The notes under the pieces: model-generated
The model's database searches: none
Told to the model about the DNA's origin: nothing
The model's input: only the letters and a program-made list of their open reading frames with translations
Origin: Crocinitomicaceae bacterium
Lineage (GTDB): Bacteria > Bacteroidota > Bacteroidia > Flavobacteriales_D > Parvicellaceae
Direction of reading: 5' to 3'
DNA length: 35,459 nt
NCBI GenBank assembly: GCA_002686655.1
Contig: NYYE01000003.1
Span: 7,822-43,280 of the forward strand
In this document: piece after piece, positions 1 to 35,459 of the stretch
Layout of the letters: each line of letters starts with the position of its first letter
Numbering within the stretch: position 1 is the stretch's first letter
Position numbers and translations under genes: made by a program

Positions 1-5
1 TTGTA

Positions 6-617
6 ATGATTAGATTAATAATTATTTTTCTTTTTATTTTTCAATCAAGTATCTATTCTCAAAGTTTCGAAGGATTAATTACTTACTCAATAACTCATAA
101 TTATATTGATAGCTCTTTAAAAAATAAAGTAATGCCTTCAAAACTTGATTTTTATATATCGGGAGAATTAGCTAGAATAGATCAACATACTAAAATTGGT
201 ATTCAAACAACTATAATTGATACATTAATAAATAAACACATATTATTAATTCAATTGATGGATAAAAAATTTGGCATTATTATAAATGAAGAAAATGACA
301 CAAATGAATTAGAGAAAATAACTTACACCAACGATCAAAAATTATTTCAAAATATAATCTGTAATAAAGCAATTATAAACAACAACAACTCTACTTCTGT
401 TGTTTATTTTACTAATGAAATAAATAATGCATATAATATTAATTTTAAGAAACTAAAAGGATTCCCTTTATATTATGAGATAATATCGCCAGATTTTATA
501 TCATCTTATGAAGTTTCTAAAATAACCAAACAAGCCGTAGATCCAATGTTGTTTGAAATTGATAAGAACACATCCATTTATACTATGAAAGATTTTCAAT
601 CTTTAATGAGTCAATAA
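6..617 (+). CDS. Hypothetical secreted protein (N-terminal signal peptide; GLPGLI/DUF4412-like character possible)
   Basis: ORF of 203 aa with hydrophobic N-terminus ending ..FQSSIYSQ; ATG overlaps a TAA (TAATG) at the window edge. No firm family recognised. Confidence 0.6.
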   Translation: MIRLIIIFLFIFQSSIYSQSFEGLITYSITHNYIDSSLKNKVMPSKLDFYISGELARIDQHTKIGIQTTIIDTLINKHILLIQLMDKKFGIIINEENDTNELEKITYTNDQKLFQNIICNKAIINNNNSTSVVYFTNEINNAYNINFKKLKGFPLYYEIISPDFISSYEVSKITKQAVDPMLFEIDKNTSIYTMKDFQSLMSQ

Positions 618-679
618 TTCCTAACAAACGTTCGTTAAGAATACCTTTTAATTTACTGTATTACAGATTTAGTTTCTTA

Positions 680-687
680 TAAATTTG
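680..687 (+). promoter_or_regulatory. Candidate Bacteroidota -7 box TAAATTTG upstream of ftsK
   Basis: Matches TAnnTTTG; ends 13 nt before the ftsK ATG. The -33 element is weak. Confidence 0.35.
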
Positions 688-700
688 ATTAAGTTAAAAA

Positions 701-3187
701 ATGACTGCTAAAAATCAATATAAAAACTTCCAATTTAATTCTAAAAAAAAGAAAGATAAAAAAGACTATTTTTCTGGTTTAAAATCCTTTTTTTCGGACG
801 AAAGGTTTCATAAAACATCTGGACTATTTTTATTACTTTTTTCGACTTATTTGTTGGTTGCTTTCACCTCTTACTTATTTACATGGAAATATGATTTAAG
901 TATTATTGATGGGAAGTCTATTGGTTTTGTGTTTAATGGTGAAGAAAGTAATATTCAAAATTGGCTTGGAAAATTCGGAGCCTACACAGCCCACAAATTT
1001 TTAAAAGTATGGTATGGTGTTGCCTCATTTATTTTAGCTTTTATTTCTTTTATTATAGGGTTTAAGGCTCTTTTTAAATATGAAATTCTTCCATTAATCA
1101 AAACACTTAAAGTTAGTTTTATTTCTCTTATATGGTTATGCATGTTTTTTGGTTTTTGTTTTCAAAACAGCGATTTAGATTTTATGGGGGGATTATATGG
1201 ACAAGTCATCAATAATTGGCTGATTGGAGTTTTTGGACAAATTGGTACAGGGTTTTTTATTTTGTTCTTTGGAATAACTTCTGTGATATTGTTATTTAAC
1301 CCATCATTATCATGGATAGTAGATTTTTTTAATAAGTTAACAAAGAAGTTTTTTGAAAAAAAGATTGACGAAAATGGATTCACTAATATTTCTTCTAATG
1401 TAGAGTCCAGTAATGTTATAAATACTGAAAATGATGGTACAAATAATATTAATCCAACTGATAACGTTGAATTATCAACAAACATTGATAATGATGAACC
1501 AGAAGAAAAAGACAATAGTGAGTTAGAAATAGAATTACCAAAAAATGAAAGTATTCCCTCTATTGATAAAGAAAAAGGTAATGAAGAAGGAGATGTTGAT
1601 TTAGCAGTTCAGGTAGGAGCATCAGAAACTGAACTCTCTAAAAAGGACATTGATAGAAAACTAAAAGAATTTGGAGAATACGACCCAAAATTAGATTTAT
1701 CAGACTATAAACTCCCAAATATAGATTTGATGGAGGATCACGGTACTGGAAACATATCAGTTGATAAGGATGAACTAGAAAATAATAAAAATAAAATTAT
1801 AGAAACGCTACTTAATTATAAAATTAATATTTCTAAAATTAAAGCTACTATTGGTCCGACAGTAACGTTATACGAAATTGTTCCTGCTCCAGGTGTGAGA
1901 ATATCAAAAATTAAAAATTTAGAAGATGATATTGCTCTTAGTTTGGCTGCTTTAGGAATAAGAATTATCGCTCCAATGCCAGGTAAAGGAACTGTAGGTA
2001 TTGAAGTTCCTAATTCTAAACCAGAAATAGTAGCTATGAAGTCACTAATAGCATCAGACAAGTTTCAAAATTCTAACATGGAACTTCCTATTGCTCTTGG
2101 AAAAACTATTTCTAATGAATCTTTGATTACCGATTTAACAAAGATGCCTCATTTACTTATGGCAGGTGCAACTGGACAAGGGAAATCCGTTGGATTGAAT
2201 GCAATATTAGTGTCTATAATTTATAAAAAACATCCTTCGCAAGTTAAATTTGTTCTTATAGATCCTAAAAAAGTTGAACTTACTATATACAATAAAATCG
2301 AACGTCATTTTTTAGCAAAACTTCCAGATGAAGAAGAAGCTATCATTACTGACACTACCAAAGTAGTCAATACACTCAATAGTTTATGTGTAGAGATGGA
2401 AGCAAGATATGAGCTTTTAAAAGTAGCTATGGTTAGAACCATTAAAGAATATAATCACAAGTTTATTCAAAGAAAATTAAATCCTGAAAAAGGTCATAAA
2501 TATATGCCATATATTGTTTTAGTAATTGATGAATTTGCAGATCTTATTATGACAGCTGGTAAAGAAGTTGAAACCCCAGTTGCTAGAATTGCGCAGTTAG
2601 CCAGAGCAGTAGGAATTCATTTAATAATTGCCACTCAAAGACCTTCAGTGAATGTTATAACTGGTACTATTAAAGCAAATTTCCCAGCAAGAATCGCGTT
2701 TAGAGTGACTTCTAAGATTGATTCAAGAACTATTTTAGATGCTGGAGGTGCAGATCAACTTATTGGTAGAGGAGATATGCTATTTTCACCAGGAAATGAA
2801 CTTATTCGATTACAATGTGGTTTTGTAGACACGCCAGAAGTTGATAAAATTGCTGATTTTATTGGAACTCAAAGAGGTTATCCTGATGCATTTTTACTAC
2901 CAGAGTATGTAGACGAGACAAATGAGTTAAAAGAAATTGATGATGATTTGGATAGTTTATTTGAAGATGCAGCAGAAGTTATTGTAAACCATCAACAAGG
3001 TTCAGCATCTTTACTTCAGAGAAAACTAAAATTAGGGTACAACAGAGCAGGAAGAATTGTTGATCAACTCGAAGCTACAGGACTTATTGGGCCCCATAGA
3101 GGAAGTAAAGCTAGAGAAGTATTAATACCAGATGTACTAGCTTTGGAACAATTTTTGAACAATCTAAGAGAAAAAGGTAAAATATGA
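701..3187 (+). CDS. ftsK: DNA translocase FtsK/SpoIIIE
   Basis: N-terminal TM segments, acidic linker, Walker A (MAGATGQGKSVGLNAIL), Walker B (YIVLVIDEFADLIM), RecA-like motor motifs (ARAVGIHLIIATQRPSVNVITG) and C-terminal gamma winged helix (LLQRKLKLGYNRAGRIVDQLEATGLIGP). Confidence 0.97.
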   Translation: MTAKNQYKNFQFNSKKKKDKKDYFSGLKSFFSDERFHKTSGLFLLLFSTYLLVAFTSYLFTWKYDLSIIDGKSIGFVFNGEESNIQNWLGKFGAYTAHKFLKVWYGVASFILAFISFIIGFKALFKYEILPLIKTLKVSFISLIWLCMFFGFCFQNSDLDFMGGLYGQVINNWLIGVFGQIGTGFFILFFGITSVILLFNPSLSWIVDFFNKLTKKFFEKKIDENGFTNISSNVESSNVINTENDGTNNINPTDNVELSTNIDNDEPEEKDNSELEIELPKNESIPSIDKEKGNEEGDVDLAVQVGASETELSKKDIDRKLKEFGEYDPKLDLSDYKLPNIDLMEDHGTGNISVDKDELENNKNKIIETLLNYKINISKIKATIGPTVTLYEIVPAPGVRISKIKNLEDDIALSLAALGIRIIAPMPGKGTVGIEVPNSKPEIVAMKSLIASDKFQNSNMELPIALGKTISNESLITDLTKMPHLLMAGATGQGKSVGLNAILVSIIYKKHPSQVKFVLIDPKKVELTIYNKIERHFLAKLPDEEEAIITDTTKVVNTLNSLCVEMEARYELLKVAMVRTIKEYNHKFIQRKLNPEKGHKYMPYIVLVIDEFADLIMTAGKEVETPVARIAQLARAVGIHLIIATQRPSVNVITGTIKANFPARIAFRVTSKIDSRTILDAGGADQLIGRGDMLFSPGNELIRLQCGFVDTPEVDKIADFIGTQRGYPDAFLLPEYVDETNELKEIDDDLDSLFEDAAEVIVNHQQGSASLLQRKLKLGYNRAGRIVDQLEATGLIGPHRGSKAREVLIPDVLALEQFLNNLREKGKI

Positions 3188-3846
3188 AAACTAAATTTTT
3201 TAATTACATATTAATTATTGTTATGACTTTTGTAAGTCTAAATATTTCAGGTCAGGAACCAATAAATGATCAACTAAAATGCAAGGAAATATTACAAATG
3301 GTAAGTAATTCCATTCAAAAAAATAATGCATCTAAATTTTCCTTCAAATTAGAAGTAAATAGTGAAGATTTTAATGAAGTTCAAAATGGATATGCTCTTA
3401 TAAAAAATGACCAGTTTTATTATATAACTGAAGAGAGAGAAGTAACTTCAGATGGTAAAAATGTTTGGACCTATATTTTTGAAGACAATGAATGTTATAT
3501 TGACTTATTAACTGATTTGGATAACACTATTAACCCAAGTGAAATATTTACTATTTGGCAAAATGGATTTAAATATAAGTATGTAAGTAATAAAAAAACA
3601 GGAAATGATTTAATTCATACTATTAATATGTATCCTCAAAATCCTAAAGAAAGTAAATACCATACTTTAATAATGGAAGTAAATGAGAGTAAAAAAATCA
3701 TTGATCAGGCGTCCATAAAAACAAAAGATGGTGTGACTATTAAAATAAATGTTAATTCATTAATAAATAATCCCGAAATTAAAAATGACCAATTTAATTG
3801 GAATGTAGATAAATACTCAGATGTAGATGTAATAGATAATCGCTAA
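3184..3846 (+). CDS. LolA-like outer membrane lipoprotein carrier protein
   Basis: Signal peptide, LolA-like pattern (FSFKLEVNS...GYALIKNDQFYYITEEREVTSDGKNVWTYIFEDNECYI). ATGA overlap with ftsK, an order common in Bacteroidota. Confidence 0.8.
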   Translation: MKTKFFNYILIIVMTFVSLNISGQEPINDQLKCKEILQMVSNSIQKNNASKFSFKLEVNSEDFNEVQNGYALIKNDQFYYITEEREVTSDGKNVWTYIFEDNECYIDLLTDLDNTINPSEIFTIWQNGFKYKYVSNKKTGNDLIHTINMYPQNPKESKYHTLIMEVNESKKIIDQASIKTKDGVTIKINVNSLINNPEIKNDQFNWNVDKYSDVDVIDNR

Positions 3847-5489
3847 TTAAGAAGTTCTAAAGCATTATTTAAAGCTGCCTTACCTGTTTTATCACCACCT
3901 AACATTTTAGCTAGCACTTGAATTCTATCCTCTTTTCTTAGATAATTAATTTCAGTTTCCATCTCCCCAGATAAATCATTTTTACTCACATTTAAGTGAT
4001 ATTTTGCAATAGCTGCAACCTGAGGAAGATGAGTAATGTTAATTACTTGAGTAGTTTTAGAAATTTCTTTTAAAAGATAACCAACTTCAGAGGCAACTTT
4101 ACCACTAACACCTGAATCAATTTCATCAAAAATTAATGTTGATAAACTATTAAAAGAAGAGGAAATATACTTCATAGCTAAAGCAACTCTAGACAATTCA
4201 CCACCAGATGAAAATTGATGTAAAGGATAGTACTTAGAAGTATTATTAACAGATATTAACAGGGAATTATCATTAATTCCATAGCGTGTAATCTCATTTG
4301 ACAAATTTAAATCGATTTTAAAATTTGCATGTCCCATAGATAGGGTTTCTAATACATTGTTAATCTTCTTTTCTATTATGGGAACTTGCTTTGATCTTAA
4401 ATCATAAAGTTGCCTGCCTAATTTAAGACATTGAGATTGGTATAATTGAACTTCTTTATCTACTTGATTAATTTCAGAATCCATCTCATTAAACTCCATC
4501 AATTCTTTAGCAACTGCATTTTTTTTATCAATTAATGATTTTAAGTCTGAAACATTAAACTTTTTTAGTAAGTAGTTGATTTTTTTTAAGAGTTCATCTA
4601 ATTCTATTAATTTATTTTTATCAGGAGATGAAGTCTTAAAATTTCTATTGATTTCATGAAAGATATCTTCTATTTCAATTTTGATTGATTTTATTCTATC
4701 ATTTAATGTAGAAAAGTTATGAATATGACTTAGAAAATCATTGGAAAATGTTTTCAGTTCTTCAATTGAATCTGAAAGTCCACCACTACGACCATAAGTA
4801 TTATTCATTTTTTCAAGAAGATCATTTATTTCTTCACTATTTGAAGCAATAATATATTCGTTTTGTATAGCTTCTTCGTCCCACTGTTCCAAATTGTAAT
4901 TAGATAATTCATCTAATTGAAAGTTTAAAAAATCCTTTTTTTCACTTAATATCGCTGCTCTTTTTTTAAGATTAATTTGCTTATCAACAGCCTTAGAATA
5001 GTTAGTGAAAGAATTTTTATAATTAGATAATAATTTATTGTTATTTAAAAAACTATCTATAAAGTCATACTTAAATTTTAATGAGTCCATTTTGTTAATA
5101 AGGTGCTGACCATTAATTTCAATAATATATTGGCTAATATTCTTTAATTGATCTATTTTAACAGGTGAATCATTTATAAATGATCTTGAGGTTCCATTTT
5201 TTCTTATTTCTCTACGAATAATTAAATCTTCATTCACATCTAAGTCCATTTCTACAAGTTTACTCAACACTTGTTTATTTTGAAGAAATACGCCTTCAAC
5301 CACACACTTAAAATTTGGATTTTTTAAAACTTTATTAGAGGCTCTTGTTCCTAATAATAATTCTATAGCACCAAATATTATAGACTTGCCTGCCCCAGTC
5401 TCACCAGTTATAACAGTAAAGTGTTTTTTAAAATCAATAGATACATCAGAAATTAACGCATAGTTTGATATGCTTAATTTTTGAAGCAT
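3843..5489 (-). CDS. recN: DNA repair protein RecN
   Basis: SMC-like: MLQKLSISNYALISDVSIDFKKHFTVITGETGAGKSIIFGAIELLLG, coiled coil, C-terminal FSSGGELSRVALAMK and LIFDEIDSGVSGKVA. Confidence 0.97.
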   Translation of the reverse strand: MLQKLSISNYALISDVSIDFKKHFTVITGETGAGKSIIFGAIELLLGTRASNKVLKNPNFKCVVEGVFLQNKQVLSKLVEMDLDVNEDLIIRREIRKNGTSRSFINDSPVKIDQLKNISQYIIEINGQHLINKMDSLKFKYDFIDSFLNNNKLLSNYKNSFTNYSKAVDKQINLKKRAAILSEKKDFLNFQLDELSNYNLEQWDEEAIQNEYIIASNSEEINDLLEKMNNTYGRSGGLSDSIEELKTFSNDFLSHIHNFSTLNDRIKSIKIEIEDIFHEINRNFKTSSPDKNKLIELDELLKKINYLLKKFNVSDLKSLIDKKNAVAKELMEFNEMDSEINQVDKEVQLYQSQCLKLGRQLYDLRSKQVPIIEKKINNVLETLSMGHANFKIDLNLSNEITRYGINDNSLLISVNNTSKYYPLHQFSSGGELSRVALAMKYISSSFNSLSTLIFDEIDSGVSGKVASEVGYLLKEISKTTQVINITHLPQVAAIAKYHLNVSKNDLSGEMETEINYLRKEDRIQVLAKMLGGDKTGKAALNNALELLN

Positions 5490-7655
5490 TTATTTAATAA
5501 TTTGTATTTCTACTCTTCTATTAGCTGCAGATCCAGTAGGATTATCAGAACCGTCAGCAGCAACATTTTCAGCAATTGGTACAGTCTCCCCTTTTCCAAC
5601 TGTGTGAACTCTCTTATAATTAATTCCTCTATTACATATATATGTTTTAACAGATTCAGATCTTAAGGTAGAGAGAATCTGATTGTATCTGATAGAACCT
5701 TTACTATCAGTATGGCCAATAGAGTTAATCGTCCAATTAGGATTGTTCTTTAATTCTGTAATTAGTTTATCTAATTTAGCTTTTTCATGATTGGTAATAT
5801 CCGAACTTTCAGATTTAAAGTGAATATTATCATAAAATAAGATATGTTTTTCTACAGAGTCAATTTCTTTAGTTTCATCTACAGGTTTTTTTAAATCAAA
5901 AGAAACTGAAGTTTTAAAACCTGTCTCTATATTTGATTTTTTTTGAGGTTCGAAACCCTGTAACGTGCTTTGATTATTTTCAGAAAGATTACTTAAATCT
6001 TGTTTATCTATTATGTCTTTTCCAACTTCTACTCCATCAGAAATTGAAATTTCTTCTTTAGAAATTTGAACTATTTTGGTATATTCTTGTATACCCTTTT
6101 CATCTTCAGGAACCCGAATAGTATCATATGCAACTAATTCGTCAATTTTAAATTCTATATTATAATTATGACCCGACTGAAGAACAAAAACAAAGTGACC
6201 TGTCGAATCGTTAGGATGGTAATTATCATAGTTAGAGAAAGATTTTTCATTAATTACAGAAATGGTTAAATCTTTAATGATTGTTTCATTTTGACATTTA
6301 ACAATTCCTTTATAGACAGATAAATGAGATTCTTCCTCATTGAGTAAACTTAGTTCATAAATATCATAATCTCCCTTACCTTCATCTCTATATGATGAAA
6401 ATAGTGCATTATTTCCGCTCACTGTTGGTGTAAAGAAAAGATCGTCACTAACGGTATTAATAGGATATCCAATATTCACTGGGGCAGACCAAGTTAAATC
6501 TTTATTTAGAGTTGATTTAAATATATCAAAACCACCCATTGATTTATGACCTACTGAGGAAAAATATAAAGTTTTACCATCTGGATGTAAGTAAGGTGAT
6601 TCCTCATCATATTCAGTATTAATTGGTTCACCTAAATTTTGAGGTTTGGTCCAATTTCCATTTGGAAGTTTTTTTACCATCCAAATATCTCTTCCACCAT
6701 ATCCACCTTCTCTATCACTAACAAATAATAATATATTTTGGTATAAATCTAGGTTAGCAGTAGTTTCCCAATATTTAGAGTTTACATTATTTTCTAATAA
6801 CTTTGGTTGGCTCCAATTGAAACCATTATGAAATGATTCGAATATACCTCTACCTACAGGACCTAATTTTGAATCTGTATTTACCATTGAGGTAAACATA
6901 TACTCTCCATCTGCAGAAAGATATAAAGCAGAAGAACTTTTTTCTATATTCAGTTCACCTAGAGCCAGTGAAGGCTTCGTCCATTTATTATTTATTTTTT
7001 CTGAATAATAAATATCTTCATAGTAATTTTCCTGATCATCTTTAACTTCAGAAGAACCACCTGGTCTTCTAGATGTAAAATAAATAATATTTTCCTCAGC
7101 GTTGATTAATGGTCTGTATTCAGGATGCTGGGTATTTAAGTTATCAAGAGCATTAACTTTTATATTAACAGGATTTTGAATGAGTTCAAGAGCATATTTA
7201 GATTGTCTTATTTTTCTTTTATTTAGATTTTTATCTTCCCAATTGGTTTCTAAAATAAAGTTTCCAAAAAATTCAAATTTTTCTATTGCTTTATCAAATT
7301 CATAATTCATATGATAAGCGTTTCCCAAAAGTTCTATTACATCTAAGGGCGCTTTTTTCTCTTTATGATTTGCCATTCTATACGACACCGTTAAACTTTC
7401 CATTGCTTTTTCATAGTAAGGAATTGCTTCTTTTTCTCTATGAGAAATATTCATCAAACAATTACCTATAGTAAAACATGTGTTAGCATTATCAGGATGA
7501 AGTTCATACATTTTTTCCAAAACAGGTAATGCACTTTCAAAATCATAAACCTCCAAGTAATTTAAAGATTCATAGTAAAGACTTTTAAAAGACTGAGCAC
7601 TAGAGTTAAACCCAATAAATAAGGCTACAATTAAAGTATATAAATTATTTCTCAT
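5490..7655 (-). CDS. OmpA family protein with TPR, PD40/WD40-like propeller, CRD-like and OmpA_C domains (PorE-like architecture)
   Basis: Signal peptide; TPR-like N-terminus; repeated YFTSRRPGG / FVSDREGGYGGRDIW / YFSSVGHKSMGGFDIF propeller motifs; OmpA_C (SIGHTDSKGSIRYNQILSTLRSESVKTYICNRGI..AANRRVEIQ). Confidence 0.88.
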   Translation of the reverse strand: MRNNLYTLIVALFIGFNSSAQSFKSLYYESLNYLEVYDFESALPVLEKMYELHPDNANTCFTIGNCLMNISHREKEAIPYYEKAMESLTVSYRMANHKEKKAPLDVIELLGNAYHMNYEFDKAIEKFEFFGNFILETNWEDKNLNKRKIRQSKYALELIQNPVNIKVNALDNLNTQHPEYRPLINAEENIIYFTSRRPGGSSEVKDDQENYYEDIYYSEKINNKWTKPSLALGELNIEKSSSALYLSADGEYMFTSMVNTDSKLGPVGRGIFESFHNGFNWSQPKLLENNVNSKYWETTANLDLYQNILLFVSDREGGYGGRDIWMVKKLPNGNWTKPQNLGEPINTEYDEESPYLHPDGKTLYFSSVGHKSMGGFDIFKSTLNKDLTWSAPVNIGYPINTVSDDLFFTPTVSGNNALFSSYRDEGKGDYDIYELSLLNEEESHLSVYKGIVKCQNETIIKDLTISVINEKSFSNYDNYHPNDSTGHFVFVLQSGHNYNIEFKIDELVAYDTIRVPEDEKGIQEYTKIVQISKEEISISDGVEVGKDIIDKQDLSNLSENNQSTLQGFEPQKKSNIETGFKTSVSFDLKKPVDETKEIDSVEKHILFYDNIHFKSESSDITNHEKAKLDKLITELKNNPNWTINSIGHTDSKGSIRYNQILSTLRSESVKTYICNRGINYKRVHTVGKGETVPIAENVAADGSDNPTGSAANRRVEIQIIK

Positions 7656-8058
7656 GACTAGTATTTAATAGTTTTTCTTTTAAAATATTAGGACAATTTA
7701 CGGGTTTTTTTGTTTGTTTATTAACAAAAACTAAAGTTGTACTAGCAAAATTAAGTAATTTATCATTTTGATTATGAGTTTGGTAATCAAATTTGATTTT
7801 GAAATCTGAGATTTCTTTAATCATACATTTAATATTTAATTCTTCGTCATAGAAAGCAGGAAGTATATACTTAATTTGATAATCTGAAACAGGTAATAAT
7901 ATTCCATTATCCTCTAATTCTTTATAACTTAAACCCAAAGACCTTAAAGTTTCTACTCTTGCTACCTCAAAATATTGAGCATAATTACCATAATAGCAAT
8001 AACCCATTTGATCAGTCTCAGCATATCTAACTCTTAGCTTAACATTAAATTCATACAT
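7645..8058 (-). CDS. Acyl-CoA thioesterase, YbgC/4HBT hotdog family
   Basis: RVRYAETDQMGYCYYGNYAQYFEVARVETLR signature. Confidence 0.9.
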   Translation of the reverse strand: MYEFNVKLRVRYAETDQMGYCYYGNYAQYFEVARVETLRSLGLSYKELEDNGILLPVSDYQIKYILPAFYDEELNIKCMIKEISDFKIKFDYQTHNQNDKLLNFASTTLVFVNKQTKKPVNCPNILKEKLLNTSHEK

Positions 8059-8064
8059 AATTGG

Positions 8065-8072
8065 TAAGTTTG
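8065..8072 (+). promoter_or_regulatory. Candidate -7 box TAAGTTTG 3 nt before ATG 8076
   Basis: Exact match to TAnnTTTG; spacing suggests a leaderless transcript. Confidence 0.4.
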
Positions 8073-8075
8073 TTC

Positions 8076-8864
8076 ATGTCTAATTTGAAGAAATTAATAT
8101 TTCCATATCCTTTAATAGTATTTATTATACTTATTTTTTCCTGTAAAGGTTACAAAATAACAGATATAAAATCATTGAATATTGATGCCGATAATAAAGT
8201 TGAGGAATATGAATTTAATGAATTAGCATTATCAGCATATAGAGATTCTATTTCAAGAGAAATGAAAAGAGTTATTAACTACTCTGAAATTGATATGAGT
8301 GTGGGCTGTCCTGAAGGTTTATTGGGAAATTTCATTACTGACTTGTCTTTATTATACATTAAAAAATCAATTAAAGACGAAGATTTGAATCCAGATTTTT
8401 GTATTTTGAATAATGGTGGGTTTAGAAGCTCGTTAAATAAAGGGCCCGTACATATTGGAGATGTTTTTCAAATAATGCCTTTTGAAAATTATTTAGTTAT
8501 TCTTGAGATTCATGGAGATAAAATGGAAAGTTTATTAAACTATATTCATGAAAGATCCTTTTATAATGGATCCAGAAAGTCAGGTGTACCATTAAGTGGG
8601 TTAAGAATGAAAATTACTAGTGAAAAAATTAATAGGTGTTTTATAAATACCAAAGTCTTTGATACTGCTAAGAAATATAAAGTTTTAACTACTAACTACC
8701 TTGCTAATGGAGGGGATCAAATGGATTTTTTTAAAGATTGTAAATTAATCTATGATACTGAATTGCTTTTAAGAGATGTTATTATAAATTACATTGAAGA
8801 AACTGGAAAAAACAATATTAAACTAAATGCACAATTAGATGGAAGAATTCAAATTTTCCAATAG
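8076..8864 (+). CDS. 5'-nucleotidase C-terminal domain protein (lipoprotein)
   Basis: NNGGFRSSLNKGPVHIGDVFQIMPFEN and TTNYLANGGDQM motifs of the 5'-nucleotidase C-domain; lipobox-like IFSCKG. The ORF track starts at TTG 8061; the in-frame ATG at 8076 is preferred. Confidence 0.9.
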   Translation: MSNLKKLIFPYPLIVFIILIFSCKGYKITDIKSLNIDADNKVEEYEFNELALSAYRDSISREMKRVINYSEIDMSVGCPEGLLGNFITDLSLLYIKKSIKDEDLNPDFCILNNGGFRSSLNKGPVHIGDVFQIMPFENYLVILEIHGDKMESLLNYIHERSFYNGSRKSGVPLSGLRMKITSEKINRCFINTKVFDTAKKYKVLTTNYLANGGDQMDFFKDCKLIYDTELLLRDVIINYIEETGKNNIKLNAQLDGRIQIFQ

Positions 8865-9789
8865 AAGGAGTTTTATTAAAAAAATAGTTTTTGGTTCTCT
8901 TTCAATCACATTTTTAAACAGTTTCACCTTCCTTAAAAAGAGAGATAAGATAAAAAAAATCACTATTCTTCATACTAATGATATTCATAGTCACATTGAC
9001 TCATTTCCTGAAAACCATTCAAAATATGGCGGTCGCGGAGGAATAAGAAAAATTGCCAGTCTAATTAAAAAAATTAGATCTAAAGAAGAAAATGTTTTAT
9101 TAATTGATGCTGGCGATATTTTTCAAGGCACACCCTACTTTAATAAATATAAAGGAAGCCTAGAACTTAAAATTATGAGTCAAATGGGATATTTGGCATC
9201 GACCATGGGAAATCATGATTTCGATAATGGATTAAATGGATTTGACAATGTCTTACATCATGCTAATTTTCCATTCATTTGTTCTAATTATGATTTTAGC
9301 GACACAATTTTGAAAAATAAAACAGTAAAGTTTTTAATTAATGAAATTGATGGTATTAAAATTGGTTTTTTTGGCCTTGGAATAAAATTAGAAGGTTTAG
9401 TTGATAAAAAGTGTTTTGAAAACACAAAGTATTTAGACCCAGTAAAAACATCTGAATATTGGGCAGAAGAATTAAAAATTAAAAAGAAATGTGATTTAGT
9501 AGTTTGTATAAGTCATCTTGGTCATTATTATAATGATGGTAAAATTTCTGATATTTTACTTGCCAAACAATCTAAACATATAGACGTAATTATTGGAGGA
9601 CATACACATACATTTTTAAATAAAGCAAAATTTATAAAAAATATAGAGAATAAAGATGTAATTGTAAATCAAGCTGGATGGGGAGCACTAGCATTGGGAA
9701 GAATTGATCTAAAATTTACCAATAAAAATAAAAGAATTGATGAACTTTCCTCAAATGAAATTCACAAAAAAAACTATGCCAAAATTTAA
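8839..9789 (+). CDS. Metallophosphatase (5'-nucleotidase N-terminal catalytic domain), possible Tat signal
   Basis: ILHTNDIHSHID, LIDAGDIFQGTPYF, TMGNHDFDNG, VIIGGHTHTFL metallophosphoesterase motifs; N-terminal NRRSFIKK twin-arginine-like motif. Confidence 0.92.
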   Translation: MEEFKFSNRRSFIKKIVFGSLSITFLNSFTFLKKRDKIKKITILHTNDIHSHIDSFPENHSKYGGRGGIRKIASLIKKIRSKEENVLLIDAGDIFQGTPYFNKYKGSLELKIMSQMGYLASTMGNHDFDNGLNGFDNVLHHANFPFICSNYDFSDTILKNKTVKFLINEIDGIKIGFFGLGIKLEGLVDKKCFENTKYLDPVKTSEYWAEELKIKKKCDLVVCISHLGHYYNDGKISDILLAKQSKHIDVIIGGHTHTFLNKAKFIKNIENKDVIVNQAGWGALALGRIDLKFTNKNKRIDELSSNEIHKKNYAKI

Positions 9790-9956
9790 TTTAAGAGTTA
9801 AGTAAAATATTTTTAAAAAACAATAGCAAATAAGTTTTTTTTCTAACTTTTTTATTAAATATTTGTTAGGTATTTTGGTAATCGAGTTGAAATTTTATTG
9901 CTACCTCAATAGTTTAATTTTAATCCAGAATATTTTAACAATTAAAACAAAATTAA

Positions 9957-11387
9957 ATGACAAAATCGTTTGAATCTACTTGGAATAACTGCCTTGAGGT
10001 AATTAAAGATAACGTATCAATTCAGGCATATAAAACTTGGTTCGAACCTATAAAACCCGTTAAATTAAAAAGTAATGTATTGACCATTCAAGTTCCATCT
10101 CAATTCTTTTATGAATGGTTGGAAGAGCATTATGTTGACTTACTTAAAAAAATTATTAGAAAAGAAATTGGTTCAGAAGCAAAGCTTGAATATAGCATTG
10201 TCATGGAAAATAACAGTGGAAATAAAAATCCCTACACTATTAAGATACCTACTACCGACAATAACGTCCTTAAAAATCCTCAAGTAAGTATGCCTTTGGA
10301 TATAAGTAATAAAACTATTAGAAATCCATTCGTTATACCTGGTTTAAGAAAAGTTAATGTGGACTCTAATTTAAACCCCAACTATTCTTTTGAAAATTTC
10401 ATTGAAGGTGATTGTAATAGATTAGCAAGATCAGCTGGCTTTGCTGTAGCTGAGAAACCTGGAGGCACAGCTTTTAATCCACTTTTAATTTATGGTGGAG
10501 TTGGACTTGGTAAAACTCACTTAGGTCATGCTATTGGGATTTCAATCAAAGATCAATTTCCAAACAAAACTGTACTCTACGTATCTTCAGAAAAATTCAC
10601 TCACCAATTTATAGATTCTGTCAAAAATAATTCTACTAATGATTTTATTCATTTTTACCAAATGATTGATGTTTTAATTATTGATGATGTTCAGTTTTTT
10701 GCTGGAAAAGAGAAAACACAAGATGTATTTTTCCATATTTTCAATCACCTTCACCAAACTGGAAAACAATTGGTATTGACATCTGATAAAGCTCCAGTTG
10801 AAATGCAAGGTATGGAACAAAGATTGTTGTCTAGATTTAAATGGGGACTTTCTGCAGATTTACAAATGGCAGATTTAGAAACCAGAATAGCTATTTTAAA
10901 CAAAAAAATGTATGCTGATGGAATCGAATTACCCTCTGAAGTAGTTGAATATTTAGCTTACAGCATTTCCAATAATATTAGAGAATTGGAAGGTGCTTTA
11001 ATATCATTAATTGCTCAATCTTCCCTAAATAAGAAATCTATCACACTTGATCTTGCTAAACAAATGATAGATAAATTTGTAAAAAATACAGCAAGAGAAG
11101 TCTCTATTGAATACATTCAAAAAGTAGTATGCGACTATTTTGATTTACCTATAGAATTAATGAAGTCAAAAACTAGAAAAAGAGAAGTAGTACAAGCAAG
11201 GCAAATAGCTATGTACTTCTCTAAGAAAATGACTAAATCCTCTTTAGCAAATATTGGAATGCATTGTGGAGGAAAAGATCATGCAACAGTCTTACATGCT
11301 TGTAGAACTGTAAATAACTTAGCTGAAACTGATAAACATTTCAGAACATACTTAGTTGATTTAGAAAAAAAGCTAAGCGTACAGTAA
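9957..11387 (+). CDS. dnaA: Chromosomal replication initiator protein DnaA
   Basis: NPLLIYGGVGLGKTHLGHAIG, DVLIIDDVQFFAGKEKTQDVFFHIFNHL, NNIRELEGAL, C-terminal GGKDHATVLHACRTV. Confidence 0.99.
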   Translation: MTKSFESTWNNCLEVIKDNVSIQAYKTWFEPIKPVKLKSNVLTIQVPSQFFYEWLEEHYVDLLKKIIRKEIGSEAKLEYSIVMENNSGNKNPYTIKIPTTDNNVLKNPQVSMPLDISNKTIRNPFVIPGLRKVNVDSNLNPNYSFENFIEGDCNRLARSAGFAVAEKPGGTAFNPLLIYGGVGLGKTHLGHAIGISIKDQFPNKTVLYVSSEKFTHQFIDSVKNNSTNDFIHFYQMIDVLIIDDVQFFAGKEKTQDVFFHIFNHLHQTGKQLVLTSDKAPVEMQGMEQRLLSRFKWGLSADLQMADLETRIAILNKKMYADGIELPSEVVEYLAYSISNNIRELEGALISLIAQSSLNKKSITLDLAKQMIDKFVKNTAREVSIEYIQKVVCDYFDLPIELMKSKTRKREVVQARQIAMYFSKKMTKSSLANIGMHCGGKDHATVLHACRTVNNLAETDKHFRTYLVDLEKKLSVQ

Positions 11388-11400
11388 TTTAAATACTATC

Positions 11401-11862
11401 ATGCATAAAGTTCTTATGGTTTGCTTAGGGAATATCTGTAGATCTCCCCTAGCCCAAGGAATTTTAGAAACAATTTCAAAAAAAAACAACTTTCCTATTC
11501 ATGTAGATTCCGCCGGAACAGGAAATTGGCATAGTGGATCTGCTCCGGACAAAAGAAGTATTGAAGTAGCTAAGAAGTATGGTATTGATATAAGCCAACA
11601 GAAAGCAAGACAATTTAGTACTGAGGATTTTAAAAAGTTTCATAAAATTTATGCGATGGACACTCAGAATTATAGAGATCTTTTAAGGTTGTGTTCCAAC
11701 GAAGAAGAGTGTGATAAAGTAGCGCTAATATTGAATGTCCTAAACAAAGAGGAAAGACTTTCAGTACCAGATCCATATTATGGTGGAAAGGATGGTTTTG
11801 AAAATATTTATAGATTATTATATTCTGCATGTGAAAGAATAGTAGCTGATTTCACCAAATGA
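11401..11862 (+). CDS. Low-molecular-weight protein-tyrosine-phosphatase
   Basis: KVLMVCLGNICRSPLAQGI (P-loop CX5R) and VPDPYYGGKDGFE. Confidence 0.96.
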   Translation: MHKVLMVCLGNICRSPLAQGILETISKKNNFPIHVDSAGTGNWHSGSAPDKRSIEVAKKYGIDISQQKARQFSTEDFKKFHKIYAMDTQNYRDLLRLCSNEEECDKVALILNVLNKEERLSVPDPYYGGKDGFENIYRLLYSACERIVADFTK

Positions 11863-12560
11863 AAAAAGGAAAATTATACTTAATTCCTGTGCCAATTCAC
11901 AGTGAAGATGAATTTAATTCAAAATTTATACCTCCATATTTGACAGAAACAATTAATAAGCTTAATATATTTGCCGTTGAAAATATTAGAACAAGTAGAA
12001 GGTTTTTAAGGAAAATTAACCCAAATTTCAATATTGATCAAACAACTTTTCACATAATTGATAAAAGAACAGAAGATTCTGAATACAGCAACATTATTAA
12101 CAGCTTGACAAAAGGATATGATGTTGGTGTAATGAGTGAATCAGGTTGTCCAGGAATTGCTGATCCAGGGCAAAAGCTTTGCAAACTAGCTCATGATAAA
12201 AACATTATAACAAAACCTTTAATTGGTCCTTCCTCTATAATATTAGCATTAATGGCAAGTGGTTTAAATGGTCAAAGATTTAAGTTTCATGGTTATTTAC
12301 CTATAGAAAAAGAAAATAGAATTAAAGAAATTAAAAAAATACGCCAAAATACAGGCGCTCATATTTTTATTGAGACTCCCTACAGAAATCAAAAAGTATA
12401 TGATGATCTCGTTCAGAACTTAAAACCCGATGATAGAAAATTATGTGTAGCATCAGACTTAACAGGGATAAACGAAAGTATTTCTACAAAAAAAATATCA
12501 GAACTAAAACAAGATAAAATAACTCTAAAGAAATATCCGACTATATTTATTTTAGAATAG
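11859..12560 (+). CDS. RsmI-like SAM-dependent (tetrapyrrole methylase fold) methyltransferase
   Basis: KLYLIPVPI.., VGVMSESGCPGIADPGQKLCKLAH, PLIGPSSIILALMASGLNGQRFKFHGYLP, HIFIETPYRNQ. ATGA overlap with the LMW-PTP gene. Confidence 0.88.
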   Translation: MKKGKLYLIPVPIHSEDEFNSKFIPPYLTETINKLNIFAVENIRTSRRFLRKINPNFNIDQTTFHIIDKRTEDSEYSNIINSLTKGYDVGVMSESGCPGIADPGQKLCKLAHDKNIITKPLIGPSSIILALMASGLNGQRFKFHGYLPIEKENRIKEIKKIRQNTGAHIFIETPYRNQKVYDDLVQNLKPDDRKLCVASDLTGINESISTKKISELKQDKITLKKYPTIFILE

Positions 12561-12567
12561 TTATAAG

Positions 12568-13449
12568 TTAATGAATTCTTAAATTAATCATTAGAGGGCA
12601 AAAAGGTGGAATTTGATTTACAAAAGAACCTCTTTCACCAAACATTAGTTTTGATGGGATTATAGCTAAAACAGAGTCACCTTTTTGAAAATTATTCACT
12701 AGAATTTTAAAACCATCTAATAACTGACCATCTACTTGTGTTTCATAATATTCAGGATTAAAATTGGGTGATTTATATAAATACCTTCCCTTTAAATCTC
12801 TTATCGAATAGTACAAGCCAACAGTATTTTCAATGGTATCTACTATATCAGAATAGGATTCGGTAGATGCAATTTTAATAGCATATATTCCCTTTTTTTT
12901 AATTATTTTAAGATAGTTTTTAGACCATTTTTCTTTTTCTTTATTCAGGAAATATTCTTCCTCTTCAATTGCGTTTTTTTTAAGCTTATTTATAAATATT
13001 AATTGATCTTCAGAAGAATTATAATTCAATACTTTTAAATATACTTTTAGCTTTTCATCAGTTGAAATAGTATGTAATTTAATTTTATCACCAAAAAGAC
13101 TTCCGTAAAATGTACTAGAAGACATTTCAAAAGAAATACTATCACCAACATATAAATTTTTTAAAATTTGTTCAAAAGGGGAATTTGAAATAGAATCATA
13201 ATAAAATGATGAAACACCACTAAGTCCATTGTTAAAAGATGAAAAAACTATTTTACCGTCTACATCCTCCGCTAAAATTCTAACATTTATTATCCTACCT
13301 TTTTTATTACTGACCTTTGAATCTGATAGCTCATGAAAAATTAATTCATATCCATTTTCAGTTGTGATGACAGAGCCCTTTTTGTTTTGACACGAAAAAA
13401 CAGTCAATAAAAAAATCAAAAAAAGATATCTTATTTTACTTAACATCAA
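12568..13449 (-). CDS. Lipoprotein with FKBP-type PPIase-like domains
   Basis: Lipobox FSCQNK; C-terminal VDGQLLDGFKILVNNFQKGDSVLAIIPSKLMFGERGSFVNQIPPFCPLMINLRI resembles the FKBP C-terminal half; a second upstream FKBP-like half is possible. Confidence 0.7.
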   Translation of the reverse strand: MMLSKIRYLFLIFLLTVFSCQNKKGSVITTENGYELIFHELSDSKVSNKKGRIINVRILAEDVDGKIVFSSFNNGLSGVSSFYYDSISNSPFEQILKNLYVGDSISFEMSSSTFYGSLFGDKIKLHTISTDEKLKVYLKVLNYNSSEDQLIFINKLKKNAIEEEEYFLNKEKEKWSKNYLKIIKKKGIYAIKIASTESYSDIVDTIENTVGLYYSIRDLKGRYLYKSPNFNPEYYETQVDGQLLDGFKILVNNFQKGDSVLAIIPSKLMFGERGSFVNQIPPFCPLMINLRIH

Positions 13450-13975
13450 TAAGCTTAATAAAATATAATACTGTTGATAATGGAGGAATTTTTTTTGAAT
13501 CTCCTGTTAAACCGTGGGCAATATGGTGAGGTAAAATAACCATTGCACTATCTCCTTTTTCTAAGCAACAAACAACTTCATTAATTCCAGTTTCAATTAA
13601 GGATTGTTCTACTTTAAACTTTGCCAAACCACTAGAATCAGAATGATAACAACGAGTTTGTTTAGAATCCATTAACCTTATATCATAGGAAATAGTCACT
13701 TCACTTCCAACAATAGGCTGAATATTGGTGTTTTTGGTACTAATAATTTTATATCTCATTCCTGAAGTTGAAATAAGCATTTTCCAACCTTGACGAAAAC
13801 AAAACTGATCGATTTTAAATATTTCATCTTTTAACCATAGTCTATTTGTTTCTATGGATTTTTGTTGATCTAACTTCTCAAGAAGCAAATTATTAGTTTC
13901 AGATTTAATATTACTAGATTCAACACACGAAGAGCAAGAAATAAAGAGAAATAGAAAATATCTTAAACGGAACAA
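13436..13975 (-). CDS. FKBP-type PPIase-like lipoprotein, possibly GldI-like
   Basis: Lipobox SCSSC; FKBP-like LIETGINEVVCCLEKGDSAMVILPHHIAHGLTGDSKKIPPLSTVLYFIKLID. Sits next to nrnA, as GldI does in Flavobacteriia (recalled, not checked). Confidence 0.65.
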   Translation of the reverse strand: MFRLRYFLFLFISCSSCVESSNIKSETNNLLLEKLDQQKSIETNRLWLKDEIFKIDQFCFRQGWKMLISTSGMRYKIISTKNTNIQPIVGSEVTISYDIRLMDSKQTRCYHSDSSGLAKFKVEQSLIETGINEVVCCLEKGDSAMVILPHHIAHGLTGDSKKIPPLSTVLYFIKLIDVK

Positions 13976-14949
13976 AATGATCTGAAGTTTTGAATTAATT
14001 CATTAATAACTTTATTAAGATCAGACTTCTTTATTGCTCCACCAGCAGCATTAATATGTCCTCCTCCACCATAGTATTTCCTAGAGAATTCATTTACTTT
14101 AACTTTCCCTTTAGATCTAAATGACATTTTAATCAACTCTTTGTCCTCTCTTAAGAAAGCTGCATTTTCAATCCCTTCTATTGAAAGACAAAAATTTACA
14201 AAACCTTCTGAATCCCCTTTTTTATAATTGAATTTACTTAACTCTTTTTCAGATAATACAAGATATGCTAATGAAGATTCTGAGTCAATTTTTATTTTTT
14301 GAAGTGCATATCCCAGTAAATTAATTTTTGAAACAGAATTTTGATCAAATATTTTGTTGTGAACCTCCACATGATTTAATCCAACATCTTTCAATTTTGA
14401 TGCTACTAAATGGGTAGATGATGAGACAGAATCGTATTTAAAAGATCCTGTATCCGTTATTAGTCCCGCATAGATAGCTTCTGAAATTGGAATATCTATC
14501 AGTTTTAAATCGCCATTAGACACAATAAAATTAAAAACCAGTTCAGATGTAGAAGAAGCTTTTTCATCAATTATTTCAAAATCACCAAAATTTTCAGGAT
14601 TGGTATGATGATCTAATACAATTACGTATTTATCATTACTATTAGAAATTATTTTATTTAAATCATTTCCTAACCTAGACCTGTGATTAAAGTCCAAACA
14701 AAATATAAGATCTGATTTATTATATAAATCAAAAACTAATTGAAGATTATCTGTAGCAACTAATGAATTTTCTAATCCAGACATCCAAGAAAGAAAATTT
14801 GGATAATGATCTGGAAAAATTATTTTATTATTGATACCTATTTTAGTTAAATATAAACTTAATGAAACAGATGAACCTACAGAATCACCATCAGGACCTT
14901 GATGAGAAAAAATAAGAGCATGTTTTTTGGTTTTAATTAAGTCTAACAT
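13963..14949 (-). CDS. nrnA: DHH family phosphoesterase, NrnA-like bifunctional oligoribonuclease/PAP phosphatase
   Basis: FSHQGPDGDSVGSSVSL, IFCLDFNHRSRLG, VIVLDHHTNPENF, AGLITDTGSFKYDS, GGGGHINAAGG. Confidence 0.93.
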   Translation of the reverse strand: MLDLIKTKKHALIFSHQGPDGDSVGSSVSLSLYLTKIGINNKIIFPDHYPNFLSWMSGLENSLVATDNLQLVFDLYNKSDLIFCLDFNHRSRLGNDLNKIISNSNDKYVIVLDHHTNPENFGDFEIIDEKASSTSELVFNFIVSNGDLKLIDIPISEAIYAGLITDTGSFKYDSVSSSTHLVASKLKDVGLNHVEVHNKIFDQNSVSKINLLGYALQKIKIDSESSLAYLVLSEKELSKFNYKKGDSEGFVNFCLSIEGIENAAFLREDKELIKMSFRSKGKVKVNEFSRKYYGGGGHINAAGGAIKKSDLNKVINELIQNFRSFCSV

Positions 14950-14981
14950 AAAACCATTATAACATGAATTATTAGAGAGTT

Positions 14982-15572
14982 TTATCTGTTAAAACCAGAA
15001 ATAACACCTGGTTGATGTTCTACTAAAAGTCCCACACATGCATAACTACTTCCAGATAATCCAGAGGACATTTCACCACCATCAGATTCAGGAACGTAAA
15101 CTTTAACTTTTAATTTTCTTGTTTGATTAGATTGGAAAATAAAATCTTGACTCATTTCATCATTAGAATTATCGTACCTAACTACTTCTGTTTTCTCATA
15201 AACTCTTTTTCTTGTTATTTTAGATTGTTCTACACCATCCTCATCTAGATAAGTCTGTGTAGTTTCCTTCCAAACTCCCTTAGTAACATCTTCAGCAATT
15301 TTAAACTGAAACTGGCCTGTTAGTTCAGGATTTGAAGGGGAACATATAGAGATTCTGTATTCCATATTTTTATAGACAATAATCTGCACCACTGAGGTGT
15401 CACCTTGTTCAAAAGCACCACTAAGACTTTGCATATTTCTAGTAAATCCCAATTTTTTTTGTGGAGGACAAAATGAAACTGTGTTGTAACATTCTTTTTG
15501 GCTTTGAGCATAGTCAATAACCGGAGCTAACATCAAAATAGCAATTACTGGTAAAAATTTAAATTTTTTCAT
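14982..15572 (-). CDS. Hypothetical secreted protein
   Basis: 196 aa, signal peptide (MKKFKFLPVIAILMLAPVIDYAQ); no recognised domain. Confidence 0.75.
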   Translation of the reverse strand: MKKFKFLPVIAILMLAPVIDYAQSQKECYNTVSFCPPQKKLGFTRNMQSLSGAFEQGDTSVVQIIVYKNMEYRISICSPSNPELTGQFQFKIAEDVTKGVWKETTQTYLDEDGVEQSKITRKRVYEKTEVVRYDNSNDEMSQDFIFQSNQTRKLKVKVYVPESDGGEMSSGLSGSSYACVGLLVEHQPGVISGFNR

Positions 15573-15589
15573 TTTAAATAGATTAAATA

Positions 15590-16510
15590 TTAACTTCCTT
15601 CAATTATTGAAGTTCTCAAATCCAAAACAATACTTTTAAGTTCGTTAAATTGTTTTTCATTAATAGAGTTAGATTCTCCTCCTCCAAATATCATTACACC
15701 ATCAGCAGATTCACTAGAAGTAAACTCTGTTGATTCTGAACTTTCTGTATCATCAACATCATCAGAAACATAATTAAAAATCTCTTCAATACCTGATAAT
15801 TCACCAACAATTTCTGCTAATTGATCATTTTCAATAGTGGAAGTGAAAATTAGTAAATTTTCAAGAGTTAGTTTTTGATCTGCAATTCTTTGACAAACTT
15901 CTGATCCTTCACTGTAAGGTTCTAGATTTAGAATAATATTAAGACCTTCAATCCATCCACCAACTACAATCATACCAAGAACATCTCTCCTATCATTCTC
16001 TTCTAAATAAGAATAGGCATTATAATAAGTTTCGTTAGATAAGTAAAATAAAGAATCTGCATTAGAATTTTCTAAATTTGACTGAAGTCTTTTCATAATA
16101 ACTTCATCTACTGCATTTTCTATTTCTAAATCTTTTGATAAACTTCTTACTGTTTCAAAGAACTTAGAAGCGTCATCCATTTGACCAAGACTGGTTACAT
16201 ATGCTAAATCTGCAGTATAAACTCCAAAGTTTAAAGCCTTAGATGCTTTAGTAAGATAATTTGAAGCATTAGATACATCACTTAGGTTTTCTCTGTTGTA
16301 TGCAACGTTAGAGTTTTTTAAAACTGCGAATAATTCATTTGGTGTAGGTACTTGATAAAATAAATTATCAGCAGCTGTTTCATTGTTAGACTCTTCTTGG
16401 ATTGATTCTGAGGCTGGCTCATTCACCACTGCCTCCTCAGTATTTGAAGAACAAGATGCTAAAATTAAAGCTATTGTTATTGTAAATAATTTGTTATGTA
16501 AATTTTTCAT
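15590..16510 (-). CDS. Hypothetical lipoprotein
   Basis: 306 aa, lipobox ILASCSS followed by an acidic linker; no recognised domain. Confidence 0.78.
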   Translation of the reverse strand: MKNLHNKLFTITIALILASCSSNTEEAVVNEPASESIQEESNNETAADNLFYQVPTPNELFAVLKNSNVAYNRENLSDVSNASNYLTKASKALNFGVYTADLAYVTSLGQMDDASKFFETVRSLSKDLEIENAVDEVIMKRLQSNLENSNADSLFYLSNETYYNAYSYLEENDRRDVLGMIVVGGWIEGLNIILNLEPYSEGSEVCQRIADQKLTLENLLIFTSTIENDQLAEIVGELSGIEEIFNYVSDDVDDTESSESTEFTSSESADGVMIFGGGESNSINEKQFNELKSIVLDLRTSIIEGS

Positions 16511-16573
16511 GTGATAATTTTTATGCTAATAAAATGAATTTGTTTTAAGGTACAAAATAATTATTTATCTAAT

Positions 16574-16864
16574 TCACTTATTTATTAATTTTTCTAGTCC
16601 AGAAATATGATCTTTGAAGGCATTTTTACCAATTGTGGTAATCCTATAGGTAGTTAAAGGCTTTTTTCCAATAAACTGTTTCTTAATTTCAAGAAAATTT
16701 ATTTTCTCCAATGCTTGAACATGACTTGCTAAATTACCATCAGTTAAATCCAATAGATTTTTAACTTCTTTGTAGCTAATCCATTCATTTACAGAAAGTA
16801 TAGACATTAGTCCAAGTCTAACTCTAGAATCAAAGGCTTTATTTAATAAATTAAAACCTTCCAT
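16574..16864 (-). CDS. Winged-helix transcriptional regulator (HTH_34/ArsR-MarR-like)
   Basis: FDSRVRLGLMSILSVNEWISYKEVKNLLDLTDGNLASHVQALEKINFLEIKKQFIGKKPLTTYRITTIGKNAFKDH typical wHTH pattern. Confidence 0.88.
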   Translation of the reverse strand: MEGFNLLNKAFDSRVRLGLMSILSVNEWISYKEVKNLLDLTDGNLASHVQALEKINFLEIKKQFIGKKPLTTYRITTIGKNAFKDHISGLEKLINK

Positions 16865-17512
16865 TTATTTCTGATCATACTTAAAGTGGATAAATAATCC
16901 AAAAATGATATGTCCTAATCCAAAACCTATAATCCAAAATAATAATCCTGAACCCATATAATAGGAGGCTAATATTCCCAAGACAAGTTCAAAATAACCC
17001 AAAAATTCTAACTCAGAATAACTGTACTTACTAGCACTTACCAAGCCAAGGCCATAAAAAATCAGCGTTGCAGGAGCCACTAAGCCATACATGTGATGAT
17101 ATAATAAGAATAAACAAAATACTCCCCCGGAAAATAAGGGAACAAAAAGAGATTTTAAGGTTCTGGAAAATGTAGAATTAAATAACTTAATTCCCTCTTT
17201 TCCAGATTTTATTTTAGCTGTAACATATAATAAAACTAAAGAAGATAAAAGAATTAAGGAAGCAATACTTATTAGCAGTTTCAATTTAATCAATAGACTA
17301 TCTGGATTAGCAGTCTGATTAATTAACTCTGCATATGAAATGTGTATTTCACTAATAGAAATACCAATGTCAAAATATATTAGCGAAGCTCCTACAATTG
17401 CTAAAAAGCCTGTAGCTATAACGGCAATACCAGATAAGTTTGAAAACTTACTTGACTTTTCCATTAGATCTTTAATTAGACCTATATCCTCTTCATGTTT
17501 TGAATTTTTCAT
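16865..17512 (-). CDS. Multi-pass membrane protein paired with the downstream wHTH regulator
   Basis: 215 aa, about 6 hydrophobic segments; directly abuts the regulator gene. Confidence 0.8.
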   Translation of the reverse strand: MKNSKHEEDIGLIKDLMEKSSKFSNLSGIAVIATGFLAIVGASLIYFDIGISISEIHISYAELINQTANPDSLLIKLKLLISIASLILLSSLVLLYVTAKIKSGKEGIKLFNSTFSRTLKSLFVPLFSGGVFCLFLLYHHMYGLVAPATLIFYGLGLVSASKYSYSELEFLGYFELVLGILASYYMGSGLLFWIIGFGLGHIIFGLFIHFKYDQK

Positions 17513-17526
17513 AAAATAAATTTACC

Positions 17527-17543
17527 ACTTTGAATTTCAAAGT
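17527..17543. promoter_or_regulatory. Palindrome ACTTTGA-ATT-TCAAAGT, candidate operator
   Basis: Perfect 7-bp inverted repeat, 14 bp upstream of the membrane-protein start codon; overlaps a -7-like TAACTTTG on the minus strand (17538-17545). Confidence 0.45.
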
Positions 17544-17575
17544 TAATAAATTTTATTTTTTAGAAAATGAGTTGC

Positions 17576-17591
17576 TCTCTCTTTTGAGAGA
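17576..17591. repeat. Perfect inverted repeat TCTCTC-TTTT-GAGAGA
   Basis: 6-bp stem, 4-nt loop in the accD/membrane-protein intergenic region. Confidence 0.5.
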
Positions 17592-17603
17592 TGGTCTGAC
17601 AGA

Positions 17604-17621
17604 CACTTGAATTTTCAAGTG
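17604..17621. repeat. Perfect inverted repeat CACTTGA-ATTT-TCAAGTG
   Basis: 7-bp stem, 4-nt loop; sequence-related to the palindrome at 17527-17543. Confidence 0.5.
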
Positions 17622-17692
17622 AAGTTTAATTAGATAAAAAAAATATTTAATGAAAAATCAATGAATTATGAAAATGTTTTGAGATAGAGAAC

Positions 17693-18553
17693 TTAATTTT
17701 TAAACATATCTAAAACTTGATTTAGTTTTTGTTTTAATGTTCTTCTATCTACAATAAAATCTAAAAATCCTTTTTCCAGTAAGAATTCACTAGTTTGAAA
17801 ACCTTCAGGTAAGTTTTTGCCAATAGTTTCTTTAATTACTCTAGGGCCTGCAAAACCAATTAATGCTCCTGGTTCAGCAATATTAATATCACCAAGCATT
17901 GCAAAAGACGCAGTTACACCTCCAGTAGTAGGATCAGTTAAAAAAGAAATATAAGGTAACTTAGCCATTGAAAGTTGGGTTAATTTAGCAGTAACTTTTG
18001 CCATTTGCATTAAAGAAATTCCTGCTTCCATCATTCTGGCACCTCCAGACTTAGAAATTAAAAGAAATGGACAATTATTTTTAATCGCCTCTTCAACAGA
18101 TCGGGCAATAACTTCACCCATTACATTACCCATAGAACCTCCAATAAATGAAAAATCCATACAAGCTACTACAATAGGATGTCCTGATGATTTACCAAAA
18201 GCTGATCTTATAGCATCATTAAGTCCCGTTTTCTTTTGAGTATCCTTAATTCTGTCAATATATCTTTTTTTATCTTCAAATTTTAATTTATCCTTGGGTT
18301 TTAATTTGTTGGCAATTAAGGAAAACTTGTTATCATCAAAAATCATTTCGAAATATTCTTCCGAACCTATCCTTACATGATATCCTTCTTTAGGAGTAAC
18401 ATAAAAATTTTCTTTTAGCTGAGTTTTTTCAATTACATCGCCAGAGGGAGTTTTATACCAAAAACCATCAGGAGTTTCTTTTTTTTCTGTACTGGGGGTA
18501 ATTATACCTTTAAGTTTTCTTTTAAACCAAGGATTTTGCGCATCTTGACTCAT
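17693..18553 (-). CDS. accD: Acetyl-CoA carboxylase carboxyltransferase subunit beta
   Basis: GHPIVVACMDFSFIGGSMGNVMGE, LLISKSGGARMMEAGISLMQMAKVTAKL, LPYISFLTDPTTGGVTASFAMLGDINIAEPGALIGFAGPRVI. Confidence 0.97.
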   Translation of the reverse strand: MSQDAQNPWFKRKLKGIITPSTEKKETPDGFWYKTPSGDVIEKTQLKENFYVTPKEGYHVRIGSEEYFEMIFDDNKFSLIANKLKPKDKLKFEDKKRYIDRIKDTQKKTGLNDAIRSAFGKSSGHPIVVACMDFSFIGGSMGNVMGEVIARSVEEAIKNNCPFLLISKSGGARMMEAGISLMQMAKVTAKLTQLSMAKLPYISFLTDPTTGGVTASFAMLGDINIAEPGALIGFAGPRVIKETIGKNLPEGFQTSEFLLEKGFLDFIVDRRTLKQKLNQVLDMFKN

Positions 18554-18559
18554 AAATAT

Positions 18560-19618
18560 TTATAAAGTATTGATATTATTAAGGTCTTCAAAGGCCTGTT
18601 TTAAACGATCGATAAAAGTTTTCTCCCCTTCTCTAACCCATTTTCTAGGATCATAATATTTTTTATTAGGAGAGTCTTCACCTTCTGGATTTCCTATTTG
18701 AGATTTTAAATATTCAGTATTACCAGAAAAGAAATCTCTAATTCCTGACATGTAGGCATATTGTAAATCTGTATCAATATTCATTTTAACTACTCCATAA
18801 CCTATAGCTTCTCTTATTTCTTCAAGAGATGAACCAGAACCTCCATGAAAAACAAAGTCTATATAGTTATGATCTAAGTCATATTTGTTAGATATATAAG
18901 TTTGGGAGTTTTTTAATATTTTAGGTGTAAGTTTAACATTACCAGGCTTATAAACTCCATGTACATTCCCAAAAGCAGCAGCAATAGTAAATTTATCACT
19001 TACTTTAATTAATTCTTCATAAGCATAAGCAACTTCTTCAGGCTGAGTGTATAATTTAGAGTCGTCAACATCTGTATTATCTACTCCATCTTCTTCACCC
19101 CCTGTTATTCCTAGTTCAATTTCTAATGTCATTCCTATTTTAGACATTCTTTCTAAATATTTTTTACAAATAGCTATATTTTCTTCGATTGGTTCTTCTG
19201 AAAGATCTATCATGTGAGAACTAAATAAAGAATAACCTTTTTCTTTATATAATTCTTCACTTGCAGTAATTAAACCATCTAACCAAGGAAGTAATTTTTT
19301 TGCACAATGATCAGTATGTAGAATTACTGGAACTCCATAAGCTTTTGACATAGTATGGACATGCTTGGCTCCTGCAATAGCACCTGCGATAGCAGCAGCT
19401 TGGTTAGAATTATCTAAGCCTTTACCAGCATTAAAGACGGCGCCACCATTCGAAAACTGAATAATAACAGGTGCATTTAATTCTTTGGAAGCTTCCAGAA
19501 CTGCGTTGATACTACTAGAACCTATGACATTTACAGCCGGTAAAGCAAAGGATTTAGCTTTAGCTAATTTGAATATTTCTTGCACTTGGTCGCCAGTTGC
19601 AACACCTGGATTAATCAT
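18560..19618 (-). CDS. fbaA: Class II fructose-bisphosphate aldolase
   Basis: FALPAVNVIGSSSINAVLEAS, VILHTDHCAKKLLPWLDGL, LEIELGITGGEEDGVDN, DFVFHGGSGSSLEEI. Confidence 0.97.
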   Translation of the reverse strand: MINPGVATGDQVQEIFKLAKAKSFALPAVNVIGSSSINAVLEASKELNAPVIIQFSNGGAVFNAGKGLDNSNQAAAIAGAIAGAKHVHTMSKAYGVPVILHTDHCAKKLLPWLDGLITASEELYKEKGYSLFSSHMIDLSEEPIEENIAICKKYLERMSKIGMTLEIELGITGGEEDGVDNTDVDDSKLYTQPEEVAYAYEELIKVSDKFTIAAAFGNVHGVYKPGNVKLTPKILKNSQTYISNKYDLDHNYIDFVFHGGSGSSLEEIREAIGYGVVKMNIDTDLQYAYMSGIRDFFSGNTEYLKSQIGNPEGEDSPNKKYYDPRKWVREGEKTFIDRLKQAFEDLNNINTL

Positions 19619-19648
19619 ACTTATTAGTTTTAGAAATTAATTAGCTAT

Positions 19649-19679
19649 CAAAACTATTATTTTAAGAAATATAAACAAA
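19649..19679 (-). promoter_or_regulatory. Bacteroidota-type promoter TTTG-N19-TAGTTTTG for fbaA-accD
   Basis: Minus strand reads TTTG tttatatttcttaaaataa (19 nt) TAGTTTTG, matching the Bacteroidota -33/-7 consensus; ends 30 nt before the fbaA ATG. Confidence 0.65.
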
Positions 19680-19717
19680 GACTTTCAAAATTTAATCTAT
19701 AAAAATAGTAACAACTT

Positions 19718-21586
19718 TTAGAAAGGATAACCAATTCCAATATTTAACTGGGGTCTAAAATATTTTTTAATTGTATTTAAATTTTCATTAAAAACCCATC
19801 TACCAACATCATCATCATCAATTGTATATGGGTTTCTTACAGGAATTGCAAAATCCATTCTTAATATAAAATATTCAAAGTTTAACCTAAGACCAAATCC
19901 TCCACCAATTGCTATTTCATTTATTACATTATTCCATTTAAATTGGCCACCTGCTCTTGAAGAATCATAACCCATAAGCCATATATTCCCAAAATCCATA
20001 AACATAGCTCCTTCTAACCATTTTGAAAGAGGGAATCTATATTCTAAATTACCCTCAAATTTAATATCTCCAATTTTATCAAAATTTCCATCTTCCTCAA
20101 AATATATACCTGGTCCAATAGACCTAGCTCTCCAAGCTCGTAAGCTGTTAGAACCTCCAGCAAAAAAACTTTTTTCAAATGGTAAAGCCTCTTTGAAATT
20201 ATTTCTAGGAATTCCAATTCCTGAAAAAAGTCTGTAAACCATTTTAGACTCTTTTAATAGAGATTGATAATAGCGAAGGTCCAATGTAGCTTTTTGAAAA
20301 TGAGCATATCTTATTCCAAGAAAATTATAACTATTAGTGAGGGTGTTTTTTTCTTTTTGCATTAATTCATGCATTCTAAATAAAGCTCCTCCTGCGGATT
20401 CAAAAGTAGTTTTACAATAAAAAGCATTGGCATTATAATTTAATTTTTGATTGTTAAACTCAAAAGAAAAAACACCACCAGCTACAACATGATCTTGAAA
20501 ACTAGCAGAAATATAACTATCATTGAAATTGTCAATTATTTCTTGAAATTCTGAGCTAATATCAACGTCTACAACACTTATTAAAAAAGGATTGATATGC
20601 CAAGTAATATTTTTTTTCTCATGAAAAATCCAACCAAATGAAAATTCCTGATTAATCCTATCATAATCGGGTCTCTCACGAATATTGAAAGCACCAGTGA
20701 ATTCAGTTAATGGATTGATATGCTTTTTTAAATTTCCTAATTTATTAATAAGAAAATATTTGGGTAAATAAAAATGGAATTCAGGACCAATTTCTCTTGT
20801 ATTTATATTATTAGGAATATCAGACATCTCATCATCAGTTAATAATAGTTGGATTTCAAAACTACTTTTTAAAGAAATTAATAGCCTTTCACCTGCATGA
20901 AATAAATTATTATGGACATAATCGAAACTGCCTTGAAAACCAAATAAACGTTCGTTATTAGTTCCATCTAACGAAAAGGAAATATTTTGTGCTTTTGCAG
21001 GGTTTAAATCAATATTTCCGATAAGATGATTATTTCCAATAGTATCAAAGCCAATATTTACATAATTAAATAAACCTAATGAGATTAATCTTTTATAGGT
21101 TTGCTCTGCATAATCATATCTATATAAATCATCTTTTTTTAATAAAATAGATTTTTTGAAAATCTTTTTCTTGAATTTAATTGATTGATAATTGTAGATG
21201 GATAAAAAGGGGGTTATGGAACTATCCAAAAGAATATTTGAATTTAAATTCAGATCAGGCTTTATTCTAACATTTATTTTACTTATGGAATATTCCTTAT
21301 GATTTAACTCTTGAAATCCGTCTGAATTTGTTTTTTTATAATTTTGAATTCCTAAAGTAAGATTGATTTTTTTGGATGTATTATTACTATCTAAATCAAA
21401 ATATATAAACTCTTTATTAAAAGAATAAAAACCTCTATTTCTAAGATAATTACTAATCCTATCCCTTTCATAAGATAAATTATCCGTATTAAAAATAGCT
21501 CCACTTTTAAGTATAGAATTATTTTTTATGGAATCTAAATATTTAGAAATGGCTTTATCTTCACATAAATACTTAATATCATTCAA
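19718..21586 (-). CDS. TamL/BamA-family outer membrane protein, C-terminal part (POTRA plus beta-barrel); fragment of a frame-disrupted gene
   Basis: C-terminal Omp85 barrel features (FAGGSNSLRAWRARSIGPGIYFEED.., GNLEYRFPL, MFMDFGNIW, GGGFGLRLNFEYFILRMDFAIPVRNPY, LNIGIGYPF). ORF-track start is a TTG; the frame stays open back to the A10 tract. Confidence 0.85.
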   Translation of the reverse strand: MNDIKYLCEDKAISKYLDSIKNNSILKSGAIFNTDNLSYERDRISNYLRNRGFYSFNKEFIYFDLDSNNTSKKINLTLGIQNYKKTNSDGFQELNHKEYSISKINVRIKPDLNLNSNILLDSSITPFLSIYNYQSIKFKKKIFKKSILLKKDDLYRYDYAEQTYKRLISLGLFNYVNIGFDTIGNNHLIGNIDLNPAKAQNISFSLDGTNNERLFGFQGSFDYVHNNLFHAGERLLISLKSSFEIQLLLTDDEMSDIPNNINTREIGPEFHFYLPKYFLINKLGNLKKHINPLTEFTGAFNIRERPDYDRINQEFSFGWIFHEKKNITWHINPFLISVVDVDISSEFQEIIDNFNDSYISASFQDHVVAGGVFSFEFNNQKLNYNANAFYCKTTFESAGGALFRMHELMQKEKNTLTNSYNFLGIRYAHFQKATLDLRYYQSLLKESKMVYRLFSGIGIPRNNFKEALPFEKSFFAGGSNSLRAWRARSIGPGIYFEEDGNFDKIGDIKFEGNLEYRFPLSKWLEGAMFMDFGNIWLMGYDSSRAGGQFKWNNVINEIAIGGGFGLRLNFEYFILRMDFAIPVRNPYTIDDDDVGRWVFNENLNTIKKYFRPQLNIGIGYPF

Positions 21587-21632
21587 ATAGGTTGGTTTTC
21601 CAATGTCAATGAAATAAGTAATTTCAATTTCT

Positions 21633-22205
21633 CTATTTTTTTTTTGAGAAAAAGGTGGAATCAGAAATACTATTTTGAAAATAACCTTTATTAAATAAGA
21701 ATTTAGAAAATTGATCTTTCGAACGAACGGCTTTAAAAGAGCTAAAAATTACAGGTGCTTCCCCTTTTATTTGTAGTCTTTCTCCAAAGACTAATTTTCT
21801 TTCTTTAAAATTTTTAAGCTTAGCAGAGCTATCTAAAGACAACAAAAATTCATTTCTTAAATTGATTTTTTCATTTACTTTATCAATTTTGGCTTGCTTT
21901 TCATTAACTTTTTTATCAATTCTATCTTGATTTGATAGGTTATATAATGATAAATAAAATCTATAGTTAGAAAAGAGTTTTCTATTAGGTTTTTGAACCA
22001 ACAAATTATATAAATCTTCTTTTAAAAAATTACTTTCTTGAGATGGGCCAATTAATTCAATATTGACTTTCTTTAATAAATTCTTATCCTCTGGGACATA
22101 TTTAGATACATTGCATGAAACAAAAGAAAATAAGGAAATGGAAAATAAAATATTTTGAAGAAATTTATATTTGCATAATCTATATTTAATAATTATTGGA
22201 TTCAC
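21633..22205 (-). CDS. TamL/BamA-family lipoprotein, N-terminal part (signal peptide plus first POTRA); fragment of a frame-disrupted gene
   Basis: Lipobox FVSCNVSKYVPEDKNLLKKVNIEL (TamL-like start), KGEAPVIFSSFKAVRSKDQFSKFLFNKGYFQNSISDSTFFSKKK then stop directly at the A10 tract. Confidence 0.85.
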   Translation of the reverse strand: MNPIIIKYRLCKYKFLQNILFSISLFSFVSCNVSKYVPEDKNLLKKVNIELIGPSQESNFLKEDLYNLLVQKPNRKLFSNYRFYLSLYNLSNQDRIDKKVNEKQAKIDKVNEKINLRNEFLLSLDSSAKLKNFKERKLVFGERLQIKGEAPVIFSSFKAVRSKDQFSKFLFNKGYFQNSISDSTFFSKKK

Positions 22206-22222
22206 CTTACAAAAGTAACAAT

Positions 22223-22942
22223 ATGTCCATCAGCAAAAACGAATTAAAAAAAATTAGTTCTTTAAATAGAAAAAGTAAAAGAAAAGAACACGGTTTATTT
22301 ATAGTTGAAGGTGAAAAAAATTGTAATGAGTTGATAGAAAGTAATTATGAAGTTGAAATAATTTTAGCTACCTCAAAGGTTGTCTCATTATTTCCTGGAG
22401 CAATAAAATGCTCTAAAAAAGAACTCGTAAGAATAAGTAATCTTAAAAATACTAGCGATGTAATTGCGGTAAGTAAAATACCAAAAGATTTAAATTATGA
22501 AAATGACGACAAACCAATAATTTATTTAGATAACATCAATGACCCTGGAAATTTAGGAAGTATTATTCGTTCTTTAGATTGGTTTGGTTTTAAACATGTT
22601 TTTTGTTCGGAGAATACAGTGGATCAATACAATAATAAAACCATTATGGCAAGTATGGGTTCTATTTTTAGAATTCAAGCCCATTACATAAATTATCAAG
22701 ATTTTCGAAAAAAATTTTCAAAACACAACCTATATATTTCCTCTTTAAATGGTAATAATATTCAAGGAATTCAATTAAAAAAGAAAGCTATAATGGTTAT
22801 TGGGAGTGAATCTAACGGAGTTTCAGATGAAATTGAAAATGAGAATCATCAAGCTGTAAAAATACCCGGAATGGGAAAAGCTGAATCTCTAAATGCTGGA
22901 GTAGCAACAGGTATTATATTACATGAAATGATTAATGGCTAA
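22223..22942 (+). CDS. RNA methyltransferase, SpoU/TrmH family
   Basis: IIYLDNINDPGNLGSIIRSLDWFGFKHVF, MASMGSIFRI, MVIGSESNGVSDEI, VKIPGMGKAESLNAGVATGIILHE. The ATG at 22223 is preferred to the ORF-track TTG at 22196. Confidence 0.94.
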   Translation: MSISKNELKKISSLNRKSKRKEHGLFIVEGEKNCNELIESNYEVEIILATSKVVSLFPGAIKCSKKELVRISNLKNTSDVIAVSKIPKDLNYENDDKPIIYLDNINDPGNLGSIIRSLDWFGFKHVFCSENTVDQYNNKTIMASMGSIFRIQAHYINYQDFRKKFSKHNLYISSLNGNNIQGIQLKKKAIMVIGSESNGVSDEIENENHQAVKIPGMGKAESLNAGVATGIILHEMING

Positions 22943-23715
22943 CCTTCAAAAGTGAATGAAAGTGTCCAAACTTTTGATCTTAAAGATTGAATGGAACTTT
23001 CAAATACATTAGGAACTTCTCCTTCAAATTGTCCAACTCCATTTTCATCTATTATTAATTTATCTTGGTTTAAATAGAGGAGATTTTTCATTCCAACTGC
23101 TAATTTTAATTCAATGCCCAATTTAAAGTAGTTTAAGAATAAATCAATACCTCCCCCAACTTCTGTCCCAAAATCAGTTTTAGCTAATTTAATTACCTGT
23201 TCTTCTAAACCAACGCCATTATTGACATCTATGTTAGAGGTCATATCAATTCCGTATCTAAAACCAGTAATTCCATACATAGCAAAATTATGTATACGAT
23301 TGGTTCTAAATTTAAATAAAATTGGGAAATCTAAATAAGTAGAATTCATTTGCTTAATATAAGTAGTTTCTATACTGGAGTTTGGATCAAGATAGGTGAA
23401 TTCAATATCTCTTTCAAGAAAAGATAAAGTAGGAAGCACAAATCTTATTTTAAAATTAGGATTAACATTAATTGAAGTGACTACTCCAAGAGAAAATCCT
23501 GGCTTTCCTAAAACTAAAATAGATTGTAGAGAATCATTGTTTCCAGGTGGTAAATGGGTAAAACTTTTTTCTAAATTAAATCCAGAATTGTTATTACTAA
23601 GAGCAAAACCAAAATGAAAAAACTTATCATCAAACTGACCCAAATTATCAGACTGGCCAAAAATACTGTTAAAATTTAGTAGTAATAATAGGAATAAAAA
23701 AAGTGATTTTTTCAT
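22939..23715 (-). CDS. porT: PorT-type outer membrane beta-barrel protein (T9SS/gliding-associated)
   Basis: Signal peptide; FFHFGFALSNNNSGFNL, FPILFKFRTNRIHNFAMYGITG, SLRSKVWTLSFTFEG; located beside ubiE, as recalled for porT in Flavobacteriia. Confidence 0.8.
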   Translation of the reverse strand: MKKSLFLFLLLLLNFNSIFGQSDNLGQFDDKFFHFGFALSNNNSGFNLEKSFTHLPPGNNDSLQSILVLGKPGFSLGVVTSINVNPNFKIRFVLPTLSFLERDIEFTYLDPNSSIETTYIKQMNSTYLDFPILFKFRTNRIHNFAMYGITGFRYGIDMTSNIDVNNGVGLEEQVIKLAKTDFGTEVGGGIDLFLNYFKLGIELKLAVGMKNLLYLNQDKLIIDENGVGQFEGEVPNVFESSIQSLRSKVWTLSFTFEG

Positions 23716-23723
23716 TATAAGTT

Positions 23724-23731
23724 CAAATATA
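23724..23731 (-). promoter_or_regulatory. Candidate -7 box TATATTTG 8 nt before porT ATG
   Basis: Exact match to TAnnTTTG on the minus strand. Confidence 0.4.
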
Positions 23732-23750
23732 ATAAAACAGTTTGTATTGA

Positions 23751-24482
23751 TTATTTAAAAGCTGAATATAAAGTTGAAATACCTCCACTAAGTGTCTTAA
23801 ATGAGGATGAAGAAAAACCAACTTTTTGTAGTTTTTTTATAAAATCTTCTCCTTCAGGAAAAGCATTAACAGATGCAGGTAAATAATGGTAGGCTGATTT
23901 GTCTTTTGAAATTAAAGAGCCTAAGGAAGGTAAAATGAATTTTGAATAAAATGAAAAAAGTTGTTTGATTGGAAATTTTTTGGGTTTGGAAAATTCTAAG
24001 ATGTATATGCCACCACTTGGCTTTAATACTCTTTTAATTTCATTTAAGCCTTTGGTTAAATTTTCAAAGTTTCTGACACCAAAACTAACCATAACAGCAT
24101 CGAAAAAATCATTTTCAAATGGAAGATTTTCTGAGTCTCCTTGGATAAACTCCAATTTGTTTTGTAGAGATTTTTTTTTTATTTTTTCTCTACCAACTTC
24201 TAGCATTCCATTAGAAATATCTAAACCAATAATTTTTTTAACCTTTATTTTTTTTTCCGCAGCAAAAGCTAAATCTCCAGTGCCTGTGGCAACATCTAAA
24301 ATAAATGCAGGATTTTTTTCAGCAATAAGATTAATAGTTTTTCTTCTCCAAATGTGATCAATTCCAAAACTCAAAAAATGATTTAAGAAGTCATATTTAG
24401 CTGAGATATTATCAAACATTTTTTCAACTTGCTTTTTTTTAGATAAATCTGAACTATCGTAAGGCTTTACAACTTTTTGCAT
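23751..24482 (-). CDS. ubiE: Demethylmenaquinone/ubiquinone methyltransferase UbiE/MenG
   Basis: [88 protein letters not shown]. The ATG at 24482 is preferred to the ORF-track TTG at 24488. Confidence 0.96.
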
Positions 24483-24485
24483 ATG

Positions 24486-24493
24486 CAAATTTA
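24486..24493 (-). promoter_or_regulatory. Candidate -7 box TAAATTTG 3 nt before ubiE ATG
   Basis: Exact match to TAnnTTTG on the minus strand; overlaps the ORF-track TTG start, which argues for the ATG at 24482. Confidence 0.45.
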
Positions 24494-24642
24494 AAATTAC
24501 CTAATTAACTGGGAAAATGTTTAGCAATATTTTATTTAAAATATTAAATAATTAATCACTAAAAATACACTTTCTTTCTTTTGGCTATCATATTTATTAT
24601 TTTTATAAAAAAAAGTGATCATATTCACATAAAACTATTTCT

Positions 24643-25419
24643 ATGAAAAAATTTATATATGCATTTTTATTTCTACCAGTCATCGGATTATGTCAAGATA
24701 ATTTCAATAACTACAATGAAATAATTAATGAACTAAAAACAAACGTAAAAGATGATAAAAAAAAGAACAAAGTTCACAGAATAGAAGTTGGTTTAAATGG
24801 AGGTTTAAATTTTGCTGAAATAGCTCAAGATGTTACAAATAATGATTTTTCATTAGATAATAAGCTTGGCGCTCTTTACGGAGGAACTATTGTATATAAT
24901 TTTAATAGATTTCTATGTATAAAAGGTGATTTTGATATTGCCAGTAAAGGTTTTCAAATGTCAAATGTTGAATTTGAAGGAACAGAAGGGGCAGTGCAAG
25001 CAATTAAAACTGGAGATGTAAAACAAATGATCAATTATTTTGACATTCCTGCATTTTTTCATTTAGGGTTTGGAAAAAAATTAAAATTTGATATCAATTT
25101 TGGTCCGTATTTTGCTTTTTTATTAAAGAATAGATCTCAGCTAGTTGACGTTGATGGAAATGAAGTTGCATTAACAGATAATGCTTTTGACTTTAGTGTA
25201 GATAACTTATCTAAAATTGATTGGGGATGGGTTGGTGGAGCAGGAATTGATTATTATATCACAGACAAAATATCAATTGGTTTTGATTTTTTAATTGAAC
25301 AAGGACAAAAAATACTTAATGGAGGAACTACTTTTGGTGATTTTAGAAATAGGTCACAAGATTTTGACTTTGGTGTGAATTTTTTATTAATTGAAAAGAA
25401 AAGTAAAAAACTATTTTAG
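24643..25419 (+). CDS. Outer membrane beta-barrel protein (PorT/OMP_b-brl-like)
   Basis: Signal peptide; HRIEVGLNGGLNFAEI, alternating beta-strand pattern, GAGIDYYITDKISIGFDFLIEQG. Confidence 0.75.
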   Translation: MKKFIYAFLFLPVIGLCQDNFNNYNEIINELKTNVKDDKKKNKVHRIEVGLNGGLNFAEIAQDVTNNDFSLDNKLGALYGGTIVYNFNRFLCIKGDFDIASKGFQMSNVEFEGTEGAVQAIKTGDVKQMINYFDIPAFFHLGFGKKLKFDINFGPYFAFLLKNRSQLVDVDGNEVALTDNAFDFSVDNLSKIDWGWVGGAGIDYYITDKISIGFDFLIEQGQKILNGGTTFGDFRNRSQDFDFGVNFLLIEKKSKKLF

Positions 25420-25423
25420 TTAA

Positions 25424-26518
25424 ATGAGTAAAAAATTTAAACACATTTCTAAAAGTTCTGAGAAATTTTTAGAAAAATACCTCAATACACCCTCTCCTAC
25501 TGGATTTGAAAGCGCCGGACAAAAAGTATGGTTAGATTATATTAAACCATACATAGATTCTCATATTGTTGACACCTATGGGTCAGTTGTTGGAATTATT
25601 AATCCAGAAGCAAAATATAAAGTAGTTATTGAAGCACATGCTGATGAAATATCTTGGTTTGTTCATTACATAACTGATAATGGATTTATTTATTTGAGAA
25701 GAAATGGTGGTAGTGACCATCAAATTGCTCCTTCTAAAAGAGTAAATATTCATACTGATAAAGGAGCTGTTAAAGCAGTTTTTGGTTGGCCTGCCATACA
25801 TACTAGACTTGGAGGGACTAAAGAGGAACCTCCAAAAACTGATAATATTTTTTTAGACTGTGGCTGTAAGAACAAAAAGGAAGTTGAAGCACTTGGAATT
25901 CATGTAGGTTGCGTCATCACCTATGAGGACGAATTTATGATTTTAAATAAATCTAATTATGTAGGTAGAGCACTCGATAATAGAATGGGAGGATTTATGA
26001 TTGCCGAAGTTGCCAGACTTTTACATGAAAATAATATAAAACTTCCTTTTGGACTTTATATTACCAACGCAGTTCAAGAGGAAATTGGACTGAGAGGTGC
26101 TCAAATGATAGCTGAAAGAATTAAACCAGATGTAGCTATAGTAACTGATGTTTGTCATGATACTAATACCCCTATGATTAAAAAAATTGTAGAAGGAGAT
26201 TTATCTTCTGGAAAAGGACCTGTTTTAAGTTATGGACCAGCCGTTCAAAATAACCTGCTTAAGTTTATTATAAATGAAGCTAAAAAGAATAAAATTGATT
26301 TTCAAAGATTAGCAGCTTCAAGAAGCACAGGAACTGATACAGATGCTTTTGCTTATTCAAATATGGGAGTTGCCTCAGCTTTAATCTCTCTTCCTCTAAG
26401 ATACATGCATACTACAGTAGAAATGTGTTCAAAAGATGATGTAAACTCTGTAATAGAGCTAATATACAGATCATTATTATCTCTTAAAAATGGTCAAACT
26501 TTTAATTACCTAAAGTAA
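25424..26518 (+). CDS. M42 family metallopeptidase (glutamyl aminopeptidase/endoglucanase-like)
   Basis: TPSPTGFESAGQKVWLDYI, VVIEAHADEISWFV, GRALDNRMGGFMIAEVA, VQEEIGLRGAQM, TDTDAFAYSNMGVASALISLPLRYMHTTVEM. Confidence 0.95.
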   Translation: MSKKFKHISKSSEKFLEKYLNTPSPTGFESAGQKVWLDYIKPYIDSHIVDTYGSVVGIINPEAKYKVVIEAHADEISWFVHYITDNGFIYLRRNGGSDHQIAPSKRVNIHTDKGAVKAVFGWPAIHTRLGGTKEEPPKTDNIFLDCGCKNKKEVEALGIHVGCVITYEDEFMILNKSNYVGRALDNRMGGFMIAEVARLLHENNIKLPFGLYITNAVQEEIGLRGAQMIAERIKPDVAIVTDVCHDTNTPMIKKIVEGDLSSGKGPVLSYGPAVQNNLLKFIINEAKKNKIDFQRLAASRSTGTDTDAFAYSNMGVASALISLPLRYMHTTVEMCSKDDVNSVIELIYRSLLSLKNGQTFNYLK

Positions 26519-27487
26519 ATGCGCCAAAGACCTAGAAGGAATAGAAAATCATTTGCTATTAGAGAAATGGTTGCAGAAACAAATCTTAAAATAGAGGATT
26601 TAATATATCCATTATTTTTATTTGATGGCAAGAATCAAAAAAAAGCTATTGATTCCATGCCTAATTGTTTTCGTTGGACGTTAGATCTAATGCTCAAAGA
26701 AATTGAAAATTGTGGTAATTTAGGGATCCAAAATTTTGTGTTATTTCCAGCAATAAATGATCAACTAAAAGATAAAAAAGCAACTTACAGCTATGATCCT
26801 AATAACTTTTATCTTAAAGCCATAGAAACTATTAAAAAAAAGTTTCCTGAATTTACTTTGATGAGTGATGTTGCTATGGACCCCTACTCTTCTGATGGAC
26901 ATGACGGATTATTAATCAATGGAGAAATTAATAATGATGAATCCATCCCTATTCTGTGTGAAATGGCGCTTGCTCAAGCAAGAGCAGGAATAGATATTAT
27001 AGGCCCTTCAGATATGATGGACGGAAGAGTTGGCGCCATAAGAGATACTTTAGATGAAAATAATTTTACCCAAACAAGTATAATGAGCTATACAGCAAAG
27101 TATGCTAGTGCTTTTTATGGTCCTTTTAGAGATGCTTTGGACTCAGAGCCAAAATTTGGTGATAAAAAAACTTATCAAATGGATCCTAGAAATAAAACTG
27201 AAAGTCTTGTAGAAGCTGAATTAGACGAGCTAGAGGGAGCAGATATTTTAATGGTGAAACCAGCCCTAAGCTATTTAGATGTTATTAATACAATAAAAGA
27301 GAACTCCAACTTACCTATAAGTGCCTATAATGTAAGTGGTGAATATTCTATGGTTCATGCTGCAGCTTCTAACGGTTGGTTGAATTATGAAGATACATTT
27401 TTAGAAGTTCTTACAAGTATTAAAAGAGCTGGAGCAGATATAATATTGACTTATTTTGCTAAGGACTTTGCAAAATTAAAGAATTAG
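26519..27487 (+). CDS. hemB: Delta-aminolevulinic acid dehydratase (porphobilinogen synthase)
   Basis: RQRPRRNRKSFAIREMVAET, LMSDVAMDPYSSDGHDGLL, GPSDMMDGRVGAIRDTLD, MVKPALSYLDVI, YNVSGEYSMVHAAASNGWL. Confidence 0.98.
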   Translation: MRQRPRRNRKSFAIREMVAETNLKIEDLIYPLFLFDGKNQKKAIDSMPNCFRWTLDLMLKEIENCGNLGIQNFVLFPAINDQLKDKKATYSYDPNNFYLKAIETIKKKFPEFTLMSDVAMDPYSSDGHDGLLINGEINNDESIPILCEMALAQARAGIDIIGPSDMMDGRVGAIRDTLDENNFTQTSIMSYTAKYASAFYGPFRDALDSEPKFGDKKTYQMDPRNKTESLVEAELDELEGADILMVKPALSYLDVINTIKENSNLPISAYNVSGEYSMVHAAASNGWLNYEDTFLEVLTSIKRAGADIILTYFAKDFAKLKN

Positions 27488-28245
27488 TTTTTTCTAGTGA
27501 AAACAAAATTTAATTCATCTGATTTGATGGAATTATATTGATAATTTAATTCCTCATACTCTTTTAACTGCTCTAGATTTGTTAATTTATTTTGTAAAAT
27601 AAAGTTAGCCATACTCCCTCTTGCTGCCTTGGAATTGTTAGCTATTACTTTTAACTTCCCATTAGAATCTTCTAAAAAAGTACAATTAATTATTTTATCA
27701 AAATAAGAATATTTATTTATAACCTTAAAGTATTCATTACTAGCTAAATTGATGATGGGTTTATCCGAATTGAATTCATTTAAATAATTTATAATATCTT
27801 GATTCCAAAAGTCATATAAATTACTAAAGCCATCAATTAATTTAAATTTTAAGCCCATTTCAAGTCGGTATTTCTCAACCCTATCGTATGGCTTAAGCAA
27901 TCCATATAGGCCACTTAAAATTATCAAATGACTTTGGGCATGAAATGCAGTATCATTACTCCAATTTTGAGCATTTAAGTATTTGAAAGCTGTTCCAAAA
28001 TAAGTTAAAACGGCAGAATGTTTTTCATTATTACTATTTCCCCATTCATTTAAATCATAATAAGTTTCGTCTGCAAGATTATCACTTAGCTTCATAAGGT
28101 TTTGTAATTCCTTCTTGCTTAGTTTTCTTAGAGCGGAATTAATTAATTTTGCTTTACTCTTGAAGTATGGTTTTGAGTTTTCAAAAGACTTTAATTCAAT
28201 AGTTGGTTGAATCATTGTTTTGGTAGGAGATAATAGAATATACAT
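27484..28245 (-). CDS. yaaA: YaaA/UPF0246 family peroxide stress protein
   Basis: MYILLSPTKTM, HLIILSGLYGLLKPYDRVEKYRLEMG, IINLASNEYFKVI, NNSKAARGSMANFI. Confidence 0.95.
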   Translation of the reverse strand: MYILLSPTKTMIQPTIELKSFENSKPYFKSKAKLINSALRKLSKKELQNLMKLSDNLADETYYDLNEWGNSNNEKHSAVLTYFGTAFKYLNAQNWSNDTAFHAQSHLIILSGLYGLLKPYDRVEKYRLEMGLKFKLIDGFSNLYDFWNQDIINYLNEFNSDKPIINLASNEYFKVINKYSYFDKIINCTFLEDSNGKLKVIANNSKAARGSMANFILQNKLTNLEQLKEYEELNYQYNSIKSDELNFVFTRKN

Positions 28246-28249
28246 AATA

Positions 28250-28972
28250 TTAGGTAAGTAATTTAAGATAATTATCTTCTCTAAAAGGAATTACATCCGT
28301 TTGATTTGGAGTTAAGCAATATTTAATGTCTTCATTTAAATTTAATTTTTTCAAACGTTTTCTATGAGAAGATGCTTTAAGAAATCCGAAATAATTTGAT
28401 TTAGCAGAAAGAAATAGATATCTAGCAGCTACTGTAGAGTCATTACTAGTTTCAAATTTTTTTGAATTTAACAATTGGTCACTTATGGCACCAGCACAAA
28501 TAGAATCTTCCAAACAAAATTTATTTTGCCAACCAGATCCAAGCAACAATACATTCTTATTTAAATCAATTAAGTACTTACAGAGAGCATCTAAATTTAA
28601 AAATGATCCAATTAAAAGTTGTTTACTTTTATCTGTAACATTAATGGCTTTAGTCCCATTTGTAGTGGTAAGAACGAGTGTTTTACCCATCAAATTATCA
28701 TTCATATAGCTTCTTGGAGAATTACCCAAATTAAACCCTCTAACAATTTCTCCTTTTCTTTCTGCTGCAACATGATAACCCTTTTTTAAATAATCATCAG
28801 CCTCATTAATAGAACTTACAGGTATAATTTTGTTAACTCCATACTGAAAAGCAGTACAAATTACAGAAGTTGCTCTCAGTACATCAATAGCAACTACGAT
28901 ATCAAAACCTTCAGCATATAACGGAAAAAGATTTGGAGTAAAACAAATTTCAACTTTTGGTTTAGAAATCAT
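28250..28972 (-). CDS. comB: 2-phosphosulfolactate phosphatase-like protein (ComB family)
   Basis: VVAIDVLRATSVICTAFQYGVNKIIPV, AAERKGEIVRGFNLGNSPRSYM, LVLTTTNGTKAI, LLGSGWQNKFCLEDSICAGAISD. Confidence 0.93.
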   Translation of the reverse strand: MISKPKVEICFTPNLFPLYAEGFDIVVAIDVLRATSVICTAFQYGVNKIIPVSSINEADDYLKKGYHVAAERKGEIVRGFNLGNSPRSYMNDNLMGKTLVLTTTNGTKAINVTDKSKQLLIGSFLNLDALCKYLIDLNKNVLLLGSGWQNKFCLEDSICAGAISDQLLNSKKFETSNDSTVAARYLFLSAKSNYFGFLKASSHRKRLKKLNLNEDIKYCLTPNQTDVIPFREDNYLKLLT

Positions 28973-30054
28973 TCTATCTTGAAAAAAGGCAGTTTAACAA
29001 TTTTTGCAGGTATAGATTTGTTTCTAATATTTATAAAAATACTATTTCCAAAGTTTGAGAAATTTGAATTAACATATCCCATCCCTATAGCTTTCCTAAC
29101 AGAGGGACCCATAGTTCCAGATGTGACTTTTCCAATTAGTTTTCCGTCAGCATTCGTAATTTCATAATCTTTTCTTGGAATTCCTCTTTCTAATAATTCA
29201 AAAGCTACTAATTTGTTTTGAGTTCCTTGAAGTTTGTGGTTCTGAATAATATCTTTTCCAATAAATTCTTTATTAAATTTTGTTACCCAAGATAAACCTG
29301 CAGAAATAGGAGAAGTATGATCATTAATATCGTTTCCATACAAACAATATCCCATTTCTAATCTTAATGTATCTCTAGCTGCTAATCCAGTAGGAAGAAC
29401 ATTATATTTAGGACCAGAACTAAATATTAGATCCCATATTTCTTCAGCATAACTATTGGGAACATATAATTCAAAACCACCAGAACCAGTATAACCTGTT
29501 GCAGAAATAATAATATCATTATAACCTGCAAAGTTTCCCTTTTGAAAATGATAAAATTTTATTGCTGATAAATTTAAATCAGTATAATTCTGTAAAAGTT
29601 CGACAGCTTTAGGACCTTGTACTGCAATTAGTGATAAATTTTCCGAGATATTAGATAGCTCAGCACCCATAGTATTTTGAATCGAAATCCAATTCCAATC
29701 TTTTTCAATATTTGAAGCGTTAACAACAAGCATGTAATGATTTTCTTCAATCATATAAACCAACATATCATCAACAATGCCTCCTTCAGAATTAGGAAGG
29801 TAACTATATTGAGCTCTTCCAGGAAAAAGAGTTGATGCATCATTACTAGAAATTTTCTGAATTAATTTCAAGGCATTTTCTCCTTTTACTATAAATTCTC
29901 CCATGTGTGAAACATCAAAAACTCCAACATTATTTCTAACATTAATGTGCTCTTGATTAACTCCTGAATATTGAACAGGCATTTCATAACCAGCAAAAGG
30001 AACCATTTTTGCCCGTAGTTCAATATGTTTATTATATAGTGCTGTTTTTTTCAT
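28969..30054 (-). CDS. gcvT: Glycine cleavage system T protein (aminomethyltransferase)
   Basis: FAGYEMPVQYSGVNQEHINVRNNVGVFDVSHMGEF, YTGSGGFELYVP, GLAARDTLRLEMGYCLYGNDI, GKVTSGTMGPSVRKAIGMGYV. Confidence 0.97.
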   Translation of the reverse strand: MKKTALYNKHIELRAKMVPFAGYEMPVQYSGVNQEHINVRNNVGVFDVSHMGEFIVKGENALKLIQKISSNDASTLFPGRAQYSYLPNSEGGIVDDMLVYMIEENHYMLVVNASNIEKDWNWISIQNTMGAELSNISENLSLIAVQGPKAVELLQNYTDLNLSAIKFYHFQKGNFAGYNDIIISATGYTGSGGFELYVPNSYAEEIWDLIFSSGPKYNVLPTGLAARDTLRLEMGYCLYGNDINDHTSPISAGLSWVTKFNKEFIGKDIIQNHKLQGTQNKLVAFELLERGIPRKDYEITNADGKLIGKVTSGTMGPSVRKAIGMGYVNSNFSNFGNSIFINIRNKSIPAKIVKLPFFKIE

Positions 30055-30056
30055 GA

Positions 30057-31139
30057 TTATTTCATTAATGAAGTATATAAATTAAAATAAGTTTCTTTTA
30101 CTACGTTTTTAGAATAATTTTTTTCTACAGAATCTCTTCCTTTAGCACCTACTTTTTTTCTTAAATTTTTATTCTCTATTAAATTTGATAAAATTTCCAG
30201 CCATTCTGATGATTTATTTGCAAGAAAGCCATTTTTACCGTTTTGAATAATTTTTTTATTCATTCCTACTGCTGACATTACTGTAGGAATTCCTACAGAC
30301 ATATATAATAATCCTTTCATACCACATTTTCCTCTAGACCACTCATTATTAGGAATTGGCATAATACCAATATCAAAAGAGTTAAATAATTCAACTTCTT
30401 TTTTATTTTCCCATTTAACTCCTTTAATTCCTAGTTGTTTATTATGATATTGCTCATCCCCGATTAAAACAAATTCAATTTTATTTTTAAACTTCTTTTT
30501 AAGCTCTAAATAAACATCTGTAATCATTTCAAAGTGCTTAACAGTTGTATGACTACCAACCCATCCAATTTTAACAATATCTGATTTAGAAGAAGTTACA
30601 ATTGGTTTATAAAGATCTGTATCTACAGTTGATGGAATAATAGTTACATTGGGATTAATTTTTCTAGCAAAATTAGCTAGATATTCATTTCCACAAGTAA
30701 CATGTTTACAAAGAGGAAGTATTTTTTCTATTTTTTTTTCATCTTTTAAGAAAGATATCTTTTTGTTGACTTCTGAAACATCTTTAACCCAAATAGCATC
30801 ATCAAAATCATATACAATTGGAATGTTATTCTTAGAAATATATTTTTCGAAATAAATAGACTTTGTTGGAAGAACTTCTCTATAAATAACAATTAAATCA
30901 TATTGATGAATTTCACTTGTATGTATCCATCTTCTTTTATAAGAATTTAATCCAATTTTAATTTTTTTTAGAATGCTTTTTGAATGATACAAAGCAATTT
31001 CATCTTTCTCATTAATGATATTAGCTAAAAAACATTGTATCCCTTTTAGTTCTAAATAATCAAAAAACTGCTCAAACCTATATCTCTGACCCGGACTTCT
31101 ATCTATTCTATGATGTGCAAGAAATAGGATTTTTTTCAA
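30057..31139 (-). CDS. Glycosyltransferase, GT-B (GT4-like)
   Basis: KIGWVGSHTTVKHFEMITDVYLEL, FDIGIMPIPNNEWSRGKCGMKGLLYMSVGIPTVMSAVGMNKKII. Confidence 0.88.
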   Translation of the reverse strand: MKKILFLAHHRIDRSPGQRYRFEQFFDYLELKGIQCFLANIINEKDEIALYHSKSILKKIKIGLNSYKRRWIHTSEIHQYDLIVIYREVLPTKSIYFEKYISKNNIPIVYDFDDAIWVKDVSEVNKKISFLKDEKKIEKILPLCKHVTCGNEYLANFARKINPNVTIIPSTVDTDLYKPIVTSSKSDIVKIGWVGSHTTVKHFEMITDVYLELKKKFKNKIEFVLIGDEQYHNKQLGIKGVKWENKKEVELFNSFDIGIMPIPNNEWSRGKCGMKGLLYMSVGIPTVMSAVGMNKKIIQNGKNGFLANKSSEWLEILSNLIENKNLRKKVGAKGRDSVEKNYSKNVVKETYFNLYTSLMK

Positions 31140-31205
31140 AACTTATATTAAAAAATTAATTGGTAAAATTAAAAATGATTTTGTAATAAAAAGATTAAAG
31201 CAATT

Positions 31206-31226
31206 GAATACTTTTATTTAGTATTC
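31206..31226. repeat. Inverted repeat GAATACT-TTTATTT-AGTATTC
   Basis: Perfect 7-bp arms with a 7-nt spacer in the divergent glycosyltransferase/epimerase intergenic region. Confidence 0.45.
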
Positions 31227-31259
31227 TTATAATCAATTTTAGAAGAAGATTTTAAAATT

Positions 31260-31267
31260 TATATTTG
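31260..31267 (+). promoter_or_regulatory. Candidate -7 box TATATTTG 7 nt before ATG 31275
   Basis: Exact match to TAnnTTTG; a TTTT lies 19 nt upstream (31237-31240) in place of the -33 TTTG. Confidence 0.5.
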
Positions 31268-31274
31268 TATTAAT

Positions 31275-33155
31275 ATGATTCCTAATTGGTACTTGCCTAA
31301 AAAGTTAATTTTACTTTTTGATATATTATTAACCATTACATCACTACTTTTAGCTTACTTAATTAGATTTGATTTTATTGATTTTTATGATCTATTCTGG
31401 ATTAAGGAATATGATAGTGTCCTAACTGGTGTACCATCACTTATTTTAATTAGATATTTAACTTTTTTAATAGGAAAAACTCATAAAAGTATAATCAGAC
31501 ATTTTTCAAATGATGATGCCCTAAGAATTTTTTACACTATATCTATAGGAACTATTATTATAAGCTCCATATCTATTATAAAATTTAAATTTCATGATGG
31601 ATCTGTTCTTTTACCAAAGTCTGTTATTATTATTGAGTATTTAGGAACGTTGTTTTTACTTACGTCCTCAAGATTATTTGTCAAACAATCATTTACAAAT
31701 CGTAATAAAAAAGGTGGTGAAAAAATAAACGTTTTGATTTATGGATCAGGTAAAATGGGTATTATTACAAAAACTACTTTGGAAAGAGATGAAGGAAATT
31801 CTTATAATATTGAAGGTTTTATCGATGACGACCCTCAAAAAGAGGGTTTATTAATCGATCGAAAATCAATTATTCATCCTAAAAATTTAAATGCTCAACT
31901 CACTAAGCTTAAAATAAATACTGTCATTATTGCTATTAAAGACCCTTCAACTGTAAATAAGAAAAAATTAATAGATACTTGTCTAAAAAATCAAGTTAAA
32001 GTAAAAACTGTTCCTTCTGTAGAAGATTGGTTTGATGGTAATTTTTCACCACAACAAATAAAAGATGTAAATATCAACGATTTATTGGGAAGAAATCCTA
32101 TAGAGTTACCTAAAAAAAATATTCAAAAAGATATACAAAATAAAACTATTCTAGTTACAGGTGCTGCTGGATCAATAGGAAGTGAAATAGTAAGACAGTT
32201 ATTAAACCTACAACCCAAAAAAGTGATTTTATTGGATCAAGCTGAAAGTGCATTATACGATTTGAACCAAGATCTAATTATAAAAAATAAATCAAAAAAT
32301 ATTGAAATAATTGTTGGAGATATTACAAGGAAAGAAAGAGTAACTAATATTTTTAAATCATACCATCCAGAAATTATTTTTCATGCTGCTGCCTATAAAC
32401 ATGTTCCATTAATGGAAAATAACCCTACTGAATCTATTAGAACTAACCTATTAGGAACTAAGATTATAGCTGACCTGGCTGTAGCGTATAATATTCAAAA
32501 ATTTATTTTAGTATCAACTGATAAAGCTGTAAATCCAACCAATGTAATGGGAGCTTCTAAAAGATCAGCTGAAATGTATTGTCAAGCCTTAAATCAAGAA
32601 CACAAAACCAAATTTATAATAACAAGGTTTGGAAATGTTCTTGGAAGTAACGGGTCCGTAATTCCTTTATTTAAAAAACAAATTAACGGTGGAGGACCAA
32701 TAACTGTAACTCACCCAAATGTAACAAGATTTTTTATGACTATAAAAGAAGCTTGTCAACTTGTTCTAGAAGCCTCTTCAATGGGAGACGGTGGGGAGAT
32801 TTTTGTGTTTGATATGGGAGAGAGTATTAAAATAATTGACCTTGCACATAAAATGATTCAATTAGCTGGACTGGAAATTGATAAGGATATTAAAATTAAA
32901 ATAATTGGTTTAAGACCAGGAGAAAAAATGTTTGAAGAAACATTAAATATAAACGAAAGCACTTCAAAAACTCATCATCCTAAAATTTTAATAGGAAAAG
33001 TTTCAGTGGTCAATTTATCAGAAATTAATAAATCGATTGAAAAATTAATAATGTTTATTAAAACTCAACAGAATGATGAAATTATCAAACAAATGAAAGA
33101 GATTATTCCAGAGTACGTAAGTAATAATTCTGAATTCAGTAAGTTTGATAATTAG
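31275..33155 (+). CDS. Nucleoside-diphosphate-sugar epimerase/dehydratase, FlaA1/CapD/WbpM family, membrane-anchored
   Basis: N-terminal TM helices, two Rossmann domains (VLIYGSGKMG; ILVTGAAGSIGSEIVRQL), IFHAAAYKHVPLMENNPTESIRTN, VSTDKAVNPTNVMGASKRSAEM, GLRPGEKMFEE. Confidence 0.95.
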   Translation: MIPNWYLPKKLILLFDILLTITSLLLAYLIRFDFIDFYDLFWIKEYDSVLTGVPSLILIRYLTFLIGKTHKSIIRHFSNDDALRIFYTISIGTIIISSISIIKFKFHDGSVLLPKSVIIIEYLGTLFLLTSSRLFVKQSFTNRNKKGGEKINVLIYGSGKMGIITKTTLERDEGNSYNIEGFIDDDPQKEGLLIDRKSIIHPKNLNAQLTKLKINTVIIAIKDPSTVNKKKLIDTCLKNQVKVKTVPSVEDWFDGNFSPQQIKDVNINDLLGRNPIELPKKNIQKDIQNKTILVTGAAGSIGSEIVRQLLNLQPKKVILLDQAESALYDLNQDLIIKNKSKNIEIIVGDITRKERVTNIFKSYHPEIIFHAAAYKHVPLMENNPTESIRTNLLGTKIIADLAVAYNIQKFILVSTDKAVNPTNVMGASKRSAEMYCQALNQEHKTKFIITRFGNVLGSNGSVIPLFKKQINGGGPITVTHPNVTRFFMTIKEACQLVLEASSMGDGGEIFVFDMGESIKIIDLAHKMIQLAGLEIDKDIKIKIIGLRPGEKMFEETLNINESTSKTHHPKILIGKVSVVNLSEINKSIEKLIMFIKTQQNDEIIKQMKEIIPEYVSNNSEFSKFDN

Positions 33156-33168
33156 AATTTAATCAGCA

Positions 33169-34200
33169 ATGCTTAATGCAAAAATATATTTCCATCAATT
33201 AAAATTTACAGTCCCAGGAGGAACCTCAAGAGGCATTTTAAAAATTAGACCTTCTTGGTTTATCAAAATATTTAAAGAAAATAATCCATCTATTTTTGGA
33301 TTAGGTGAATGTGGCCCAATTGAGGGACTAAGCATAGATTCTTTTAAAGATATTCCTGAAAAGCTGAATGAAGTTGTTAAAAATATTAACCATCTCTCAC
33401 AATTGGATTTATCTGCCTTCCCAAGTATTCAGTTCGGAATTGAAAATGCTTTTAATGATTTGCATAACGGAGGAGAAATGGTGATTTTTAAAAATTCTTT
33501 TCTGAACGGAAATCCGATCAAAATAAACGGACTTATATGGATGGGAAACAAAGATTTTATGTTAAAGCAAGTTCAAGAAAAAATAGAAAATGGTTATTCA
33601 TGTCTTAAACTTAAAATTGGAGCCATTAATTTTGAAGATGAAATTTCAATTATTAAGAAAATCAGAAAAAAATTTAGCTCTGATGCGCTAGAAATAAGAG
33701 TTGACGCTAATGGAGCATTTAAAAATGATGTATTATTAAAACTTGAGCATTTAGGTAGACTAAAAATTCATTCAATAGAACAACCTATAGCCACAAACCA
33801 ATGGGATAAAATGAAAAAGTTGTGTAAAGAAAGTCCAATTCCAATAGTTTTAGACGAAGAGCTAATAGGAATAAAAAACAATAAAAACGAACTTTTAAGT
33901 TATATTAAGCCTCAATATTTAGTACTCAAACCTACATTATTAGGTGGTTTTAAAAAGACCAGAGAATGGATTAATGAAGCCAATAAGAGAAATATTAAAT
34001 GGTGGGTAACCTCCGCTCTAGAGTCAAATATAGGTCTAAATGCAATATCACAATTCTGCTCAGAGTTTAAGTTAAAACTTCCTCAAGGTTTAGGTACTGG
34101 TCAACTTTACACTAATAATTTCAGATCTCCATTGTTTTTAAAGGGAGAAATGATTTATTACCAAAATCAAAAAAATTGGGACTTGTCATTTTTCAATTGA
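33169..34200 (+). CDS. menC: o-Succinylbenzoate synthase (enolase superfamily)
   Basis: CLKLKIGAINFEDE, EIRVDANGAF, HSIEQPIATNQWDKM, IPIVLDEELIG, LKPTLLGGF, TSALESNIGLNAISQF; followed by menE. Confidence 0.88.
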   Translation: MLNAKIYFHQLKFTVPGGTSRGILKIRPSWFIKIFKENNPSIFGLGECGPIEGLSIDSFKDIPEKLNEVVKNINHLSQLDLSAFPSIQFGIENAFNDLHNGGEMVIFKNSFLNGNPIKINGLIWMGNKDFMLKQVQEKIENGYSCLKLKIGAINFEDEISIIKKIRKKFSSDALEIRVDANGAFKNDVLLKLEHLGRLKIHSIEQPIATNQWDKMKKLCKESPIPIVLDEELIGIKNNKNELLSYIKPQYLVLKPTLLGGFKKTREWINEANKRNIKWWVTSALESNIGLNAISQFCSEFKLKLPQGLGTGQLYTNNFRSPLFLKGEMIYYQNQKNWDLSFFN

Positions 34201-34201
34201 T

Positions 34202-35251
34202 ATGTTAGAGACTAATTACAAAGACATATTTAAAATTGATAGAAATAAATTAGACGAAATTGACCCTGAAATATATCAACTTTTAGAGTTTTGGAAATCC
34301 AATAAAAATGAAATTTTGGTTAGTACATCTGGATCAACAGGGATACCAAAAGAAATAAAAATTTCAAGACAACAATTAATAAATAGTTCGAAAGCAACTT
34401 TAAGATATTTTAAGCTCAAAGAAAATTCAACATTTTTAAATTGTCTACCAGTAAGATATATTGGTGGAAAGATGATGATTATTAGAGGAATAATTGGAAA
34501 AGCAAATTTTGTTTTATGTAAACCATCAATTAATCCTGTAAGAAAGCTTCAGAAAGAAATTGATTTTATGGCTATAACTCCGTTACAGCTAGATAGTTTA
34601 TTAAAAAACATTACCATATTTAGTAAAATTAGACTGGTTATTGTGGGAGGGGGTAAAGTATCTGAAAATCTAATTGAACAACTTCAAGATATTCCATACG
34701 ATTGTTTTGAAACCTATGGAATGACTGAAACAGTATCTCACATTGCTGTAAGAAATTTAAAGAAACCTACTGAAAACAATCCTTTTAAATGCTTAGAAAA
34801 TAATTCAGTAACTACCAATTCTAATGACCAATTAGTAATAAATTCCAAACACTTAAAAATATCAAGTTTAACTACAAATGACATAGCTAAAGTTACTGGT
34901 AATAAGTATTTTACAATAAATGGAAGAGTTGATAATATTATTAATTCTGGAGGTTTTAAAGTTAGTTCTGAAAATATTGAAGAATTGCTCTACGAAAACT
35001 TTCAAAATAAATTATTTTTTATAGACAAAATAAAATGTGATAAATTAGGAGAGAAAATAATTTTAATTGCAGATAAGAAAATTAAATTGGAAGAATTAGT
35101 TATGTCAATTCAAAAAATTAAGGATAAGAAAAAAAGACCTAAAGAGATCTATTTCACCAAACACTTTTTTTACAATGAAAATCAAAAAATTGACAGACCC
35201 AAAACTAAAACAAAAGCTTTGTCTTCAAATATCATTCATAAATTAAATTAA
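34202..35251 (+). CDS. menE: o-Succinylbenzoate-CoA ligase (AMP-binding)
   Basis: ILVSTSGSTGIPKEIKISRQQL, VIVGGGKVSENLI, ETYGMTETVSHIAVRN, FTINGRVDNIINSGGFKVSSENIEELL. Confidence 0.9.
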   Translation: MLETNYKDIFKIDRNKLDEIDPEIYQLLEFWKSNKNEILVSTSGSTGIPKEIKISRQQLINSSKATLRYFKLKENSTFLNCLPVRYIGGKMMIIRGIIGKANFVLCKPSINPVRKLQKEIDFMAITPLQLDSLLKNITIFSKIRLVIVGGGKVSENLIEQLQDIPYDCFETYGMTETVSHIAVRNLKKPTENNPFKCLENNSVTTNSNDQLVINSKHLKISSLTTNDIAKVTGNKYFTINGRVDNIINSGGFKVSSENIEELLYENFQNKLFFIDKIKCDKLGEKIILIADKKIKLEELVMSIQKIKDKKKRPKEIYFTKHFFYNENQKIDRPKTKTKALSSNIIHKLN

Positions 35252-35256
35252 AAACT

Positions 35257-35459
35257 TTGAAAATTTATCTTTCGTTTCTTTGTGTTTCTTTATTAGGCCT
35301 ATGGAAATCCACTAATCACGAAACTTATATTTCCATCTCAGAAATTAGAATTTTAAAAGAAGGCAAGATAGAATTAAGCTTAGAATTGATTGCTCATGAC
35401 TTTGAATATGTGTATCAAAAGAGTAATTTAAAAGAAATCAAGTCTGTTTACAATGAAGA
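35257..35459 (+). CDS. Partial secreted protein, DUF6702-like (runs off the window)
   Basis: In-frame translation from TTG: (M)KIYLSFLCVSLLGLWKSTNHETYISISEIRILKEGKIELSLELIAHDFEYVYQKSNLKEIKSVYNE; no stop before the window end. Not in the supplied ORF track. Confidence 0.6.
   Translation, partial: MKIYLSFLCVSLLGLWKSTNHETYISISEIRILKEGKIELSLELIAHDFEYVYQKSNLKEIKSVYNE

Follow-up and report, generated by a model that had tools for sequence, protein, structure and literature searches.

A tamL gene split at a ten-adenine tract in a Crocinitomicaceae metagenome bin, probably through a homopolymer length error in a composite consensus

The window, a 35,459-nucleotide stretch of a Crocinitomicaceae genome assembled from metagenomic data (GCA_002686655.1), carries on its minus strand the gene tamL, which extends from a GTG start at 22205 to 19718 and is divided into two halves in adjacent frames by a run of ten A residues (T10 on the plus strand). 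The junction reads GAT TCC ACC TTT TTC TCA AAA AAA AAA TAG, with the frame breaking after codon 190 and the TAG immediately 3' of the ten A (21645-21636). With one base fewer at the tract, the gene is 2487 nt long and encodes 828 aa with no other defect. The N-half (ORF 22205-21633) contains, as judged by eye, a lipobox (...SFVSC; ...FSISLFSFVSCNVSK), the Cys of which aligns with that of intact sister orthologues. The NCBIfam model NF052279 (lipo_TamL) spans the two halves end to end, the C-half alone exceeding the model cut-off of 400 bits, and Pfam matches to POTRA (1.1e-05) and Omp85 (5.3e-24) were also found in the C-half. The original prediction of a TamL-type gene split at this tract, and of a frame free of further interruption once one base is removed, is thus borne out in coordinates, identity and length. 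The features are compiled in Table 1.

Table 1. Features of the tamL locus (positions in the window) and location of the other frame breaks at A/T runs in the assembly (contigs).
Feature	Location	Strand	Remarks
tamL N-half as assembled	21633..22205	-	190 aa; lipoprotein signal with lipobox Cys and first periplasmic domain; NF052279 model positions 3-127, E=5.8e-24
A10 homopolymer (T10 on +)	21636..21645	-	One surplus base breaks the frame; missing from intact sister orthologues
tamL C-half	19718..21643	-	POTRA followed by Omp85 barrel; next frame open for 641 codons; NF052279 model positions 127-747, 511.8 bits
RlmB/TrmH-type RNA methyltransferase	22196..22942	+	Divergent neighbour; 10-base overlap with tamL start
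Class II fructose-bisphosphate aldolase	18560..19618	-	Downstream neighbour of tamL
pyrD	Contig C44 (L162)		A10, +1
coxB	Contig C46 (L165)		T9, +1
trmB	Contig C10 (L153)		A11, +1
286-aa gene	Contig C56 (L110)		Two breaks about 210 bases apart, A10 and A9, both +1
Remaining three tract-break sites	Contigs C20 (L073), C67 (L141), C16 (L152)		+1

The encoded protein resembles the Bacteroidota TamL of the Fjoh_1464 type (NF052279; PMC12045153) in its lipobox Cys, POTRA domains, Omp85 barrel, single copy and end-to-end model match, but differs from it in that one surplus base cuts the printed frame after residue 190. The outer-membrane proteome is shaped by TamL, which is essential in the two Bacteroidota tested: in Flavobacterium johnsoniae both the deletion of tamL and the mutation of its lipidation site failed, and in Capnocytophaga canimorsus the deletion failed as well (PMC12045153). 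The dispensable paralogue tamL2 is accompanied by tamB2 (PMC12045153), which was not among the tamL neighbours tested here (RNA methyltransferase, aldolase, accD, PorT and UbiE). Only this one tamL scored above the lipo_TamL cut-off in the 88%-complete metagenome-assembled genome, and a further copy of this locus, whatever its tract length, was not found in the collections searched, including viral contigs.

Compared with the intact orthologue of the sister assembly G003, the C-half shows 67% amino-acid identity across 641 stop-free codons, with divergences of 0.234, 0.147 and 0.483 at codon positions 1, 2 and 3, and intact pairs within the genus give similar values for the corresponding tamL region (61-72% identity). 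This pattern argues that the open frame of the C-half is not a chance ORF and, since normal coding constraint is kept there, that the split tamL is not an old decayed pseudogene, in line with the original prediction. Four same-genus orthologues (G003, G005, G006 and G007) are intact and have unrelated codons without such a tract in this variable loop, and in a further assembly (G001) the position holds an in-frame, lysine-rich CTA AAA AAA AAG AAA; a conserved slippery tract was therefore not found among the genus relatives. The comparison of sister orthologues had also been proposed as a check beforehand; the tract proved absent from the four intact genes, and no decay was seen in the C-half.

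In two same-genus assemblies, G001 (L009/L034) and G010 (L010/L042), tamL is split as well, by single-base differences at non-homopolymer sites. Both match FRAM18 metagenome bins, which are similar to the present case in their likewise split tamL, but differ in that their breaks lie at other positions, away from long homopolymers (PMC8254474). The FRAM18 study used both PacBio Sequel II and Illumina sequencing (PMC8254474); a putative assignment of the two bins to either technology rests on their long contigs, and we infer that the breaks are sequencing errors. A genus-wide habit of slippage was considered from these splits and rejected, as the breaks are located elsewhere, at non-homopolymer sites, in FRAM18 bins.

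Frame breaks were sought in about 1.67 Mb of the 2.1 Mb of this genome and in 0.62 Mb of G003. At least nine breaks at A/T runs of 9-11 bases were detected in the 1.67 Mb, affecting eight genes and each with one base in surplus, a count pooled from orthologue-based tests and a scan, made without a reference, of runs at least 9 bases long. The orthologue test on 366 genes revealed breaks in tamL (A10), pyrD (A10), the 286-aa gene (A10 and A9) and a lipoprotein-like gene (T9), as well as one at a short A run close to a contig end, and the reverse test on 387 G003 genes revealed none. An ORF-truncation test (263 genes here, 271 in G003) did not change this picture, adding here only the yifB/comM-like and dprA-like genes described below; the four genes that it flagged in G003 we took for fusions or matches to paralogues and not for frame breaks. 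The reference-free scan, the results of which are too mixed with gene boundaries to be used by themselves, added coxB (T9), trmB (A11), an OmpA/PorE-like protein (A9) and an unnamed gene (A9); it missed the tamL and pyrD sites found by the orthologue test because another frame happens to be open there. PyrD is, like TamL, single-copy and in two pieces, and CoxB is encoded at one locus. The split of tamL is thus not special to TamL but shared with the housekeeping genes pyrD, coxB and trmB, a qualifier missing from the original prediction, which had treated the A10 break by itself.

The share of runs out of frame in the orthologue-checked genes rises with run length, from 0/131 at length 8 to 2/31 at length 9 and 3/6 at length 10, and this share differs between runs of 9 or more and runs of 6-8 in this assembly (p ~6e-9). 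The corresponding counts in G003 are 0/138, 0/27 and 0/6; the contrast with G003, the sole sister compared, is only suggestive by itself (Fisher p ~0.055-0.064). The uniform +1 sign of the breaks does not by itself distinguish mutation from error, since the next shorter runs are several times more abundant.

Other irregularities of the assembly lie outside long A/T runs. A gene resembling yifB/comM by eye (L169, ~14,620-14,680) has lost one base in a short A run, and one resembling dprA by eye (L135, ~12,730) has a nonsense codon; both are linked to natural transformation, and the two breaks possibly reflect a real loss of competence in the lineage. Near a contig end (L073, ~13,520), a gene that looks FabK/nitronate-monooxygenase-like by eye is split by one surplus A in a run of three A, the run being too short to slip and the contig among the most N-rich. 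Besides, we noted a tandem array repeating about every 21 bases (L103, 8713-9268) and a 1.5-kb duplicated stretch with 80% identity (L076, 7641-9179 and 13456-14991).

The assembly itself is a composite consensus of strain variants. It contains 2,688 isolated Ns in 1.67 Mb, compared with none in G003, and those in orthologue-covered genes fall mostly on third codon positions (492, 139 and 84 at positions 3, 1 and 2), the pattern to be expected if polymorphism among strains was written as N. Unmerged overlaps at 97-99.6% identity occur between several contig ends, and published pipelines are known to merge the contigs of several assemblies by an overlap-consensus program (e.g., PMC4699468). The window is free of Ns, including around tamL, and its contig is N-rich on either side. 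Within 14.9 kb of redundant contig overlaps only two A/T-run length differences occur, both between 6 and 7, and the runs of 8-9 in these few overlaps have equal length in both copies.

Considering these findings, we propose that the A10 tract in this record is probably one base too long, the composite metagenome consensus having misjudged the length of the homopolymer. The genome is a consensus in which several strain variants of a Crocinitomicaceae-like marine population are combined; this consensus would miscount a sizeable share of the A/T runs that reach 9 bases, and any gene containing a miscounted run would appear split. We infer that the error in base count belongs to the record rather than to the cell, and an intact tamL is very probably present and expressed in the organism. 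As would be expected from such an error, the breaks occur genome-wide, become more frequent with run length and affect essential genes whatever their role. The explanation is favoured because breaks recur almost only at long A/T runs across the genome, with a share that rises with run length and with none in G003, because tamL is essential in relatives and single-copy here, with the single-copy PyrD also split, because the assembly is a composite consensus, and because the sister orthologues are intact without the tract. Some observations count against it: the agreement of the redundant overlap copies indicates that the consensus is not grossly unreliable at lengths 8-9, the surroundings of tamL are N-free, the contrast with G003 is only suggestive when taken alone, and a similar fraction of frameshifted long tracts has been reported as real in Blochmannia vafer (PMC3017870). 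Among the three options of the original prediction, assembly error, listed last, therefore fits best, and slippage or phase variation specific to TamL finds no support.

An unlikely alternative is that the A10 tract is real and that slippage of RNA polymerase yields the full-length protein, a mechanism known for the poly(A) frameshifts of Buchnera and Blochmannia, likewise rescuing pyrD, coxB, trmB and the others. In its favour, genes that are likely essential and single-copy are here broken by just one base at slippery runs and undecayed elsewhere. The gene ytfM, considered below, is the tamA of E. coli. In Blochmannia vafer, eight genes have indels in poly(A)/poly(T) tracts, among 153 long coding tracts, and ytfM is one of the frameshifted genes (PMC3017870); the out-of-frame fraction is similar to the one found here, and in endosymbionts slippage rescue at long A runs has been shown, with 12-50% of transcripts reported as corrected (PMC5009743). 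The present genes resemble those of Blochmannia (PMC3017870) in being otherwise intact, in some cases essential, and broken by one base, with the TamA family represented in both, but differ in coming from marine metagenome-bin relatives, with an unaffected sister (G003), and from a composite metagenome consensus. If the nine tracts in eight genes, including tamL, pyrD and coxB, were truly out of frame, rescue would be needed at every one of them, and all nine require the loss of one base (or the gain of two), whereas transcription slippage at such runs mainly adds a single base, and no restored frames were found when it was surveyed genome-wide (PMC5574713). Moreover, each message of the 286-aa gene would have to be rescued twice, neither the tract nor the break is present in the sisters, G003 has no such genes, and the known cases are endosymbionts with small populations. 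The programmed slippage of the original prediction is likewise not supported, given the tract-free sisters, the disfavoured direction (PMC5574713) and the RNA structure at the tract, which was unremarkable on folding (z = 0.20). It seems doubtful that a free-living-looking marine member of the Flavobacteriales tolerates real +1 frameshifts in about one tenth of its long A/T coding tracts, essential genes included, by means of transcript slippage.

We also regard it as improbable that the tract length varies among cells or strains by replication slippage, with the record having caught an off or minority allele, or, in the strong form of this explanation, that tamL, which encodes an envelope-biogenesis protein, is phase-variable. 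Points in favour are the mixed population behind the assembly, the mutability of long A/T runs and the role of TamL in shaping the outer-membrane proteome (PMC12045153). However, an off state should be lethal given that TamL is essential in both Bacteroidota tested, breaks of the same type and sign in pyrD, coxB and trmB are unexpected for phase variation, and the genus has no conserved tract, the intact sisters lacking it; the TamL-specific phase variation that had been suggested is thus not sustained.

A young pseudogene, that is, a real, recent and fixed loss of tamL function, is very improbable: the printed frame does end at codon 190, and the broken yifB/comM-like and dprA-like genes of the same assembly could be true losses, but tamL is single-copy here and essential elsewhere, and its 641 downstream codons are as constrained as in intact pairs. 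Heptamers of A6-A7 promote -1 ribosomal shifts. Programmed ribosomal frameshifting at A-AAA-AAA is the most improbable of all, for although the A-rich slippery run has a stop codon directly 3', the downstream frame lies at +1 and a -1 shift would lead into the third frame, folding revealed no stimulatory structure (z = 0.20) and the site is not conserved.

If the A10 tract is an error, as seems likely, this public genome contains a set of genes that are wrongly shown as split at A/T runs of at least 9 bases, which would lead to false calls of gene loss, of auxotrophy (pyrD) and of respiration defects (coxB). If, on the other hand, the breaks are real, the tolerance of poly(A) frameshifts, so far described from insect endosymbionts, would extend to marine plankton, and this could be tested at nine sites.
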